From contig NZ_KB905899.1 in assembly GCF_000381085.1 (NCBI RefSeq), forward strand, positions 124,001 to 188,000: DNA of 64,000 bases. Direction: 5' to 3'. The notes beneath the pieces are model-generated. The model searched no databases. It worked only from the letters and a program-made list of their open reading frames with translations, and had not been told where the DNA came from. The position numbers and the translations under genes are program-made. Within the stretch, counting starts at the first letter, position 1; the number at the start of each line of letters is the position of its first letter. The stretch comes from Thiomicrorhabdus arctica DSM 13458. Its GTDB lineage: Bacteria > Pseudomonadota > Gammaproteobacteria > Thiomicrospirales > Thiomicrospiraceae. Below, piece after piece: positions 1 to 64,000 of this stretch.

Positions 1-870
1 TTTGTATACATTCCTGAAAACGTTCGTTGTCCGCTTGATTTGTCGACCTATTTCCGTATTAACGAAGCTAAAACTGGCCAGTTTGAAAGAACGATTGTGG
101 TCGCAGATAAAGGCAGTTATGTTAGTTATTTAGAAGGCTGTTCTGCCCCTGCACGTGATACCTATCAGTTACACGCAGCAGTGGTCGAAGTCGTTGTGCT
201 GGAAGATGCCGAGGTCAAATACTCAACTGTACAGAACTGGTATCCAGGAGATGATGATTGTCAGGGGGGGATCTTAAACTTTGTGACCAAACGCGGAATC
301 TGTGAAGGCAAAAATTCTAAACTATCCTGGACCCAGGCTGAAACGGGCTCTGCGATTACTTGGAAATATCCAAGTTGTATTTTAAAGGGTGACAATTCGA
401 TTGGTGAGTTTTACTCAGTCGCTTTAACCAACCGTCGTCAACAAGCTGATACGGGTACCAAGATGATCCATATTGGTAAAAACACCAGCAGTACCATTAT
501 CGCTAAAGGATTGTCTGCTGGCCGGAGTGAAAATACCTATCGCGGTTTGGTGAAAATATTGCCAAGTGCCGATGGTGCTCGTAACTTCACCCAATGTGAC
601 TCTATGTTGATTGGCAATCAGTGTGGCGCACACACCTTCCCTTATATTGAGGTGGAGAATGCTACCGCGCAAGTCGAACACGAAGCGACCACTTCGCGTA
701 TCGGTGATGATCAATTGTTTTACTGTAAGCAGCGCGGAATCAGTGAACAAGATGCAATTTCGATGATCGTTAACGGCTTCTGTAAAGACGTTTTAAGCGA
801 GTTACCGTTAGAGTTTGCTCAAGAAGCAGAAGAGTTATTGTCTCTTAGTTTAGAAGGCTCGGTTGGTTAA
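1..870 (+). CDS. sufB: Fe-S cluster scaffold protein SufB (3' part)
   Basis: The reading frame is open from the first base of the window, so the 5' part lies outside; 289 residues are visible. SufB is the scaffold subunit of the cytosolic SufBCD complex, on which Fe-S clusters are built from SufS-derived sulfur. The visible part carries the family stretches [26 protein letters not shown] and [10 protein letters not shown], and ends in the usual [16 protein letters not shown] helix region that contacts SufD and SufC. sufC follows after 81 bp and sufD and sufS come next, so the gene belongs to a sufBCDS operon. The start and any upstream regulator cannot be seen. Confidence 0.96.
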
Positions 871-951
871 CTGACTTCGAGCACGACATTGGGTTTGATC
901 CCAAACATGATAGACACCATTAATCAGAAATTATAAAAAAAGAAACAAATT

Positions 952-1713
952 ATGTTATTAAAAGTTGAAAATCTTCAAGCTAAAATTGATGAAAAACAGA
1001 TTCTTAAAGGGTTAAACCTTGAAGTTAAAGCGGGTGAAGTTCACGCGATTATGGGGCCTAATGGTGCCGGTAAAAGTACCTTAGCCAGCGTTTTGGCTGG
1101 ACGTGATGATTATGAAGTGACTGCGGGAACCGTTGATTTTGATGGTGAAGACCTGTTGGAATTAGCGCCTGATGAACGTGCACGTAAAGGCCTATTTTTG
1201 GCTTTTCAGTATCCCGTCGAAATTCCAGGTGTGAGTAACAAGTTGTTTATGCAAACGGCACTCAATGGCGTGCGTGCCGAGCAAGGGTTACCTCCCTTAG
1301 ATATGTTCGATTTTGATGAATATGCCAAGGATAAGATTGAGTTGCTGGACATGCGCGCCGATCTTTTAGAGCGTTCAGTCAATGTCGGTTTCTCTGGGGG
1401 TGAAAAGAAACGTAATGATATTTTCCAAATGGCTCTATTAGCACCAAAGCTATGCATTTTAGATGAGACCGATTCAGGTCTGGATATTGATGCTTTAGGT
1501 TTAGTCGCAAATGGAATCAATACCTTGCGCTCTCCAGATCGTGGTTTTATTGTAGTGACACATTATCAGCGTCTTTTAAATTACATTAAGCCAGATCATG
1601 TTCATGTTCTTTACAATGGTCAGATTATTAAATCAGGCGGTTTTGAATTAGTCCATGAGTTAGAAGAGTTTGGGTATGATGGAATTGTCCAAAAACACGA
1701 ACAAGCTCAGTAA
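952..1713 (+). CDS. sufC: Fe-S assembly ATPase SufC
   Basis: ABC-type ATPase of the SufBCD scaffold; it powers conformational change during cluster assembly and is cytosolic, not a transporter. At 253 residues it has normal family length. Visible motifs are the Walker A loop GPNGAGKST near residues 35-43, the ABC signature SGGEKKRND near residue 150 (the EKKRN form is typical of SufC), and the Walker B/D-loop region CILDETDSGLD near residue 170. It lies between sufB and sufD. The gaps on either side (81 and 106 bp) show no terminator, consistent with one transcript. Confidence 0.97.
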   Translation: MLLKVENLQAKIDEKQILKGLNLEVKAGEVHAIMGPNGAGKSTLASVLAGRDDYEVTAGTVDFDGEDLLELAPDERARKGLFLAFQYPVEIPGVSNKLFMQTALNGVRAEQGLPPLDMFDFDEYAKDKIELLDMRADLLERSVNVGFSGGEKKRNDIFQMALLAPKLCILDETDSGLDIDALGLVANGINTLRSPDRGFIVVTHYQRLLNYIKPDHVHVLYNGQIIKSGGFELVHELEEFGYDGIVQKHEQAQ

Positions 1714-1819
1714 AAAGGTTATTAACGGTTCATTTACAGCCTTTAAACGCACCCAGAACTAGGGTGGTACTTTTTGCACAAGAATACGCTAAACACCGAG
1801 TTTCATCGGCGGATAAAAA

Positions 1820-3163
1820 ATGTCAAAAAAGATAAATAGAAAAGTTTCTCCAATGGCTCAACAGGCCGTGGATCATTATATTGAACAGTCATTGTTGCTG
1901 AACGCGGCCTTTCCAAATGATAAAGTCATTGCAGGACGTCAACGTGCCCAGGTCCTTTTTGCTGAACAAGCGTTTCCTACCTTAAGAGATGAAGATTGGC
2001 AATATACTAAGTTAACAGGTTTTGTACAGAATCGTTTTGAATCCTTGGGTAAGCACTCCTTGAAACTGGATGATCTGCATACTTTTTTACCCCCTTATGC
2101 GGTGACCAAGATTGTCTTTGTCGATGGTTGGTTTAGCGAAGAGCTATCGGATGATTTAAGTGTTTTGCCTAATGGAGTCTCTTTTGAGTCAACTCGTGAT
2201 GTGTTTGAAGTGCCAGGAGCGACCGACCAGTTGTTTGGTCGTGAAGACCTCATCAATAAGACGCCTTTTGGTGTTTTAAACAGTTTATTGATGGCTGATG
2301 GGTATTACTTGCAAATATCTGCGAATACCCTTTTAGAAACCCCTATTTTTGTCTTGTATATTCAGTCATTAGATAATCAAATGGCGACGGTGCGTAACCA
2401 TGTTGTGCTGGAAGAGAACGCTGAAATGACCTTAGTAGAGAGATTCGTCAGCCTATCAGCAGACGAAAGCTTTAAAGGCTGTGCAAATGTGGTGACTGAA
2501 ATGGATATTGCCAAGTCAGCCCGAATGAAACAGATAGTCGTCCAGGAACAAAATCACTCAAGTTACTATTTCAATAATCAGTTTATTTTCCAAGACGATC
2601 AAAGCACGTTTAACACCTTTTATACCGGTCTGGGTAGCTTAATTTCCCGCCACCAAAATCATCTTTTTATGAATGGTGAACATATCGAAAATCGCCAAAA
2701 CAGTGCGTGTTTTGGGCGTGGACAGCAGACCATGGATTCCCGTACCAATACTCAGCACAACCAGGTTTGGGGTAAGAGTCAGCAGTTACATAAATATGTA
2801 CTAGATGATTCCGCAGTGGGTGTATTCAACGGTATGATCCGTGTTGATCGATTGGCACAAAAGACCGATGGCCAGATGGATAATAAAAACCTTTTGTTGT
2901 CTGCAAAAGCCAAAGTGGATTGTAAGCCTCAATTAGAAATTTATGCCGATGACGTCAAGTGTTCTCATGGTTCGGCGACAGGACAGATTGACCAAGATCA
3001 AATTTTCTATTTGCAAGCGCGTGGTATTCTTCGCGCAAAAGCCATCGAAATGATTACGCAATCCTTTTTAATGGAACCCGCCGAAGATATTACGAATGGA
3101 AATATTCGGCAGTGGATCATGGCAACGCTTGCAGATCAACTTAATGCTAAGGATTCTTTGTAA
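1820..3163 (+). CDS. sufD: Fe-S assembly protein SufD
   Basis: SufD is the paralogue of SufB that completes the SufBC2D complex and is needed for iron entry. The 447-residue product has the diverse N-terminal helical region and then the right-handed beta-helix core; the conserved C-terminal part includes NLLLSAKAKVDCKPQLEIYA followed by DDVKCSHGSATGQ and a final RGI helix. The DVKCSHG stretch, with its Cys and His, is the region implicated in cluster assembly in the family. The stop codon overlaps the sufS start (TAATG), which implies translational coupling. A start at a later Met (residue 12) would also be possible. Confidence 0.95.
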   Translation: MSKKINRKVSPMAQQAVDHYIEQSLLLNAAFPNDKVIAGRQRAQVLFAEQAFPTLRDEDWQYTKLTGFVQNRFESLGKHSLKLDDLHTFLPPYAVTKIVFVDGWFSEELSDDLSVLPNGVSFESTRDVFEVPGATDQLFGREDLINKTPFGVLNSLLMADGYYLQISANTLLETPIFVLYIQSLDNQMATVRNHVVLEENAEMTLVERFVSLSADESFKGCANVVTEMDIAKSARMKQIVVQEQNHSSYYFNNQFIFQDDQSTFNTFYTGLGSLISRHQNHLFMNGEHIENRQNSACFGRGQQTMDSRTNTQHNQVWGKSQQLHKYVLDDSAVGVFNGMIRVDRLAQKTDGQMDNKNLLLSAKAKVDCKPQLEIYADDVKCSHGSATGQIDQDQIFYLQARGILRAKAIEMITQSFLMEPAEDITNGNIRQWIMATLADQLNAKDSL

Positions 3164-4440
3164 TGTCCCAGGACAGTTTAAACGTTGCCCAAGAGTCGAG
3201 GGGTGAATTTGAGGCCGTCACACGACCTGATTTTGCAAAAATTCGTGCACAATTCCCGATTTTACAACAGACTGAAAATGGTCAACCTTTGGTTTATTTA
3301 GACAGTGGTGCCACATCTCAAAAACCCTTAGCTGTGATTGAAGCGCTTGATACCTACTATCGTCAGCAGAATGCGAACGTGCATCGTGGCGTCTATGGTT
3401 TAAGTGAGCGTGCAACAGAGTTGTATGAAGGTTCACGAGAAACGGTTCGCCAGTTTATTAATGCTGAATCGACTCGAGAAATTGTCTTTGTTCGAGGCAC
3501 CACCGAAGCGATTAATTTAGTGGCCCATAGTTGGGCGCGTAGTAATATGCAGGCAGGTGATGAAATCATTGTGACGGAGATGGAACATCATTCAAACATC
3601 GTACCTTGGCAATTACTGAGAGACCAGTTAGGCATTCATTTGCGAGTGTTGAAAATTAATCCAGCCGGTGAGATCTGTCTAAACGATTTAAAAAACATGG
3701 TCTCAGAAAAAACCAAATTGTTAGCTATTACCCATATGTCGAATGCATTAGGTTCAATCAATCCTGTTAAAGAGATGACTGAAATCGCCCACTCTGTTGG
3801 GGCTAAAGTCTTGGTAGATGGGGCGCAAGCTACGCCGCATATGGCGGTTGATGTTCAAGATATAGATTGTGATTTTTATGCTCTATCGGGACATAAAATG
3901 TATGGTCCAACTGGAATTGGTGTGCTATATGCCAAAGAGGCTTTATTAGAAGCCATGCCACCTTATCAGGGCGGAGGTGATATGATTTATTCAGTGACTT
4001 TTGATAAAACCGAATATAACGTCTTGCCTTATAAGTTTGAAGCTGGAACGCCCCATATTGCGGGTGCGATTGGTCTGGCAGCTGCGGTTAAATTTTTGCA
4101 GTCGATTGGTTTAAACCATATCGCCGCTTATGAAGCTGAATTATTGGCTTACGCAACAGATAGGCTTAAACAAATTAAAGGCTTAAGGATGATTGGTGAA
4201 GCACAGCATAAAGGCGGTGTGCTCTCTTTTATTATTGAAGGTGTTCATCCACATGATATGGCAACCTTAATGGATCAAGATGGGGTTGCGGTCAGAGCCA
4301 GTCACCATTGCGCCATGCCTGTGATGCAATACTATAATGTCCCTGCGACGGTGCGTGCCTCATTGGGTGTCTATAATAATAGAGATGATATCGACCGTTT
4401 AGTGGCTTCGATTGAAGAAGCTAAAGAGATGTTAATTTAA
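3163..4440 (+). CDS. sufS: Group II cysteine desulfurase SufS
   Basis: PLP-dependent enzyme that removes sulfur from L-cysteine as a persulfide and passes it to the SufBCD scaffold, usually through SufE or SufU. The 425-residue product shows the PLP lysine in LSGHKMYGPTG (about Lys245) and the sulfur-accepting cysteine in RASHHCAMP (about Cys383), typical of the SufS/CsdA group rather than IscS. Its start overlaps the sufD stop by one base. No sufE, sufU or sufT follows: a strong terminator and then murC come next, so any sulfur-transfer partner must be encoded elsewhere. Confidence 0.96.
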   Translation: MSQDSLNVAQESRGEFEAVTRPDFAKIRAQFPILQQTENGQPLVYLDSGATSQKPLAVIEALDTYYRQQNANVHRGVYGLSERATELYEGSRETVRQFINAESTREIVFVRGTTEAINLVAHSWARSNMQAGDEIIVTEMEHHSNIVPWQLLRDQLGIHLRVLKINPAGEICLNDLKNMVSEKTKLLAITHMSNALGSINPVKEMTEIAHSVGAKVLVDGAQATPHMAVDVQDIDCDFYALSGHKMYGPTGIGVLYAKEALLEAMPPYQGGGDMIYSVTFDKTEYNVLPYKFEAGTPHIAGAIGLAAAVKFLQSIGLNHIAAYEAELLAYATDRLKQIKGLRMIGEAQHKGGVLSFIIEGVHPHDMATLMDQDGVAVRASHHCAMPVMQYYNVPATVRASLGVYNNRDDIDRLVASIEEAKEMLI

Positions 4441-4494
4441 TACGTATCTTAACTTATTTTTGCTATGTAAGGGCGTTCTTTATTGACGATTTAT

Positions 4495-4525
4495 AAAACC
4501 GACCAGGCCTGGTCGGTTTTTTTTT
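4495..4525 (+). terminator. Rho-independent terminator after sufS, built on the iterated palindrome
   Basis: A perfect 26-bp inverted repeat (4495-4520) is centred on ACCAGGCCTGGT and runs into nine consecutive T residues, 55 bp after the sufS stop. It shows one copy of the family palindrome working as a terminator stem. A-residues on the left arm allow weaker action on the other strand. Confidence 0.85.
4502..4513. repeat. Iterated palindrome ACCAGGCCTGGT, copy 1
   Basis: Exact copy with context CGACCAGGCCTGGTCG. It forms the core of the sufS terminator stem. Confidence 0.9.
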
Positions 4526-4770
4526 GTCTAAAACACAGACGGTAAACGGTGTGTTTAAGTTTTGCTTGCAGACGTTCACATGATAGGGTGCTGTAGTGGC
4601 TTCTATTTTGATGGTTTAATCGTTGTAGACTAGAGATTAATTGCAGAATTTAGAGTAATAAAATGTACGTTCAATATAATAAAGCAAGGTATTATATGGG
4701 GCATTAGAATAGATTCAGGTGAATGGCTGTTATAGCGGTGTGATCTGAAGGTTTATGGAAAGGTTTGAGT
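4526..4770. other. Noncoding gap before murC
   Basis: The roughly 245 bases between the sufS terminator and murC hold no credible reading frame. The stretch is AT-rich and must carry the promoter for murC, but no single -35/-10 pair stands out. A ribosome-binding stretch GGAAAGG lies at 4757-4763. Confidence 0.5.
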
Positions 4771-6168
4771 GTGAAAGAACAGGTAAGGCAAATACATTTT
4801 GTAGGGATTGGCGGTGTTGGTATGGCGGGAATCGCCGAGGTGTGTTTGAACCTCGGCTATATCGTCAGTGGCTCTGACTTAAAACACAATCCTACTGTTG
4901 CAAGATTAGAGTCTTTAGGGGCTTTAATTCAACTGGGGCATGAAGCGAATCATGTTAAAAATACCGATGTTGTGGTCGTTTCTACGGCTATCTCAGCCGA
5001 TAATTCAGAGGTAAATTGGGCGAGAGAGGCGCGTGTACCTGTCATTCCTCGTGCTGAAATGTTGGCTGAGTTGATGCGGATGCGTTTTGGAATTGCCATC
5101 GCAGGGACTCACGGAAAAACCACAACAACCAGTTTAACGGCGGCAATCCTAACGCAAGGGGGTATTGATCCTACGTATGTGATTGGTGGCAAACTCAATC
5201 AGACAGGTTCGAATGCACGGCTAGGATCAAGTCATTATTTAGTGGCTGAGGCGGATGAATCAGATGCCTCATTTTTACACCTTTCGCCAATGATGTCGGT
5301 CATTACAAATGTTGATGAAGATCATATGGATACTTATCACGGTGATTATCAGAACTTAGAGAATACCTTCGTCGAATTTATTCATCGTTTGCCATTTTAT
5401 GGTCTGGCGATAGTCTGTATTGATGATGCCAATATTCAGATCATGTTGCCTAAATTAAGTCGTAAGGTTCAAACCTATGGTTTTTCAGAACAAGCGGATG
5501 TTCGTGCGATTAATGTCCAGGCAAAGGGCTTGAATATGCACTTTCAGGTGCTGGTTGGCCGAGAGAAAAGTTTTGATGTGGTTCTCAATACACCCGGTCG
5601 GCACAATGTTCTAAATGCTTTGGCAGCGATTTCGGTGGCATTGAAATTAGATGTGTCCATCGCTGCTATTCAAGAAGCATTATTAGAATTTGGTGGCGTT
5701 GGTCGTCGTTTTGAAGTCTATCCAGACAGATTTATTGGCCAGAAGAAGGTGACTTTGGTGGATGATTATGGTCACCACCCAACGGAACTGACAGCCACCA
5801 TTGAAACCGCGAAAGCCGCTTTTCCTGGTCAGCGTTTGGTATTAATTTTTCAGCCACATCGTTATTCTCGCACTCGAGATTTGTTTGATGAATTTGTCCA
5901 AGCCTTATTAATGCCTGATCTGGTCGTACTCACGGAAGTCTATGCGGCTGGAGAAACGCACTTACCGATGTTCGATTCTAAAGCACTTTTGCAAGCTATG
6001 CGTTTGCGTGGTGCACAGGGGATTTATTCCGATAATTTTGAACAGCTTGACGTTATTAGTAAAGACATCTTGCTGGATGGTGATGTTGTGTTGGTGATGG
6101 GTGCAGGTGACGTTGGGCAAGTGGCTAAGCAATGGCAGTTACATTTAGCGGCCGAATTGTTGGCTTAA
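4771..6168 (+). CDS. murC: UDP-N-acetylmuramate--L-alanine ligase MurC
   Basis: Cytosolic Mur ligase that adds L-alanine to UDP-MurNAc using ATP, an early step of peptidoglycan synthesis. It shows the N-terminal UDP-binding glycine loop HFVGIGGVGMAGIAE, the ATP-binding loop GTHGKTTTT near residue 110, EADESDASFL, and DDYGHHPTE in the C-terminal domain. I place the start at GTG 4771 because GGAAAGG (4757-4763) is then spaced 7 bases away; an in-frame TTG at 4765 would leave almost no spacing. The product is about 465 residues, normal for MurC. ddl follows after 95 bp; the murB often found between them is absent here. Confidence 0.95.
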   Translation: MKEQVRQIHFVGIGGVGMAGIAEVCLNLGYIVSGSDLKHNPTVARLESLGALIQLGHEANHVKNTDVVVVSTAISADNSEVNWAREARVPVIPRAEMLAELMRMRFGIAIAGTHGKTTTTSLTAAILTQGGIDPTYVIGGKLNQTGSNARLGSSHYLVAEADESDASFLHLSPMMSVITNVDEDHMDTYHGDYQNLENTFVEFIHRLPFYGLAIVCIDDANIQIMLPKLSRKVQTYGFSEQADVRAINVQAKGLNMHFQVLVGREKSFDVVLNTPGRHNVLNALAAISVALKLDVSIAAIQEALLEFGGVGRRFEVYPDRFIGQKKVTLVDDYGHHPTELTATIETAKAAFPGQRLVLIFQPHRYSRTRDLFDEFVQALLMPDLVVLTEVYAAGETHLPMFDSKALLQAMRLRGAQGIYSDNFEQLDVISKDILLDGDVVLVMGAGDVGQVAKQWQLHLAAELLA

Positions 6169-6263
6169 TTTGTCAGTGGTCCGTGAGAAAATGTTGAACG
6201 AAAGATAAAAGATCTTAAAGCATTATCTGGTTGTGATGATGTGAAAACAAAAAAGGATTTAGA

Positions 6264-7169
6264 GTGGTGAATTTGGGTAAGGTTGCGGTACTCATGGGTG
6301 GTAAAGCCGCAGAGCGTGAAGTGTCTTTAAGGAGTGGTCAAGCTGTCACGATTGCTTTGCAATCACAAGGTGTTGATGCAACCGCACTTGATGTGAAAAC
6401 TCTCGAAGATATTCAATCAGTGGCTAAAGATTACGACCGCGCGTTCATCGCTCTGCACGGCCGTTGGGGTGAAGACGGTGTGGTGCAAGCAATCCTTGAA
6501 GACTTGGGGGTTCCTTACACGGGGAGTGGAATGGCCGCCTCAGCGGTGGCGATGGATAAGCTGCGAACTAAGTGGCTGTGGTTAGGTGCAGGTTTACCAA
6601 CGCCTAAATTTATTTGGGTCTCTGGCTCATTACCTTTAGATATTGATGCTTTTTCGATTCCATTTCCCGTCATTGTTAAGCCTTCGCATGAAGGCTCTAG
6701 TATTGGTATGCGGAAAGTGGCCAGTAAGACAGAACTAGTGGATGCTGTGGTTTTTGCACAACAGTATGATTCGGAAATATTGATTGAACAGTGGATTACT
6801 GGGCGTGAGTATACTGTCGGCGTACTTAATAACAAGCCTTTACCTTTAATTGAATTAAGAACAACGCACGATTTTTATGATTTTGAAGCGAAATATCAGT
6901 CTAATGATACACAATATATCTGTCCATGTGATTTAGACTCTGAGACGCAGCAAAAAATACAATCCTTAGTGTTACAAGCATTTAATGTTCTCGGCGCGAA
7001 GGGATGGGGGCGTGTTGATTTGATGTTAGATGAAAGTAATCAACCTTGGTTAATTGAGTTAAATTCAGTGCCCGGTATGACAGATCACAGTTTAGTCCCT
7101 ATGGCGGCCAGGGCGGCAGGCCTTTCGTTTGAAGAGCTTGTTCTTGACATTTTACAGACATCAAACTGA
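6264..7169 (+). CDS. ddl: D-alanine--D-alanine ligase
   Basis: ATP-grasp enzyme that joins two D-alanines for the peptidoglycan stem peptide; cytosolic. The 301-residue length matches DdlB. Visible motifs are the N-terminal VLMGGKAAEREVSLRSG, ALHGRWGEDG, the ATP-grasp loop KPSHEGSSIGM, and the metal-binding end INSVP-type stretch ELNSVPGMTDHS. The start is GTG at 6264, with AAAGGA a few bases upstream; an adjacent in-frame GTG at 6267 is an equally good start. The stop overlaps the ftsQ ATG (CTGATG), which implies coupling. Confidence 0.96.
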   Translation: MVNLGKVAVLMGGKAAEREVSLRSGQAVTIALQSQGVDATALDVKTLEDIQSVAKDYDRAFIALHGRWGEDGVVQAILEDLGVPYTGSGMAASAVAMDKLRTKWLWLGAGLPTPKFIWVSGSLPLDIDAFSIPFPVIVKPSHEGSSIGMRKVASKTELVDAVVFAQQYDSEILIEQWITGREYTVGVLNNKPLPLIELRTTHDFYDFEAKYQSNDTQYICPCDLDSETQQKIQSLVLQAFNVLGAKGWGRVDLMLDESNQPWLIELNSVPGMTDHSLVPMAARAAGLSFEELVLDILQTSN

Positions 7170-7858
7170 TGCGTCGACTGTTACGAAGTGCGGTATTGCT
7201 CTCAATAATAGGTGCTTTGGGTGCTGTCATTTGGGTATTGATGCAAGAAGATTCACCTCTATTTCGGCCCATACAGCAGTATGAATTAGTCTCTGAAATT
7301 CAACATGTAAAACCCGCTGAGATAGACGCTGTTATGCAACGTTATTTGGGGCGTTCTTTTTGGGAAGTGGAACTTGAATCGATTCAGTCCGAATTAACAC
7401 GATTAGATTGGGTCAGCAGTGCTTTAGTCAAACGCAGTTGGCCAGCGCAATTATACGTCAGCATCCAAGAGCAAAAACCTGTAGCTCGTTGGGGAAAGAC
7501 AGGCTTGGTTAATCAATCAGGCATTGTATTTTATCCAAAGGATTTAGCAGGTTTCAATAACCTGGTAGTATTAGAAGGACAGTTGGCAGATTCTGCAAAA
7601 ATACTGGTGAGGCTTTCACTGTTTCAAACAGCGTTGAAGTCGATTAAATTTACGATATCTATATTGAGCTTACAGTTAGATGGCACTTGGAAGATTAGTT
7701 TGCTGGATGGTTCAAAAATCATTCTTGATAGGAAGGGCGATGATGTTAAATTGGATCAATTTATAAGGGCATATCCTCAGCTCTCAATGGCGTTGAGAAA
7801 GTCACCACAGGTGTATGATTTACGCTATAGTAATGGTTTTATTGTAGGGGGACTCTAG
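7169..7858 (+). CDS. ftsQ: Cell division protein FtsQ
   Basis: Bitopic inner-membrane protein that links early and late divisome components. The 229-residue product has a short cytoplasmic start (MRRLLRSA), one transmembrane helix at about residues 7-25, a periplasmic POTRA domain (VMQRYLGRSFWEVELESIQ) and a beta domain with LDWVSSALVKRSWPAQLYVS and VARWG, all family hallmarks. It is somewhat shorter at the C-terminus than the E. coli protein. It sits between ddl (overlapping) and ftsA, as in the standard division and cell-wall cluster. Confidence 0.93.
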   Translation: MRRLLRSAVLLSIIGALGAVIWVLMQEDSPLFRPIQQYELVSEIQHVKPAEIDAVMQRYLGRSFWEVELESIQSELTRLDWVSSALVKRSWPAQLYVSIQEQKPVARWGKTGLVNQSGIVFYPKDLAGFNNLVVLEGQLADSAKILVRLSLFQTALKSIKFTISILSLQLDGTWKISLLDGSKIILDRKGDDVKLDQFIRAYPQLSMALRKSPQVYDLRYSNGFIVGGL

Positions 7859-7956
7859 GATGTCTCTAGAGTGGAACTACTCGATAAAAATGTATAATGT
7901 GTCCCATATGTCGTCCCGGTGGGCAGCGTAGAAATATGAAAAAGGTAAAGCAGAGT

Positions 7957-9204
7957 ATGGCGCGTAAACAACAAGCTTCAAACACCGTAGTCGGGTTAGA
8001 TATTGGAACCTCAAAAATTGCTGCGATTATTGGAAAAATAAACTCAGATGGTGAAATTGAAGTAGTTGGGATGGGTACACATCCTTCTCGTGGATTAAAG
8101 AAAGGTGTTGTCGTCAATATTGATGCGACTGTTGAATCCATTCAACACGCGATTGATGAAGCTGAAAGAATGTCGGGTTATACCGTTGAGTCCGTCTATG
8201 TCGGTATTGCCGGGAGTCATATTAAGAGCTTTAACTCTAACGGCATGGTTGCCATTCGTAATCAAGATGTTCAACCTGAAGACATTGAAAGAGTCATGGA
8301 TGCCGCGCAAACAATTGCTATTCCTGGTGATGAGCGTATTTTACATATTTTGTCACAAGAATATATTATTGATAGCCAAGGCGGTATCCGGGAACCGATT
8401 GGTATGTCAGGGGTGCGTTTAGAAGCCAAAGTTCACATGGTGACTGGATCAGTCAGTGCCGCACAAAATATTATAAAATGTGTAGAACGTTGCGGGTTAG
8501 GGGTTGCAGATATTATTTTAGAGCAACTCGCATCCAGTGAAGCCGTTTTGTCTGAAGATGAGAAAGAACTGGGTGTCTGCCTGGTGGATATTGGTGGTGG
8601 AACTTCGGATATTGCGGTTTTTCATAATGGCGCAATCAGTCATACCGCTGTAATCTCTGTGGCCGGCGATCAAGTGACAAACGACATTGCTGTCGCGTTA
8701 AGAACTCCGACACAAGCGGCTGAAGAAATTAAAAAGAAATATGCCTGTGCTTTGCCTCAGTTGATTAGCAAAGATGAAGAGATTGAGGTGCCTAGTGTAG
8801 GTGATCGTCCGGCACGCTGTTTGTCCCGCCGTACATTGGTTGAAGTGATTGAGCCAAGATATGAAGAGTTGTTTCAGTTGATTCAAGCTGAGTTACGCAG
8901 TGCAGGTTTTGAAGATATTTTAGCCGCTGGTATTGTCCTAACCGGTGGAAGTTCTTTAGTTGAAGGCGCAGTTGAATTGGCTGAAGAGGTCTTTCATATG
9001 CCTGTACGTTTGGGATATCCTCATGGTATAAAAGGATTAACAGAAGAAGTGAATAGTCCTTCTTTTGCAACGACGGTTGGTTTATTGATCTACGCTAAAG
9101 AGCATGTTGGAGACACCGCTCTTACCGTTCCAGATAAGCGTGAAGCTGTCGATGTCGGTCAAATTTTCGCTAGAATGAAATCTTGGTTTAAGTCTAGTTT
9201 TTAA
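7957..9204 (+). CDS. ftsA: Cell division protein FtsA
   Basis: Actin-like ATPase that anchors FtsZ to the membrane and recruits later division proteins. Motifs: phosphate-1 loop VVGLDIGTSKIAAIIG, the second phosphate loop VDIGGGTSDIAVF, adenosine motif LTGGSSLVEG, and the amphipathic membrane-targeting tail FARMKSWFKSSF. I favour ATG 7957, which gives 415 residues and aligns with known FtsA N-termini; ATG 7936 is an alternative and a longer frame opens at 7897. None of these has a strong ribosome-binding site. Normally ftsZ would follow directly; here only about 180 bp separate ftsA from lpxC and no ftsZ is present. Confidence 0.94.
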   Translation: MARKQQASNTVVGLDIGTSKIAAIIGKINSDGEIEVVGMGTHPSRGLKKGVVVNIDATVESIQHAIDEAERMSGYTVESVYVGIAGSHIKSFNSNGMVAIRNQDVQPEDIERVMDAAQTIAIPGDERILHILSQEYIIDSQGGIREPIGMSGVRLEAKVHMVTGSVSAAQNIIKCVERCGLGVADIILEQLASSEAVLSEDEKELGVCLVDIGGGTSDIAVFHNGAISHTAVISVAGDQVTNDIAVALRTPTQAAEEIKKKYACALPQLISKDEEIEVPSVGDRPARCLSRRTLVEVIEPRYEELFQLIQAELRSAGFEDILAAGIVLTGGSSLVEGAVELAEEVFHMPVRLGYPHGIKGLTEEVNSPSFATTVGLLIYAKEHVGDTALTVPDKREAVDVGQIFARMKSWFKSSF

Positions 9205-9251
9205 GTTCCTCGAATCCGTGAGTGAGAACAGGTTATCGACTTAAGTACGTC

Positions 9252-9274
9252 TTAATACGTGATTGGCGTATTAA
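9252..9274. other. Inverted repeat between ftsA and lpxC
   Basis: TTAATACG (9252-9259) and CGTATTAA (9267-9274) are perfect 8-bp arms around a 7-base loop, in the spot where ftsZ normally lies. There is no T run, so it could be an operator or a transcript-stabilising hairpin rather than a terminator. A TAAAAT box at 9322-9327 may be the lpxC -10 element, with no clear -35. Confidence 0.45.
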
Positions 9275-9388
9275 ATAACACTATTTATGTTACTCGGACA
9301 GAGTCCATCTGAAAGCTGTGATAAAATACTCGACCTGAATTTTAGTGATAATCCCTTTTTTGGGGTGATAAGAGAAGACGAGTTTCCA

Positions 9389-10312
9389 TTGAATCAAAGA
9401 ACTGTTGCAAATCCGATTAAAGCCAAGGGTATTGGCCTGCATACTGGCCATGAGTCAGTCATGACTTTACGTCCAGCGCCAGTCAATACAGGGATTGTGT
9501 TCCGACGTATCGATCTCCAACCCCCTGTTGAATTTAAAGTTTCGCCAGAAATTGTTGGTGAGACCATGTTATGTACCACCATTATTAGTTTACAGAATGG
9601 TGAGAAGGTCAAAATTGCCACCATTGAACATTTGATGTCTGCGATTGCTGGCGTTGGTATTGATAATATGTATATTGATATTACGTCGGATGAAGTGCCT
9701 ATTATGGATGGAAGTTCTTCTCATTTCATTTTCCTTTTGCAGTCTGCGGGTCTTAAAATCCAAGGTGAGCCAAAAGTTTTTGTTCGGATTTTAAAACCGG
9801 TTCGAGTCGAAAATGACAAGGGCGGGTTTGCTGAATTTTTACCTTATGAAGGCTATCGTTTAAACTTCTCAATTGCATTTGAGCACCCAGCATTTCAATC
9901 TACAGCCGAAAAGATGACCTTAGAGTTTTCTTCGACTTCTTATTTTAAAGAAGTCAGTCGTGCACGTACCTTTGGATTTATGAAAGATATGGAGATGCTT
10001 AGGGCTAAAAATCTAGGTTTAGGTGCAAGTTTAAAAAATGCCATTGGTCTGGATGATGAAGGGGTGATGAATGTGGAAGGCTTGCGTGATAAAGATGAGT
10101 TTGTCCGTCACAAGATTCTAGATGCCGTTGGTGACTTGTACATGTTGGGTCATCCTATTGTAGGAGAGTTCACAGCACATAAATCAGGCCACGCATTGAA
10201 TAATCAATTGTTAAGAGCATTACAGCTACAGCCAGATGCATTTGAGTTGGTAACCTTTAAAGCGGATGGTGCACAACCCGTGAAATATGGCAGTAGTAAA
10301 ATTTTATTGTAA
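9389..10312 (+). CDS. lpxC: UDP-3-O-acyl-N-acetylglucosamine deacetylase LpxC
   Basis: Zinc amidase for the committed step of lipid A synthesis. It carries GIGLHTGHESVMTLRPAP, the zinc-ligand regions IEHLMSAIAGVGIDN and RHKILDAVGDLYMLGHP, and the late HKSGHALNN. I place the start at TTG 9389 (307 residues, close to the 305 of E. coli), with a GAG-type ribosome-binding stretch just upstream. A longer in-frame start at ATG 9287 would add 34 residues with no counterpart in the family and would put a likely promoter box inside the gene. A terminator follows the stop. Confidence 0.95.
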   Translation: MNQRTVANPIKAKGIGLHTGHESVMTLRPAPVNTGIVFRRIDLQPPVEFKVSPEIVGETMLCTTIISLQNGEKVKIATIEHLMSAIAGVGIDNMYIDITSDEVPIMDGSSSHFIFLLQSAGLKIQGEPKVFVRILKPVRVENDKGGFAEFLPYEGYRLNFSIAFEHPAFQSTAEKMTLEFSSTSYFKEVSRARTFGFMKDMEMLRAKNLGLGASLKNAIGLDDEGVMNVEGLRDKDEFVRHKILDAVGDLYMLGHPIVGEFTAHKSGHALNNQLLRALQLQPDAFELVTFKADGAQPVKYGSSKILL

Positions 10313-10313
10313 T

Positions 10314-10332
10314 GATTCCACTTCGTGGAATC
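10314..10332 (+). other. Hairpin directly after lpxC
   Basis: GATTCCAC and GTGGAATC form a perfect 8-bp stem around TTC, starting two bases past the lpxC stop. It has no T run, so it may protect the 3' end or assist the terminator just downstream. Confidence 0.5.
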
Positions 10333-10341
10333 GCATTAAAC

Positions 10342-10366
10342 AAAAGCCCCTCTTAGGGGTTTTTTT
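10342..10366. terminator. Terminator between lpxC and the convergent dciA-like gene
   Basis: A stem of AAAGCCCC paired with GGGGTTTT around TCTTA is followed by seven T residues on the + strand. It overlaps the stop codon of the reverse-strand gene and has a TTTT on that side too, so it can act on both strands. Confidence 0.8.
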
Positions 10367-10784
10367 GTGCTCGTAAGCTGAGGTTTTTCAGAGCATTACT
10401 TAAGCCTTCAGACCGGATAGTATTGCCCATGCTCTTCATTTCTTGAGCATCTTCGGTGGAAGGGTAACTGGTGACTTGGCGTACTTTGCGGATTTCTTTC
10501 GGTTGAGGCAAAATATTGACCTTAACGCGATTCAATTCCAGATGTGGAAAATGTGTTTGGAAGGTCCCTAATAAATTAGGTTCATGAAATCGTAGTTGTG
10601 TGGCCCAAATGCTTTCGTCTAATTGTAGGATCAAGGTCTGTTGATCAAAACTAACCCCTATAAGATGGGGTTTTAAGTCGAGAGGTAAGCCATCCTGCCC
10701 AGCATCAAGAAGCGCTTGGAAAAGCTGCGCATCTTGCAATAAATTATTTAGGGCACCATTGGCTTGTTTTAATAGAGGTTTCAT
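10353..10784 (-). CDS. dciA: DciA-like (DUF721) protein
   Basis: Small 143-residue protein of the DUF721 type. Members of this family include DciA, the loader or operator of the replicative helicase DnaB in bacteria that lack DnaC. Seen here: an N-terminal half with L-rich helices (LNNLLQDAQLFQALLDA), a KH-like core ending in IWATQLRFHEPNLL and VNILPQP, and a polar tail that looks disordered. It is transcribed divergently from secA, and a DUF721 gene between lpxC and secA is a common gammaproteobacterial arrangement. The family call rests on the core pattern and on context. Confidence 0.75.
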   Translation of the reverse strand: MKPLLKQANGALNNLLQDAQLFQALLDAGQDGLPLDLKPHLIGVSFDQQTLILQLDESIWATQLRFHEPNLLGTFQTHFPHLELNRVKVNILPQPKEIRKVRQVTSYPSTEDAQEMKSMGNTIRSEGLSNALKNLSLRAQKNP

Positions 10785-10926
10785 GATGCGGTCACTATGA
10801 GATGTGTTAGAATGTTCGCATATTTTACCGCATTATTGCGATGATAGTGCGACGATGAGAATTGAATATTAATCACCTGATTATCCATCAACCGACAGTT
10901 TAAAATTTTAACCGGAAATACTCTTA

Positions 10927-13680
10927 ATGGCCTTAACAATCTTTCAGAAAATCTTTGGTAGTCGCAACGAGCGTATGCTAAAGCAATACCGCAAAATAGC
11001 TCAAAAAATCAATGAATATGAAGCAAGTTTTGCTGAGTTGACCGACGAAGCTTTACAACAAAAAACCACTGAATTTAAAGCGGCAATCGTTGCGGGTAGT
11101 TCACTGGATGAGATATTACCTGAGGCTTTCGCAGTTGTACGTGAAGCTGGAAAGCGCGTTTTTGGTATGCGCCATTATGATGTACAGATGATGGGTGGAA
11201 TGGCGTTGCATGAGGGTCGAATCGCTGAAATGCGCACCGGTGAGGGAAAAACTCTGGTAGCCACATTACCCGTTTACTTAAATGCTTTAACGGGTGAAGG
11301 TGTGCATGTTATTACAGTGAATGACTATCTTGCGAAACGTGACTCTGAATGGATGGGGAGACTCTTTGAGTTTTTGGGGTTATCAACAGGTGTCATTCTC
11401 AGTGGACAAAGCCAACAAGAGAAGCAGTTAGCATACTCTATGGACGTGACATACGGGACGAATAATGAATTCGGTTTTGATTATTTACGCGATAATATGG
11501 CCATTTTTTCAGCAGAAAAAGTCATGCGTGGGCAAAATTTTGCAGTAATTGATGAGGTCGATTCCATCCTGATTGATGAAGCTCGTACGCCATTGATTAT
11601 CTCTGGTCCTGCTGAAGATAAAGCGGAGCTTTACCGAAAAATTAATCCGCTCATTCAACACCTTGAACAGGGCGTTGAGGATGAAGAAACTAAGGATTCG
11701 AGCGGTGATTTCACCATTGATGTTAAGTCGAAACAGATTCACCTGACTGATCAAGGTCATGCTAAGGTCGAAGAGTTATTGGTTGAAGAAGATATTTTGA
11801 ATGCAGATGAAAGTCTGTATGACGCTGTTAATATTGGGCTAATGATTCATGTTAATGCGGCCTTAAGAGCGAACTTATTATTTGAAAAAGACCGTGATTA
11901 TATTGTTGAAGACAATGAAGTTGTTATTATTGATGAATTCACGGGCCGCAAAATGTCAGGCCGTCGATGGAGTGAAGGTCTGCATCAAGCGATTGAAGCT
12001 AAAGAAGATGTTGCGATTCAACAAGAAAGCCAAACATTTGCATCTATTACCTTTCAAAATTATTTTAGGCAGTATCACAAGTTAGCCGGAATGACCGGTA
12101 CAGCCGATACTGAAGCGGGTGAGTTTTTATCAACTTATAACCTTGAAGTGGTTGTAATACCTCCGAATAAAATGCCACAGAGAAAAGATTTAGCCGATTT
12201 AGTTTATTTGGATATGGAAGGTAAATTTGCAGCAATTGTAAATGATATTCGTACCATCACTGCTACACAACAGCCTATATTAGTGGGGACAGCTTCGATT
12301 GAAATGTCTGAACTTTTATCGAGATTGTTGACTGATTCAGAGATTAAACACAGTGTTTTAAATGCAAAACATCATGAAAACGAAGCCCACATTGTTGCCA
12401 ATGCGGGTCAACCTGGTGCCGTGACGATTGCAACGAATATGGCTGGTCGTGGTACCGATATCGTTTTAGGTGGCAGTCTAGAAATTGAAATGGAAGCGTT
12501 AGGTGAATTAACGGATGAGCAGAAAGCTGACGTTACTCAAGCTTGGCAAGCAAGGCATGATGCCGTACTCAGTTATGGCGGTTTAATGGTCATTGGTTCT
12601 GAACGTCATGAGTCCCGTCGTATCGATAATCAGTTACGTGGTCGTTCCGGTCGTCAAGGCGATGCGGGTGTCACTCGTTTTTATCTTTCATTGGATGATG
12701 ATTTAATGCGTCGCTTTGCATCCGATAAGGTCAAATCGATGATGAAGCGTTTAGGAATGAGTTCAGAAGAAGCCATTGAACACACCATGGTCAGTAAATC
12801 CATTCAACGTGCACAAAAACAAGTCGAACGTTTACACCAGGATGAACGTGCCAACCTGTTGAAATTTGATGATATATCCAATGAACAACGAAAGGTTGTA
12901 TACGCACAGCGTAATGAACTAATGGAAGCTGATGATGTGACCGATGTGTTAGATGATCTGCGTGAGCAAATTGTCGAAAAATTGGTTGCTAATTACGTTC
13001 CCAAAGGTTCTTTAGATGAACAGTGGGATATTCCAGGGCTTCAACGTGCGATTCATGAAGAGTTAGGCGCAGAATTCGATATACAGTCCTGGTTGGATGC
13101 GGATAAAGACCTATATGAGGAGACTTTGGTCACCAAGCTACTCTCTGAATTGGAAGATATTTATAAAACTAAAATGGCGGTGGTTGATCCGAAAACACGT
13201 CATCATTTTGAAAAAGAAGTGCTATTACGCACGATTGATAAACAATGGCGTGAGCATCTCTCTGAAATGGATTATCTACGTAAAGGCATTCATTTACGAG
13301 GCTATGCACAAAAAGATCCATTCCAAGAATATCGCCGTGAATCACGAGGTATGTTCACGAACTTCTTGCAAGAAGTGATGTTTGAAACGGTTAAGGTCTT
13401 ATCTTTGGTGCAGATAGAAGGCGCGAAAGATGTTGAAGAGTTTGATGAACAAAATGCCGCTAATCGTCCTCAGCATTTAGATGCTTCTCATCCTGCGGCG
13501 GCCAGTATTTCGGATGCAATGCATGAATCTAGTCTAGAAACTTCTGAAAAAATTATGGATAATGGTGGGGAAGAAGCGGAAGGTACCTTTAAACGAGAGA
13601 CTCCGAAGGTGGGTCGTAATGATCCATGTCCTTGTGGCTCGGGTAAAAAATACAAACAGTGTTGTGGTAAATTAAGCTAA
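10927..13680 (+). CDS. secA: Preprotein translocase ATPase SecA
   Basis: Motor ATPase that drives unfolded preproteins through SecYEG. The 917-residue length is normal. Visible are the Walker A region [14 protein letters not shown] near residue 100, the [19 protein letters not shown] Walker B/DEAD segment, [20 protein letters not shown], the second helicase domain with [14 protein letters not shown] and [15 protein letters not shown], and the C-terminal zinc finger [14 protein letters not shown] that binds SecB and phospholipid. No secM-like stalling gene precedes it; that place is taken by the divergent dciA-like gene. Confidence 0.98.
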
Positions 13681-13710
13681 CTTAAGCTTAAATCACAAAG
13701 CAGTCATTTA

Positions 13711-13735
13711 AAAACCCACCATTTGGTGGGTTTTT
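13711..13735 (+). terminator. Terminator after secA
   Basis: AAAACCCACC pairs with GGTGGGTTTT around a short loop and is followed by T residues, 30 bp after the secA stop. Confidence 0.85.
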
Positions 13736-13800
13736 GGTTTAGGGTAAATATTTTAATGAGCACCCATCGTGTAATGGTTACACGAGTTTAAGGAAAAATT

Positions 13801-15012
13801 ATGACCAATTTATGTCCAATTATGCATCCTGTCGCTGGCGTCTATCTAGGTAGTTGTGCAGCAAAAATTAAAAAGAACGGTAATCCTGATTTAGTCATTA
13901 TGGAACTGACAGAAGGTGCTTTAACGGTTGCTAGTTTTACCTTGAATGCATTTTGTGCCGCACCCGTCACTTTAGCGAAAGAGCATTTAAAGTCGCATTC
14001 ACCACGTGCTTTACTGATTAACAGTGGTAATGCTAACGCTGGAACGGGTGCTCAAGGTATGGCTGATGCACGACAGAGCTGTGCCTGGGTGGCCGCCGAG
14101 TTAGGGTGCCTACCTGAACAGGTTTTGCCGTTTTCTACAGGAGTGATTGGCCAGAACTTACCCATGGAAAAATTACACGAGGGAATTCCACAAGCGTTAG
14201 CGAATTTGTCAATTACAGGTTGGGAAGAGGCTTGCAAGGGAATTATGACAACGGACTTGGTGCCTAAAGCCATTAGCCGTGAAGTTAAGGTGGATGGTCA
14301 CAGTGTTATGATTACTGGTATCTCAAAAGGTTCTGGAATGATTCACCCTAATATGGCGACCATGCTTGGTTTTGTCGCTACGGATGCTAAGATTAACCAG
14401 GCCTGTTTGCAACAAGCCTTGACGGACTCGGTTAATCTTTCCTTCAATCGAATTACGGTGGATGGTGATACTTCAACCAATGATGCATGTACTTTGACGG
14501 CGACTCAAAAAGCCGATATGCCAACCATTGATGAAGTAAATTCTAATGCCTATGCCGATTTTTCTAACGCCATTAATGACGTGATGATTGAATTGGCGCA
14601 GATGATTATTCGTGATGGGGAAGGGGCAACCAAGTTTGTAACCGTAGCCGTTGAAGGTGGGAAAAGCACTGAAGAGTGTTTAAAGGTTGCACATGCCGTT
14701 GCACTTTCTCCACTCGTAAAGACGGCCTTGTTTGCATCTGATCCCAACTGGGGACGTATTTTAGCGGCGGTAGGCCGTTCCGGGGTTGATAAGTTGGATG
14801 TGAATACCCTGAAAATCTATTTAGGGGATGTTTGTATTGTAGAAAATGGTGGCAAAGCCCTAAGTTATACTGAGGAAGCTGGTCAAGCAGTGATGAATGA
14901 AACGGATATCACGATTTTAATTCAGCTGAATAGGGGGTCGGTCAATGAGACTGTGTGGACAACAGATTTTTCTTATGATTATGTCAAAATTAATGCTGAA
15001 TATCGTAGTTAA
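13801..15012 (+). CDS. argJ: Ornithine acetyltransferase ArgJ
   Basis: Transfers the acetyl group from N-acetylornithine to glutamate in the cyclic arginine pathway; some members also use acetyl-CoA. The 403-residue precursor shows the self-cleavage site HPNMATMLGF, where Thr187 becomes the nucleophile of the beta chain, plus GNANAGTGAQG and SDPNWGRILAAVGRSG. The start has AAGGA at good spacing. The window also encodes a classical ArgA, so this ArgJ may only need the acetyl-recycling reaction. The gene stands alone between terminators, unlinked to other arg genes here. Confidence 0.95.
   Translation: MTNLCPIMHPVAGVYLGSCAAKIKKNGNPDLVIMELTEGALTVASFTLNAFCAAPVTLAKEHLKSHSPRALLINSGNANAGTGAQGMADARQSCAWVAAELGCLPEQVLPFSTGVIGQNLPMEKLHEGIPQALANLSITGWEEACKGIMTTDLVPKAISREVKVDGHSVMITGISKGSGMIHPNMATMLGFVATDAKINQACLQQALTDSVNLSFNRITVDGDTSTNDACTLTATQKADMPTIDEVNSNAYADFSNAINDVMIELAQMIIRDGEGATKFVTVAVEGGKSTEECLKVAHAVALSPLVKTALFASDPNWGRILAAVGRSGVDKLDVNTLKIYLGDVCIVENGGKALSYTEEAGQAVMNETDITILIQLNRGSVNETVWTTDFSYDYVKINAEYRS
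14396..14407. repeat. Near-match to the iterated palindrome inside argJ
   Basis: ACCAGGCCTGTT matches ACCAGGCCTGGT at 11 of 12 positions, but its flanks do not extend the palindrome. It could be a decayed copy or coincidence. Confidence 0.3.
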
Positions 15013-15053
15013 ATAATTTAACCTTTAAGTGGTTACGACCTTTATAGGCCATA

Positions 15054-15089
15054 AAAAAGCCCATTGAATTCTAATTCAATGGGCTTTTT
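15054..15089. terminator. Bidirectional terminator between argJ and hisC
   Basis: A perfect 12-bp stem (GCCCATTGAATT with AATTCAATGGGC) around CT is flanked by A and T runs on both sides, between convergent genes. It can end transcripts from either side. Confidence 0.9.
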
Positions 15090-15142
15090 GTTTTTCAGTG
15101 TGATGCTTGAATTCTTAAAGTGAGTCGATTTCAAAGCTGGTT

Positions 15143-16207
15143 TTAGGGCATTGAAACAATCTTTGCTAAGACATCGCAAAGTATTTTATTTTCAACATCA
15201 GTGCCAATAGTTATGCGTAGATACTGGTCAATGCGAGGCTTATTAAAATAGCGCACAATGATGGACTGTTCACGTAAGGCAGAAGCCAGTTGTTCTGCGG
15301 GGAAGTTGGGATGGGTGGCGAAGATAAAATTTGCAGCAGAAGGAATAACCAGAAAGCCTAATTGCTGCAGGGTGGTTATCAATTCCTCACGAGTTGTTAT
15401 AATCTTTTGGCACGACGATACAAAATAGGCCTGGTCTTCAAAAGATGCTTTAGCGCCATAGATCGCAAGACGCCCTAATGGATAAGAGTTAAAGCTGTTT
15501 TTAACACGCTCTAAGGCTTCAATTAAGGGTGCTTGACCTATGGCAAGACCAACCCTAATTCCGGCGAGAGAGCGAGATTTAGAGAGGGTTTGTGTGACCA
15601 GTAGATTGGGATAACGATTAACTAAGCTGATGGCCGTCTCTCCACCAAAATCAATATAGGCTTCATCCACTAGAATCAGGCTGTTTACATGGTTTTGTAG
15701 TAGTTTTTCAATGGCATTCAGTGGCAATAAACGTCCGGTAGGTGCATTGGGATTAGGGAAGATAATCGCACCGCAATCAACAGAGTAGTCCTTAATGTCA
15801 ATTTCAAATGTATCGGTTAATGGAATGGTTTGGTACTCAATTTCATAGAGTCCACAGTACACAGGATAAAAGCTATAGGTAATGTCAGGGAAAAGCAGTG
15901 GTTTATCCTGTTTTAAAAGCGCTTGAAAAGCGTGCGCCAACACTTCATCAGAGCCATTGCCGACAAACACTTGATTTGGCTCGACATGATAATAATCAGC
16001 AATTGCCTGCTTGAGGACTTCTGCGTTGGGATCCGGGTAGAGTTTTAAGCATTCTCCCGTTTCATCTCTAATGGCCTGTAAAGCTTTAGGTGACGGCGGA
16101 TAAGGATTTTCGTTGGTATTAAGCTTAATTAAGTTGTCCACTTTAGGCTGTTCCCCTGGAATGTAAGGGGTTAAGGTGTGAACAAGTTGACTCCAGAATT
16201 GGCTCAT
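15143..16207 (-). CDS. hisC: Histidinol-phosphate aminotransferase HisC
   Basis: Fold-type I PLP aminotransferase that converts imidazole-acetol phosphate to histidinol phosphate. The 354-residue product has [15 protein letters not shown] at the N-terminus, [22 protein letters not shown], and the PLP lysine in [14 protein letters not shown] near residue 212. Members are sometimes hard to tell from aromatic-amino-acid transaminases, but the [11 protein letters not shown] start and overall pattern fit HisC. It stands alone here; other his biosynthesis genes are not in the window. Confidence 0.92.
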
Positions 16208-16337
16208 ATGTGAATCCGTATATTGAATGATAATGTTAGAGTTTAGGCTAGGGTCTTAATTTGAAATAGCCTATAAGCCGTTCGACATGAAAACGAAGTC
16301 GTTGCGGTTAATATAATCCATATTTTACCGTAAAATG

Positions 16338-16349
16338 ACCAGGCCTGGT
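16338..16349. repeat. Iterated palindrome ACCAGGCCTGGT, copy 2
   Basis: Exact copy, context TGACCAGGCCTGGTGA, in the 227-bp divergent gap between hisC and the Nudix fusion gene. It cannot be a simple end-of-gene terminator here because both neighbours start nearby. Confidence 0.9.
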
Positions 16350-16434
16350 GAGTTTGCAGACCCATTACAGACGTTTACAGAACCCCGTTTTCAGAGCGCT
16401 ATTTTAGCGAGTATTTGAGTAAAGGAATAGAAAA

Positions 16435-17385
16435 ATGGCTTATACAGAAATTGTAATTGGTATTTTAAAACGAGGGAATATGGTTTGTTTGAGTTTGAGA
16501 CAATCTTCGCAAACCATGGCAGGACTTTGGGAGTTTCCAGGAGGCAAGGTCGAAGCGGAAGAGTCGCTAGAAAATGCCCTAAAGCGTGAGTTTCTAGAAG
16601 AGTTAGCGGTTGAAACCACCGATTGGCAACCTTTAATGACTGTTCCCTGGACTTACCCAACCGTTACCGTGCGGTTAAATGTGTACGTCACAGAAACATT
16701 TACGGGTGAACCTCGTGGCAATGAGGGGCAGAAAGTTGCCTGGGTCTCTATTTTAGACTTGGCCACAATGTCATTTCCAGAAGCCAATAGAGGGATTATT
16801 ACCGCACTGCTATTAGCCGATAAGTATATGATTTCAGGTGACTTTGAAGGTCAAGAGGACGCTCTGCAACGTTTACAAATTTCGCTTGAGAACGGTATTC
16901 GTTTATGTCAGTTACGGGCAAAAAATTTGTCGGAAGACGCATTGTTGTCTTTAGCGAGCAAAGCAATCAAATTGGCGCATGACTATCAGGCTAAAATTTT
17001 ATTAAATGGTCGTCCGCAACTATTGTCATTACTGCCCGATGCAGATGGGATGCAACTCGCTTCGAATGTCATTTACGATTATCAATCACGACCGATTGCG
17101 AAAGATAAGTTGCTTGGTGTATCAACACATACGTTGGAAGACATTGAACAGGCATTGAAAATTGAAGCGGATTTTATACTGCTCTCTCCCATCCAAGAAA
17201 CATCCTCCCACCCAGATGTACCAGGACTAGGTTGGTCAGCGTTTTCTGATGTCGTTAAAACCCTACCAATCCCAGTGTTTGCTTTAGGAGGTATGCAACC
17301 TAAAAATGTTGAACAGGCCCAAAAACTAGGTGGACAAGGCATCGCAGCGATTTCAGGACTTTGGCCTAGTTCGACATTTATTTGA
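16435..17385 (+). CDS. Nudix hydrolase fused to a thiamine-phosphate-synthase-like domain
   Basis: The 316-residue product has two domains. Residues 1-130 form a MutT-type Nudix domain with the full GX5EX7REFLEEL box at about residues 37-58 and LWEFPGGK ahead of it; MutT removes oxidised dGTP from the nucleotide pool. Residues 140-316 resemble ThiE (TMP synthase), with CQLRAKN, DADGMQLAS, GVSTHTLEDI and FALGGMQPKNV, but the usual ThiE phosphate-binding and metal residues look altered, so thiamine synthesis by this half is uncertain. The fusion is a known gammaproteobacterial architecture. The start at 16435 has AAAGGAA upstream. Confidence 0.88.
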   Translation: MAYTEIVIGILKRGNMVCLSLRQSSQTMAGLWEFPGGKVEAEESLENALKREFLEELAVETTDWQPLMTVPWTYPTVTVRLNVYVTETFTGEPRGNEGQKVAWVSILDLATMSFPEANRGIITALLLADKYMISGDFEGQEDALQRLQISLENGIRLCQLRAKNLSEDALLSLASKAIKLAHDYQAKILLNGRPQLLSLLPDADGMQLASNVIYDYQSRPIAKDKLLGVSTHTLEDIEQALKIEADFILLSPIQETSSHPDVPGLGWSAFSDVVKTLPIPVFALGGMQPKNVEQAQKLGGQGIAAISGLWPSSTFI

Positions 17386-17434
17386 GCGGCGACAGTTTCA
17401 TTAAGAAGTTACCAAGACACTTCGTTTTGTAATG

Positions 17435-17446
17435 ACCAGGCCTGGT
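17435..17446. repeat. Iterated palindrome ACCAGGCCTGGT, copy 3
   Basis: Exact copy, context TGACCAGGCCTGGTTA, between the convergent Nudix fusion gene and coaE. No long T run follows. Confidence 0.9.
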
Positions 17447-17517
17447 TAAAATAATTTAACTTTCATCAAATAACCTGCGATTTGTCATGTTGACTGGCGG
17501 CGATGCTTATTGGTCTA

Positions 17518-18207
17518 TCATGACGGATTGTCGTGTGTCGTAAACCCCTGCATAATCTGTTGCACCTGATGTTGTAGTTTTTCAAGATGACCGTCATTAT
17601 GAATGATTCGATCTGCAACGGCTAAGCGTTGTGCTCGAGTGGCTTGTACTGCGATGATTTTTTTAATCTGAGCGGCTGTGCTTTGATCTCTATGGCATGC
17701 CCGCAGGATTTGTTGTTCTTGTGGGCTATCAATCACCCAAATTTCATCAATGTATTCCGGCTTACGTCCCTGCTTTTGTATGCCTTCTACCAAGAGTGGA
17801 ATGGCGACGAGTACCAATGGCAAGGGGATAGATAGGTATGATTCATTAACGAGGCAAGCGATTTGTGATTCGGTTTCGGCTTGAATCAGTGGATGTAAAA
17901 TAGCTTCTAACTGCTCTTTGGCTGTAGGATCATTAAAAATAAGTTCACGCAGATGCATGCGGTTAAGGGTACCATCTTCTTGGAGAATGCTTTCACCAAA
18001 TAGTTGACTGACGAGGTGTAGACCTTTTGAACCTGGTCGTACTACAAGGCGTGCAATTAGATCGGTATCAACCGTTGGAATGCCATAGTTTGCAAACAGT
18101 TGGCTGAGTGTGCTTTTACCGGAGCCAATGCCACCCGTCAACCCTATAATTTTAGGACGAGGGGGGCATCGTTGACTCTTCTGAGACGGTAAAGTTTGCT
18201 TAACCAT
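17518..18207 (-). CDS. coaE: Dephospho-CoA kinase CoaE
   Basis: Phosphorylates the 3'-hydroxyl of dephospho-CoA, the last step of coenzyme A synthesis. It shows the P-loop GLTGGIGSGKST near the N-terminus, VDTDLIAR, HPLI, and the lid region QATRAQRLAVADRIIHNDG. I use ATG 18207 (229 residues), which overlaps the end of the upstream GGDEF/EAL gene by 8 bp. The open frame continues to 18309, but that would run 110 bp into the upstream gene and add residues unlike CoaE. The product is slightly longer at its start than the 206-residue E. coli enzyme. Confidence 0.92.
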   Translation of the reverse strand: MVKQTLPSQKSQRCPPRPKIIGLTGGIGSGKSTLSQLFANYGIPTVDTDLIARLVVRPGSKGLHLVSQLFGESILQEDGTLNRMHLRELIFNDPTAKEQLEAILHPLIQAETESQIACLVNESYLSIPLPLVLVAIPLLVEGIQKQGRKPEYIDEIWVIDSPQEQQILRACHRDQSTAAQIKKIIAVQATRAQRLAVADRIIHNDGHLEKLQHQVQQIMQGFTTHDNPS

Positions 18208-20449
18208 GTTTAGGAAGGGTTGGAGTGATATTGGGCTTACCCAAAAGATAGCCTTGTAGGTGGGTTGCACCTGCTTCTTGCGCATTGTCATACATTTCTT
18301 GGTCTTCAATACCTTCCATCACTAAATCGTAACCAGAACGTAAAACCATTTCTGCTGTGGATTTAATAATATTTTTGGTTTTATGGTCTGCTTTGAGGGC
18401 GTGAGTCATGCTCATATCAAACTTTATGATATCTACAGGCATGTGTGCCAAATAGCGAATAGAGGAGTAACCACTGCCAAAATCATCTAATGCGATTAAA
18501 AAACCTTGTTGTCGAAGTTCATTAAGCACGGTTTGTGCGTATTCCATATGGTCAATTAAAATATTTTCGGTGACCTCTATCACCACCTTAAAGGACTTTA
18601 AATAAGGGATAAAATCTGCAAAAAGCGAGGTGAAACCGGGTTGTAAAAGCGTTTTACCTGAAATGTTAATGGCAACACCTGTCTCTTTCGGTAGTTTTCC
18701 GGCAATGACCATTCTTAAAATGGCCTGAATGACTTGAGTATCCAGCTCGACTTCTAGGCGGCGGCGTTGAACAACTGCGAAAATATCATTTGGATAAATT
18801 AATTTGTTGTTATTTTGAATGCGGATAAGGGATTCAAAGTAAACCGCGCCTGTTTTTATTGACTGAATGGGTTGAAAATGCATTTCGATGTTTTCACCGG
18901 TATGGATTGCATTGACGACTGTGTTAACGGTCTCATTAGAGACCAGTGCATGAGCTTGTGACTCTAGTTGGTGGTGATAACACTGCACTTTGTCTTGGTG
19001 AGACTGTTTCGCTTTATACATAGCGATATCCGCTTGACGAGGTAAGCTGGCAATGTCATTCGTAAAATCAGTAGATTCACCAGGTGAGACATAACTTATG
19101 CCGACACTAAAAGAGAGCTTTTCTTTAATGCCAATAGAACTAAAATTATAATTTCTTAAAGCGTGTAAACATTTTTCAGCTACAGCAATGATCTGTTCGA
19201 TGTTTTTATTCTGGAGTATGACAGCAAATTCATCACCACCAATTCTGTAGGGAGGACAATCCATCGGTAAGGCTTGTTGAATGGTTAAGGCACAGGTGCG
19301 AATAACCTTATCCCCGATTTCATGACCATAAGTATCATTTAGTGCTTTGAAGAAATCGCAGTCAAACAGCATAAAACCGGTGGAGACCTTGTCATGAGGT
19401 AAATTCATTAAAAGTTCATTCCAAGCTTCATCGAAAGCTCTACGGTTATAGATATTGGTCAAAACATCACGCCGCGCTTGGTCCCATACGGTTTGGTTTT
19501 GATTGTCGAGTGCTTGCTGAGTGACCTGCAGATCACGATGATAGTTGTGTATAGAGGCTTGTAATTCTTGAAACTCTCTAAGATAAAACGTCTTTTGAGG
19601 TAATTGTTGCGGCTCTTTTGGATTTATTTTGAGGCGATTCAGATATTGAGAAATGATTTCTAACGGGTGGTAAAACAATTTATTAAATATCATTGAGAGT
19701 AATATGCTAGTGACCAACAATAGAATAATGAGTTGTAATATAAACTTTTGAATGAGCTGCCATAAATAATCGGTCACGGGATTGGCAATAGGTTGATATC
19801 TGACCTGCTCCATTATTTGGCTTAACGGTATGTCACCCTTGCCACTAAATGATAAGGTTCTTTTATCGACATGATAGAAGGTGTTTTCGTCTTGTAAGTA
19901 AGGTAGTAAATCAAGGGAAACCCCAATGTAGCCTAAAATCTGTTCGGTACTCCTCGAATAAATAGGTTCGAAGAGGTTTAGATGTGTTTCTCTGTTTTTT
20001 GTCAAAACAATGGTCGGCGTTAAAGAACGAATGGTTAAAGGCAGCGTTTTATGTGAGATTTTTTCAAGAGATGAGGGGGCTAGTAATGTCTTTTGACGGT
20101 TATAGATCTCAACCTGATCGTAATGCTTGTTGAAATATTGGCTCTCTTTAAGACGGTCGTCGTGCCAATAAAAATAATAGCTGGAATCTTCGAGTTGTTG
20201 ATGGACTTCATCCCACTCGCTTAGTGCTTTCAGAGAGTGGCGAAGTTCACTTAACGTTTTTTTAAAAATAGCCGTCATCTCTTTTTTGGCTTCCACTTGC
20301 GCTTGTTTATGCACAGTTTGTTGGATTTTTTGACCTTCATTGTAAAGAGACCAGTTAAGAAACAGCAGCAGCACTAAACCTGTAAACAAAAAGCTTAGAA
20401 AATAAACCTTAAGAGGTTGAATAAGAAAGTTTTTGGTACCAAGGGCCAT
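18200..20449 (-). CDS. Membrane sensor with GGDEF and EAL domains
   Basis: 749-residue predicted c-di-GMP signalling protein. A transmembrane helix lies at about residues 13-33 and a second at about 235-255; between them is a periplasmic sensor region that I cannot assign to a family. The GGDEF domain has an intact YRIGGDEFAVIL (GGDEF at about 404-408) but LPMD where the RxxD inhibitory site would be, so product inhibition is probably lost. In the EAL domain the signature reads ESL (about residue 539); the catalytic Glu, the N in INISGK, VIEVTEN, DDFGSGYSS and IKFD are kept, so phosphodiesterase activity is plausible. It lies in an apparent operon with the hydrolase upstream (16-bp gap) and coaE. 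Confidence 0.9.
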   Translation of the reverse strand: MALGTKNFLIQPLKVYFLSFLFTGLVLLLFLNWSLYNEGQKIQQTVHKQAQVEAKKEMTAIFKKTLSELRHSLKALSEWDEVHQQLEDSSYYFYWHDDRLKESQYFNKHYDQVEIYNRQKTLLAPSSLEKISHKTLPLTIRSLTPTIVLTKNRETHLNLFEPIYSRSTEQILGYIGVSLDLLPYLQDENTFYHVDKRTLSFSGKGDIPLSQIMEQVRYQPIANPVTDYLWQLIQKFILQLIILLLVTSILLSMIFNKLFYHPLEIISQYLNRLKINPKEPQQLPQKTFYLREFQELQASIHNYHRDLQVTQQALDNQNQTVWDQARRDVLTNIYNRRAFDEAWNELLMNLPHDKVSTGFMLFDCDFFKALNDTYGHEIGDKVIRTCALTIQQALPMDCPPYRIGGDEFAVILQNKNIEQIIAVAEKCLHALRNYNFSSIGIKEKLSFSVGISYVSPGESTDFTNDIASLPRQADIAMYKAKQSHQDKVQCYHHQLESQAHALVSNETVNTVVNAIHTGENIEMHFQPIQSIKTGAVYFESLIRIQNNNKLIYPNDIFAVVQRRRLEVELDTQVIQAILRMVIAGKLPKETGVAINISGKTLLQPGFTSLFADFIPYLKSFKVVIEVTENILIDHMEYAQTVLNELRQQGFLIALDDFGSGYSSIRYLAHMPVDIIKFDMSMTHALKADHKTKNIIKSTAEMVLRSGYDLVMEGIEDQEMYDNAQEAGATHLQGYLLGKPNITPTLPKHG

Positions 20450-20465
20450 TTAGGGGGTCTCTACT

Positions 20466-21341
20466 CTAAAGATTTTGCATGATTTGAATCAGAACATCAT
20501 GTAAATCAAACTCATGTTCACTGGAAAAAAAGTGGTTAGCACCGCCAATTGTCGTTAGGTGTGTCCCTGTTTTATCTAACGCATTCAACCAGTCATTGCC
20601 GACGGTTTGGTAACGTTTGTCTAATTCTCCCATAATGGTATAGCTTGGAATGGTCAAGTTTTTAAGTGAATCAAGAATGTATGGACGGTTAAGTTTTAGA
20701 TAGGAGAGAAAACTCTTTGGCGTTGCATAGTAATTACCTTTACAGAATAAAAAACTGTAATTGTAGAGTTGATTACGGTGTTCTTTGAGTGCTTGTTGGG
20801 CAAAGTGGACTTCATTTGGTTGGATACCGACCTCTTCGCCTGTTAAATAAAACAGGCTGGTGAATATAGCGGCTTTAATACCGAGATCGTGGTGATTATT
20901 TAAAAGTTCAATCAGCTCTTGGCTACCACTGGAATGTCCCAGCAGGACAATTTTTTGATAGCCTTTATCGTGTAGATATTGAATCCACTCAGTCATCTCA
21001 ATGACATCTCTTTCTAATGTATGGGTGTGAATAGAATTGCATTTAAGAGGATTTTGGCGTTGCGGGATGTTTAGCGTCAGTGTCGGCGTTAAGGTTGTAT
21101 AACCTTCACTTTGTAACGCTTGAGCCATTGCCAGGACAGTATGAAATCGATTGGTAGTTAGAAACCCGTGTAGGATTAATACAGCTGTTTTATCGGCATC
21201 TCCTTCAACAAATTCGGCATCAGCCTTGATATTAAGGGCTGAAATCGTATGGACAACATTGCCGGCTTTAGCTTGGAAGGTCGCGACTAATAGAAAGAGC
21301 GCAATATAAGGGAGTTGTTTTGTGAACCAATGTAACTTCAT
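20466..21341 (-). CDS. Exported alpha/beta-hydrolase-like protein
   Basis: The start at 21341 has AAGGA at 5 bases and yields a 291-residue protein beginning with a Sec-type signal (QLPYIALFLLVATFQAKAG), so the enzyme is probably periplasmic or outer-membrane associated. The fold is indicated by VLILHGFLTTN after the first strand, the nucleophile elbow LLGHSSGSQE, a late Asp in MGELDKRYQ and a His in GGANHFF. The substrate is unknown; peptidase, esterase or polysaccharide-modifying roles are all possible. A longer open frame reaches 21419, but the upstream part lacks a signal-like start. It is 16 bp ahead of the GGDEF/EAL gene. Confidence 0.75.
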   Translation of the reverse strand: MKLHWFTKQLPYIALFLLVATFQAKAGNVVHTISALNIKADAEFVEGDADKTAVLILHGFLTTNRFHTVLAMAQALQSEGYTTLTPTLTLNIPQRQNPLKCNSIHTHTLERDVIEMTEWIQYLHDKGYQKIVLLGHSSGSQELIELLNNHHDLGIKAAIFTSLFYLTGEEVGIQPNEVHFAQQALKEHRNQLYNYSFLFCKGNYYATPKSFLSYLKLNRPYILDSLKNLTIPSYTIMGELDKRYQTVGNDWLNALDKTGTHLTTIGGANHFFSSEHEFDLHDVLIQIMQNL

Positions 21342-21553
21342 ATATTCCTTGTAATACAGCCGTGTATTAGTTGACATAGACTTGTAGGTTAGCAAAAAAT
21401 AGAACGCGGGTAAACTCAAGCAATTCTTGCTACTCCATTAAAGCACACTCAGAGTAGAGTAGGGTTCATCATTTAATGTTTTCACCCAAAAGTATAAACA
21501 GGTAATATAGTGTCTTAATAAAAACAGATAAATAACTTTAAAGAAGTGATGGT

Positions 21554-23377
21554 ATGTGCGGAATTTGTGGTGAAATCTATTGGAATGGTCAGCGAGCAGA
21601 CATCTCACGCTTAAAACCCATGTTAGAGCAGATGGTAAAGCGTGGGCCAGACGATGAAGGTGTATGGATTAGAGATCAGGTTGGACTCGGTCACCGTCGA
21701 TTATCTATTATAGATTTATCGGATGCAGGCCATCAACCCATGCAGGATCAAGAGTTCACTTTGGTCTTTAATGGCTGTATCTATAACTACCAGAGCCTAA
21801 CGGTGGAATTAGAAGCATTAGGGCATAAGTTCGTAACCCATTCTGATACAGAGGTCATTCTTAAAGCCTACCGTCAATGGGGGTTGGAGTGTGTACAGCA
21901 TTTTGAGGGCATGTTTGCATTTGCTATTTGGGATGATGATCAACAGCAGTTATTGTTGGCAAGAGACCGAATGGGGATTAAGCCGCTTTATTATGCGCCT
22001 GTCGAGGGTGGGATGCGTTTTGCCTCAAATACCCAGGCATTATTGACCCGTGATGATATAGATACAACCATTGATCCAGTTGGTCTGCATCACCAGCTCA
22101 CATTACATGCTGTGATTCCAGCACCTCATACCATTTTAAAAGGCATTAAAAAACTTGAACCCGGCCATTGGATGATTGTGAATCCAGACGGCCAGATGTA
22201 CAAAAAACGTTTTTGGCACTTGGAGGCACAACGTCTGACTGAGATACATGGCAAGCCAGCACCTCAAAGTGACCAGGCCTGGATAGACTTGATTCATAAT
22301 GATTTAAAAGAGGCGGTACATAAACGTTTGACAGCGGCAGACGTTCCTGTAGGTGTGTTGCTTTCTGGCGGTTTAGATTCCAGTTTATTAGTGGCCATGC
22401 TGCATGAAGCGGGCGTTAAGGATATCAAAACCTTCTCGATTGGTTTTGAAGATGCACCCGAAGAAAAAGGTAACGAATTTGAGTTTTCAGATTTGGTCGT
22501 AGAGCGTTACAAAACAGATCATCAACAGTATTTGATTCCAAATGCGGATGTTTTACCAAGACTGCATGAAGCCGTTGAAGCTATGTCCGAACCGATGGTA
22601 GGCCAAGATGCGGTTGCGTTCTACCTTTTGTCAGAAAAAGTCTCTGAAAAAGTGAAGGTGGTAATGTCTGGTCAAGGTGCGGATGAGGTATTTGGTGGCT
22701 ATTCATGGTACCCAAAAATGTACCAGGCTGGGAGTAACATCGATTTAAGCAAACCGCAGGATGCAGTGAATGCGTTTGCACCACACTATTTTGACCGATC
22801 TCACCAAGAATGGCTTGAGGTCGTGAATCCAGAATATCATATTGAGGACGTCACCTCTATTTTGATTGGTGATCAGTTAACAGACCCCGGAGCCGATACG
22901 TTTTTAGATCAAGTATTACGTTTGGATGTCACAACTTTGATTGTTGATGATCCTGTGAAACGAGTGGATAATATGACAATGGCTTGGGGGTTAGAAGCGC
23001 GAGTGCCTTTTTTAGACCATAAGTTAGTGGAAACAGCGATGGCGGCCCCAATAGAGTTAAAAGTTAAGAGTGATGGTAAGCATATCTTGAAAGAGATTGC
23101 GCGTGGACTCGTGCCTGATGAAATTATCGATCGTCCTAAGGTGGCGTTTCCAATGCCAGCATTAAAATATGTACGTGGCGAATTTTTTGAGTACATGAAA
23201 ACCTTATTAACATCTCCCCAAGCTAAAAAACGCGGAATTTTTAACCAACATAAATTACAACAGCTGTTAGAAAATCCGGAGGCTCCGCAAAGTTTTACGG
23301 CTATTCAAGGCAGTAAATTGTGGCATGCTGCCTTATTAGAATTTTGGTTGCAAAAGCATGTGGATAAAAGCATTTAA
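21554..23377 (+). CDS. Asparagine-synthase-family amidotransferase, AsnO/NAGGN type
   Basis: 607 residues with an N-terminal class II glutaminase domain (catalytic Cys2 in MCGICGEI, which fixes the start) and a C-terminal ATP-PPi domain with SGGLDSS at 271-277. The glutaminase loop reads VFNGCIYNY instead of the NGEIYN of typical AsnB. As I recall the family, this is characteristic of AsnO, which amidates N-acetylglutaminylglutamine to the osmolyte NAGGN. The usual partners, a GNAT/ATP-grasp ligase and an M42 peptidase, are not adjacent. It may therefore be an orphan NAGGN amidotransferase or serve as asparagine synthetase. A one-base-off copy of the iterated palindrome lies in the gene. Confidence 0.85.
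   Translation: MCGICGEIYWNGQRADISRLKPMLEQMVKRGPDDEGVWIRDQVGLGHRRLSIIDLSDAGHQPMQDQEFTLVFNGCIYNYQSLTVELEALGHKFVTHSDTEVILKAYRQWGLECVQHFEGMFAFAIWDDDQQQLLLARDRMGIKPLYYAPVEGGMRFASNTQALLTRDDIDTTIDPVGLHHQLTLHAVIPAPHTILKGIKKLEPGHWMIVNPDGQMYKKRFWHLEAQRLTEIHGKPAPQSDQAWIDLIHNDLKEAVHKRLTAADVPVGVLLSGGLDSSLLVAMLHEAGVKDIKTFSIGFEDAPEEKGNEFEFSDLVVERYKTDHQQYLIPNADVLPRLHEAVEAMSEPMVGQDAVAFYLLSEKVSEKVKVVMSGQGADEVFGGYSWYPKMYQAGSNIDLSKPQDAVNAFAPHYFDRSHQEWLEVVNPEYHIEDVTSILIGDQLTDPGADTFLDQVLRLDVTTLIVDDPVKRVDNMTMAWGLEARVPFLDHKLVETAMAAPIELKVKSDGKHILKEIARGLVPDEIIDRPKVAFPMPALKYVRGEFFEYMKTLLTSPQAKKRGIFNQHKLQQLLENPEAPQSFTAIQGSKLWHAALLEFWLQKHVDKSI
22272..22283. repeat. Iterated palindrome inside the asnO-like gene (one mismatch)
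   Basis: ACCAGGCCTGGA, context TGACCAGGCCTGGATA, 11 of 12 bases. It is read as Asp-Gln-Ala-Trp in the linker between the glutaminase and synthetase domains. Confidence 0.7.
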
Positions 23378-23455
23378 TGGGTGTGCTCATAAAATACTAT
23401 GAACTCAAGCTATAACCTAGTAAAATAGTCGGAAATTAAAGATGAGGATAAATTA

Positions 23456-23809
23456 ATGGAAAATCAAGATCCAGTAGCACAAGAGACTTTAGAGCGAATT
23501 CACAGTCAAGTAACAAGTAACCCTGTCGTCCTGTATATGAAAGGCACCCCACAAATGCCATCTTGTGGCTTTTCTAGTCGTACTGCGCAAGCTTTGGCAG
23601 AGACTGGAGAGAAGTTTGCTTTTGTCAATATTTTGGCTGATGCAACCATTTTTGAACATTTACCTAAGTATCAAGATTGGCCAACCTTTCCGCAGCTTTA
23701 CATCGGTGGCGAATTACAAGGTGGTTGTGACATTACTTTAGAGTTAGCGGAATCAGGTGAATTAAAGAAAATGATGGCAGATGCCATCGCTAAAAACGAA
23801 GCATCATAA
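23456..23809 (+). CDS. grxD: Monothiol glutaredoxin, Grx4/GrxD type
   Basis: Small cytosolic [2Fe-2S] carrier that bridges clusters between two monomers with glutathione and passes them to targets, often with BolA or A-type carriers. The 117-residue product shows VVLYMKGTPQMPSCGFSSRT with the single-cysteine CGFS site, WPTFPQLYIGGE and GGCDI, all diagnostic for the group. It fits the Fe-S theme of the window (suf, iscR, iscA) but is not linked to those loci. A terminator follows. Confidence 0.95.
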   Translation: MENQDPVAQETLERIHSQVTSNPVVLYMKGTPQMPSCGFSSRTAQALAETGEKFAFVNILADATIFEHLPKYQDWPTFPQLYIGGELQGGCDITLELAESGELKKMMADAIAKNEAS

Positions 23810-23870
23810 ACCTGATGATATGAGCGAATACTAGAGGTTGGTATTCGTTCTGAACCTATACTTTTAAATG

Positions 23871-23896
23871 AAAAGGCACCTTCGGGTGCCTTTTTT
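23871..23896 (+). terminator. Terminator after grxD
   Basis: AAAAGGCACC pairs with GGTGCCTTTT around a TTCG tetraloop and continues into a T run. Confidence 0.9.
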
Positions 23897-23971
23897 ATGA
23901 CGTTAACTTCTATGCGCTTAAGTTTAGGAGATTCTAAACCAGAATACATTCAAAATGGGGGCTTTAAAATG

Positions 23972-23983
23972 ACCAGGCCTGGT
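23972..23983. repeat. Iterated palindrome ACCAGGCCTGGT, copy 4
   Basis: Exact copy within a perfect 24-bp inverted repeat (23966-23989) whose outer AAAA/TTTT could act as a terminator stem for the reverse-strand rnt and for leftover + strand transcripts. A regular terminator for grxD already precedes it. Confidence 0.9.
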
Positions 23984-24006
23984 CATTTTTGATAGGATAA
24001 GAGTGT

Positions 24007-24624
24007 CTAATATTCAGGTTTGGTTAATGGGCGTTGATTAACGATGGTACAAAACAGATCGGCTGTTTTTTCTGTATCATAAACGGCCGAGTGTGCTTGG
24101 CTATTATCCCACTCTAAACCTGCTGCCTGTACGGACTTGGCCAAAACTGTTTCCCCATAAACCAAGCCAGCCATTGACACTGTGTCAAAGGTGCTGAAGT
24201 CATGAAAAGGGGATTTTATGTGGCATCGGGCAGCCGCTTTTTGCACAAAGTTTAGATCAAAAAATGCATTATGGCCGACTAAAATTGCTCGTGAACACCC
24301 TTGAAGTTTAAGCTGGTGATTAATGGGCTTGAAAAGAGCTGTTAAAGCTTCTTTTTCACAAATGGCTTCTCTAAAAGGATGGAAAGGGTCTTCCATGCCA
24401 ATAAATTTTAGAGCACTTTGTTCAATGTTAGCCCCTTTGAACGGCAAGATATTTTTATCAAATGTTGTGCCACGGACAAGATGTCCGGCCGCATTCATTT
24501 GTAACATAACGACGGCCATTTCTAATAAAGCATCCGTTTCACAATTAAATCCGGCAGTTTCAACATCAATCACTACGGGTAAGAAACCGCGAAAACGGTC
24601 TTTAATTTGGGTAATTTTTTTCAT
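24007..24624 (-). CDS. rnt: Ribonuclease T
   Basis: DEDDh 3'-5' exoribonuclease that trims tRNA and other stable RNA ends. The 205-residue product matches RNase T in length and pattern: RFRGFLPVVIDVETAGFN (Asp and Glu of motif I), LVGHNAFFDLNF (motif II), and AHSAVYDTEKTADLF (His and Asp of motif III). argA lies upstream on the same strand with a 21-bp gap, so the two may share a transcript. Confidence 0.94.
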   Translation of the reverse strand: MKKITQIKDRFRGFLPVVIDVETAGFNCETDALLEMAVVMLQMNAAGHLVRGTTFDKNILPFKGANIEQSALKFIGMEDPFHPFREAICEKEALTALFKPINHQLKLQGCSRAILVGHNAFFDLNFVQKAAARCHIKSPFHDFSTFDTVSMAGLVYGETVLAKSVQAAGLEWDNSQAHSAVYDTEKTADLFCTIVNQRPLTKPEY

Positions 24625-24645
24625 GTATTCGCTTTCGCTGTTAGG

Positions 24646-25932
24646 TCACAGCACTTTTATGAGGACTTTAGAGAGTCTTTGAAGATTATAGAGGGATTGC
24701 TTTTCTGAGGGTAACGCGGAAACAGACTCCAGCCCAAAACCATGCTCAATAAACCAATGGTGTGTATGTGTGGTCAGAAGAAATAAACGATTAAGTCCTA
24801 GCGTGAGGGCCTTTTTTTCAACCGCTTTTAGGAGCTCAGTACCGAGCTCCTGTCCTTGATAACTTTCGTGGACAGCCAAGCAAGCTAGCTCTCCCGTTTG
24901 ACCCGCAATTGGATACAGTGCAGCGCAACCAATAATATGTTGATCTCTTTCCACTAAAATAAAGTTTTCAATTTCCAGCTCAAGTCGCTCTCTAGAACGT
25001 TTAACAAGTACGCCTTGTTCTTCCAGTGGTGAAATCAGGTCTAGGATACCACCGACATCCTCAATCGTTGCTGGACGAAGTTGATGATAACGATCACTAA
25101 AAATAAGGGTTCCAACACCATCAAGAGAAAATAACTCAAGTAGTAATGCACCGGGATTTTCTTGTTCCATAATGTGAACGCGCTTAACCGTATGGTTAGT
25201 TTTTGCAAGTTGCTGTAGAAAACGCACTTGTTCCGGATCGCTAGAGTCTTGAATTATATGGTCTAACTCGGGAATGCTCAACTGTTTGGGTAAGTCTTGC
25301 AATTGTTGAGGGTTTGCAAAGATCATTAGCTTATCCGCTTGAATAGCATTGGCGACTTCACAAGCTTGCTCAAGTGTATTAAGGTTGAAGACTTCACCCG
25401 TTAATGAATAAGCGAGGGGCGTTAAAAGTGCAATCTGTCCCGCATCGAGTGAACCTGATATGGCGGTATGGTTAATCTTTCTAAGCTTCCCGGTGTATTG
25501 AAAATCAATGCCGTTGATAACACCGATCGGTTGGGCAATAACCCAATTACCCGATATCAAGGTTAACGGGTTTGCTTGCATGCAGGTGGCCTGGCTGAAA
25601 ACAGCTTCTAGTTGGCTACGAACGATCCCAATTGTTTGCTGAAAAATTGGTAAAATTTCTAAGGTAGTGATTCTGAATTGTTGTTGATGTTGCCAAGGGA
25701 TATTTTGTTTTTCTAAGGCAGCATTAATTTGTGGCGTTGCACCCATGACTAAGACAATCTTTAAGCCAAGATTATGCAATAAGCCAACGTCTTGAGATAA
25801 TTGTTTTAATGTATCAGGCGCTTGCATTAACTCGCCCGGTAAATAAACGACACAGGTCTTCCCACGGTGCTGTTCGATATACCGAGAAGATTGTCTTAAT
25901 GTATTAATGAAATCTAATTCAGATTGCTTCAT
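24646..25932 (-). CDS. argA: Amino-acid N-acetyltransferase ArgA
   Basis: Classical N-acetylglutamate synthase that starts arginine biosynthesis; cytosolic and usually feedback-inhibited by arginine. The 428-residue product has an N-terminal amino-acid-kinase-like domain (VLVMGATPQINAAL, ALLTPLAYSLTGEVFNLN) that binds arginine, and a C-terminal GNAT domain with LACLAVHESYQGQELGTELL as the acetyl-CoA loop and LFLLTTHTHHWF. It is divergent from ilvD and precedes rnt. Confidence 0.95.
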   Translation of the reverse strand: MKQSELDFINTLRQSSRYIEQHRGKTCVVYLPGELMQAPDTLKQLSQDVGLLHNLGLKIVLVMGATPQINAALEKQNIPWQHQQQFRITTLEILPIFQQTIGIVRSQLEAVFSQATCMQANPLTLISGNWVIAQPIGVINGIDFQYTGKLRKINHTAISGSLDAGQIALLTPLAYSLTGEVFNLNTLEQACEVANAIQADKLMIFANPQQLQDLPKQLSIPELDHIIQDSSDPEQVRFLQQLAKTNHTVKRVHIMEQENPGALLLELFSLDGVGTLIFSDRYHQLRPATIEDVGGILDLISPLEEQGVLVKRSRERLELEIENFILVERDQHIIGCAALYPIAGQTGELACLAVHESYQGQELGTELLKAVEKKALTLGLNRLFLLTTHTHHWFIEHGFGLESVSALPSEKQSLYNLQRLSKVLIKVL

Positions 25933-26051
25933 GAATGTGCGAAAATAGGTTAATAATTTTATAAGTATAAACAGTCTGTCGGTGAAAGTCTAAATACTCA
26001 GTACTTTACGGCCAGACTAAATTTAAATGAACCGACTCAAAGGAGTTTTTA

Positions 26052-27908
26052 ATGCCTGTATATCGTTCTAAAACCAGTACCCATGGTCGTAATATGGCGG
26101 GTGCTCGCGCCTTGTGGAGAGCCACAGGCATGGAAACCGGTGATTTTGGCAAGCCTATTATTGCCATTGCTAACTCTTTTACACAGTTTGTACCAGGACA
26201 TGTTCATTTAAAGGATATGGGGCAATTAGTCGCCAGGGTTATTGAACAGGCTGGTGGCGTTGCCAAGGAGTTCAACACGATCGCAGTCGATGATGGAATT
26301 GCAATGGGTCATGATGGCATGTTGTACTCACTGCCTTCTCGCGATTTAATTGCCGATTCCGTTGAATATATGGTGAATGCACATTGTGCTGATGCCCTAG
26401 TTTGTATCTCAAACTGCGATAAAATTACTCCCGGCATGATGATGGCTGCGATGCGCTTAAATATTCCAACCATTTTTGTCACCGGTGGCCCGATGGAGTC
26501 GGGTAAAACTGTTCTTGGCGGTATTGGTATTAAACTGGATTTGGTTGATGCAATGGTTATGGCAGCCGATGATAGTGTTTCAGATTCCGATGTGGAGGAT
26601 GTTGAAGTATCAGCATGTCCAACATGTGGTTCTTGTTCCGGGATGTTCACAGCGAATTCGATGAACTGTTTAGCAGAAGCTTTAGGGATTGCTTTGCCAG
26701 GTAATGGTACAACTTTAGCGACTCACTCGGATCGCAGACACCTATTTGAAGAAGCAGGTCGTCGTATCGTTGAGATTGCCAAAAAGCACTATGATGAAGA
26801 TGATTATTCTGTATTACCACGTTCAATCGCGACCTTTGAGGCATTTGAAAATGCAATGACTTTGGACGTTGCAATGGGTGGTTCAACTAATACAGTATTG
26901 CATCTGTTAGCAATCGCAAAAGAAGCTGAAGTCAATTTCACCATGGCGGATATGGATCATATCTCTCGCAGAGTGCCTTGCTTAGTCAAGGTCGCTCCTA
27001 ACTCAAAGCAATTTCATATGGAAGATGTGCATCGAGCCGGTGGCATTATGCGAATCTTAGGTGAATTGGATCGAGGTGGATTGATTAAGCGCGACGTTCC
27101 CACTGTTCATGCTTCTTCCATGGGAGCGGCGCTGGACCTTTGGGATATTCGTCGTACCGATGATGACGCAATTGACACTTTCTTTAGAGCGGCACCAGGA
27201 AATGTGCGAACTACAGAAGCCTTTAGTCAAAGCAAGCGTTGGAAAACAGTAGATGATGATCCGATTAACGGGTGTGTTCGTGATATGGAGCATGCTTACA
27301 CTAAAGAGGGTGGTTTAGCGGTTCTTTACGGTAACATTGCTCTGGACGGTTGTATTGTTAAGACGGCTGGTGTGGATGAATCTATCTTTAAATTTACTGG
27401 GCCTGCACGTATATTTGAAAGTCAGGATTCCGCTGTTGCGGCCATCCTTGCTAATGAAATTAGTGAAGGGGATGTTTTAATTATTCGTTATGAAGGGCCG
27501 AAAGGTGGACCTGGAATGCAAGAGATGCTCTACCCAACGAGCTATCTAAAGTCTAAGGGCTTGGGTAAGGCATGTGCTTTATTAACGGATGGTCGCTTTT
27601 CTGGAGGGACGTCTGGTCTTTCTATTGGTCATGCATCACCAGAAGCAGCGGAAGGTGGTAATATTGGATTGATCAATGAGGGGGACGCGATTGAAATTGA
27701 TATTCCTAATCGTACGATTAAAGCCTTGTTAACAGATGAAGTTTTTGCTGAACGTCGCCAAGCGATGGTCTCTAAAGGTCGTAACGCTTGGAAGCCATTG
27801 GAAGTGCGCCCTCGCAAAATCAGCGCCGCTTTACGTGCTTATGCAGCAATGACAACCAGTGCGGCTTTTGGTGCCGTAAGGGATGTTGAACAGATTGAAC
27901 ACCGATAA
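26052..27908 (+). CDS. ilvD: Dihydroxy-acid dehydratase IlvD
   Basis: Fe-S dehydratase common to valine and isoleucine synthesis. The 618-residue length is normal. Cluster-ligand regions are visible: Cys118 and Cys122 in [12 protein letters not shown], and Cys189/192/195 in [15 protein letters not shown], plus the active-site ending [14 protein letters not shown]. The ribosome-binding site AAAGGAG is strong. A TerB-like gene follows after 16 bp on the same strand. Its oxygen-sensitive cluster makes it a probable client of the suf and isc systems in this window. Confidence 0.97.
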
Positions 27909-27924
27909 TTAACGGAGAGTACAC

Positions 27925-28326
27925 ATGTTTGTAGATAAATTAACGCAAGAACAGCGCCAGGTCGTGTTTGATTTAGCCGCAAATTTAGCCGCGGCGGATG
28001 ATGAGATTTCTGAGGAAGAGATTCAATACTTGCAAGACTTTAGTTCGGCTTATGGTATCCATTATGATTTAGATAAAGCGGATATTGATATTGATGCCTT
28101 ATTGCAGGTTATGAATACAAGACAGTCTAAAATAATTACTTTGCAAGAGTTAATTAAAATCTCTTATAAAGACGGTCACTTTGGCGAGGAAGAGCAAGAG
28201 AAAGTTTTCTTAATCGCTCAGAAGCTTGGATTGAATAATCCAGAATTTATGCTACGTCTTGAAAAATGGGTCCGTCAAGGGTTTGATTGGGTCTACGAAG
28301 GTGAACAGATGGTAGAAGGACTGTAA
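27925..28326 (+). CDS. TerB-like acidic protein
   Basis: 133-residue, all-helical, acidic cytosolic protein. The pattern VVFDLAANLAAADDEISEEE followed later by SYKDGHFGEEEQEKVFLI resembles the repeated acidic metal-binding motif of the TerB/DjlA-N domain, seen in tellurite-resistance TerB and many stand-alone proteins of unclear role. Only 16 bp separates it from ilvD, so it is probably cotranscribed. I cannot assign a function, and the family call rests on that acidic two-repeat pattern. A terminator follows about 80 bp downstream. Confidence 0.65.
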   Translation: MFVDKLTQEQRQVVFDLAANLAAADDEISEEEIQYLQDFSSAYGIHYDLDKADIDIDALLQVMNTRQSKIITLQELIKISYKDGHFGEEEQEKVFLIAQKLGLNNPEFMLRLEKWVRQGFDWVYEGEQMVEGL

Positions 28327-28405
28327 TTGACGTTAAGACATGAGTGAGCTTGTGTTGAATGGATTAAACGCGGTGACTCTTCAATAGACGATTCCAATAA
28401 CCAAT

Positions 28406-28434
28406 AAAAAACCAGCCGATCGGCTGGTTTTTTT
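28406..28434 (+). terminator. Terminator after the ilvD-terB-like pair
   Basis: A perfect inverted repeat centred on GCCGATCGGC, with AAAAACCA on the left and TGGTTTTTTT on the right. Confidence 0.9.
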
Positions 28435-28683
28435 ATATCTGTGTTTCGGCTGATTTATTAGATGACATAACTTTTAGGGTTATTTCATGTTTTGCAAGAA
28501 GGAAGTGTTGGTCTTTTACGTGATTAACCTATAGGTGTGGGGATACATGGCTTTGTTGATGTATTACATCAATTGTCTATCAAAAAAGGCGTTTTAGGGA
28601 GCTTAGATCTTGGACAGGATCGGATGCTTAGTTGAAACCGTGAAAATTATCCTCTGAAAAAGGGGGGGTAAATCACAGGCATA
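28435..28683. other. Noncoding gap between two terminators
   Basis: About 250 bases between the convergent TerB-like and soxA genes hold no reading frame or repeat that I can support. The region is bounded by a terminator on each side. Confidence 0.5.
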
Positions 28684-28707
28684 AAAAAACCCAGCATAGC
28701 TGGGTTT
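28684..28707 (-). terminator. Terminator of the sox operon
   Basis: CCCAGC and GCTGGG pair around ATA. On the reverse strand the stem runs into seven T residues, 22 bp past the soxA stop. Confidence 0.85.
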
Positions 28708-28728
28708 TTAAGGGCAACCGAGAAAGTA

Positions 28729-29559
28729 TTATTCGCGGTAACCAGGTCCATTAATTTTTAAGCCATTTGAAACGTAGGCTTCAAAGAACTCTAGATTACG
28801 GTACTCTTCACTTTGTGCTTTAAAAGGCTTAGCACGCATGTTTTTGTGACAGCCACCATAACGACGGTGCAACGTACCAAGATTTTGCCATTTAGCTCGG
28901 AACACAGGAAAGTGTGTCGTGTGCCCCAGGATTGGCGAAAGCAGGTTTGAACGCGCCTTGCGGCCTGCATTATAAGTGTGACATTTCGCACAAGACAGGT
29001 TCAATTGACCCGTTGGCTTAATGTAGATATTACGACCTGCTTCATAAGCTGCACGAGCTCCATCAGTATCGATTTTAACGTTAATTTTCTGACCACGAGC
29101 ATTGTATGCAAGATAAGCACTTACTTGAGCTAAAGCACCTTTTTTCCACTTGTAAGCTTTTAAACCAGCGTCTGTGCGACAGCTGTTAATTGCACCTTCA
29201 AGCGTTACGACTTGTTGTGTTTTTTCATCAAAGTACGGATACTTTGGACGAATCGCGGATACGTCCGTTCCAAAACACTTTTCGTAAGTAGCGATGTCTT
29301 TATTGTAATGGGCTTCACCCGCATCAATAGCATCTAAATATGGAGGGAATTCTTCAGCGGCTTCCCATTGTTGCATTTTGTCTGCTGAATAAATGTATGC
29401 ACCGTTAACATATTCGTCAACAGCAATTTTTGGATTTTTTGCCTGAAAGTAATCAACCAGTTGTTGGCGATCAGTTTCTGGATCCATAGCAGTTGCCAGT
29501 GTCGAAGTGGCGGCTACTGTTACACCTAGTGATAAGGCTATGAGTAATGTCTTTTTCAT
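28729..29559 (-). CDS. soxA: Sulfur-oxidation c-type cytochrome SoxA
   Basis: Diheme or monoheme partner of SoxX; SoxAX joins thiosulfate to the carrier cysteine of SoxY in the periplasm. A signal peptide (LLIALSLGVTVAATSTLATA) starts the 276-residue product. One CXXCH heme site is present, CAKCH at 190-194. The second conserved region reads YGGCHKNMRAKPF, whose Cys237 corresponds to the persulfide heme ligand and active-site cysteine of SoxA; only one CXXCH makes this a monoheme-type SoxA. A GGAGG ribosome-binding site lies 7 bases upstream. It is last in soxXYZA. Confidence 0.94.
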   Translation of the reverse strand: MKKTLLIALSLGVTVAATSTLATAMDPETDRQQLVDYFQAKNPKIAVDEYVNGAYIYSADKMQQWEAAEEFPPYLDAIDAGEAHYNKDIATYEKCFGTDVSAIRPKYPYFDEKTQQVVTLEGAINSCRTDAGLKAYKWKKGALAQVSAYLAYNARGQKINVKIDTDGARAAYEAGRNIYIKPTGQLNLSCAKCHTYNAGRKARSNLLSPILGHTTHFPVFRAKWQNLGTLHRRYGGCHKNMRAKPFKAQSEEYRNLEFFEAYVSNGLKINGPGYRE

Positions 29560-29635
29560 TCCAATCCTCCGTCCGAGAGCTCTGTATATTTCAAATTATT
29601 ATTATTATTTTTATTTTTAATATTTTTGATATTTT

Positions 29636-29663
29636 TTGGTACCAGTTATGAAACTGATACCAA
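29636..29663 (-). other. Intercistronic hairpin between soxZ and soxA
   Basis: TTGGTACCAGTT and AACTGATACCAA form a nearly perfect 12-bp stem around ATGA just after the soxZ stop. On the sox transcript it is followed by an AT-rich stretch without a clean T run, including an (ATT)n tract. A partial terminator or RNA-stabilising element would give more SoxYZ than SoxA. Confidence 0.5.
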
Positions 29664-29675
29664 ATATTCACTTAA

Positions 29676-29987
29676 TTACTTTAACTTAAGTGAATGAGTA
29701 CCTTTCTCACCAGTGTTATCTGAAAGAGAGATAGCAATTTCATCACCAGAGTTAGCTTTAACTTTAACAGCAACATATGGGTTAGCCGAAACTGCACCAG
29801 ACCACTGAGCATCAATCGCTTTTACACCGTTGACAGTGACTTCAACCGTATTGATGAATTTAGCTGGAAATGGCTTACCAGTTTTCTTATCCATACGAAC
29901 ACCTGATTCCATTGGATGCTTGATTAACGCTTTAATTTCTGCAACGCCACCAGTTGATTTACCACGCATTCTGATTTTAATAGACAT
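29676..29987 (-). CDS. soxZ: Sulfur-carrier complex protein SoxZ
   Basis: Partner of SoxY in the periplasmic SoxYZ carrier that holds sulfur intermediates during thiosulfate oxidation. I start it at ATG 29987 (103 residues), with AAGGA at good spacing; the frame is open to 30029, but the extra residues are not family-like. It shows IKIRMRGKSTGGVAEIKALI and IKHPMESG with the usual HPME/TG region, and a C-terminal beta strand. It lacks a signal peptide of its own, as expected, since SoxZ is exported with Tat-dependent SoxY. Confidence 0.95.
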   Translation of the reverse strand: MSIKIRMRGKSTGGVAEIKALIKHPMESGVRMDKKTGKPFPAKFINTVEVTVNGVKAIDAQWSGAVSANPYVAVKVKANSGDEIAISLSDNTGEKGTHSLKLK

Positions 29988-30057
29988 GTAATTTCCTTTT
30001 TCTAATTCTTTAATTGTCGTGTATTTCAATAAACTTTAAAACAATGTTTAAAGAAAA

Positions 30058-30525
30058 TTAACCACCACAACCACCGATTGTTACTTTAACTTCTTGCTCA
30101 GCTTTTAGTAATTTACCACCAGCTTTAACAATTGCGATAACATTCATGGTTTGACCCATTTTGATACGAGTAGAGACATAACCTACAGCCGAAGCAGCAA
30201 AAGTATATTCGCATACCAAAGGAATTGGGTTTTTGCTTGCAAGGATCGCGATAGATTCAACACCATCAATTCCAGATGCATCAACTGTTACAGGTGTTAC
30301 TGCGCCGTTTTCTGCGATAGCAGGGGCTTTAAGTTGGATGTCGCCAGAAGCAGTCGCATTGCTAGAACCGTAAAATGCAGAGAGTGCATCGTCAGCTGTT
30401 TTAGCAGTGAATGCTTTTTTGTTCCAATCAGCTAATACTGTGCTTGGTGTTAAAAGACCAGCGTTTACAGCAACAGCTGCAGCACCAGTAGCTAGTGTAC
30501 CTTTAAGAAAAGATCTACGTTTCAT
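30058..30525 (-). CDS. soxY: Thiosulfate oxidation carrier protein SoxY
   Basis: Periplasmic carrier whose C-terminal cysteine covalently holds the sulfur being oxidised. The 155-residue product has a Tat-type signal (RRSFLKG followed by a hydrophobic stretch to about residue 32) and ends in GGCGG, with Cys153 as the carrier residue on its swinging arm. It precedes soxZ (70 bp) and follows soxX. Export with folded SoxZ through the Tat route is inferred from the signal. Confidence 0.96.
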   Translation of the reverse strand: MKRRSFLKGTLATGAAAVAVNAGLLTPSTVLADWNKKAFTAKTADDALSAFYGSSNATASGDIQLKAPAIAENGAVTPVTVDASGIDGVESIAILASKNPIPLVCEYTFAASAVGYVSTRIKMGQTMNVIAIVKAGGKLLKAEQEVKVTIGGCGG

Positions 30526-30559
30526 AAGTTTTTAAACTCCCAATTAAGGTTTGAAAAGA

Positions 30560-30937
30560 TTACAGAGTATAAATGTAATCAACAATTTTATGGATTTCAC
30601 TATCAGTTAGGATGCCATTTTGTCCAAAAGGAGGCATCATACTGTTAGGAACCGTCTGAGATTCAGGCGTACCCCAAACTTTGTCGAACAGCTTTTGCTT
30701 ATCTGGGAAACGCAATTTCATTGCGATAATCGCTGGGCCAATATTACCTGGCATAGCGCCGTCAGCTACCATGTGGCAAGCTAGACAGTTACCCTTAGAT
30801 CGGCTAAAAGCAAGCTTTTTACCCTCGTCAATTGCAGATGCAGCTTTTTCAGCTGCTTGCACAGTTGCTGGAACTGTAAGTACTGCTGTTGAAAGGGCTA
30901 AAGCTGTCAACAGTTGTTTCATTTTAGAATTCATCAT
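30560..30937 (-). CDS. soxX: Sulfur-oxidation cytochrome SoxX
   Basis: Small c-type cytochrome partner of SoxA. The 125-residue product has a Sec signal (about residues 1-28 ending ATVQA), one heme site CLACH at 51-55, and an axial methionine candidate in SMMPPFGQNGILTD. A strong AGGAGG site precedes the tandem ATGATG start. It is first in soxXYZA and carries the promoter upstream. soxB and soxCD are not in the window, so the rest of the multienzyme system must be encoded elsewhere or be incomplete. Confidence 0.93.
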   Translation of the reverse strand: MMNSKMKQLLTALALSTAVLTVPATVQAAEKAASAIDEGKKLAFSRSKGNCLACHMVADGAMPGNIGPAIIAMKLRFPDKQKLFDKVWGTPESQTVPNSMMPPFGQNGILTDSEIHKIVDYIYTL

Positions 30938-30970
30938 TCCTCTCCTCCTAAGATGTCTTTCGACGTTCCC

Positions 30971-31009
30971 ATTATATGTTGGGATTTTTATTTGAACAAT
31001 CGTTTGTTC
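30971..31009 (-). promoter_or_regulatory. Promoter of soxXYZA with overlapping inverted repeat
   Basis: On the reverse strand a TATAAT box (30971-30976) lies 17 bases after TTGTTC (30994-30999). That -35 is one arm of the perfect repeat GAACAA-ACGA-TTGTTC (30994-31009), a shape typical of a dimeric regulator operator that blocks or helps RNA polymerase at the -35. The box positions are read directly; regulation is inferred. Confidence 0.65.
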
Positions 31010-31111
31010 TTAGGAATGATAGCTTACTGCCTTGGACGATAAACGCAAGGCTTTTGCCTATGATTACCTATAGTATTATTTAATACCTAGCTTGCTAGAT
31101 TTTATGACAGG

Positions 31112-32581
31112 TTACTGTTCAGGCCTTTTTGTGTCTTTTTTCAACAGGTTGGCGTATTTATTTGAAAAAATAAAAATCTTATGTTCTAAAATAAAATTTG
31201 TACCGTTTATATTTTGTTCAGCTTTTTTTAACAGATACTCACTTCTTTCTGTATTACCGATGTTCAATTGAGCAACAGCTTGGAAATAATACGCTTCCGC
31301 ATTTTTCTGCTGTGATGCGTATATTTCAGACAGTTTTTGGTTTACTTGATATTGGTATTTTTGGTTCTCATTTCTCGATTCTAGAGTTTGTTGCGCCAAC
31401 TCTACTTTATCAAGGCTTATGAGTAAATCTGCATATCGTAGTAGCCCTGAGACATCGTTGGGATGAAGTGCTTGCTGATACTCTGCATATTTTAATACTC
31501 GATTTAAAAGTTCCTTATTTTTGTGTTGGTCCTTTACGATGGATTCCATCATTAAATTAGAATACAGAATCTGTTGGGGATTATCTTTCATGAGTTGCCA
31601 TAAACATGTTCTGCTTTTATTCATTTTTTCATCATTAGTTGGACTGTTCATATTGATTAAATTAAGCTGATAACAATTTTCTGCAGCGGATTGATTTTCT
31701 GAGAAAAACAGGTTGTGGCTGTCTCGTTGTAAATTGGCTTGATTTAAGCGAAGTTTTATTAAATTTAAGCTATTGTCGGGCTCTCTGGCTTTAAGAGGTG
31801 GCATCGTTTGAGCTCGGTTTTCAGCCTCAGCAAGTCGGTGCCCAGTAACGGGGTGTGATCGAAGAATCTCAGGCAACGAAGATGAATTATTCTGACCTGC
31901 TTTTGATAATCGTGCAAAAAATTGTCCCATAGCATAGGGATCATAGTTTGCCTTTTGGAGGAATTCAATACCTTTAAAATCGGCCTCTGATTCGTGCATA
32001 CGGGAGTTTTTGAGTTGTTGTTCCATGTTATAGCCCATACCACCCATTAACGCCGCCATACCAGCATTGGTATCTTGCATTCCAATTAAAATAGCCGCGA
32101 GCATGGTTGCAATGCTGGCGATATTGCCTTGGTTAGACTGGTACTCATAACGCCGTGAAAGGTGTCTCTGCGTAACATGAGCAATTTCATGGGCGATCAC
32201 GGAGGCGAGTTCATCTTCGCTTTGGACTGCTTGAATCAGCCCTGTATGTATGCCAATAACCCCATCTGGACCTGCAAAGGCATTGATTGAATCATTATTG
32301 ATCACATAAAATCTAAAGTTACGATGATTGCCCGTTTGACTGGCAATTTTATGTCCGATTTTGCGCACGAAACTGACGACTTCTGGGTCATAATTTAATG
32401 AATAATCTGTGTGCAGGGAAGTTGTGAATGCACGCCCGAGTTGTTCTTCCGTTTGCTGATCATACTCAATCAAATCTGGCGCACCAAGATCCGGAAGTTC
32501 CGCTGAGTGCACTGATAAAGAACTGGCCTGAAATAGAAGAAAGGCCAGAATGTGCTTGATCATCAATCGTCGGTATTGCAT
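31112..32581 (-). CDS. Periplasmic M48 metalloprotease with TPR tail, BepA-like
   Basis: 489 residues beginning with a Sec signal (LAFLLFQASSLSVHSA). It carries the zinc-protease site VIAHEIAHVTQRHL near residue 135 and the third-ligand region HESEADFKGIEFL, then a long helical C-terminal part that resembles tetratricopeptide repeats. This layout matches BepA (YfgC), which degrades stalled LptD and BAM substrates at the outer membrane. The TPR tail is diverged and includes a stretch that may not be family-standard. An in-frame Met at 32563 could be the true start. It is upstream of, and on the same strand as, the sox operon, with a 175-bp gap containing the sox promoter. Confidence 0.85.
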   Translation of the reverse strand: MQYRRLMIKHILAFLLFQASSLSVHSAELPDLGAPDLIEYDQQTEEQLGRAFTTSLHTDYSLNYDPEVVSFVRKIGHKIASQTGNHRNFRFYVINNDSINAFAGPDGVIGIHTGLIQAVQSEDELASVIAHEIAHVTQRHLSRRYEYQSNQGNIASIATMLAAILIGMQDTNAGMAALMGGMGYNMEQQLKNSRMHESEADFKGIEFLQKANYDPYAMGQFFARLSKAGQNNSSSLPEILRSHPVTGHRLAEAENRAQTMPPLKAREPDNSLNLIKLRLNQANLQRDSHNLFFSENQSAAENCYQLNLINMNSPTNDEKMNKSRTCLWQLMKDNPQQILYSNLMMESIVKDQHKNKELLNRVLKYAEYQQALHPNDVSGLLRYADLLISLDKVELAQQTLESRNENQKYQYQVNQKLSEIYASQQKNAEAYYFQAVAQLNIGNTERSEYLLKKAEQNINGTNFILEHKIFIFSNKYANLLKKDTKRPEQ

Positions 32582-32871
32582 GGGCTAATCCGTTTATAAC
32601 TCGTTATGAATCATTTGTTGCTATGCGGTGTGTCTATCTGTTTTACTTAGGGTTGCAAATGTCAATAACGGTCCTGTTTTGTGGTCGTGAGGTAGGGCTA
32701 GCTTTATAAGCCTGCCATTCAAATAATTGACCTGTTATCCTCTTGCTTAGAGTTATTATAAGTAAGCTCTATTCAATTAGGGTAGTTTTATAGTAGGTTT
32801 TCGTGTCATTGTTTAGATAGTATAGAGTGAAAAGCTTTGATGCTTTTGTAAGTTATGTTAAGAGTGTGATT

Positions 32872-33108
32872 ATGTTGATAAAGTTAGATACTAAAAGATT
32901 AGCGTGCCCTATGCCAATCATTAAGCTTAAAAAATGCTTGGCTCAAAATTCAAAGCAGGAGGTGCAAATACTGATGGAACTTACTGATGCAGGAGGGTTG
33001 AAGGATATTCCTGCTTTTTGTCAGCAACAGGGTTTGCTTTATGAATTGGTACAACAGTCACCTATAATTGAATTTAAAATTTGGCGTCAGGCTCTTCCAA
33101 AGAGTTGA
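32872..33108 (+). CDS. TusA-family sulfur carrier
   Basis: 78-residue cytosolic protein with the LACPMPIIKLKK motif; Cys12 of the CPxP box is the persulfide-carrying residue of TusA/SirA proteins. In sulfur oxidisers such proteins move sulfane sulfur from rhodanese-like donors to DsrE-type carriers and sulfur-oxidising enzymes. I use ATG 32872, though the frame is open from GTG 32827. The dsrE2 gene follows after 12 bp, a pairing commonly seen in sulfur oxidisers. The C-terminal half is less conserved than in E. coli TusA. Confidence 0.82.
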   Translation: MLIKLDTKRLACPMPIIKLKKCLAQNSKQEVQILMELTDAGGLKDIPAFCQQQGLLYELVQQSPIIEFKIWRQALPKS

Positions 33109-33120
33109 TCAGAGGGTCTT

Positions 33121-33654
33121 ATGAATAATATTATTGAAAATAGGGATGTATCCAGTCAGTTTAGTCTGATTCAGACTAAGGGGACTTTGGACTGGGCGTA
33201 TCCCGCGTTTATATTGGCGAGTACTGCAGCGGTTATGGATAAAGAGGTTGAAATGTTTTTTACATTTTATGGTTTAAAAACCATTTTGAAAAATACACAG
33301 AACCTAAAAGTCACTCCCTTGGGAAATCCTGGGATGCCTATTAAAAGTCCTATTGGGCCTGGTTGGTTAAAGAAAATTGATTGGAACCAATGTTTACCAG
33401 GGTTAGTGTGGACGATGCCAGGAGCTTCAATGTTAGCAACCTGGGGATTTAAGAAGCAGATGCTGATGCAAGGTCAAGTACCTATTGATGAGCTACGAGG
33501 GCTGTGTCTGGAATTGGGGGTTAAGATGACCGCTTGCCAAATGACAGTCGATTTGATGGGGTATGAGCAAGATCAATTTATCAGTGGAATTGGTTTCGCG
33601 GGTGCTGCTTCTTATTTTGCACAAACACCAGAAAATCAAAGCCTACTGATATAG
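33121..33654 (+). CDS. DsrE2-like sulfur-trafficking protein
   Basis: 177-residue DsrE/DsrF/DrsH-like protein of the DsrE2 type. It shows TKGTLDWAYPAFILASTAAV, FFTFYGLKTI, TPLGNPGMP, and the conserved cysteine in GVKMTACQMTVDLMGY. Family members bind sulfur at that cysteine and carry two hydrophobic stretches (PGLVWTMPGASMLATWGF) that may attach them to the membrane. Its position next to a TusA-like gene and 2 kb from soxXYZA suggests a part in moving sulfane sulfur towards oxidation; this is inference from context and family. Confidence 0.85.
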   Translation: MNNIIENRDVSSQFSLIQTKGTLDWAYPAFILASTAAVMDKEVEMFFTFYGLKTILKNTQNLKVTPLGNPGMPIKSPIGPGWLKKIDWNQCLPGLVWTMPGASMLATWGFKKQMLMQGQVPIDELRGLCLELGVKMTACQMTVDLMGYEQDQFISGIGFAGAASYFAQTPENQSLLI

Positions 33655-33751
33655 TCCCCTGCTTTAAGGGGGCAGAGTCTCGAATTAAGCTGCTCTCATC
33701 CAAATAAGTTGATAGAATGTCTGAAATTAATCTAAATAATAAAGTGGCTAT

Positions 33752-34696
33752 ATGAAACCGTTTGAAAAAGGGATTTATCTCCTACCTAACTTAATGACAA
33801 CTGCTGGATTATTTGCAGGTTTTTATGCTGTGATCGCTGGAATTCAAGGCAATTTCGAGCATGGAGCGATCGCCATATTGCTGGCCATGATTTTTGATGG
33901 GTTGGATGGTCGCATTGCAAGAATGACAAACTCTTGTAGTGCATTTGGCGCAGAGTATGACAGCTTAGCGGATATGGTTTCTTTCGGACTGGCTCCCGCT
34001 TTATTGATGTACCAGTGGGTTTTGCATGACTTTGGTAAGCTGGGTTGGTTAGTCGCTTTTGTATACACGGTGGCCGCCGCACTTAGGTTGGCACGTTTCA
34101 ACACTCAAGTGGGTGTGGCAGATAAACGCTATTTTCAAGGTTTGCCTAGCCCTGCTGCCGCTGCACTATTAGCCGGTCTGATATGGGTGGTTGAGAGTAA
34201 TCGAGATCATCTTGAAGCCGTCGTTGAAGGGGTGCCGGCATTCGTTGGAATTACGGCATTAGTGTTAACTGTTTTTGCGGGTGTCATGATGGTCAGTAAT
34301 GTCCGCTTCAGTTCTTTCAAAGAGTTCAATCTCAAAGGCAAAGTGCCTTTTATGACGCTACTTGTTGTTGTTTTGGTGTTTGTGATTATTACGCTTGAAC
34401 CGGCGGTGCTGTTGTTTATTATTTTCTTTGTTTATGCTTTCTCAGGACCTGTTGTAACCTTATTAACATTAAAGAAAACGCGTGCTTTACGACAGCAAAA
34501 CCGGGAAGGTCATCGTTCAACAGAAAATCGTGCTATGGATTCTTCAGCAGGGACTGTTGTGACTAATGAACCAGAAGTAGACCCTGCAGTTAAAGCAACT
34601 AACGAAACGTCAGAGCATGTAGAAAATATTTCGGAGGAAACGGTGGTAGAAGAATACGTTGTAAAACCTGTCAACAGTGCTGGAGATAAAACATGA
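33752..34696 (+). CDS. pssA: CDP-diacylglycerol--serine O-phosphatidyltransferase
   Basis: Membrane enzyme that makes phosphatidylserine, the precursor of phosphatidylethanolamine. The 314-residue product is of the multi-spanning CDP-alcohol type: motif [18 protein letters not shown] continuing to [12 protein letters not shown] at about residues 46-76, and about six to eight hydrophobic segments. The last 70 residues are polar and acid-rich, an added tail that many relatives lack. Its stop overlaps the leuA start (ATGA), and pssA-leuA pairing is common in proteobacteria. Confidence 0.93.
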
Positions 34697-36237
34697 AAGA
34701 TCATTTAATTGTTTTTGACACAACCTTACGTGATGGAGAGCAGAGTCCCGGTGCTTCAATGACCAAAGAAGAGAAGGTGCGTATTGCGAAGCAGTTAGAG
34801 AAGTTGCGTGTCGATGTGATTGAAGCGGGGTTTCCCGCCGCGAGCCAAGGAGATTTTGACTCGGTTCATGCTGTGGCTTCGGCTGTTAAAGAGAGCACTA
34901 TTTGTGGTTTGGCACGCGCCGTTGAGAATGATATTCGAAAAGCAGGTGAAGCGATTAAACCGGCGAATTCAGGTCGAATTCATACTTTTATTGCGACCTC
35001 TCCTATTCATATGGAGAAAAAGTTACGCATGACACCAGATGAAGTCGTTGAGCGGGCCGTTTGGGCGGTTAAACGAGCACGTGATTTTACCGATGATGTA
35101 GAGTTTTCACCTGAAGATGCAGGCCGTTCAGACGTTGATTTTCTGTGTCGAGTCATTGAAGCTGCCATTAATGCCGGTGCAACCACTATTAATATTCCAG
35201 ATACTGTTGGTTATAGTATGCCACATCAATTTGGCTCGTTATTTAAAGAGTTAATTGAGCGCATTCCAAACTCAGATAAAGCTATATTTTCAGCACACTG
35301 CCATAATGATTTAGGCTTGGCGGTTGCGAATTCCTTATCGGCTGTCCGTAATGGTGCCCGTCAAGTCGAGTGCACTCTCAATGGTTTGGGTGAGCGTGCA
35401 GGAAATACCGCGCTGGAAGAGATGGTGATGGCGATAAAAACGCGTCAAGATGTCTTTGATGTGGATACCCGTATCAACACCAAAGAAATTCTAGCCGCTT
35501 CTCGTTTGGTTTCCAATATTACTGGGTTTGCAGTACAACCTAACAAAGCCATTGTCGGGGCAAATGCCTTTGCACATGAGTCAGGCATTCATCAGGATGG
35601 CGTTTTAAAGCATCGTGAAACCTATGAAATTATGCGGGCAGAGGATGTTGGCTGGAGCACCAATAAAATGGTGATGGGTAAGCATTCAGGACGAAATGCA
35701 TTTAAAACACGCTTAGAAGAGTTGGGCATGGTGTTTGAGACCGAACAAGAGTTAAATGATGTTTTTGTTCGTTTTAAAGAGCTCGCAGATCGCAAACATG
35801 AAATTTATGATGAAGATTTACAGTCGCTGATAACCGATAACTCAAACCAACGTGTTGAAAATGAAATATATCGTTTGATTGCTTTAAAGGTCTCTACTGA
35901 AACAGGTGAAGCTTCTAAAGCAGAAGTTACCTTGTGGGTTGAGGGTAAAGAGCTTTATGCGATGGCTGAAGGTGGAGGCGTTGTTGATGCAACCTTTAAA
36001 GCGATTGAATCTTTGGTGAAATCTGGAGCTTCATTGGAGTTATACTCCGTGAGTAATGTGACCAACGGTACGGATTCATTGGGTGAAACCTCCGTGCGGT
36101 TAGAGAAGGGCGGGCGTATTGCCAATGGCCAAGGGTCAGATACGGATATTGTACTGTCTTCAGCTAAAGCCTATATCAATGCGCTTAATAAAATTTGTGG
36201 TAATTCTGTTAAAAAACACCCACAAGCTTCGGTGTAA
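34693..36237 (+). CDS. leuA: 2-isopropylmalate synthase LeuA
   Basis: Condenses acetyl-CoA with 2-ketoisovalerate in the first committed step of leucine synthesis. The 514-residue product has the [15 protein letters not shown] active-site start, [14 protein letters not shown] with the metal-binding histidines, [22 protein letters not shown] and a C-terminal LeuA allosteric domain for leucine feedback. The start overlaps the pssA stop by four bases. The ilv genes that supply its substrate lie about 23 kb downstream and 7 kb upstream. Confidence 0.97.
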
Positions 36238-36260
36238 TCATCAATATCAGTCATTCTTTT

Positions 36261-36288
36261 AAACGCCAGCACTCTTTGTTAGGCGTTT
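36261..36288 (+). terminator. Weak terminator candidate after leuA
   Basis: AAACGCC and GGCGTTT form a perfect 7-bp stem with a 14-base loop, 24 bp past the leuA stop. Only a broken T stretch follows. Confidence 0.45.
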
Positions 36289-36380
36289 ACTTCTTAATTT
36301 TTACGCTTAGGTAACTGCTATTTATATTTTTAAGGGTTTATCCTCTTTTATAACGAGTTGTTTTTTATTGAAGGATATTC

Positions 36381-37040
36381 ATGTCTAAAACAGTCTTTTC
36401 GAGTGCATTATTCGAGCAAATGGGTGGGGTTAATTGGTCGATCAGACCGGGTCACTTTGCATTCCATCCGCATAATAATGATGATACAGTGGAATGCAAG
36501 CCAGAACAGGCCGTTAGTGCTTTAAGTGTAGACCTTGCCTTAGACTCTGAAGGTATTACTGAACAATCATCAGATGATGCCAATCCGTTAAAAGAAAATT
36601 CCGATATTCACATAGATCGTTCTGAGCAAAAAACCGTCATTGAAAAGCCACTTGTTGATGCTCTGTCTTTGTCTTCAAATGTGGGATCGAATATTGTTGT
36701 ATTAGGTGCTGGTCTGGACGGATTTTGGCAAAATGATGAGACTCTGGCTTGGCAGCTTTGGCAAAATATTATGCTGGCGTTTGATTGGGATGAATCGCGA
36801 ATGACTTTTTTTGATACCTCACATCTGGTTTCAGAGGAGATGATTTTTACCACGATGGAAGAGATTATTGGCCTTGGGGTTGATTGGGTATTGACCATGG
36901 ATGATGAGCATCCTATATCTGAACAGTTGGTTGAGGGGGTGCATGTCGTTTCAGTCCCTGATTTAGAGTCAATGTTGTCTGATCCTTATGCAAAGCAGAG
37001 TTTTTACCATGCTGTGATTGAACTTAACAATCAATTTTAA
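36381..37040 (+). CDS. Divergent DNA polymerase III psi subunit (HolD-like)
   Basis: 219 residues. The start LFEQMGGVNWSIRPG resembles the E. coli HolD opening (LGITQWSLRRPG), the segment known to contact the chi subunit. The end, PDLESMLSDPYAKQSFYHAV, mirrors the HolD C-terminal helix (an L-x-x-L then NP-x-A-x pattern). A long polar, acidic insert at about residues 40-105 makes it much longer than the 137-residue E. coli protein. The gene precedes rimI, as holD does in E. coli. I rely on short matches plus gene order, so the assignment is likely but not certain. Confidence 0.65.
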   Translation: MSKTVFSSALFEQMGGVNWSIRPGHFAFHPHNNDDTVECKPEQAVSALSVDLALDSEGITEQSSDDANPLKENSDIHIDRSEQKTVIEKPLVDALSLSSNVGSNIVVLGAGLDGFWQNDETLAWQLWQNIMLAFDWDESRMTFFDTSHLVSEEMIFTTMEEIIGLGVDWVLTMDDEHPISEQLVEGVHVVSVPDLESMLSDPYAKQSFYHAVIELNNQF

Positions 37041-37111
37041 TATTACATGCTTATCATTTTAACGGTTCTTACCTTGGGTTTTATCTTAGGTTCTTAAATT
37101 AGGGTTTAAAG

Positions 37112-37597
37112 TTGTCTGGATTCAGTTATCTTCAAGTGTTACAAGATGCCGACTTACCATGGGTGATGTCGGTTGAGCAGCGAGCTTATGATTTTCCCTG
37201 GACGTTAAAGGGCTTTGAAAATAGTATGAATCAAGGTTTAAATTATCTTTTCAAGGATGAAGATCATAAAAGTCTGGGATATTGCTGTGTACTACCGGTG
37301 CTTGATGAAGCGACTTTGTTGAATGTATGTGTTGCACCAGAACATCAAGGTAGAAGAATTGCTCGACCGGCCTTGGAGCAGATTTTTGCAAAACTCAAAG
37401 AAAATGCATTTCAGATTGTATTCTTAGAGGTACGAGCATCTAATGAACCCGCGATTAAGCTATATCAATCCATTGGCTTTTCTGAAGATGGTGTACGTAA
37501 GGGATACTATCGTGCTCAGGTTTGGGATGAGCAAGCGATGGAATTAGTCGAAGAGCGAGAGGATGCTATTTTGATGTCTTATTCACTCGTTGATTAA
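37112..37597 (+). CDS. rimI: Ribosomal protein S18 alanine N-acetyltransferase RimI
   Basis: GNAT acetyltransferase that modifies the N-terminal alanine of ribosomal protein S18 and sometimes other proteins. The 161-residue product has DLPWVMSVEQRAYDFPWT near the N-terminus, the acetyl-CoA loop VAPEHQGRRIARPALE, and LEVRASNEPAIKLYQSIGF, the most typical RimI segment. The start is TTG 37112, with AGG 8 bases upstream; the next Met lies inside the conserved first helix and is too late. It follows the holD-like gene by 71 bp. Confidence 0.9.
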   Translation: MSGFSYLQVLQDADLPWVMSVEQRAYDFPWTLKGFENSMNQGLNYLFKDEDHKSLGYCCVLPVLDEATLLNVCVAPEHQGRRIARPALEQIFAKLKENAFQIVFLEVRASNEPAIKLYQSIGFSEDGVRKGYYRAQVWDEQAMELVEEREDAILMSYSLVD

Positions 37598-37661
37598 TAG
37601 TCGTATTAGCTTGGTGTTGACAGGAAGATAGGCGGAGGTAGAGTTTGCTTAAGATACATTG

Positions 37662-37695
37662 CGTCACGAGATTGCTGAATACTATTCTCGTGACG
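37662..37695. terminator. Inverted repeat between convergent rimI and suhB
   Basis: CGTCACGAGA (37662-37671) and TCTCGTGACG (37686-37695) are perfect 10-bp arms with a 14-base loop. T content downstream is modest, so a bidirectional terminator is likely but not proven. Confidence 0.55.
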
Positions 37696-37731
37696 GGTTT
37701 GTATTATTGAGTTTTTGTTTAAATGATCGAT

Positions 37732-38550
37732 TTAACGACGTAACTCAGCAGGGATTGTTTTAGCAATAGTTTGAGCCATTTCTTTAAATAATTTAGGGTT
37801 TGCTGCCATGATGTTTCCACTGTCTAAGAAGTTTTCTCCACCTTTAAGATCGGTTGCTAGACCACCAGATTCTAATACCAGCAGTGAGCCTGCAGCAATA
37901 TCCCAAGGTTTTAAATTAAATTCCCAGTAACCATCAACTCTGCCACAAGCAACATACGCTAGATCCAATGCAGCTGATCCCGCACGACGAATTCCAGCTG
38001 TTGAGGTCATAAAGGCTTTAAGGCTATTCATGTATGGGTCGATGTAACTGAAGTCTTTATAGGGAAAGCCTGTTGCCAATAAAGCATTTTCTAAGGTCGT
38101 TTGCTGGCTAACACGGATGCGGTGGTTGTTTAAGAAAGCACCACGTCCTCGGGTAGCGGTAAACATTTCATCACGAACAGGATCAAAGATAACAGCGTGC
38201 ATTATTTTGCCTTTTTCACGTACCGCGATAGAGACACAGAATTGTGGGAATTGGTGTAAAAAGTTGGTTGTGCCATCTAATGGGTCAATAATCCATTCAA
38301 TATCGGAAACGCCACGTATACCTTTCTTACCTTTTTTGATACCACTCTCTTCAGCCATAATATGGTGTTCAGGATAATATTTTTTAATGGTTTGGATGAT
38401 AGTGTTTTCAGCTTCTCTATCCACCTCGCTGACATAATCATTTTTTCCTTTCTGCTCGACGTTTAATTGGTCGATACGCGAGTAATGATGCATGATGTTT
38501 CCACCCGCTGCACGTGCTGCAAGGGTGGCGATATTGAGTAATGGGTGCAT
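37732..38550 (-). CDS. suhB: Inositol-1-monophosphatase SuhB
   Basis: Mg-dependent phosphatase; in E. coli SuhB also serves as an rRNA antitermination factor. The 272-residue product shows AEESG, the metal motif WIIDPLDGTTNFLHQFP, and the C-terminal WEFNLKPWDIAAGSLLVLESGG, all standard. It is divergent from trmJ, with a 123-bp gap. The order suhB-trmJ-(cysE)-iscR matches the gammaproteobacterial isc neighbourhood. Confidence 0.95.
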   Translation of the reverse strand: MHPLLNIATLAARAAGGNIMHHYSRIDQLNVEQKGKNDYVSEVDREAENTIIQTIKKYYPEHHIMAEESGIKKGKKGIRGVSDIEWIIDPLDGTTNFLHQFPQFCVSIAVREKGKIMHAVIFDPVRDEMFTATRGRGAFLNNHRIRVSQQTTLENALLATGFPYKDFSYIDPYMNSLKAFMTSTAGIRRAGSAALDLAYVACGRVDGYWEFNLKPWDIAAGSLLVLESGGLATDLKGGENFLDSGNIMAANPKLFKEMAQTIAKTIPAELRR

Positions 38551-38673
38551 ATTAAGCCTTTAGTATGGTTGAAGCAGGGTGCTTATTGTTGATTGAACGG
38601 TTAAAATGCTAGGATACGACGGCAAGAAGTCCGGCAATTCACACGAATAAATAGATTATAACGGAAAGTGAGC

Positions 38674-39453
38674 ATGATAGAAGACTACAGTCTTAACCCA
38701 GGGTTAGCGAATATTAGAGTGGTGCTTATTGAAACCTCTCATCCTGGCAATATTGGGGCGATTGCACGCGCCATGAAAAATATGGGCCTGAGTCAATTGG
38801 TCTTGGTTAAACCCAAAGAATTTCCGAGCGTAGTGGCCTCTGCCCGAGCCTCAAGTGCGGCAGATGTGCTTAATTCTGCTAGGGTGGTGGAATCTCTAGA
38901 TGACGCCTTGGTTGGTACAAAACTAGTGGTGGGGGCCAGTGCTCGACTGAGAAAAGTGTCTTGGCCACAGTTAGATGTCCGAGAGACGGCTGCCTTGGCG
39001 ATGGAGACTGTCTCAGATGGTGCTGTAGCATTGGTGTTTGGCCGTGAAGACTCCGGGTTAAGTAATGCAGAAATGGATAAGTGTCATTATCTAGCGCACA
39101 TTCCAACGAATCCCGTCTATTGCTCACTGAATATCAGTGCTGCTGTTCAAGTCTTTGCATATGAGTGTTTGATGGCCGCGCAACTTACCTCAACGTCTGA
39201 GAAATCGACTCGTAGCCAGTTAGCGAACACTGAGCAGTTGGAAGGTTTTTATGAACACATGTTTCAGGCATTGCAAGATATAGAGTTTTTAGACCCGAAT
39301 AAGAATGCACGTTTTATGCGACGTATACGCCGTCTATTTAATCGTACAGAGTTAGATCGAAAAGAGATTGATATTTTACGCGGTATTTTAAGTGCAGCAC
39401 AAAGAAAGGCGGGCAAAGAGCCTGCTTATAGCAAAGTAATTGTCACTAAATAG
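38674..39453 (+). CDS. trmJ: tRNA (cytidine/uridine-2'-O-)-methyltransferase TrmJ
   Basis: SPOUT-class enzyme that methylates the ribose at position 32 of tRNAs. Seen are VLIETSHPGNIGAIARAMKN at the N-terminus, LVFGREDSGLSNAEMDKC and IPTNPVYCSLNISAAVQVF, the knot motifs of the family, and a C-terminal helical extension. I use ATG 38674, which has GGA 8 bases upstream; an in-frame GTG lies 6 bases before it. It precedes cysE by 9 bp, so the two are probably cotranscribed. Confidence 0.93.
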   Translation: MIEDYSLNPGLANIRVVLIETSHPGNIGAIARAMKNMGLSQLVLVKPKEFPSVVASARASSAADVLNSARVVESLDDALVGTKLVVGASARLRKVSWPQLDVRETAALAMETVSDGAVALVFGREDSGLSNAEMDKCHYLAHIPTNPVYCSLNISAAVQVFAYECLMAAQLTSTSEKSTRSQLANTEQLEGFYEHMFQALQDIEFLDPNKNARFMRRIRRLFNRTELDRKEIDILRGILSAAQRKAGKEPAYSKVIVTK

Positions 39454-39462
39454 GAGAGTCGG

Positions 39463-40248
39463 ATGTTCGAAAAAATACGTTCAGATGTGCGTTGTGTTTT
39501 TGAAAGAGACCCCGCTGCACGCAATACGTTTGAAGTCTTGACAACCTACCCAGGCTTGCATGCCATTATGTGGTACCGACTCACGCACTGGTTATGGAAT
39601 AAGGGTCTTAAGTGGTTGGCGCGACTGATTTCGATGCTTGCACGTTGGTTTACCGGTGTTGAAATTCATCCCGCAGCAAAGATCGGCGAACGTTTTTTTA
39701 TTGATCACGGTATGGGAGTGGTGATTGGTGAAACGGCTGAAATTGGTGATGATTGTACCTTGTATCATGGTGTGACGTTGGGTGGCACCTCTTGGAAAAC
39801 AGGTAAGCGCCATCCTACCTTGGGCAATGGCGTTGTTGTCGGTGCCGGCGCAAAAGTTTTGGGACCAATTGAAGTTGGTGATAATGCGCGTATCGGTTCT
39901 AATGCAGTCGTGGTTAAATCGGTCTCTGCGGGTAAAACAGTAGTCGGAATTCCTGGGCGAGAGGTCGAGCGTAAAGGGGAAGATCTAGAAACGCGTCGCG
40001 CAAAAATGGCAGATAAGATTGGTTTTGACGCTTATGGTGTAGGTCAGGAGATGGCGGACCCTGTCGAAAAAGCAATTTACAGTCTTTTGGATCACATACA
40101 AGTACAGGATGAAAAATTAGAAAAAATGGCACAAGCTCTTTCGAAAATTGGTGGGGAAACCATCGAAATGGACTTGCCTAAGTTAGATGACGTCGTTTTA
40201 GAGCCAGATGATCCAGTACAGGCGGCGCACTTAAAATCCACAAAATAG
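39463..40248 (+). CDS. cysE: Serine O-acetyltransferase CysE
   Basis: Acetylates serine with acetyl-CoA, the first step of cysteine synthesis; cytosolic. The 261-residue product has the N-terminal helical region followed by left-handed beta-helix hexapeptide repeats, with [40 protein letters not shown] and [17 protein letters not shown]. Its tail (about residues 190-261) is longer and more charged than usual. The position just ahead of iscR links cysteine supply to Fe-S assembly and is shared by several bacteria. Confidence 0.95.
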
Positions 40249-40288
40249 TCCTTTGTAGAATGTTTTTAATAGGTTAGAGAGAACGATA

Positions 40289-40321
40289 ATACTTGAGTTG
40301 TTTAGTAGGTTATTATAGAAT
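40289..40321 (+). promoter_or_regulatory. iscR promoter with type 1 IscR site
   Basis: TTGAGT (40294-40299) and TAGAAT (40316-40321), 16 bases apart, form the promoter. Across it, 40289-40313 matches the type 1 IscR consensus (ATASYYGACTRWWWYAGTCRRSTAT, from memory) at 20 of 25 positions, including both outer ATA/TAT ends. As at E. coli iscR, [2Fe-2S]-IscR binding here would repress its own operon. Confidence 0.75.
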
Positions 40322-40372
40322 TCGTAGCTTAAATGAATGACTGTTAACTATTATCTTAATTTAGGCTTACTT

Positions 40373-40804
40373 ATGAAACTTACATCAAAAGGGCGTTATG
40401 CGGTGACTGCCATGCTTGATATCGCATTAAATCAAGTGAATGGGGCGATTACTTTGTCTTTGATTTCAGAGCGTCAAGGCATCTCTCTTTCTTATTTAGA
40501 GCAGTTATTTTCGAAATTAAAAAAAGCGGGACTGGTTTTGAGTGCAAGAGGTCCTGGCGGTGGTTATCGTTTGAGTCGGGCAGCGGATGACATTTCAGTT
40601 AGTCAAATTATTCATGCCGTTGATGAATCTGTCGATGCGAGAAAATGCGCTGGTAGAGAAGATTGCCACGGTGGAGAGCAGTGTTTATCGCATGAGTTAT
40701 GGAATGATTTAAGTGGTATGATTGATGGCTACTTAAAAAGTATTACGTTGCAAAAGATAATTGATAAAAAACAAAATGGACCAAAAGAAATTTCATTTGG
40801 CTAA
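40373..40804 (+). CDS. iscR: Fe-S cluster assembly regulator IscR
   Basis: Rrf2-family transcription factor that senses [2Fe-2S] supply and controls isc and suf genes. The start [19 protein letters not shown] at 40373 is the canonical N-terminus; an open frame from 40337 is not used. The winged helix is followed by cysteines in the C-x5-C-x5-C pattern with a nearby His (CAGREDC, CLSH) that bind the cluster. The 143-residue length is a little shorter at its C-terminus than E. coli IscR. iscA follows after 33 bp; iscS, iscU, hscBA and fdx are absent. Confidence 0.95.
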
Positions 40805-40837
40805 ATTAAGTTTAAGTGACAATTTTAAGGAGGATAT

Positions 40838-41164
40838 ATGGCAGTAACACTCACGGAAGCGGCTTCAAATCGAGTCAAGAAAATGATTGCAAAACGCGGG
40901 CATGGTGTTGGGCTTAAAGTGTCTACAAAAGTTAGTGGATGTGCGGGCTTTTCCTATGTAGTCGATTATGCAGATGAAATAGAGTCTGCAGACACAGTTT
41001 TCGAGAGTTTTGGTACCAAATTAGTGGTTGATGCCAAGAGTCTGGAAAATATCGATGGAATGGAAATTGATTATGTTCAAGAGAGTCTTTTAAATGAAGG
41101 GTTTGAATTTAAAAACCCGAAGGTAAAAGAGAGTTGTGGTTGTGGAGAATCATTTACGGTTTAG
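40838..41164 (+). CDS. iscA: A-type Fe-S carrier IscA-like
   Basis: Carries Fe-S clusters from a scaffold to apo-proteins. The 108-residue product starts [17 protein letters not shown] and holds the three ligand cysteines, one in [13 protein letters not shown] and two in the C-terminal CGCGESF, which is close to the IscA/SufA type. AAGGAGG lies just upstream at ideal spacing. In this organism it probably works with SufBCDS, because no iscU scaffold is adjacent. A terminator follows before ndk. ErpA identity cannot be ruled out without alignment. Confidence 0.9.
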
Positions 41165-41186
41165 TCTCTAATGTCATTCTAATTCA

Positions 41187-41220
41187 AAAGAGCCCTGGCG
41201 TTTTCTCCGGGGCTTTTGTT
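41187..41220 (+). terminator. Terminator between iscA and ndk
   Basis: An AAAAGAGCCC arm pairs imperfectly with GGGGCTTTT across an 11-15 base loop and runs into T residues, with one bulged G on the left. Confidence 0.6.
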
Positions 41221-41283
41221 TTTCTGCAGGGTGGTCGAATAGTTGTTAAAATATCTCAATTAAAAATTTTAAGGAACAGGAAC

Positions 41284-41706
41284 GTGGAACGTACTTTCTC
41301 AATCATTAAACCAGACGCCGTATCAAGAAATCTCATTGGCAAAATTACACAACGATTTGAAGAGGGTGGTTTGCGTATAATTGCCTCTAAAATGAAACGT
41401 TTAACGTTACAAGAAGTTGAAGGTTTTTACGCAGAACATAAGGGGCGTGAGTTTTACGAACCTCTCATTCAATATATGATATCAGCACCCGTTATTGTGC
41501 AAGTACTTGAAGGCGATAATGCGATTTTGAAAAATCGTGAAATAATGGGAGCGACAGACCCAACTAAAGCCGCTAAAGGAACTCTTAGAGCAGACTTTGC
41601 TATATCGGTACGTGAGAACTCAGCACATGGTTCTGACTCAGCTGAAAGTGCAGAACGTGAAATTAGTTACTTTTTTACGCCAAACGAACTGTGTGACCGA
41701 CCATAA
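41284..41706 (+). CDS. ndk: Nucleoside diphosphate kinase
   Basis: Keeps nucleoside triphosphate pools balanced by ping-pong phosphate transfer through a histidine. I use GTG 41284 (140 residues; start [13 protein letters not shown]), since AAGGA and AGG lie just upstream and the frame upstream to 41134 overlaps iscA and a terminator. The active His115 sits in [16 protein letters not shown]. The stop overlaps the rlmN start (TAATG). ndk-rlmN is the standard gammaproteobacterial order. Confidence 0.95.
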
Positions 41707-42860
41707 TGACATTAGAACCGCTTTTGCAATCGAATCCTATTTCACTTACCGTGCCTGAAACGAAAGTCGTTCAAAAGACGGATCTGTTAGGGATGGATAG
41801 AGAGGCCATGCAGGCCTATTTTACCGAAATTGGTGAGAAACCTTTCCGTGCCACCCAAGTGATGAAGTGGATTCATCAATTTGGCGTAAGTGATTTTGAC
41901 GAAATGACCAATTTGAGTAAAGCGCTACGTGACAAGCTGAAGCAGGTCGCTAATGTGCGTACACCAAAGGTGGTTGCAGAACAGCATTCAGATGATGGAA
42001 CGATTAAATGGTTATTGGAAGTTGATAACAATAATGCTGTTGAAGTCGTTTTTATTCCTGAAAAAAACCGTGGTACCTTGTGTATCTCATCTCAAGTTGG
42101 ATGCGCATTAGAGTGTACTTTCTGCTCGACAGGTCAACAAGGGTTTAACCGTAATTTGGAAAATTGGGAAATTATTGCCCAGGTCTGGGTTGCCAATAAG
42201 GCATTAGGCTGTAAACCCAAAGAAGAAAGAGTTATTTCTAATGTTGTTTTTATGGGGATGGGAGAGCCATTACTAAATGTAAAGCATGTCTTTCCGGTAG
42301 CACGTATTTTGATGGATGACTATGCTTATGGCTTGTCGAAACGCCGAGTGACTATTAGTACCTCTGGTGTGGTGCCCGCGATTGACATGATTAAATCAGA
42401 ACTGGATGTAAGTTTAGCGATATCATTACACGCTCCAAACGATGACCTTAGAGATGTTTTGGTTCCGATCAATAAAAAGTATCCGCTTGCGATTCTAATG
42501 CCAAGTTTGTATCGCTATGTGGAAGGCGGGCACAGTAAAAAACATGTCACGATCGAATATGTCATGTTGGATAAAGTGAATGATCATATAGAGCATGCTC
42601 ATCAATTGATTGAATTATTAGGTAACTTGCCGTGTAAGGTAAACCTCATTCCGTTTAATCCATTTCCCAATACGGAATATCAACGATCTTCTAATAATGC
42701 AATTCACCGTTTTAGAGCGATACTTGAAGAGGGCGGTTTGCAAGTAACTGTACGTAAAACACGTGGCGACGATATTGATGCGGCCTGTGGCCAGTTGGCG
42801 GGTAAGGTTTCAGATCGAACTAAACGTACACTACACCGTGTAGAGTTTGATGCAAAATAG
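41706..42860 (+). CDS. rlmN: 23S rRNA/tRNA adenosine C2-methyltransferase RlmN
   Basis: Radical-SAM enzyme that methylates A2503 of 23S rRNA and A37 of several tRNAs. The 384-residue product shows [18 protein letters not shown] with the CX3CX2C cluster ligands, MGMGEPLLN, and [14 protein letters not shown] longer N-terminal stretch (about 20 residues) precedes the usual start. It begins on the ndk stop and is followed by the rodZ-like gene after 40 bp. Confidence 0.96.
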
Positions 42861-42900
42861 CTTTGCAGATATCAGGCTTTACCAGCGATAAGGAGTTGAC

Positions 42901-43371
42901 ATGACTGATGAGAAGACAATAATTGAAATCCCATTAAATCAAAAGCTTGTAGAGGCCCGTAAAGCGAAAGGGTTGAGTAAAGAGGATGTCTGTGGTCTGT
43001 TAAATTTATCACTTGTTCAGATCAATAAGTTGGAAGATGATTCCCTCGTCCCGGGAGAATTAACCTTTTTTGAAAGAGGATATGTTCGGAACTATGCGAC
43101 CTACCTTGGATTGGAGAAGGCCGAATACGAACGTTTTTTACAACAAGAAAGTGATGCGCAGAATCAATTGCATTCCGTACGTCGTTATAGCGTGCCAGTC
43201 GGTAAACCGCTTCTCGGTGGTTTTTTTATCAAGTTACTGTTTCTCGTAGTGATCATAGTGGCGATCGTATATATGTTTAAGGGGTTTCTACCAAATAATA
43301 CTCAGACAGAAAAAGTTCCCACGCAAGTGGACAGTCAGATAGATGTACCAAAACAGCTTAAATTACCTTGA
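42901..43371 (+). CDS. Short RodZ-like helix-turn-helix membrane protein
   Basis: 156 residues: a polar start, a Cro-type helix-turn-helix (KLVEARKAKGLSKEDVCGLL and FERGYVRNYATYLGL) as in RodZ, a charged linker, one transmembrane helix at about residues 105-125 (IKLLFLVVIIVAIVYMF) and only about 30 residues outside. RodZ links MreB to the elongation machinery; the usual large periplasmic domain is absent here. Gene order (rlmN, this gene, hisS) matches the rodZ locus, but the neighbouring ispG is missing. It might have a minimal RodZ role or be a reduced version. Confidence 0.75.
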   Translation: MTDEKTIIEIPLNQKLVEARKAKGLSKEDVCGLLNLSLVQINKLEDDSLVPGELTFFERGYVRNYATYLGLEKAEYERFLQQESDAQNQLHSVRRYSVPVGKPLLGGFFIKLLFLVVIIVAIVYMFKGFLPNNTQTEKVPTQVDSQIDVPKQLKLP

Positions 43372-43520
43372 TAGATTCAAAACGAGAAGAGCGGATGAGT
43401 CCGAAATGAGCAATATTCCACTATTGTCAGCGCCCTAAATAACAAAAATTAAATTTAAAAAATAGAAGTTTTGGCTTAAGTAGTTAAAGATTTCGTAAAA
43501 GAAAAGAGTACAAGAAGAAT

Positions 43521-44795
43521 ATGGCAAAGCAAATAACAGCCATTCGTGGAATGAATGATATATACGGTGACGGGGTTGATGCATTCGACTACTTGGTCGC
43601 GACAGCAGAACAGACTTTAAAACAGTATGGTTATCACTCAATTCGGTTGCCGATTGTCGAGAAAACAGAGTTGTTTTCACGTTCAATCGGTGAAGTCACG
43701 GATATTGTCGAAAAAGAGATGTATACCTTTGAAGATCGCAGTGGCGGAAGCTTGGCTTTACGTCCAGAAGGCACAGCAGGTTGTGTGCGTGCCGTCATTC
43801 AAAACGGTTTGGCACACAATCAAATACAAAAGCTTTTCTACACTGGACCTATGTTTCGATATGAACGTCCACAAAAGGGCCGCTATCGTCAGTTTCACCA
43901 GTTTGGAGTTGAAGTCTTTGGTTTGGCAACCGCGGATATTGATGCAGAATTAATCGTTCTAACGGCACGTTTATGGGAAAAGTTAGGGCTAGAAAAACTT
44001 GAACTGCAAATCAACTCATTAGGCAGTCAGGAAGCTCGAGTCGACTACAGAGAAAAACTTGTGGCTTATCTGTCTGATGTTAAAGATCAGTTGGATGAAG
44101 ACAGTATAAGAAGGCTTGAGACGAATCCTTTGCGTATTTTGGACACTAAAAATCCGGATATGAAGGATATTGTCGAAGGCGCCCCAAAATTGCTTAATCA
44201 TTTAGATGAAGAATCAAATATTCATTTTGATCTGCTGAAATCACATTTAGATGATTTGGGTATAAGCTATGTCGTCAATCCTAACTTGGTTCGCGGACTG
44301 GATTATTATAATCGAACGGTATTTGAGTGGGTGACGACTGAATTAGGTGCGCAAGGTACTGTCTGTGCCGGTGGTCGTTACGATGGTTTAGTCGAGCAAA
44401 TCGGTGGCAAACCTACACCCGCTGTCGGTTTTGCAATGGGTATTGAGCGTTTAGCGGCCTTATTGATCGATGGCGACAAGGTGCCTGCGGTGACAACGCC
44501 CGATATCTATGTTGTGCTTTTTGGCGATAATGTGGAGCGACCAGGCCTGGTCATTTCTGAAATGGTGAGAGATGCTTTACCCCATTTAAATGTTCAGATG
44601 AACTGTGGTGGTGGGAGCTTTAAAAGCCAGTTCAAAAAGGCAGATAGATCTGGCGCCAAGTACGCGATTGTTTTAGGTGAGCAGGAAATAGCTGATAAGA
44701 TCGTCGCACTTAAGCCGTTGAGAGATAACTCTGAACAACAAACGGTTGCGTGGGATAACTTAATTGGGCATTTGTCTCAATTGTTTCCAGCCTAA
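43521..44795 (+). CDS. hisS: Histidyl-tRNA synthetase
   Basis: Class II synthetase charging tRNA-His. The 424-residue product has motif 2 ([20 protein letters not shown]), [29 protein letters not shown] and motif 3 with GFAMGIERL, plus an anticodon-binding C-terminal domain. The ribosome-binding site AAGAAG is modest. ispG, commonly upstream in gammaproteobacteria, is absent. An exact copy of the iterated palindrome lies inside the anticodon-binding part. Confidence 0.97.
44540..44551. repeat. Iterated palindrome ACCAGGCCTGGT inside hisS, copy 5
   Basis: Exact copy, context CGACCAGGCCTGGTCA, read in frame as Arg-Pro-Gly-Leu-Val near residue 341. A neutral place in the protein may let the motif be kept. 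Confidence 0.85.
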
Positions 44796-44874
44796 AGGTC
44801 AGATTAATATCCCTACAAATTTATAGATGTTTTAAACATATTTTTTAAATTATTTTAAATAAAGGTTTTCAAAG

Positions 44875-45516
44875 ATGAGTCGTTACGAAACAGAAGATGA
44901 ACAGCTTGACGCGATTAAAGCTTGGTGGAAAAAGAATGGATCACAGTTACTCACAGTTATTTTAATTGCTGTCTTGGTCTTTTCAGGCTGGCGTTATTGG
45001 AGCAATGCTAAGTCAGTTGAATCGACTAATGCTTCTTCACTGTTTGAAGTCTTGCAAGGTAGTATGCAGCAAGGAACCTTTGGTGAAGTCTCACGTGAAG
45101 CTTTGAAGCTCGTTCAAGAACAGCCAGAAAGCCCATATGCGATTGGTGCGGCGATGTTATATGCTAAGTACAGCTTAGAGAAGGGTGATACGGATGAGGC
45201 GATTCAGCATTTAACGTGGGTTTCTGAAACAGCAGAAGATACTCAGTTACGTCATCTAGCGCTATTAAGGGTCGCCCGTATTCAAGCGGACACTAACGCT
45301 TTTGCTGCCGCAGAAAAAAACTTAAACACATTATCTCAGGCCAATTTGGACCGTGCAGAAAAAGCAAACTTTGATTATGTTTCAGGTTTAGTCGCTTTAG
45401 CGCAGGGTAATGAAGCTGTTGCACAGCAGGCATTCGAACAGGTCGTAACGAATGTAGATACTGAAAAAAACCTACTGGGTCTAGCTCAAGTTCAATTAGA
45501 TGACTTATCAAAATAA
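44875..45516 (+). CDS. yfgM: YfgM-like ancillary SecYEG-chaperone protein
   Basis: 213 residues with a charged start, one transmembrane helix at about residues 22-40 (LLTVILIAVLVFSGWRYW) and a periplasmic TPR-like domain. YfgM in E. coli works with PpiD at the Sec translocon to hand exported proteins to chaperones. The DEQLDAIKAWWKKNG start is typical. The order hisS-yfgM-bamB-der is strongly conserved. Confidence 0.93.
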   Translation: MSRYETEDEQLDAIKAWWKKNGSQLLTVILIAVLVFSGWRYWSNAKSVESTNASSLFEVLQGSMQQGTFGEVSREALKLVQEQPESPYAIGAAMLYAKYSLEKGDTDEAIQHLTWVSETAEDTQLRHLALLRVARIQADTNAFAAAEKNLNTLSQANLDRAEKANFDYVSGLVALAQGNEAVAQQAFEQVVTNVDTEKNLLGLAQVQLDDLSK

Positions 45517-45569
45517 GTCCAAAATCATTCATCGTAATTGAATGTTTTAAATAAAGGTTGGTTCCAAGA

Positions 45570-46793
45570 ATGAAAATGCGTTTTGCTTTTATAGGATTAC
45601 TTGCGATTATTTCAAGTGGTTGTTCAACACCAAAGGTGATCAAGGAACCAACAGCGTTGGCACCTCTTGAATCTCACTATACACTTCATAAAGACTGGCA
45701 AGTTAAAACCGAAACAATGCCTAACAAAGATTCAGAAGGTCTGTTCTTTTCCGAAGATGTTGATAATTTGTATGTTGCCAATTCAACCGGTTATGTAGTC
45801 GCATTAAAAAAAGAAAATACCCGTCGTTGGACCGATCAGGTTGTCTGGGAGACTAAATTTGCGATCCCTATCGTATCCGGTCCTGCAAAATATGGTGACA
45901 AGTTAATTATCGGTACTGCCAAAGGGCAAGTCATCGTTTTGTCAGCCACTGATGGTAGCATTATTTGGCAGACACAACTTTCGAGTGAAGTCATGAGTCA
46001 TGCCGTGATTGCAGAGCAAAAAGTTTTTACACGTACCGTTGATGGAAAATTGTACGCACTTGATGTTAACAGTGGTGCCATCGTGTGGGTGGCAGAGCAC
46101 CAGATGCCTAGCTTATCATTGCGTGGTTCACCTCCCGTTCTTTACCATGAAGGTACTCTTTATGTTGGCTGGGAAAGTGGCTCTATTCAAGCACTTTCAG
46201 CAAAGTCTGGTGGACTTTTGTGGGAAACTCGTGTCGCGGTTCCTAAAGGACGCACTGACTTGGAACGAATGGTTGATGTGCAATCTAGCCTCGTAATGAA
46301 ACAGAATCGTCTGATTGCCATGGGCTTTCACGGCAAATTAGTTTCTATTAACCCAGAAAATGGTAATTTCTACTTTGTGAAAGAAATTTCAGGCTACCGA
46401 GACTTTGTTGTCACTGAGTCCACTATATTTGTAGTCGATGATAGTGATGTGATTCATGCGCTTGATCTGTTAAGTGGTGCTCAACTCTGGAAACAGGATG
46501 CTTTTAAAGGTCGTTTGGTTGGTGACTTAACCCTATATAACGATGAACTATTAGTGGTTGATGGTTGGGGTTATCTGCATTGGATGAACAGTATTCAAGG
46601 GACTGAATCCTCACGTGTAAAACACAGTAATGAATATGGAGATGGGGATCGGATTTTGCGTGTCAAAGTGGATGGCACAACAATAACATTATTGGATGAT
46701 GAAGGCGTGATTACCCATTACAGCGTTAAGCCGTCTAATTTAGCTCTATTTAAAGCAGAGCATGCAGAACACACTAGCGAAACAGACCTTTAA
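45570..46793 (+). CDS. bamB: Outer membrane assembly lipoprotein BamB
   Basis: Beta-propeller lipoprotein of the BAM complex, which inserts outer-membrane proteins. I start it at ATG 45570: the signal MKMRFAFIGLLAIISSGC ends in a lipobox whose Cys is acylated. Repeats of the propeller are visible as DGSIIWQTQLSSEV, VNSGAIVWVAEH, SGGLLWETRVAVPKGRTDLE and LSGAQLWKQ. Total length is about 407 residues. It lies between yfgM (53 bp) and der (76 bp). Confidence 0.94.
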   Translation: MKMRFAFIGLLAIISSGCSTPKVIKEPTALAPLESHYTLHKDWQVKTETMPNKDSEGLFFSEDVDNLYVANSTGYVVALKKENTRRWTDQVVWETKFAIPIVSGPAKYGDKLIIGTAKGQVIVLSATDGSIIWQTQLSSEVMSHAVIAEQKVFTRTVDGKLYALDVNSGAIVWVAEHQMPSLSLRGSPPVLYHEGTLYVGWESGSIQALSAKSGGLLWETRVAVPKGRTDLERMVDVQSSLVMKQNRLIAMGFHGKLVSINPENGNFYFVKEISGYRDFVVTESTIFVVDDSDVIHALDLLSGAQLWKQDAFKGRLVGDLTLYNDELLVVDGWGYLHWMNSIQGTESSRVKHSNEYGDGDRILRVKVDGTTITLLDDEGVITHYSVKPSNLALFKAEHAEHTSETDL

Positions 46794-46869
46794 CTTAGAC
46801 GTTTTTTCCGCGATAAAGTGATGTCGTGAAAATTTACAGTGAAACATTGAAAATAGGTAATAGACACAA

Positions 46870-48300
46870 ATGAGTAAACCGGTTATCGCCATAGTTGGCA
46901 GACCTAATGTTGGGAAATCTACATTATTCAATCGCGTAACTCGCTCCCGAGATGCCATTGTTGCAGATTATCCAGGCTTGACCCGTGACCGTCAATATGG
47001 CACGGGCCGTGTCGGCAGCCGTCCTTATATCATTGTTGATACCGGTGGTTTAAGCGGAGAAGTGGATGGTGTTGATCCGCTGATGGCAGGTCAAGTAACC
47101 TCTGCTTTAGAAGAGGCAGATTCAATTATCTTCTTAGTTGATGGTCGTCAGGGAATTGTGTCCGCCGATGAAAAAATTGCAAAGTATATTCGTCAGTTTG
47201 ATAAGCCTGTTCAAGTCGTTGTTAACAAAGCGGAGGGGCATGACCATGATGTGACCACCTCTGATTTCTTTCAGCTGGGATTAGGTAAGCCAATAGCGAT
47301 ATCCTCTGCGCATGGCGATAACGTCACCGTCTGTATGGAACACATTCTGGCAAAAATTCCAGAATCGGAAGCCTCGGCGGAGTCAGATCTAGACAGTCAT
47401 CCAGGGATTCGTGTTGCCGTTATTGGTCGTCCTAACGTCGGAAAATCGACTTTGATTAACCGCATGATTGGTGAAGAACGCGTGGTGGCATTTGATATGC
47501 CAGGCACTACCCGAGACAGTATCTTTGTCCCTTTTGAACGCGATGGTCAAGAATATACCTTGATCGATACTGCAGGCGTCAGGCGTCGTAAAAACATTTC
47601 TGAGAAAATTGAAAAATTCAGCATTGTTAAAGCGATTGAAGCGATGGGTGATTCGCATGTGGTCATTTTAGTGATTGATGGTTCTGAAGGATTAACCGAT
47701 CAAGATTTAACGTTATTAGGTTTAGCGATTGAGTCTGGACGAGGCTTAGTACTCGCCGTTAATAAATGGGATAACTTATCGGAAGATCAACGTAAAAAAG
47801 TGAAACATGAATTAAGTTTCCGTTTATCGTTTGCAGAGTATGCAAAACAACACCTGATTTCAGCTTTGCACGGTACAGGGGTTGGTGATCTTTTCAAAAC
47901 GGTCAACGCGGTGCATATGGCGGCCTTTAAAAGAGTTTCCACTTCCGATTTAAACCGTGTGTTAGAACAGGCTGTTTTGGATCATCAGCCGCCACTGATT
48001 TCCGGACGTCGTGTTAAGCTGCGTTATGCGCACTTAGGTGGGCTAAATCCACCACGAGTCATTGTCCATGGTAGTCAAGTCGATAAGCTGCCACAAGCGT
48101 ATGTACGTTATTTAGTGAGCGTATTCCGGAAAGCCTTTCAGTGGGTTGGCACACCGATTACAATTGAATTTAAAGCCACCGTTAACCCTTTTGAAGGTCG
48201 TAAGAGCAAGCAATTGCAATACAAAGTCAAAACCGATGCCTCTTCTGCATTCAAAGCCAAGAAAAAAATCGCTAAAAAAACACAGAAAAAACGTAAATAA
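46870..48300 (+). CDS. der: Ribosome biogenesis GTPase Der (EngA)
   Basis: Tandem-GTPase factor needed for 50S ribosomal subunit maturation. The 476-residue product has two G domains, each with GRPNVGKST (near residues 10 and 186), DTGG and DTAG switch motifs, VNKAE and VNKWD, and a C-terminal KH-like domain ending in a lysine-rich tail (KAKKKIAKKTQKKRK). It closes the trmJ-to-der conserved block. Confidence 0.97.
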   Translation: MSKPVIAIVGRPNVGKSTLFNRVTRSRDAIVADYPGLTRDRQYGTGRVGSRPYIIVDTGGLSGEVDGVDPLMAGQVTSALEEADSIIFLVDGRQGIVSADEKIAKYIRQFDKPVQVVVNKAEGHDHDVTTSDFFQLGLGKPIAISSAHGDNVTVCMEHILAKIPESEASAESDLDSHPGIRVAVIGRPNVGKSTLINRMIGEERVVAFDMPGTTRDSIFVPFERDGQEYTLIDTAGVRRRKNISEKIEKFSIVKAIEAMGDSHVVILVIDGSEGLTDQDLTLLGLAIESGRGLVLAVNKWDNLSEDQRKKVKHELSFRLSFAEYAKQHLISALHGTGVGDLFKTVNAVHMAAFKRVSTSDLNRVLEQAVLDHQPPLISGRRVKLRYAHLGGLNPPRVIVHGSQVDKLPQAYVRYLVSVFRKAFQWVGTPITIEFKATVNPFEGRKSKQLQYKVKTDASSAFKAKKKIAKKTQKKRK

Positions 48301-48453
48301 GCAGGTAGATATAAAGCGGGATTAGATTGACGGGTTTACTGTTTTGATAACAGTTGTTGACCCGTTCATATGATCAGCATTTCACCTACACTCATCTAAT
48401 CCAAATGAATAGCCCGATTCACCCTAACTTCTTTAGAGAGCTAAGACAGTACT

Positions 48454-51400
48454 ATGAGTTCAAAACCGACAAAACGTATTCGCGAAATTCCATACAACTA
48501 TACCTCTTTCTCAGACAAGGAAATTGTCCTAAGATTTATTGGTGAGTCGTGTTGGGAGACGATTCAGTCTCTGCGTGAAACGCGTAATACAGGGCGATCG
48601 GCACGGATGCTGTTTGAAGTATTGGGGGATATGTGGGTCATTACGCGTAATCCGTATATTCAAGGGGATTTAATTGAAAATCCTAAAAGACGTGATGCAC
48701 TCATAAAAGCGCTTCAGCATCGTTTAAAGGAAGTTGAAAAACGCTTGAATAACAATAAGGTTGCCGAGCAGCTTTTAAACGACGTGAAAGAGGCTGTTAC
48801 CAAGTTTGCAGATTGGTTCCCTCAGCAAATTCTTCTTCGCGCCAAAGTCACCAAACGTCTTAAAAAGATATGCCGCGAAGATAATATCGATTTTGATGGT
48901 TTATCACGTGTTGCTCATGCAACTGATGCGACAGATTGGCGTGTGGAGCTGCCCTTAGTGGTCCTTAAACCCGACAATGAACAAGAAACTATTGAGATGG
49001 TTGAAGCGTGCATTGAATTGGGTTTAACCATTATTCCGCGCGGTGGTGGAACCGGTTATACCGGGGGCGCCATTCCATTGCATGCTGATACGGTTGTGAT
49101 TAATACTGAGAAACTTGAGTATTTAGGACTGGTTGAACAGGTTGAATTACCTCAAATTGGTAAGGTTGCGACGGTTAAAACAGGTGCAGGTGTCGTCACG
49201 CGTCGTGTTTCTGAGCAAGCTGAACGAGCAGGGTATGTCTTTGCTGTAGACCCGACCTCGCAGGATGCCTCAACGATTGGCGGCAATATCTCGATGAATG
49301 CGGGTGGTAAAAAGGCGGTATTATGGGGTACGACTCTGGATAACTTAGCTTCATGGCGGATGGTCACTCCGGATGCCAAATGGTTAGAAGTTGAACGTAT
49401 TAACCATAATTTAGGCAAATTACAGGATCAAAAAACCGTTTTATTTGATATTCGTCGTTTTGAAAAAGATGGCGTGACTCAAATTGGTGATACTGAACGT
49501 TTAGAGATTCCAGGGACTGGATTCAGACAAGCCGGCCTGGGTAAAGACGTTACCGATAAGTTTTTAAGCGGTTTGCCGGGTGTTCAAAAAGAGGGCTGTG
49601 ATGGGTTAATCACTTCTAGCCGTTTTATTGTCCATCGTATGCCAAGCCATACCCGTACCGTTTGTCTGGAGTTTTTTGGTACCGATCTTAGTCTTGCAGT
49701 GCCTGCCATTGTTGAAATTATTGATTTCGTTGAATCTAAGAAAAAAGAAGGCATCCTGATTGCCGGATTAGAGCATTTGGATGATCGTTATATTAAGGCG
49801 GTTAAATACAATACGAAAGCTACTCGTAAAGAGCTGCCTAAAATGCTCCTGTTGGCCGATATCTGTGGTGAAAATGGTTTTGAAGTTGCTAATACATGTA
49901 GTGAAATTGTTGCACTTGCAAATAAACGCAATGCAGAAGGTTTTATCGCTGTGAGTGAGGAAGCACGTAAACGTTTCTGGTTAGACCGTACGCGTACCGC
50001 CGCGATTTCATCACATACGAATGCCTTTAAAATCAATGAAGATGTGGTGATCCCGCTAGATCGTTTGAATGAATATAATGTTGAAATTGAAAAAATCAAT
50101 ATTGAAATGTCGATCAAAAATAAGATTGATATTTTAGATGCTTATATTGAATACTTTGAAGGGGATATTCCAGAGTTCATCCAAGCGGATGATTTTGAGG
50201 ATGTCTCAGGTCCTTCCAACTATTTTAGGGGCAAGGTAGAAGAGACCCTTGCACACTTTAAAACGGTCAAAGCACGCTGGTTGGCAAAACTTGAACGACT
50301 AGAAAGCCCAGCAGTAGAGTGCTTGAACTTATTACCACAAGAATCCCATGCGAACGTTCGAGAGGGTGATACCTTAGCGAGTCTGTTTTTAAGACGTGAA
50401 ACAATTTTGTCACATCGTACTGAAGTGAAAGAATTTTTGGCGAATACCTTTTTAGGTCATGATTTTGCAGCGTTGCATAAGCGTTTAGACAGCATTCATG
50501 CCGAGATCCGTACGGCGCGCTTGTTTGTTGCTTTGCATATGCACGCGGGTGATGGAAATATTCATACAAATATACCTGTGCACTCAGGCAATTATGAAAT
50601 GGTGCATTTGGCCGAAGGCATTGTCGATCGCATTATGCAAGTAGCCAAGCGTCTAGGGGGCGTTATTTCTGGTGAGCATGGTATTGGTTTAACTAAAATT
50701 CAATATCTAGAAACCTCTAAGATTGAAGCTTTTGTAAAGTATAAAAACAGAGTCGATCCTAACGGTCATTTCAATAGAGGTAAGTTGATGCCAGGTTCAA
50801 GTCTGGATAACGCTTATACCCCATCTTTAAGTTTGGTCAATCAGGAAGCGATTATCTTAGAAGCCAGTGCAATTGATGAACTGAATAATGACATCAAGGA
50901 TTGTTTACGCTGTGGTAAGTGTAAACCTGTTTGTCAGACACATATTCCTCGCGCCAATTTGCTATATTCACCCCGTGACAAAATTTTGGCAACCGGGCAG
51001 GTTATTGAAGCATTTTTATATGAAGAGCAGACTCGTCGTGGTATTTCCTTTAAGCATTTTGAGGCCATGAATGATGTGGCTGATCATTGCACCACTTGTC
51101 ATAAGTGTGAAGATCCTTGCCCTGTGAATATAGATTTTGGCGATGTGTCTATTCGCATGCGAAATATCCTGACGAATATGGGGAAGAAGCGTTTTTCATT
51201 CACGACTAAAATGGCACTGTTTTTTCTAAATACGAAACAACCGTTTACTGTAAAACTTTTAAGAAAGGTCATGATTGGTTGGAGTGCCGTCGGTATTACG
51301 CTCGCGCATCGAGTGGCTAAGACTTTTGGTTTGTTTGGACGAAAATCTGAACTTCCTGCAAAGTCGAATAAAATAGCACCGATTCAACAGCAAGTGATTA

Positions 51401-52317
51401 ATTTCGTGCGTAAGCCTTTGAATACGGGGCCAAACCAACCGACTGTACGCGCATTATTAGGCTTGGAAGAAGCCAATATGGTACCGATAATCAGTAACCC
51501 TCAAAAAGTGACGGATGAATCGGATGCGGTCTTCTATTTTCCTGGTTGTGGTTCAGAAAGGTTGTTTAGTGATATTGGGTTAGCAACCATAGCGATGCTG
51601 TCAGAAACTGGCGCGCAGACGGTTTTACCTCCGGGTTATCTCTGTTGTGGTTATCCTCAGACGGCCGCTGGTCAGGCTGAGAAAGGGGATCAAATTACCG
51701 CCGAGAATCGAGTATTGTTCCATCGAGTTGCCAATACGCTTAACTATCTGGATATAAAAACGGTTATTGTCTCTTGTGGTACTTGTATGGATCAACTGCT
51801 TAAATATGAGTTTGGACGAATTTTTCCAGACTGTCGTCTACTGGATATCCATGAATATTTACAAGAAAAAGGGGTAAGTTTGGATAATGCGACCGGGACG
51901 AAATATCTTTATCACGCACCATGCCATGACCCGATGAAAAAACAAGATGGTACCCAGGTTGCTAAGGACTTATTGAAAACAGAAGAGGTTTTATTCTCTG
52001 ATCGTTGTTGTAGTGAAGCGGGGACTCTGGCAACCTCCAGACCGGATATTGCGGAGCAATTACGTTATAGAAAAACCATCGAACTACAGAATGGTATCCA
52101 GGAGCTCACGGGTGAAACAAAAGCGGATAAAGGCAATGTTAAAATATTAACGTCTTGTCCGGCATGTCAGCAAGGTTTGAATCGTTATGAAGGCGAAACG
52201 GGGTTGAAAACGGACTATATTGTCGTTGAATTAGCCAAGAATCTATTAGGTGAGCAGTGGCAGAAAGATTTTGTCCAGCAACTAAAGTTAGAAGGTGTGG
52301 AGAAGGTTCTGCTTTAA
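48454..52317 (+). CDS. Large FAD-linked / Fe-S oxidoreductase (DUF3683 type)
   Basis: 1287-residue protein with three parts. Residues 1-140 are a helical N-terminal region like DUF3683. About 150-790 hold an FAD-binding PCMH/vanillyl-oxidase fold ([36 protein letters not shown]-terminal [16 protein letters not shown] and [14 protein letters not shown]), as in D-lactate and D-2-hydroxyacid dehydrogenases. About 805-1287 hold two 4Fe-4S motifs ([28 protein letters not shown]) and two CCG domains ([10 protein letters not shown] with [19 protein letters not shown] with DRCCSEAGT). It probably oxidises a 2-hydroxyacid and gives electrons to the quinone pool; the substrate is unknown. A terminator follows. 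Confidence 0.85.
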
Positions 52318-52342
52318 AGGCAAAGTTAAAAATAGCAGACCC

Positions 52343-52380
52343 AAAAAAGGCGCTTATTCATGAATAAGCGCCTTTTTTTA
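52343..52380. terminator. Terminator after the FAD/Fe-S oxidoreductase gene
   Basis: A perfect 36-bp palindrome (52343-52378) centred on TCATGA has six A and six T at its ends and further T residues. It probably works both ways. Confidence 0.92.
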
Positions 52381-52429
52381 TGGGGTTCAGGTAGATAATG
52401 AACAGATATTACAAACCTAATCTAAAGTG

Positions 52430-52441
52430 ACCAGGCCTGGT
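52430..52441. repeat. Iterated palindrome ACCAGGCCTGGT, copy 6
   Basis: Exact copy inside a 26-bp perfect inverted repeat (52423-52448), between convergent genes and separate from the terminator just upstream. No T run follows, so it is not needed as a terminator. Confidence 0.92.
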
Positions 52442-52456
52442 CACTTTAAAAATCAG

Positions 52457-52762
52457 CTATTTAGGCGTTTGTGCCGCATAATAAGCCGCTAGATCTTTGA
52501 TCTCTTTATCGGTTAACCCTTTAACAAAAGCAGCCATAGTGGCGTCTTTACGGAAGCCATCACGGAAGTCTTTCAGTTGTTTTTCAAGGTAGGTTGCATG
52601 CTGTCCGGCTAGTTTAGGAAAGTTTGGCACCATGCTGTTTCCAGCCGCACCGTGGCAACCGACACAGGTGACCGATTTAGCTGGGGCATCCATCGCGTTG
52701 GCTGAAACAGAAAATAAGAAACCCGTCGTGATTGCTGTAAGTAGTAATGTTTTCATCATCAT
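52457..52762 (-). CDS. Small class I cytochrome c (c553-like), first
   Basis: 101 residues with a Sec signal (LLLTAITTGFLFSVSANA), heme site CVGCH near residue 33 and an axial Met candidate in the C-terminal half (DATMAAFV). It resembles soluble cytochrome c553/c4-type domains and is probably a periplasmic electron carrier between SoxAX or dehydrogenases and a terminal oxidase. It lies 167 bp after another cytochrome c gene on the same strand, and the two differ clearly in sequence. Partner enzymes cannot be assigned from context. Confidence 0.88.
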   Translation of the reverse strand: MMMKTLLLTAITTGFLFSVSANAMDAPAKSVTCVGCHGAAGNSMVPNFPKLAGQHATYLEKQLKDFRDGFRKDATMAAFVKGLTDKEIKDLAAYYAAQTPK

Positions 52763-52883
52763 TCTCTTTGAATTTAAATAGTTGAAATTTTTATTACCTT
52801 ATTTAAAGCCATGTCTACTTGTAAATCAAGCGACAAACTCAAAGAGTTCAACTTACTGTCTCTTTGATAGAATAAATTTGAGG

Positions 52884-52910
52884 TAAAAAAAAACCGCCCG
52901 AAGGCGGTTT
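52884..52910 (-). terminator. Terminator for the second cytochrome c
   Basis: AAACCGCC and GGCGGTTT pair around CGAA. The reverse strand runs into nine T residues just after the cytochrome stop at 52930, so it ends that transcript before the next cytochrome gene. Confidence 0.85.
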
Positions 52911-52929
52911 TTCACTAAAACGCTATAAA

Positions 52930-53235
52930 TTATAGAGAAGAAGTGTAAGCAGCGATGTTTTCAATGTCTGCGTCAGAAAGACCAGCAGCCATTGGAGCCA
53001 TCATAGAAGTCATAGGACCTATTTGCTCACCATTTTTGTATTTGTGCAATTTAGCAACGATATCTGCTGCAGCTTGACCTGCTAATTTAGGACCAACTCC
53101 GCCTTCAGCAGCCATACCGTGACAACCTACACATGTAGCGAAAGAAGCTTTACCCGCATTTGCGTCAGCAGCTTGAGCAGCTGCACCAAAAGAAACTAAT
53201 CCAGCCGCAGCCAGAGCAATAATTGTATTTTTCAT
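52930..53235 (-). CDS. Small class I cytochrome c (c553-like), second
   Basis: 101 residues with a signal peptide (LAAAGLVSFGAAAQA), heme site CVGCH near residue 38 and several Met in MTSMMAPMAAGLSD that offer the axial ligand. It is a likely abundant periplasmic electron carrier; the clean terminator and biased codon use suit high expression. It may accept electrons from sulfur oxidation and reduce a cbb3-type oxidase. That role is inferred from the lifestyle suggested by sox, not seen. Confidence 0.88.
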   Translation of the reverse strand: MKNTIIALAAAGLVSFGAAAQAADANAGKASFATCVGCHGMAAEGGVGPKLAGQAAADIVAKLHKYKNGEQIGPMTSMMAPMAAGLSDADIENIAAYTSSL

Positions 53236-53659
53236 AATGTACTCTCCAAAGCACTATTTAAATGGTTCGGGCCTTTCGACCCTGGTGCCTATTACAGTCG
53301 AAAAGGCCTTCTGAGTCAAGATAGAAGAGTTGAGCAATCCTTAATATTTACTGGAAAGATGCCTTAATAAGTAATAGGGGGTATAAAGTATTGATAGAAA
53401 TTAACGTTTCTCTTTAAAAAGGCTGTCTTCGAGTATGAAATTAGGTCCCTGATCGGTATTTTAAATTAGGTTCACCACTTTCATTTCAATTGTCTATTAA
53501 GTGAATATAATGATAGTTTGTTCGGTAAAATGGTCTTTGATATAGAAGTGAAAAGCATCGGTCGTGGATTTAATTGACCTCAATGACAAAATGAGTGAGT
53601 TGTTTTGAATGCCTAACGAACCCAACGGATTAAAAGTGTTATAGCACGAGGAAGTGATT
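53236..53659. other. Noncoding region with inverted repeat upstream of the cytochrome
   Basis: No gene in 424 bp. An inverted repeat (GGCCTTTCGAC 53270-53280, GTCGAAAAGGCC 53297-53308, one bulged base) sits in the probable leader or promoter of the reverse-strand cytochrome gene. The rest is AT-rich and otherwise featureless. Confidence 0.5.
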
Positions 53660-53830
53660 TTGATTAGATTGTGGTTAGTTGTATTAGTGTTGACAGGGAT
53701 AAGCTGGCTAGTGTTGAAATTAGCCCAAAAATCTATTCATTTGGGTTGGGTGTTTTTATTCTGGATAGTGGCGATATTTGGGAGTACTGTCTTATTGTAT
53801 GGACTGTCGGTTTTGTTGGCAGGCCTTTAG
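53660..53830 (+). CDS. Predicted 56-residue membrane protein
   Basis: Not a recognised family. The frame from TTG 53660 to TAG 53830 is preceded by GAGGA (53648-53652) at 7-base spacing. The product is almost wholly hydrophobic with two predicted helices: IRLWLVVLVLTGISWLVL and a second ending VAIFGSTVLLYGLSVLLAGL, joined by a short polar turn (KLAQKSIHLG). An in-frame GTG 6 bases earlier is a poorer start. A 70-residue frame in another register (from 53671) overlaps it and looks less protein-like. Its place upstream of the convergent rsgA gives no functional clue. Transcript evidence is lacking. Confidence 0.5.
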   Translation: MIRLWLVVLVLTGISWLVLKLAQKSIHLGWVFLFWIVAIFGSTVLLYGLSVLLAGL

Positions 53831-53908
53831 AGAGGCGTATCCAACCTAACCTAATTAAGTATCGACTAGAGCTGATTCTGTAACTGTGTGGAGATCCCCC
53901 CTCCCTAG

Positions 53909-54967
53909 TTAGTGTTCAGGTTCGCTTTTAAACTCTTCAAGCATGCGCTGGAAGCTCAAGTAACGACTGTAAGCTATCTTACCCGATTCAACCGCATCTT
54001 TAATGGCACAGTTGGGTTCTATGCTATGCGTGCAGTTATTATATTTACAGTGACCTAAAAAGGGTGCAAAATCAGGGTAGTAACTTGCGAGTTCATTAAC
54101 TGAACAAGCGGTTGGACTAAACTGTCGAATGCCGGGAGAATCGATGAGATTTCCACCATCTTGTTGGGATTGATCCATGCTGGGTAGGTGATATAGAATG
54201 CTGTTTGTTGTTGTGTGTTTGCCCAGCCCTGTGGCTTCAGAGAGCGTGCCAACTCGAATGCCTAAATCAGGGATTAGGGCATTAATCAGAGAAGACTTAC
54301 CTGCACCTGATGGACCCACAAAAACGCTATTTTTGCTATTCATAAAGCTCTTCAGTTCTTGCAGTCCAGCCTGCGAGATCGTGGAAGCGGGTAGAATTTC
54401 AATCCCAAGTTCTGCATAGGGTTCCAACAGTGCCGCAATAGTATCCCAATCTTCATCGTCCTCTAATAAATCGACTTTGTTAATGATGATAATTACCGGT
54501 ATGTCTAGCTGGGCAGCACCGACTAAATAGCGGTCAATCATATCAGGATGAATGCCTGGTAATACCGGCATCACGATACCAATAAAATCGATATTTGCCG
54601 CAATCATTCGCGTTTGGCCTCGAAAACCTGGACGACTAAATTCATGAGTTCGGGGTAAAACGCTCACCACTACGCCAGTACCTGCTTCAATATCCGTTTG
54701 CCAAATGACCTGATCGCCTGCAACAAGTTTCCCCAGGTGCTGGCGAATGGCGCACTTAAAATGTTCGCCCGATTCTGCTTCCACTAAAACGCGTTTTCCA
54801 AAGCTGGTAATGACTAGGCCAGGTTGTTCCGTCCCAAGCAAACTCATATCAGAGGTTTTTTTAGGCAGAACAGCAGACGTGTCAGCAGCACTTTTTTCAG
54901 AAGTTTGCTTTTGTCTTTTGGTGTTGACTCGGCGGGTTTGCTGGTCAGTGAGTTTACGTTTGGCCAT
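53909..54967 (-). CDS. rsgA: Ribosome small subunit biogenesis GTPase RsgA
   Basis: Circularly permuted GTPase that checks late 30S maturation. The 352-residue product has an N-terminal basic, low-complexity region, an OB-fold, then motifs in permuted order: IINKVDLLED (G4), FVGPSGAGKSSLINAL (G1), LIDSPGIRQF (G3), and the zinc domain with GHCKYNNCTHSIEPNC. The gene is followed on the same strand by nothing, and convergent with the small membrane ORF. rsgA next to orn is a common gammaproteobacterial linkage, here with two genes between. Confidence 0.95.
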   Translation of the reverse strand: MAKRKLTDQQTRRVNTKRQKQTSEKSAADTSAVLPKKTSDMSLLGTEQPGLVITSFGKRVLVEAESGEHFKCAIRQHLGKLVAGDQVIWQTDIEAGTGVVVSVLPRTHEFSRPGFRGQTRMIAANIDFIGIVMPVLPGIHPDMIDRYLVGAAQLDIPVIIIINKVDLLEDDEDWDTIAALLEPYAELGIEILPASTISQAGLQELKSFMNSKNSVFVGPSGAGKSSLINALIPDLGIRVGTLSEATGLGKHTTTNSILYHLPSMDQSQQDGGNLIDSPGIRQFSPTACSVNELASYYPDFAPFLGHCKYNNCTHSIEPNCAIKDAVESGKIAYSRYLSFQRMLEEFKSEPEH

Positions 54968-55087
54968 AAAGTGATTGAAACCTTATTTTTAGTGTGTAAC
55001 TAAAGTGAGAAACCTAATGTGACGTGTGAAGTGAAACCCAATAAAGAATTACCACAAGATTGGAGTCGGCTAATCACTTAATGTCCA

Positions 55088-55441
55088 TTAATCCAGTAGA
55101 GCGTTAATTTTAGCGGCCATAATCATGTCGTTATTGGTTAAGCCTTTGGCATTATGGGTGGTCAACGTGATTTTTGCACTGTTGTAGCCAAAACAGATTT
55201 GCGGATGATGATCTTCTTTATTCGCTAACCAAGTGACCGCATTTACAAAACCTATGGTCTGCTGATAGTTTTTAAAGCTAAAGGTTTTAGACATGTTTAG
55301 ATAATTTAGCGGTGCATCCCAGCCCGTTAAATGGCTTAAGTTGCTTTCAATGGCTGGAATGATTAAAGGCTTAGCCCCTTTCGGTATCTCTTCACAGCGT
55401 AATTGAGTCAGTTCTTGTGATAAAGTCATTTTTGATGTCAT
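55088..55441 (-). CDS. phhB: Pterin-4a-carbinolamine dehydratase
   Basis: Dehydrates 4a-hydroxytetrahydropterin to recycle the pterin cofactor. The 117-residue product contains FVNAVTWLANKEDHHPQICF, with the [E/D]HHP motif of the family active site, and VTLTTH-like ITLTTHNAKGLTNND. Met5 (55429) is a better-spaced start than the first Met, because GGGATGA precedes it. It is on the reverse strand between rsgA and the Ste24-type protease. The function in bacteria without an obvious phenylalanine hydroxylase may be different. Confidence 0.92.
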   Translation of the reverse strand: MTSKMTLSQELTQLRCEEIPKGAKPLIIPAIESNLSHLTGWDAPLNYLNMSKTFSFKNYQQTIGFVNAVTWLANKEDHHPQICFGYNSAKITLTTHNAKGLTNNDMIMAAKINALLD

Positions 55442-55488
55442 CCCTATAATGTCTAAATGAATTTGACGTCGCCTTTGTGACGAATTTT

Positions 55489-56748
55489 CTAATGATGATT
55501 CTTGCCGATTAACGTTTTTAAATGGTCAATACGAATTTTAGCGGGTGGATGGCTATCATGATAAGCCGAAAAACTCGGGTCAGGCGTTAAGGTGCTGGCA
55601 TTATCTCGGTACATTTTCAATAAGGCAGAAATCAGATGTTCTGCACCCACATGTTTTGCGGCAAATGCATCGGCTTCAAATTCATGTTTACGGCTTTTAA
55701 GTGCACTGATTGGCCCCATGAAAAAGAACAGTGTGGGAACGGCGGTCATAAACAACAGTAGGGCAATGGCTGGTGTTTGAGAGCTCATTCCTAAACCACT
55801 GTAAAACGCGGGTAATTGAATCAACCAGCCCAGTAAGGCTAATCCTGCTAGGGTCAAGACGGTGCTTTCAATCAATTTTTGGCGAATATGACCATGTTTG
55901 AAGTGGCCTAACTCATGGGCTAAGACCGCTTCCACTTCTTCTGGGCTGAGTTTCTCTAATAAGGTATCAAAGAACACGATGCGTTTGTTTTTACCCATGC
56001 CTGTGAAGTAAGCGTTGCCATGGCCTGAACGCGATGAACCATCCATCACAAAAATGCCGTTAGATTCGAATCCGGTGCGCTCTAACAACTGGCTAATACG
56101 ATGTTTCATTGCTTCATCTTCTAAGGGTGAGAATTTATTGAAAATCGGTGCAATCCATTTTGGGTAAGCCCACATCAAAACAAACTGAAAACTCATCCAA
56201 ACTACCCAAGTATAAAACCACCAGGCCTGGTCAATATAATTCGTCATAATGCTGACTACCACCCAGATAAGCGGGATACCTAATACGATCATTAAGGCCC
56301 ACTGCTTTAACAAGTCTGTGAAGAATTTTAGCGGAGTCGTTTTATTAAACCCAAATGCAGCTTCAATTTTGAAGGTGCTTATAATCGAAAAAGGCAGATG
56401 CAATAAAGAGACAAACCATAAGGCAGAAAGTAAAAATACCACATCTCGCCAAACAGGGTCTAAGGCCGTGGTTAACCAGAGGTTATAGATGTCTTGAAAA
56501 CCTCCGCCTAATGTCATAAATAACAAGATAGCGGCATCATAAAACAATCCCAAACGACTGAGTTGTAATTTAGAACGACTGTAGTCAGCGGCCTTTTGGT
56601 GGGCTTCTAAGGTCACCACGTCACTAAATTCTTCAGGCACACTTTGGCGATGCTTCCCGATATGGAATTGATTTTTGATATTAAGCCAAACTTCAATTAA
56701 GACATTTAAGCTTAGGGCGAATAAGAATAAAGGGGTAATCCAGTTCAT
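55489..56748 (-). CDS. M48 membrane protease, Ste24/CAAX-protease type
   Basis: 419 residues with about six or seven transmembrane segments. The zinc site VLAHELGHFKHGHI is near residue 281 and ISALKSRKHEFEADAFA gives the third ligand (Glu). The overall layout fits the Ste24p/CAAX prenyl protease 1 form of M48, larger than HtpX. In bacteria the substrates are unclear; quality control of membrane proteins is the usual proposal. An exact iterated palindrome is embedded in the region encoding a loop and transmembrane segment (about residue 175). Confidence 0.92.
   Translation of the reverse strand: MNWITPLFLFALSLNVLIEVWLNIKNQFHIGKHRQSVPEEFSDVVTLEAHQKAADYSRSKLQLSRLGLFYDAAILLFMTLGGGFQDIYNLWLTTALDPVWRDVVFLLSALWFVSLLHLPFSIISTFKIEAAFGFNKTTPLKFFTDLLKQWALMIVLGIPLIWVVVSIMTNYIDQAWWFYTWVVWMSFQFVLMWAYPKWIAPIFNKFSPLEDEAMKHRISQLLERTGFESNGIFVMDGSSRSGHGNAYFTGMGKNKRIVFFDTLLEKLSPEEVEAVLAHELGHFKHGHIRQKLIESTVLTLAGLALLGWLIQLPAFYSGLGMSSQTPAIALLLFMTAVPTLFFFMGPISALKSRKHEFEADAFAAKHVGAEHLISALLKMYRDNASTLTPDPSFSAYHDSHPPAKIRIDHLKTLIGKNHH
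56220..56231. repeat. Iterated palindrome ACCAGGCCTGGT inside the Ste24-type gene, copy 7
   Basis: Exact copy, context CCACCAGGCCTGGTCA. On the coding (reverse) strand it is read as Asp-Gln-Ala-Trp, the same frame and peptide as the copy in the asnO-like gene. Confidence 0.88.
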
Positions 56749-56845
56749 AAGGCTCTTTCTACCGTTTAGATGTTGGGGTTTCTATTTTTAAAAGGAGTTT
56801 TTACGTTAATATAACGACATATTGTATGTGAAAAGAGAACCTATT

Positions 56846-57397
56846 ATGAAGTCTGATAAGAATTTAATTTGGATTGATTTGGAAATGACCGGATTACACC
56901 CTAAAACAGATCGAATTATTGAAATAGCAACGGTGATTACCGACAGTGAATTGAATGTATTAGCCGAAGGGCCTGTATTGGCTATCCAAACGGAGCAATC
57001 TACGCTTGATAGTATGGGGGAATGGTGCACCACGCACCATGGAAAATCCGGGTTAACCAAAAGAGTTCAAGAAAGTTGGGTGACGATGCAAGACGCTGAA
57101 CGCTTAACCATTGAATTTTTAAAGCAATATGTGTCTGCAGGGAAGTCTCCAATGTGTGGTAATAGTATTTGTCAGGATCGTCGATTTATGGTTGAGCAGA
57201 TGCCCTCGTTAGAACGATTTTTCCATTATCGAAATCTGGACGTCAGCACGCTTAAAGAACTTGCTAGACGTTGGGCGCCGAAGGTTTATCAATCACATAA
57301 TAAAAGTGGTGCGCATTTAGCATTAGCGGATGTTCATGAGTCCATTGATGAGTTACAGCACTACCGGAAAAATATGTTTGTGGCAGAATTCAATTGA
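56846..57397 (+). CDS. orn: Oligoribonuclease Orn
   Basis: DEDDh exonuclease that clears 2-5 nucleotide RNAs and also the linear pGpG left by c-di-GMP phosphodiesterases. The start [19 protein letters not shown] at 56846 matches family N-termini (183 residues); a TTG at 56822 is an unlikely earlier start. Other motifs are [11 protein letters not shown] and [17 protein letters not shown]. It is convergent with nothing and divergent from the Ste24-type gene. It may support c-di-GMP turnover by the GGDEF/EAL protein in this window. Confidence 0.96.
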
Positions 57398-57633
57398 AGC
57401 TAAAAAGCGTTATGGTCCCTTAACGTTCATTATAGGGAGACTCTAAATAGTGTATTAAGCCGTTAGCCGTTTTTAGTGAAAAACGTGTAATCGATAGCTT
57501 TTTAATGCAAAATTCAAGCTCACTTTATATTTTCGAGTGGTGAGTTTAGGTTTGAAGATAATGCTTTTCTTCCTAAAGGTTTCCAATTTAGACCTTATAT
57601 GGCAAATTTATTCAAACAAAGCACGGCTTTGGG

Positions 57634-57691
57634 TTTATAACACGCTCAAAATTTTATATAATCCTTCCTTTTCCGCGTGCAAACCACGTGG
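57634..57691 (+). promoter_or_regulatory. Candidate ilvI promoter and leader hairpin
   Basis: A TATAAT box (57657-57662) lies 17 bases after TTTATA (57634-57639). The first bases of the transcript hold CCGCGTG-CAAAC-CACGTGG (57673-57691), a 7-bp stem with one G-U pair. No leader peptide rich in Leu, Val or Ile is visible, and no T run, so classical attenuation is not shown. The rest of the 57398-57805 gap is featureless. Confidence 0.5.
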
Positions 57692-57805
57692 ATGTATTAA
57701 TAAACCTTAGTTAGTCTTTTCGGATCGTCTTTTTTGTCTATTTAAATATCAGATAAATGCAGTCTATTTTTGGAAGGATTTAACGTAATTAAAAGGACCA
57801 ATGTT

Positions 57806-59509
57806 GTGGAAATGACTGGTGCTCAAATTCTTGTAAACTACCTAGAAGATGAGGGCGTAGAGCATATTTGGGGGTATCCTGGTGGAGCTGTTTTGCCTAT
57901 TTATGATGCCCTTGATACTGACGCTAAAAAAGTAAGCCATATTTTAGTCCGTCACGAACAGGCTGCAGTGCATGCTGCAGACGGTTATGCGCGCTCTACA
58001 GGAAAGCCAGGAGTGGTTCTTGTAACCTCGGGACCCGGGGCGACTAATGCCGTCACTGGGATCGCGACCGCCTATATGGATTCAATTCCGTTGGTATGCA
58101 TTACGGGTCAGGTGGCTACGTCACTGATCGGTTTAGATGCATTTCAAGAGATTGATACCACAGGGATTACAAGACCCATCGTCAAACACAACTTCTTGGT
58201 CAAGAATGTCGATGACCTTGCTATTACGCTCAAAAAAGCATTTTATTTAGCAACAACTGGCCGACCTGGCCCGGTTGTGGTCGACATTCCGAAAGATGTA
58301 CAAACCGCCAAAAGCAACTATGCATTCCCACAAGAAGTTGAGATGCGCTCCTACTTGCCTGTAACAAAAGGGCATAGCGGACAGATTAAGAAAGCTGTAG
58401 AAATGATGCTTTCAGCTAAACGACCTATTTTATATACGGGTGGAGGAGTCATTTTAGGTGATGCTTCAGCCGAGTTAACAGAGTTAACGCATAAACTAGG
58501 ATTTCCGATTACTCAAACATTGATGGGTTTGGGCGCTTTTCCAGCGTCCGATAAACAATCTGTCGGTATGTTGGGTATGCACGGTACTTACGAAGCCAAT
58601 TTATCAATGCATCACAGTGATTTGATCATTGCGATAGGCGCCCGTTTTGATGACCGTGTGACCGGGAATTTAGAAAAATTCTGTCCGGATGCTAAAATTA
58701 TTCACGTCGATATAGATCCCGCTTCTATTTCGAAAAACGTATTAGTCGATATTCCAATTGTCGGTCCAGTGAAGCAAGTCGTCACTGAAATGTTGGCAAA
58801 TTTGGAAAAAACTAAATTAAAGTCAGATGAAAAGGCTTTGGCTGCGTGGTGGGCTCAAATTGAAGAGTGGCGTGCGACTGAATGTCTTCGCTATGACACT
58901 ATGGGGGCAAAAATTAAACCTCAAGCGGCTGTTGAAGCGGTTTGGAAAGCGACTAAGGGAGACGCCTATGTTTCTTCCGATGTCGGTCAACATCAGATGT
59001 TTGCGGCACAGTACTATCCATTTGACAAGCCGCGTCGTTGGTTGAACTCTGGCGGCTTAGGAACTATGGGCTTCGGTCTTCCGGCGGCCATGGGAGCGGC
59101 GTTGGCTTTCCCAGATGAAATTATTGTCTGTGTCACCGGTGAAGGTTCTATTCAAATGAATATTCAGGAACTATCAACCTGTTTACAGTATGGGTTTGCG
59201 ATCAAGATTATTTGTTTAAATAATGGTTTCTTAGGTATGGTTCGTCAGTGGCAAGAGTTCTTCTATGAGCGACGTTATTCAATGTCTTACATGGAGTCAT
59301 TGCCTGATTTCGTTAAACTAGCGGAATCTTACGGTCATGTCGGTGTGCGCATTGACAATCCAAAAACAATGACGGCACAGTTGGACGAAGTGTTCTCTGA
59401 GAAATATAAAGATCGTTTGGTTTTTGTTGACATCATCACGGATCAACAAGAGAACGTCTATCCAATGATTCCTGCAGGCGCAGGTCTCAATGAAATGATT
59501 TTGGTATAG
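57806..59509 (+). CDS. ilvI: Acetolactate synthase large subunit
   Basis: TPP- and FAD-dependent enzyme that makes acetolactate and acetohydroxybutyrate for valine, leucine and isoleucine. I use GTG 57806 (567 residues), because AAAAGGA lies 8 bases upstream; longer in-frame starts from 57770 lack this. Motifs are [30 protein letters not shown], the catalytic Glu, [11 protein letters not shown], and the TPP loop [19 protein letters not shown]. The small subunit follows after 9 bp. Confidence 0.97.
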
Positions 59510-59518
59510 GAGTATAAG

Positions 59519-60010
59519 ATGAAACATATTATTTCTATGCTAATGGAAAACGAAGCCGGGGCTTTATCTCGTGTGTCAGGACTTTTCTCAGCGCGTGGCT
59601 ACAATATTCACGCGTTAACGGTTGCACCAACTGAAGACGATTCCTTATCACGTTTAACGTTGGTCACCAGTGGGACAGCTCAAGAGGTTGAACAAATCGT
59701 TAAGCACCTTAATCGCTTAGTAGATGTGGTCAAAGTTCTGGATTTAACCGAAGGTTCACATATTGAGCGTGAACTGATGTTGATTAAACTTTCAGCAACG
59801 GGTGATCTGCGTGAAGAGTATAAGCGCTTGGCGGATATTTTTCGTGGCGATATTATTGATGTGACAACGACAACCTATACGATTCAGATGGTCGGGCAAT
59901 CTAAAAAATTAGATGCCTTCATTGATGCGTTAGATTCAGGATTGATTCTGGAAACCGTGCGTTCAGGAACGGTGGGTGTGTTACGCGGCGAAAAGTGTTT
60001 ACACGTCTAG
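59519..60010 (+). CDS. ilvH: Acetolactate synthase small regulatory subunit
   Basis: ACT-domain subunit that stimulates IlvI and confers valine feedback. The 163-residue product begins MKHIISMLMENEAGALSRVS, followed by GLFSARGYNIHALTVAPTED; the N-terminal ACT domain and a C-terminal ACT-like half are clear. It follows ilvI at 9 bp with AGGAG upstream. A promoter for ilvC lies just past its stop. Confidence 0.97.
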   Translation: MKHIISMLMENEAGALSRVSGLFSARGYNIHALTVAPTEDDSLSRLTLVTSGTAQEVEQIVKHLNRLVDVVKVLDLTEGSHIERELMLIKLSATGDLREEYKRLADIFRGDIIDVTTTTYTIQMVGQSKKLDAFIDALDSGLILETVRSGTVGVLRGEKCLHV

Positions 60011-60031
60011 TCTGGTAAACCCGCGTAATAC

Positions 60032-60059
60032 TTGACTAAAAATTGTCCGCCCTTAAAAT
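60032..60059 (+). promoter_or_regulatory. Candidate promoter for ilvC
   Basis: TTGACT (60032-60037) and TAAAAT (60054-60059), 16 bases apart, make a near-consensus sigma-70 promoter in the 134-bp gap, giving ilvC its own start in addition to read-through from ilvIH. Confidence 0.6.
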
Positions 60060-60087
60060 AGCGGATAATCAAAACTCTAAAAATTAA

Positions 60088-61161
<1,074 letters not shown>

Positions 61162-61163
61162 TT

Positions 61164-61268
61164 TTTTAGCGGCTTGTTTTGCCCAGCTCTGCGTTGGTTC
61201 CTGGCTCGTTTAGTCATCCTAAACTTCACCAGAAACCGCCTTGATCTGAACAAAAACGCTCGCTAAAA
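61164..61268 (+). other. Long imperfect hairpin directly after ilvC
   Basis: The stretch folds back on itself over about 50 bases per arm. The left end TTTTAGCG is the exact reverse complement of the right end CGCTAAAA, and further blocks (for example TTGTTTTG with CAAAAA and GTTTAG with CTAAAC) pair in order, with mismatches. It looks like a degenerate mobile inverted-repeat element or a structured 3' RNA. It overlaps the first copy of the duplicated terminator unit. Confidence 0.55.
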
Positions 61269-61278
61269 TAGTTTGATT

Positions 61279-61314
61279 GAAAACCCGCATTCTATTTGAG
61301 GTGCGGGTTTTTTA
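61279..61314 (+). terminator. First terminator after ilvC
   Basis: AAACCCGC (61281-61288) pairs with GCGGGTTT (61303-61310), then a T run. This is probably the main end of the ilvC transcript. Confidence 0.8.
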
Positions 61315-61328
61315 TTGTCTGAAATTTG

Positions 61329-61340
61329 ACCAGGCCTGGT
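61329..61340. repeat. Iterated palindrome ACCAGGCCTGGT, copy 8
   Basis: Exact copy, context TGACCAGGCCTGGTAG, downstream of the first ilvC terminator and in the first duplicated unit. Confidence 0.9.
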
Positions 61341-61398
61341 AGGGTTTTTTGCCAATCTCTGTGGTGCTGATTAAAAGGCTCGCTAAATGGTTTTATTG

Positions 61399-61432
61399 AA
61401 AACCCGCATTCTCTTTGAGGTGTGGGTTTTTT
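61399..61432 (+). terminator. Second terminator after ilvC
   Basis: A duplicate of the first terminator with the stem kept by a G-U pair and a T run. Confidence 0.75.
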
Positions 61433-61462
61433 ATTGCCTTAAATTTAGGGAACGTGAGTTTG

Positions 61463-61474
61463 ACCAGGCCTGGT
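61463..61474. repeat. Iterated palindrome ACCAGGCCTGGT, copy 9
   Basis: Exact copy inside a 20-bp perfect inverted repeat (61459-61478), context TGACCAGGCCTGGTCA, between convergent ilvC and the methyltransferase gene. Confidence 0.92.
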
Positions 61475-61582
61475 CAAATTCATATTTGGGTATTTGAGAG
61501 TTGCGATAGGAACTGTTTTAGACGTCAATTCAAGCAAAATGGCCAAAGATTGGCCATTTAAGAAGGCGGTGTGCGAGGATTG

Positions 61583-62230
61583 TTAGAATTTGAAAGAAGG
61601 GCTTTCACCGGCATTAATCAAAGAGTCTAAGTCTGTTTCGAACAGCGTTTCAACTTCCCATTCCTGATTGCTAATGCGAGTCAGAACTTGTGCTGTCATC
61701 GCTGGAGAGTATCCGGAAATGACTCCAAGACGACCGCCCAATTTTAGTTTCTCTTTATAGGCTTGCGGGATTTCAGCAACAGAACCTGTTAATACAATCA
61801 CATCATATTCTTGACCGTCTTTCCAGTCAGAGCTGCCATCACCGATTTCAAAGTGAATATTGTCAAAGTTGATTAAACGAGGTTTTGCTGTCTCCTGAAT
61901 TTCTGCATAGAGTTCAACGCTCGTTACGTCTTTAGCAACCTTGGCGATAAGCGCCGTCAAGAAACCACTGCCAGTACCAATTTCTAAGACACTGTCTTCT
62001 GAATCAATGTCTAAAGCTTGCAGTAGTCGACCTTCAACTCTTGGAAACATCATTGTTTGACCTTGTCCAATAGACAGTTCAATATCACTGTACGCAAGGC
62101 CTTCATTGCCTTCCTTAACAAAAAAGTGACGAGGAACGTCCATAAATAGGTCAAGTATCTTTGGGTCAAGGACATCCCATGGGCGAATTTGTTGTTCTAC
62201 CATGAAGAATCGAGCCTGATCTAAGTTCAT
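61583..62230 (-). CDS. Protein-L-isoaspartate O-methyltransferase-like protein
   Basis: 215 residues. It has the family region MVEQQIRPWDVLDP, SIGQGQTMMFPRVEGRLLQ and a SAM-binding loop VLEIGTGSGFLTALIA, then DVIVLTGSVAEIP. The pattern fits the short Pcm-type group, found in many proteobacteria next to secretion genes. True repair of isoaspartate is typical of Pcm, but this subgroup is not well characterised, so the substrate is open. It is convergent with ilvC and stands alone on its strand. Confidence 0.88.
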   Translation of the reverse strand: MNLDQARFFMVEQQIRPWDVLDPKILDLFMDVPRHFFVKEGNEGLAYSDIELSIGQGQTMMFPRVEGRLLQALDIDSEDSVLEIGTGSGFLTALIAKVAKDVTSVELYAEIQETAKPRLINFDNIHFEIGDGSSDWKDGQEYDVIVLTGSVAEIPQAYKEKLKLGGRLGVISGYSPAMTAQVLTRISNQEWEVETLFETDLDSLINAGESPSFKF

Positions 62231-62377
62231 ATGATTGTCCTTTGTCTGTCTTTTTAAGCGATTTCGTTATGGGTTTTTAGCTTCATGTTATACCGGTCAC
62301 GAGTCTAATTGATTCGCTTTGCTAATATGTGACCTGAAATTTTAACCAAAGGATTATATCCAAAAAAAGCCCTTTTA

Positions 62378-62419
62378 TGGATGTTAATTCACTAGGGATG
62401 GATGTTAATTCACTAGGGA
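62378..62419. repeat. Two tandem 21-bp direct repeats
   Basis: TGGATGTTAATTCACTAGGGA occurs twice back to back with no change (62378-62398, 62399-62419), 34 bp before the start of the kinase-like gene. It might be a duplicated operator or a recent slippage product. Confidence 0.85.
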
Positions 62420-62452
62420 AGCGCTTTCTTGTGAATAAAGGCTTAAAAATTC

Positions 62453-63397
62453 ATGTTAATATCTGTGTCTATGAATAGATCACTGCCCGCGACCTTACTG
62501 AGTCAAATTGCTGTAGAGCATCAAGCCGTTCTTAAAGAGTGCCATACAGCCGCTCTGCTGCCTCGTCTGTTTGCGGACAGTACGCATCAAGTCTGGTCAT
62601 GTCTTTATGGATATGATTCTGAAGAGTTAAATTGCGTGCTTAAAGTCTGTTCTGTTGAGGGTGTCCGTCATTCGCCGTTTTGGCAAGCGATGCAACAGTT
62701 ATTTTCGTTCGATTTTGCTCATGAGATGGGTCGTTATGGCCTTGTTTATCAACACGTTAAGAGTATGACTCCTTTAAAGATTCCACGTTTAATTGCCGCA
62801 GGTTCGGCAAATAAAGTCAATCAAAGTGGCTTTTTGTTAACCGAATTTGTGGATGGCAAGGTCATAGAGCCCAATAAAATTGGTGTACCGCATATTGAGC
62901 AGCTCGCCCATCACCTTGCGGCTTTACACCAAAGCACTCAAATTGTTTTTGGACCTTTATATGCTCCACAGTTGTCTATCGATTTGTGGGGTGACGCTTT
63001 AGCAAAAACCTTAAAAGATTTAAGCAGAGCGCAAAATATTGATTTGAGGATTGCAGATGACATAATTAGGCAGATAGCGAGTCTAGAGATTGATGCTTTT
63101 TATCCTATTATGCCGGATTTGCGTTGGGATCAGTTTTTAGTGACGGATGATGGTGTATTGAATCTAATTGATTTAGATGGGCTGGTATGGGGGCCAAGAG
63201 AGCTTGAACTGGTCTTAATTGAGTATCTATTAGACCCGTCGCAGTTAGACGTGTTCAAGGCTGTTTATACGCGATCACACGTTATGCCCGATTTGGACTC
63301 AGTACGAGATGTTTATCGATTGTTATTGTTTGTTATGAATGTCCTAGGAGAATCCGATTTAGAGAAGTGGATGGGGCACCCTGTCAGATTTAAATAA
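62453..63397 (+). CDS. Kinase-fold (APH-like) protein, altered catalytic motif
   Basis: 314 residues resembling the aminoglycoside-phosphotransferase fold: a nucleotide-binding N-lobe (NCVLKVCSVEG with the conserved Lys), a helical core with HHLAALHQSTQ, then MPDLRWDQFLVTDDG and LIDLDGLVWGPRELELVLIEY. In APH enzymes the loop is HGDxxxxN; here it reads MPDLRWDQ, so the Asp is kept but the His and Asn are not. The second metal-binding Asp in IDLDG is present. It may be a divergent small-molecule kinase or inactive. Its neighbour, convergent, is a PnuC-type transporter, which could hint at a vitamin substrate. Confidence 0.6.
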   Translation: MLISVSMNRSLPATLLSQIAVEHQAVLKECHTAALLPRLFADSTHQVWSCLYGYDSEELNCVLKVCSVEGVRHSPFWQAMQQLFSFDFAHEMGRYGLVYQHVKSMTPLKIPRLIAAGSANKVNQSGFLLTEFVDGKVIEPNKIGVPHIEQLAHHLAALHQSTQIVFGPLYAPQLSIDLWGDALAKTLKDLSRAQNIDLRIADDIIRQIASLEIDAFYPIMPDLRWDQFLVTDDGVLNLIDLDGLVWGPRELELVLIEYLLDPSQLDVFKAVYTRSHVMPDLDSVRDVYRLLLFVMNVLGESDLEKWMGHPVRFK

Positions 63398-63441
63398 CTC
63401 ATGAGGGATGAGTTATTTTGTCAGGGGTGATATGACTTGTA

Positions 63442-64000
63442 TTACGCAGTTTGGGCCTGGATTTGTAGAGCACGCCAGTTTTTGTAGCCATAAATCGCCA
63501 ATGCTAGATAGACCAGAAACATCAAAATGGTGACGTAATAACCTGTTTGGAAGTAGAGTGTAATCGCCGCGACATTAATGACCATCCAATAAAGCCAGTT
63601 TTCTAATACTTTTCGAACCATTAGGGCTGTATTCATGACAGAAAATACAGTGACAGCTGCGTCTAAAAAAGGTAAGCGGTTTCCCGGAATGCTGGATAAG
63701 TAGAGTCCAATTAAGCTTGTTAACATGATTCCGATGCCGATAAAGAGTGCATGAAATTTGAGTGGACGGTTTGATATTCTGAGATTATCTTTAGGCGTTG
63801 TTTGTTGTTGCCATAGTATAAAGCCATAGACGGCCATACCCATATAGTAAACGTTCAAAATCGCTTGCATGGGCAGTTGGCCTTTCCAAAACAATACGGT
63901 GTAGATGAGTGTGCTCACAAGCGCTGCAGGCCAGCACCAAATAGACTCTTTAGCGGCTAGAATCACATAAAGAATTCCCAAGCTTGCTGCTAACCACTCC
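63442..64000 (-). CDS. PnuC-family vitamin transporter (5' end missing)
   Basis: The reverse-strand frame runs off the window end, so the true start is outside; the visible part encodes about 185 residues. It has roughly six hydrophobic segments and the family stretches GILYVILAAKESIWCWPAA and NVYYMGMAVYGFILWQQQ. PnuC members import nicotinamide riboside by facilitated diffusion with trapping by a kinase, and PnuT members do so for thiamine. The residues that separate the two are not decisive here. The upstream promoter or riboswitch, if any, is not visible. Confidence 0.85.
   Translation of the reverse strand, partial: EWLAASLGILYVILAAKESIWCWPAALVSTLIYTVLFWKGQLPMQAILNVYYMGMAVYGFILWQQQTTPKDNLRISNRPLKFHALFIGIGIMLTSLIGLYLSSIPGNRLPFLDAAVTVFSVMNTALMVRKVLENWLYWMVINVAAITLYFQTGYYVTILMFLVYLALAIYGYKNWRALQIQAQTA

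Follow-up and report, generated by a model that had tools for sequence, protein, structure and literature searches.

Palindromic sites for dimeric proteins such as SlmA, Noc and MatP number far fewer than hundreds, and to our knowledge none of the known DNA uptake sequences is palindromic. The HIP1 of cyanobacteria, as described in PMC4390886, is an iterated GC-rich palindrome whose mismatches are mostly at outer positions and which has other palindromes as counterparts in related genomes. DNA uptake sequences (DUS and USS) are known only in Neisseriaceae and Pasteurellaceae according to PMC12616744, which also states that the USS is non-palindromic and has an AT-rich flank. PMC1852404 gives generally at least 1,000 USS copies per genome and describes the recruitment of uptake sequences as terminators, and PMC2397512 puts the share of aligned DUS that are exact in all genomes at 71%.

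Here we describe a palindrome, ACCAGGCCTGGT, found in a 64,000-nt stretch of the Thiomicrorhabdus arctica genome (the window) and throughout much of the family to which this species belongs. It resembles DUS and USS, as their traits are described in PMC2397512, PMC1852404 and PMC12616744, in its hundreds of short exact copies, its fixed inner core with dialects, its presence in terminators, its conservation in place and, for USS, its AT-rich flank. It differs from both in being symmetric, in belonging to a different family of Gammaproteobacteria and in the lack of a ComP_DUS match, and from USS in number, the nine main Thiomicrorhabdus carriers having 197–718 exact copies, as against the figure of PMC1852404 cited above. 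By analogy, we propose that the palindrome may work like a DNA uptake sequence under an uptake-like drive, a reading to which we assign a probability of roughly 0.45.

The tandem array downstream of ilvC

An open frame of 338 aa (60145..61161, + strand), which by recognition we take to be ilvC, has full-length matches of 85–100% identity in 31 of 32 genomes of the genus; G002 has a distant 33% match only. The gap that follows (61162-61582) separates two convergent open frames. As an earlier note had it, this interval holds two units, each combining a terminator with an exact ACCAGGCCTGGT, at 61329 and at 61463 of the window. The first unit was thought to start at 61253; it actually begins at the ilvC stop codon and covers 61159..61340 (+ strand, by unit alignment over eight genomes). 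Its parts are the stop codon, a long imperfect hairpin of ~108 nt (61163..61270, + strand; RNA fold −32.5 kcal/mol, z −4.3), intrinsic terminator 1 (61279..61312, + strand) and palindrome copy 1 (61329..61340; here and below, palindrome copies are given without strand). The match of copy 1 is exact, and its flanks do not extend the palindrome (−6.1 kcal/mol, z −0.1). Unit 2 (61341..61474, + strand) lacks most of the long hairpin and measures 134 nt, compared with 181–203 nt in 21 other aligned units. It contains terminator 2 (61398..61431, + strand) and palindrome copy 2 (exact core 61463-61474), which a symmetric extension turns into a 13-bp stem with a GGCC loop (61454..61483; −17.0 kcal/mol, z −4.9).

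Each terminator precedes its own palindrome as a separate element. Both fold strongly (−17.7 and −17.0 kcal/mol), with 0 of 200 shuffles equalling either, and a consensus terminator scan lists terminator 1 and not terminator 2. The observation that the second stem is preserved through a G-U pair holds: it reads ACCCGCA/TGTGGGT, where the first, with G-C, reads ACCCGCA/TGCGGGT. The previously reported spacing of about 120 bp applies to repeat copies and not to the palindromes, which are 134 bp apart. Specifically, a 62-nt stretch at 61266-61327 recurs with 90% identity at 61385-61446, a spacing of 119, and a 15-nt repeat (61253-61267 and 61373-61387), spaced by 120, lengthens both copies leftward. 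An Rfam search of the array region returned no family at the gathering threshold, the best of three matches with E up to 1 scoring 23.6 bits against 56.

The DNA 3' of ilvC in relatives of the genus is a tandem array of 181–203-bp units, each of which combines the palindrome and a terminator with an imperfect hairpin of ~105 nt. There is one unit in G010, two in this genome (G000) and in G007, three in G042, G015 and G009, and four in G022 and G008, the last with another palindrome form in its units. Where one unit or two had been envisaged for relatives, copy number thus ranges from one to four, and the same two copies are not found everywhere. Units are more alike within genomes (mean identity 0.85, 23 pairs) than between them (0.72, 208 pairs), and within-genome identity reaches 0.95–0.98 in G042 and among units 1–3 of G022; the copies have therefore been duplicated or homogenised locally. 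Together with the variable copy number, this upholds the proposal of a local tandem duplication of hairpin, terminator and palindrome. The description of that duplication as recent suits only a part. The two terminators of this genome are 95% identical to each other, and neither exceeds 82% identity with a terminator of G007, the sister genome, so that the word is fair for them. Over the whole unit, unit 1 has an identity of 0.88 to unit 1 of G007 and of 0.73 to its own unit 2, and the pair as a whole therefore need not be recent. The palindrome has decayed within arrays in units 1–3 of G022, unit 1 of G007 and units 1 and 3 of G009. The interval after ilvC is the tail end of a locally duplicating hairpin-terminator-palindrome array.

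Elsewhere in the genus, the 1500 bp searched after ilvC in G016 contain several hairpins and a two-mismatch copy of the palindrome at 602 bp but no exact one, and further members have a hairpin without the palindrome, or neither. Many species have the imperfect ~105-nt hairpin after ilvC (L025, L029, L033, L034, L036), palindrome-free ones included. Judged by eye, its arms differ among species with pairing seemingly kept, and L034 apparently has a second hairpin. In G019 (L024), exact palindromes at 2615 and 2647, 32 bp apart, follow ilvC without an array unit.

Numbers, placement and conservation of the palindrome

The genome contains 333 exact copies of ACCAGGCCTGGT and none of the reversed control. 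Allowing up to two mismatches, the window has 15 copies where 1.46 are expected, nine of them exact. A 464-kb sample (the window plus 20 stretches of the same genome) yielded 67 exact copies, 28 with one mismatch and 23 with two, compared with ~0.03 exact and ~1 one-mismatch copy expected by arithmetic, and copies are present in 19 of the 20 stretches. The deviating base lies at the two outermost positions of either side in 20 of the 28 one-mismatch copies. The consensus of the signal is AAAnYGACCAGGCCTGGTCRnTTT.

Besides the pair at ilvC, the window has palindrome copies in a tandem gap within a terminator-like hairpin (4502..4513, from pattern match and fold), in a divergent gap (16338..16349) that has a site in all six syntenic carriers, and in convergent gaps at 17435..17446 (pattern match), 23972..23983 (site in 7 of 7 carriers) and 52430..52441 (5 of 7). 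Two more are in genes. At 44540..44551 the codon position is exact in G015, G009, G022, G042, G016, G019 and G040 and has four mismatches in G003; at 56220..56231 it is exact in five of the six other main carriers, with one mismatch in G009, G003 and G040. When genes are taken as simple, uncurated open frames of at least 90 aa, convergent gaps (12.0 kb) contain 15 of the 67 exact copies of the sample, tandem gaps (27.8 kb) 16 and divergent gaps (12.8 kb) 2; another 30 are in coding DNA (~404 kb, 87% of the total), and 4 are unclassified. The palindrome prefers gene 3' ends and is rare in divergent gaps. Coding copies are distributed 4/13/13 over the reading frames.

The flanks of the copies behave differently in the two settings. 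Around 37 intergenic copies of this genome they pair over 2.41 bp on average versus 0.93 (sd 0.19) when shuffled, a value matched in 0 of 2000 shuffles; around 30 coding copies the figures are 0.93 and 0.74, with 308 of 2000 shuffles as high. Pooled over seven genomes, pairing is 2.52 versus 0.60 for intergenic and 0.71 versus 0.49 for coding copies. At 17 of the 37 intergenic and 1 of the 30 coding copies (37/99 and 11/107 in the pooled set), the stem reaches 6 bp or more and a T-rich tail is present. Because intergenic flanks pair above shuffled ones and provide such stems and tails, intergenic palindromes look to have been co-opted as terminator hairpins.

The earlier note had taken the ilvC pair as a snapshot of how the palindrome might spread, moved within a larger unit, and this is where we part from it. 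When 186 bp of unit 1 served as query against the genome, 12 matches resulted (the best 40 of 278 candidates having been scored), only two of them longer than 57 bp, and both of these are at ilvC; among those candidates the suggested hunt for further copies of the unit thus found none beyond ilvC, against 333 palindromes. What the flanks of palindrome copies share is a short, symmetric preference for AAAnYG ahead of the core and CRnTTT behind it, and no long flank in common was found in the 464-kb sample. Coding copies differ from the sequences of relatives by substitution, with few gaps, which already contradicts a mobile unit for these copies. The restriction of the unit to ilvC, the short flanks and the mostly gapless coding alignments effectively rule out unit-borne spread, and despite the local tandem duplication at ilvC we consider it highly improbable that a mobile or duplicating unit accounts for the palindrome's spread. 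REP/BIME and MITE-like repeats are likewise intergenic, lie at 3' ends and form hairpins, a likeness that suits the long hairpin of the array. In contrast to such repeats, the palindrome also occurs in genes without insertion, has no longer shared unit and does not interrupt orthologous sequence. Local duplication of the array and genome-wide accumulation of the palindrome are very probably separate processes.

Conservation in place was assessed by comparing the window with ~100-kb, largely syntenic stretches around ilvC of eight relatives, nine regions in all. These contain 80 coding copies, 77 with orthologs, at 21 distinct positions. The resulting 406 comparisons onto seven main carriers, which are non-independent (21 positions) and conditioned on the presence of the site in one genome, comprise 281 exact matches and 60 with one mismatch; gaps fall inside the site in 12 and within 15 nt in 70. 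At third codon positions, identity among carriers is 0.888 within the core (n=1566), dropping to 0.528 over the six bases next to it on each side and to 0.435 in far flanks. Under the same conditioning, G003 and G040 together give 0.518 in the core and 0.368 in far flanks, with 7 exact matches, all at one single G040 position, and 10 gaps in 150 comparisons. In the 77 comparisons with G003 alone there are 0 exact matches, 10 single-mismatch ones and 3 gaps. G040 has 16 exact yet 310 relaxed-motif copies, so within this low set only G003 is truly without the palindrome.

Since coding copies occupy the same codon positions and gaps are rare, the alignments indicate that coding palindromes are strongly kept in place and change by substitution rather than insertion. 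At the conserved coding positions, G005 has an ortholog for 5 of 21, of which one retains ACCAGGCCTGGT, one reads AACAGGCCTGGT and three have further changes; G040 retains CAGGCCTG in 7 of 20 aligned. Synteny extends over five or more main carriers for 63 gaps; of these, 16 have a site in some genome, eight of them in one genome only and five in at least four. Intergenic placement turns over more than coding placement.

Distribution in the family and dialects

Exact ACCAGGCCTGGT ranges from 0 to 718 copies per genome in the genus; the nine main Thiomicrorhabdus carriers have one copy per ~3.5–9 kb, and each of 15 genomes from other families of the class has 0 or 1. The relaxed form ANCAGGCCTGNT was counted in 62 genomes of the order, all of one family. 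It is present at 109–844 copies in 32 of them and at 0–6 in 28; the remaining two, G004 with 21 and G021 with 24, may hold decaying remnants. Carriers comprise 15 of 32 genomes in g1 (Thiomicrorhabdus), 7 of 11 in g18 (Hydrogenovibrio), 9 of 9 in g21 and 1 of 1 in g22, and 0 of 9 in g17, g19 and g20. On a single-gene, midpoint-rooted ilvC tree of 30 of the 32 genus members, carriers descend from either branch at the root, and non-carriers are scattered over three or more places. Given this scatter, the palindrome has likely been lost repeatedly in the genus.

De novo counts of palindromes, made on samples of 20–464 kb per genome, reveal symmetric variants. ACCAGGCCTGGT leads in the main carriers, AGCAGGCCTGCT in G008 (13 in 80 kb) and AACAGGCCTGTT in G005 and G018 (6 and 3 in 80 kb each); G040 and G067 have mixtures, the samples of G020 and G053 no repeated palindrome, and that of G003 none of the ACCAGGCCTGGT kind. 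Across dialects CAGGCCTG is constant, and the next base on either side is C/G, G/C or A/T by species (ACC, AGC, AAC). An A-rich stretch at −6 to −8 and a pyrimidine at −4, counted from CAGGCCTG, are common to G040, G008, G005 and G018. The most divergent form belongs to G024, which has 1025 copies of ACCGGCCGGT where the remaining 61 genomes have 0–15. All dialect forms contain the central GGCC, and the G024 form has nothing else in common with the others. The ilvC tree places G024 with non-carriers, at modest support. A 60-kb sample of this genome has 22 ACCGGCCGGT sites, 11 of them coding, and of the ortholog alignments at such sites 12 are gapless (mean 5.3–6.4 mismatches) and 5 have gaps.

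In two carriers we also looked at second contigs, probably second replicons. Copies are thinner there than on the main contig, both in G019 (2 in 40 kb versus 31 in 100 kb, or 5.0 versus 31.0 per 100 kb) and in G016 (14 in 120 kb versus 44 in 180 kb, or 11.7 versus 24.4 per 100 kb). Any drive or selection acting on the chromosome would permit such a difference.

What might keep the palindrome in place

If the palindrome works like an uptake sequence, it would be one DNA-level signal at hundreds of sites, held at fixed places by drive or selection and spanning Thiomicrorhabdus, Hydrogenovibrio and two further genera of the family in species-specific symmetric dialects. A putative surface DNA receptor would prefer motif-bearing DNA, and incoming homologous DNA with the motif would replace motif-free alleles. 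Copies would build up in permissive places, foremost gene 3' ends, and would decay once a lineage loses or alters the preference; intergenic copies could be co-opted as terminator hairpins. Several traits of uptake sequences are found here, namely strong over-representation relative to the reversed control (333 versus 0), dialects around a fixed inner core, conservation without insertion in permissive parts of shared genes (the 21 coding positions) and, by sequence, use in terminators (17 of 37 intergenic copies). The known receptor ComP is not among them: ComP_DUS (PF16732) was above cut-off in 0 of 32 genus genomes, with one weak match in a non-carrier. As this receptor is that of Neisseriaceae, its absence bears on membership there only. 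ComEC is present in 28 of the 32, including all nine with at least 197 exact copies, and also in most palindrome-free genomes. A search for GspH/FimT pilins matched 3 of 62 genomes, all palindrome-free and none a carrier, and is too weak to use. Other observations also count against the uptake reading: second contigs hold sites too, and half of the site-bearing gaps (8/16) have the site in one genome only.

In-place conservation would follow equally from selection on a binding site, and each copy could be kept as the target of a chromosome-organising or nucleoid protein that sits as a dimer on the 24-bp palindrome, in the manner of SlmA, Noc or MatP. The perfect symmetry, unlike anything in known uptake sequences, is the best argument for such a dimer. 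Coding sites that show the flank preference without hairpin pairing, the conservation in place and the presence of copies in nearly all sampled stretches (19/20) also fit. Sites of this kind would hardly be expected to favour 3' ends so strongly, to be near-absent from whole lineages or to give way to a different palindrome, as in G024, and hundreds of sites, many conserved individually, far exceed the number known for these proteins. We regard this explanation as unlikely. A stereotyped intrinsic terminator working in both directions (stem AAAnYGACCA, loop GGCC) would account for the intergenic flanks, which pair far above shuffled ones and often form a stem with a T-rich tail. Such a terminator fits poorly with the 30 of 67 sampled copies that lie in genes, among which terminator-like features are rare and the flank preference is retained without pairing, and with the separate terminators ahead of both ilvC palindromes. 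Because coding copies are conserved, termination is disfavoured as the whole story, and we hold it to be quite improbable.

Only slightly more credible, and still improbable, is a HIP-like palindrome that an orphan DNA methyltransferase, together with biased mismatch repair, would generate and maintain. The palindrome is GC-rich, highly iterated and has alternates in other species, comparable with HIP1 as described in PMC4390886, and the outer location of most single mismatches (20/28) agrees with this. C5 methylases (PF00145) match in 16 of 32 genus genomes, the carriers G019, G009, G042 and G007 included, and N4/N6 methylases (PF01555) in 9 of 32. Neither family has a match in the carriers G000, G015, G010 (86% complete) and G022, and PF01555 in others also; for these two families, the ones covered, no palindrome-specific methyltransferase of the carriers emerges. 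The four carriers without matches count against a HIP-type methylase of either family, and a C5 or N4/N6 methylase as keeper is unsupported. Moreover, the palindrome spans 12–24 bp where those of the HIP1 type mostly span 6–8, and it is sparser, at one copy per ~3.5–9 kb versus about one per kb.

We prefer the uptake reading to HIP1 or mobile repeats because the core with dialects, the 3'-end bias, the in-place conservation, the change by substitution, the terminator co-option and the A-rich flanks fit DUS and USS better. More tentatively, and at a somewhat lower probability, the palindrome could represent a family of self-recognition uptake sequences independent of the two known ones, the third of its kind and the first that is palindromic, in Thiomicrorhabdus, Hydrogenovibrio and two further genera, with symmetric dialect switches (G024, for instance, has 1025 ACCGGCCGGT copies in its place) and several losses independent of one another. 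It would then be an independent case of a kin-DNA uptake motif, known so far from only two families according to PMC12616744. Free-living sulfur oxidisers with the motif, without it and with another would offer natural experiments on origin and on selfish versus useful signals. If uptake is not involved, a 12-bp signal at hundreds of fixed sites still requires a keeper protein. ACCAGGCCTGGT was not found in the open-access papers searched, and the matches listed for CCAGGCCTGG concern other subjects by their titles. With subscription journals and preprints outside its scope, the search found no report tying these genera to uptake, competence or the palindrome, as judged by titles and the opening of abstracts.

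Other iterated palindromes also occur in the family. G016 has a second one, AATAGCTAGCTATT, found 15 times in 180 kb of its main contig and seven times in 120 kb of its second contig, and this sequence is absent from the top palindromes of the other samples. In G067, ACATCGATGT occurs five times in 40 kb, alongside copies of AGCAGGCCTGCT.
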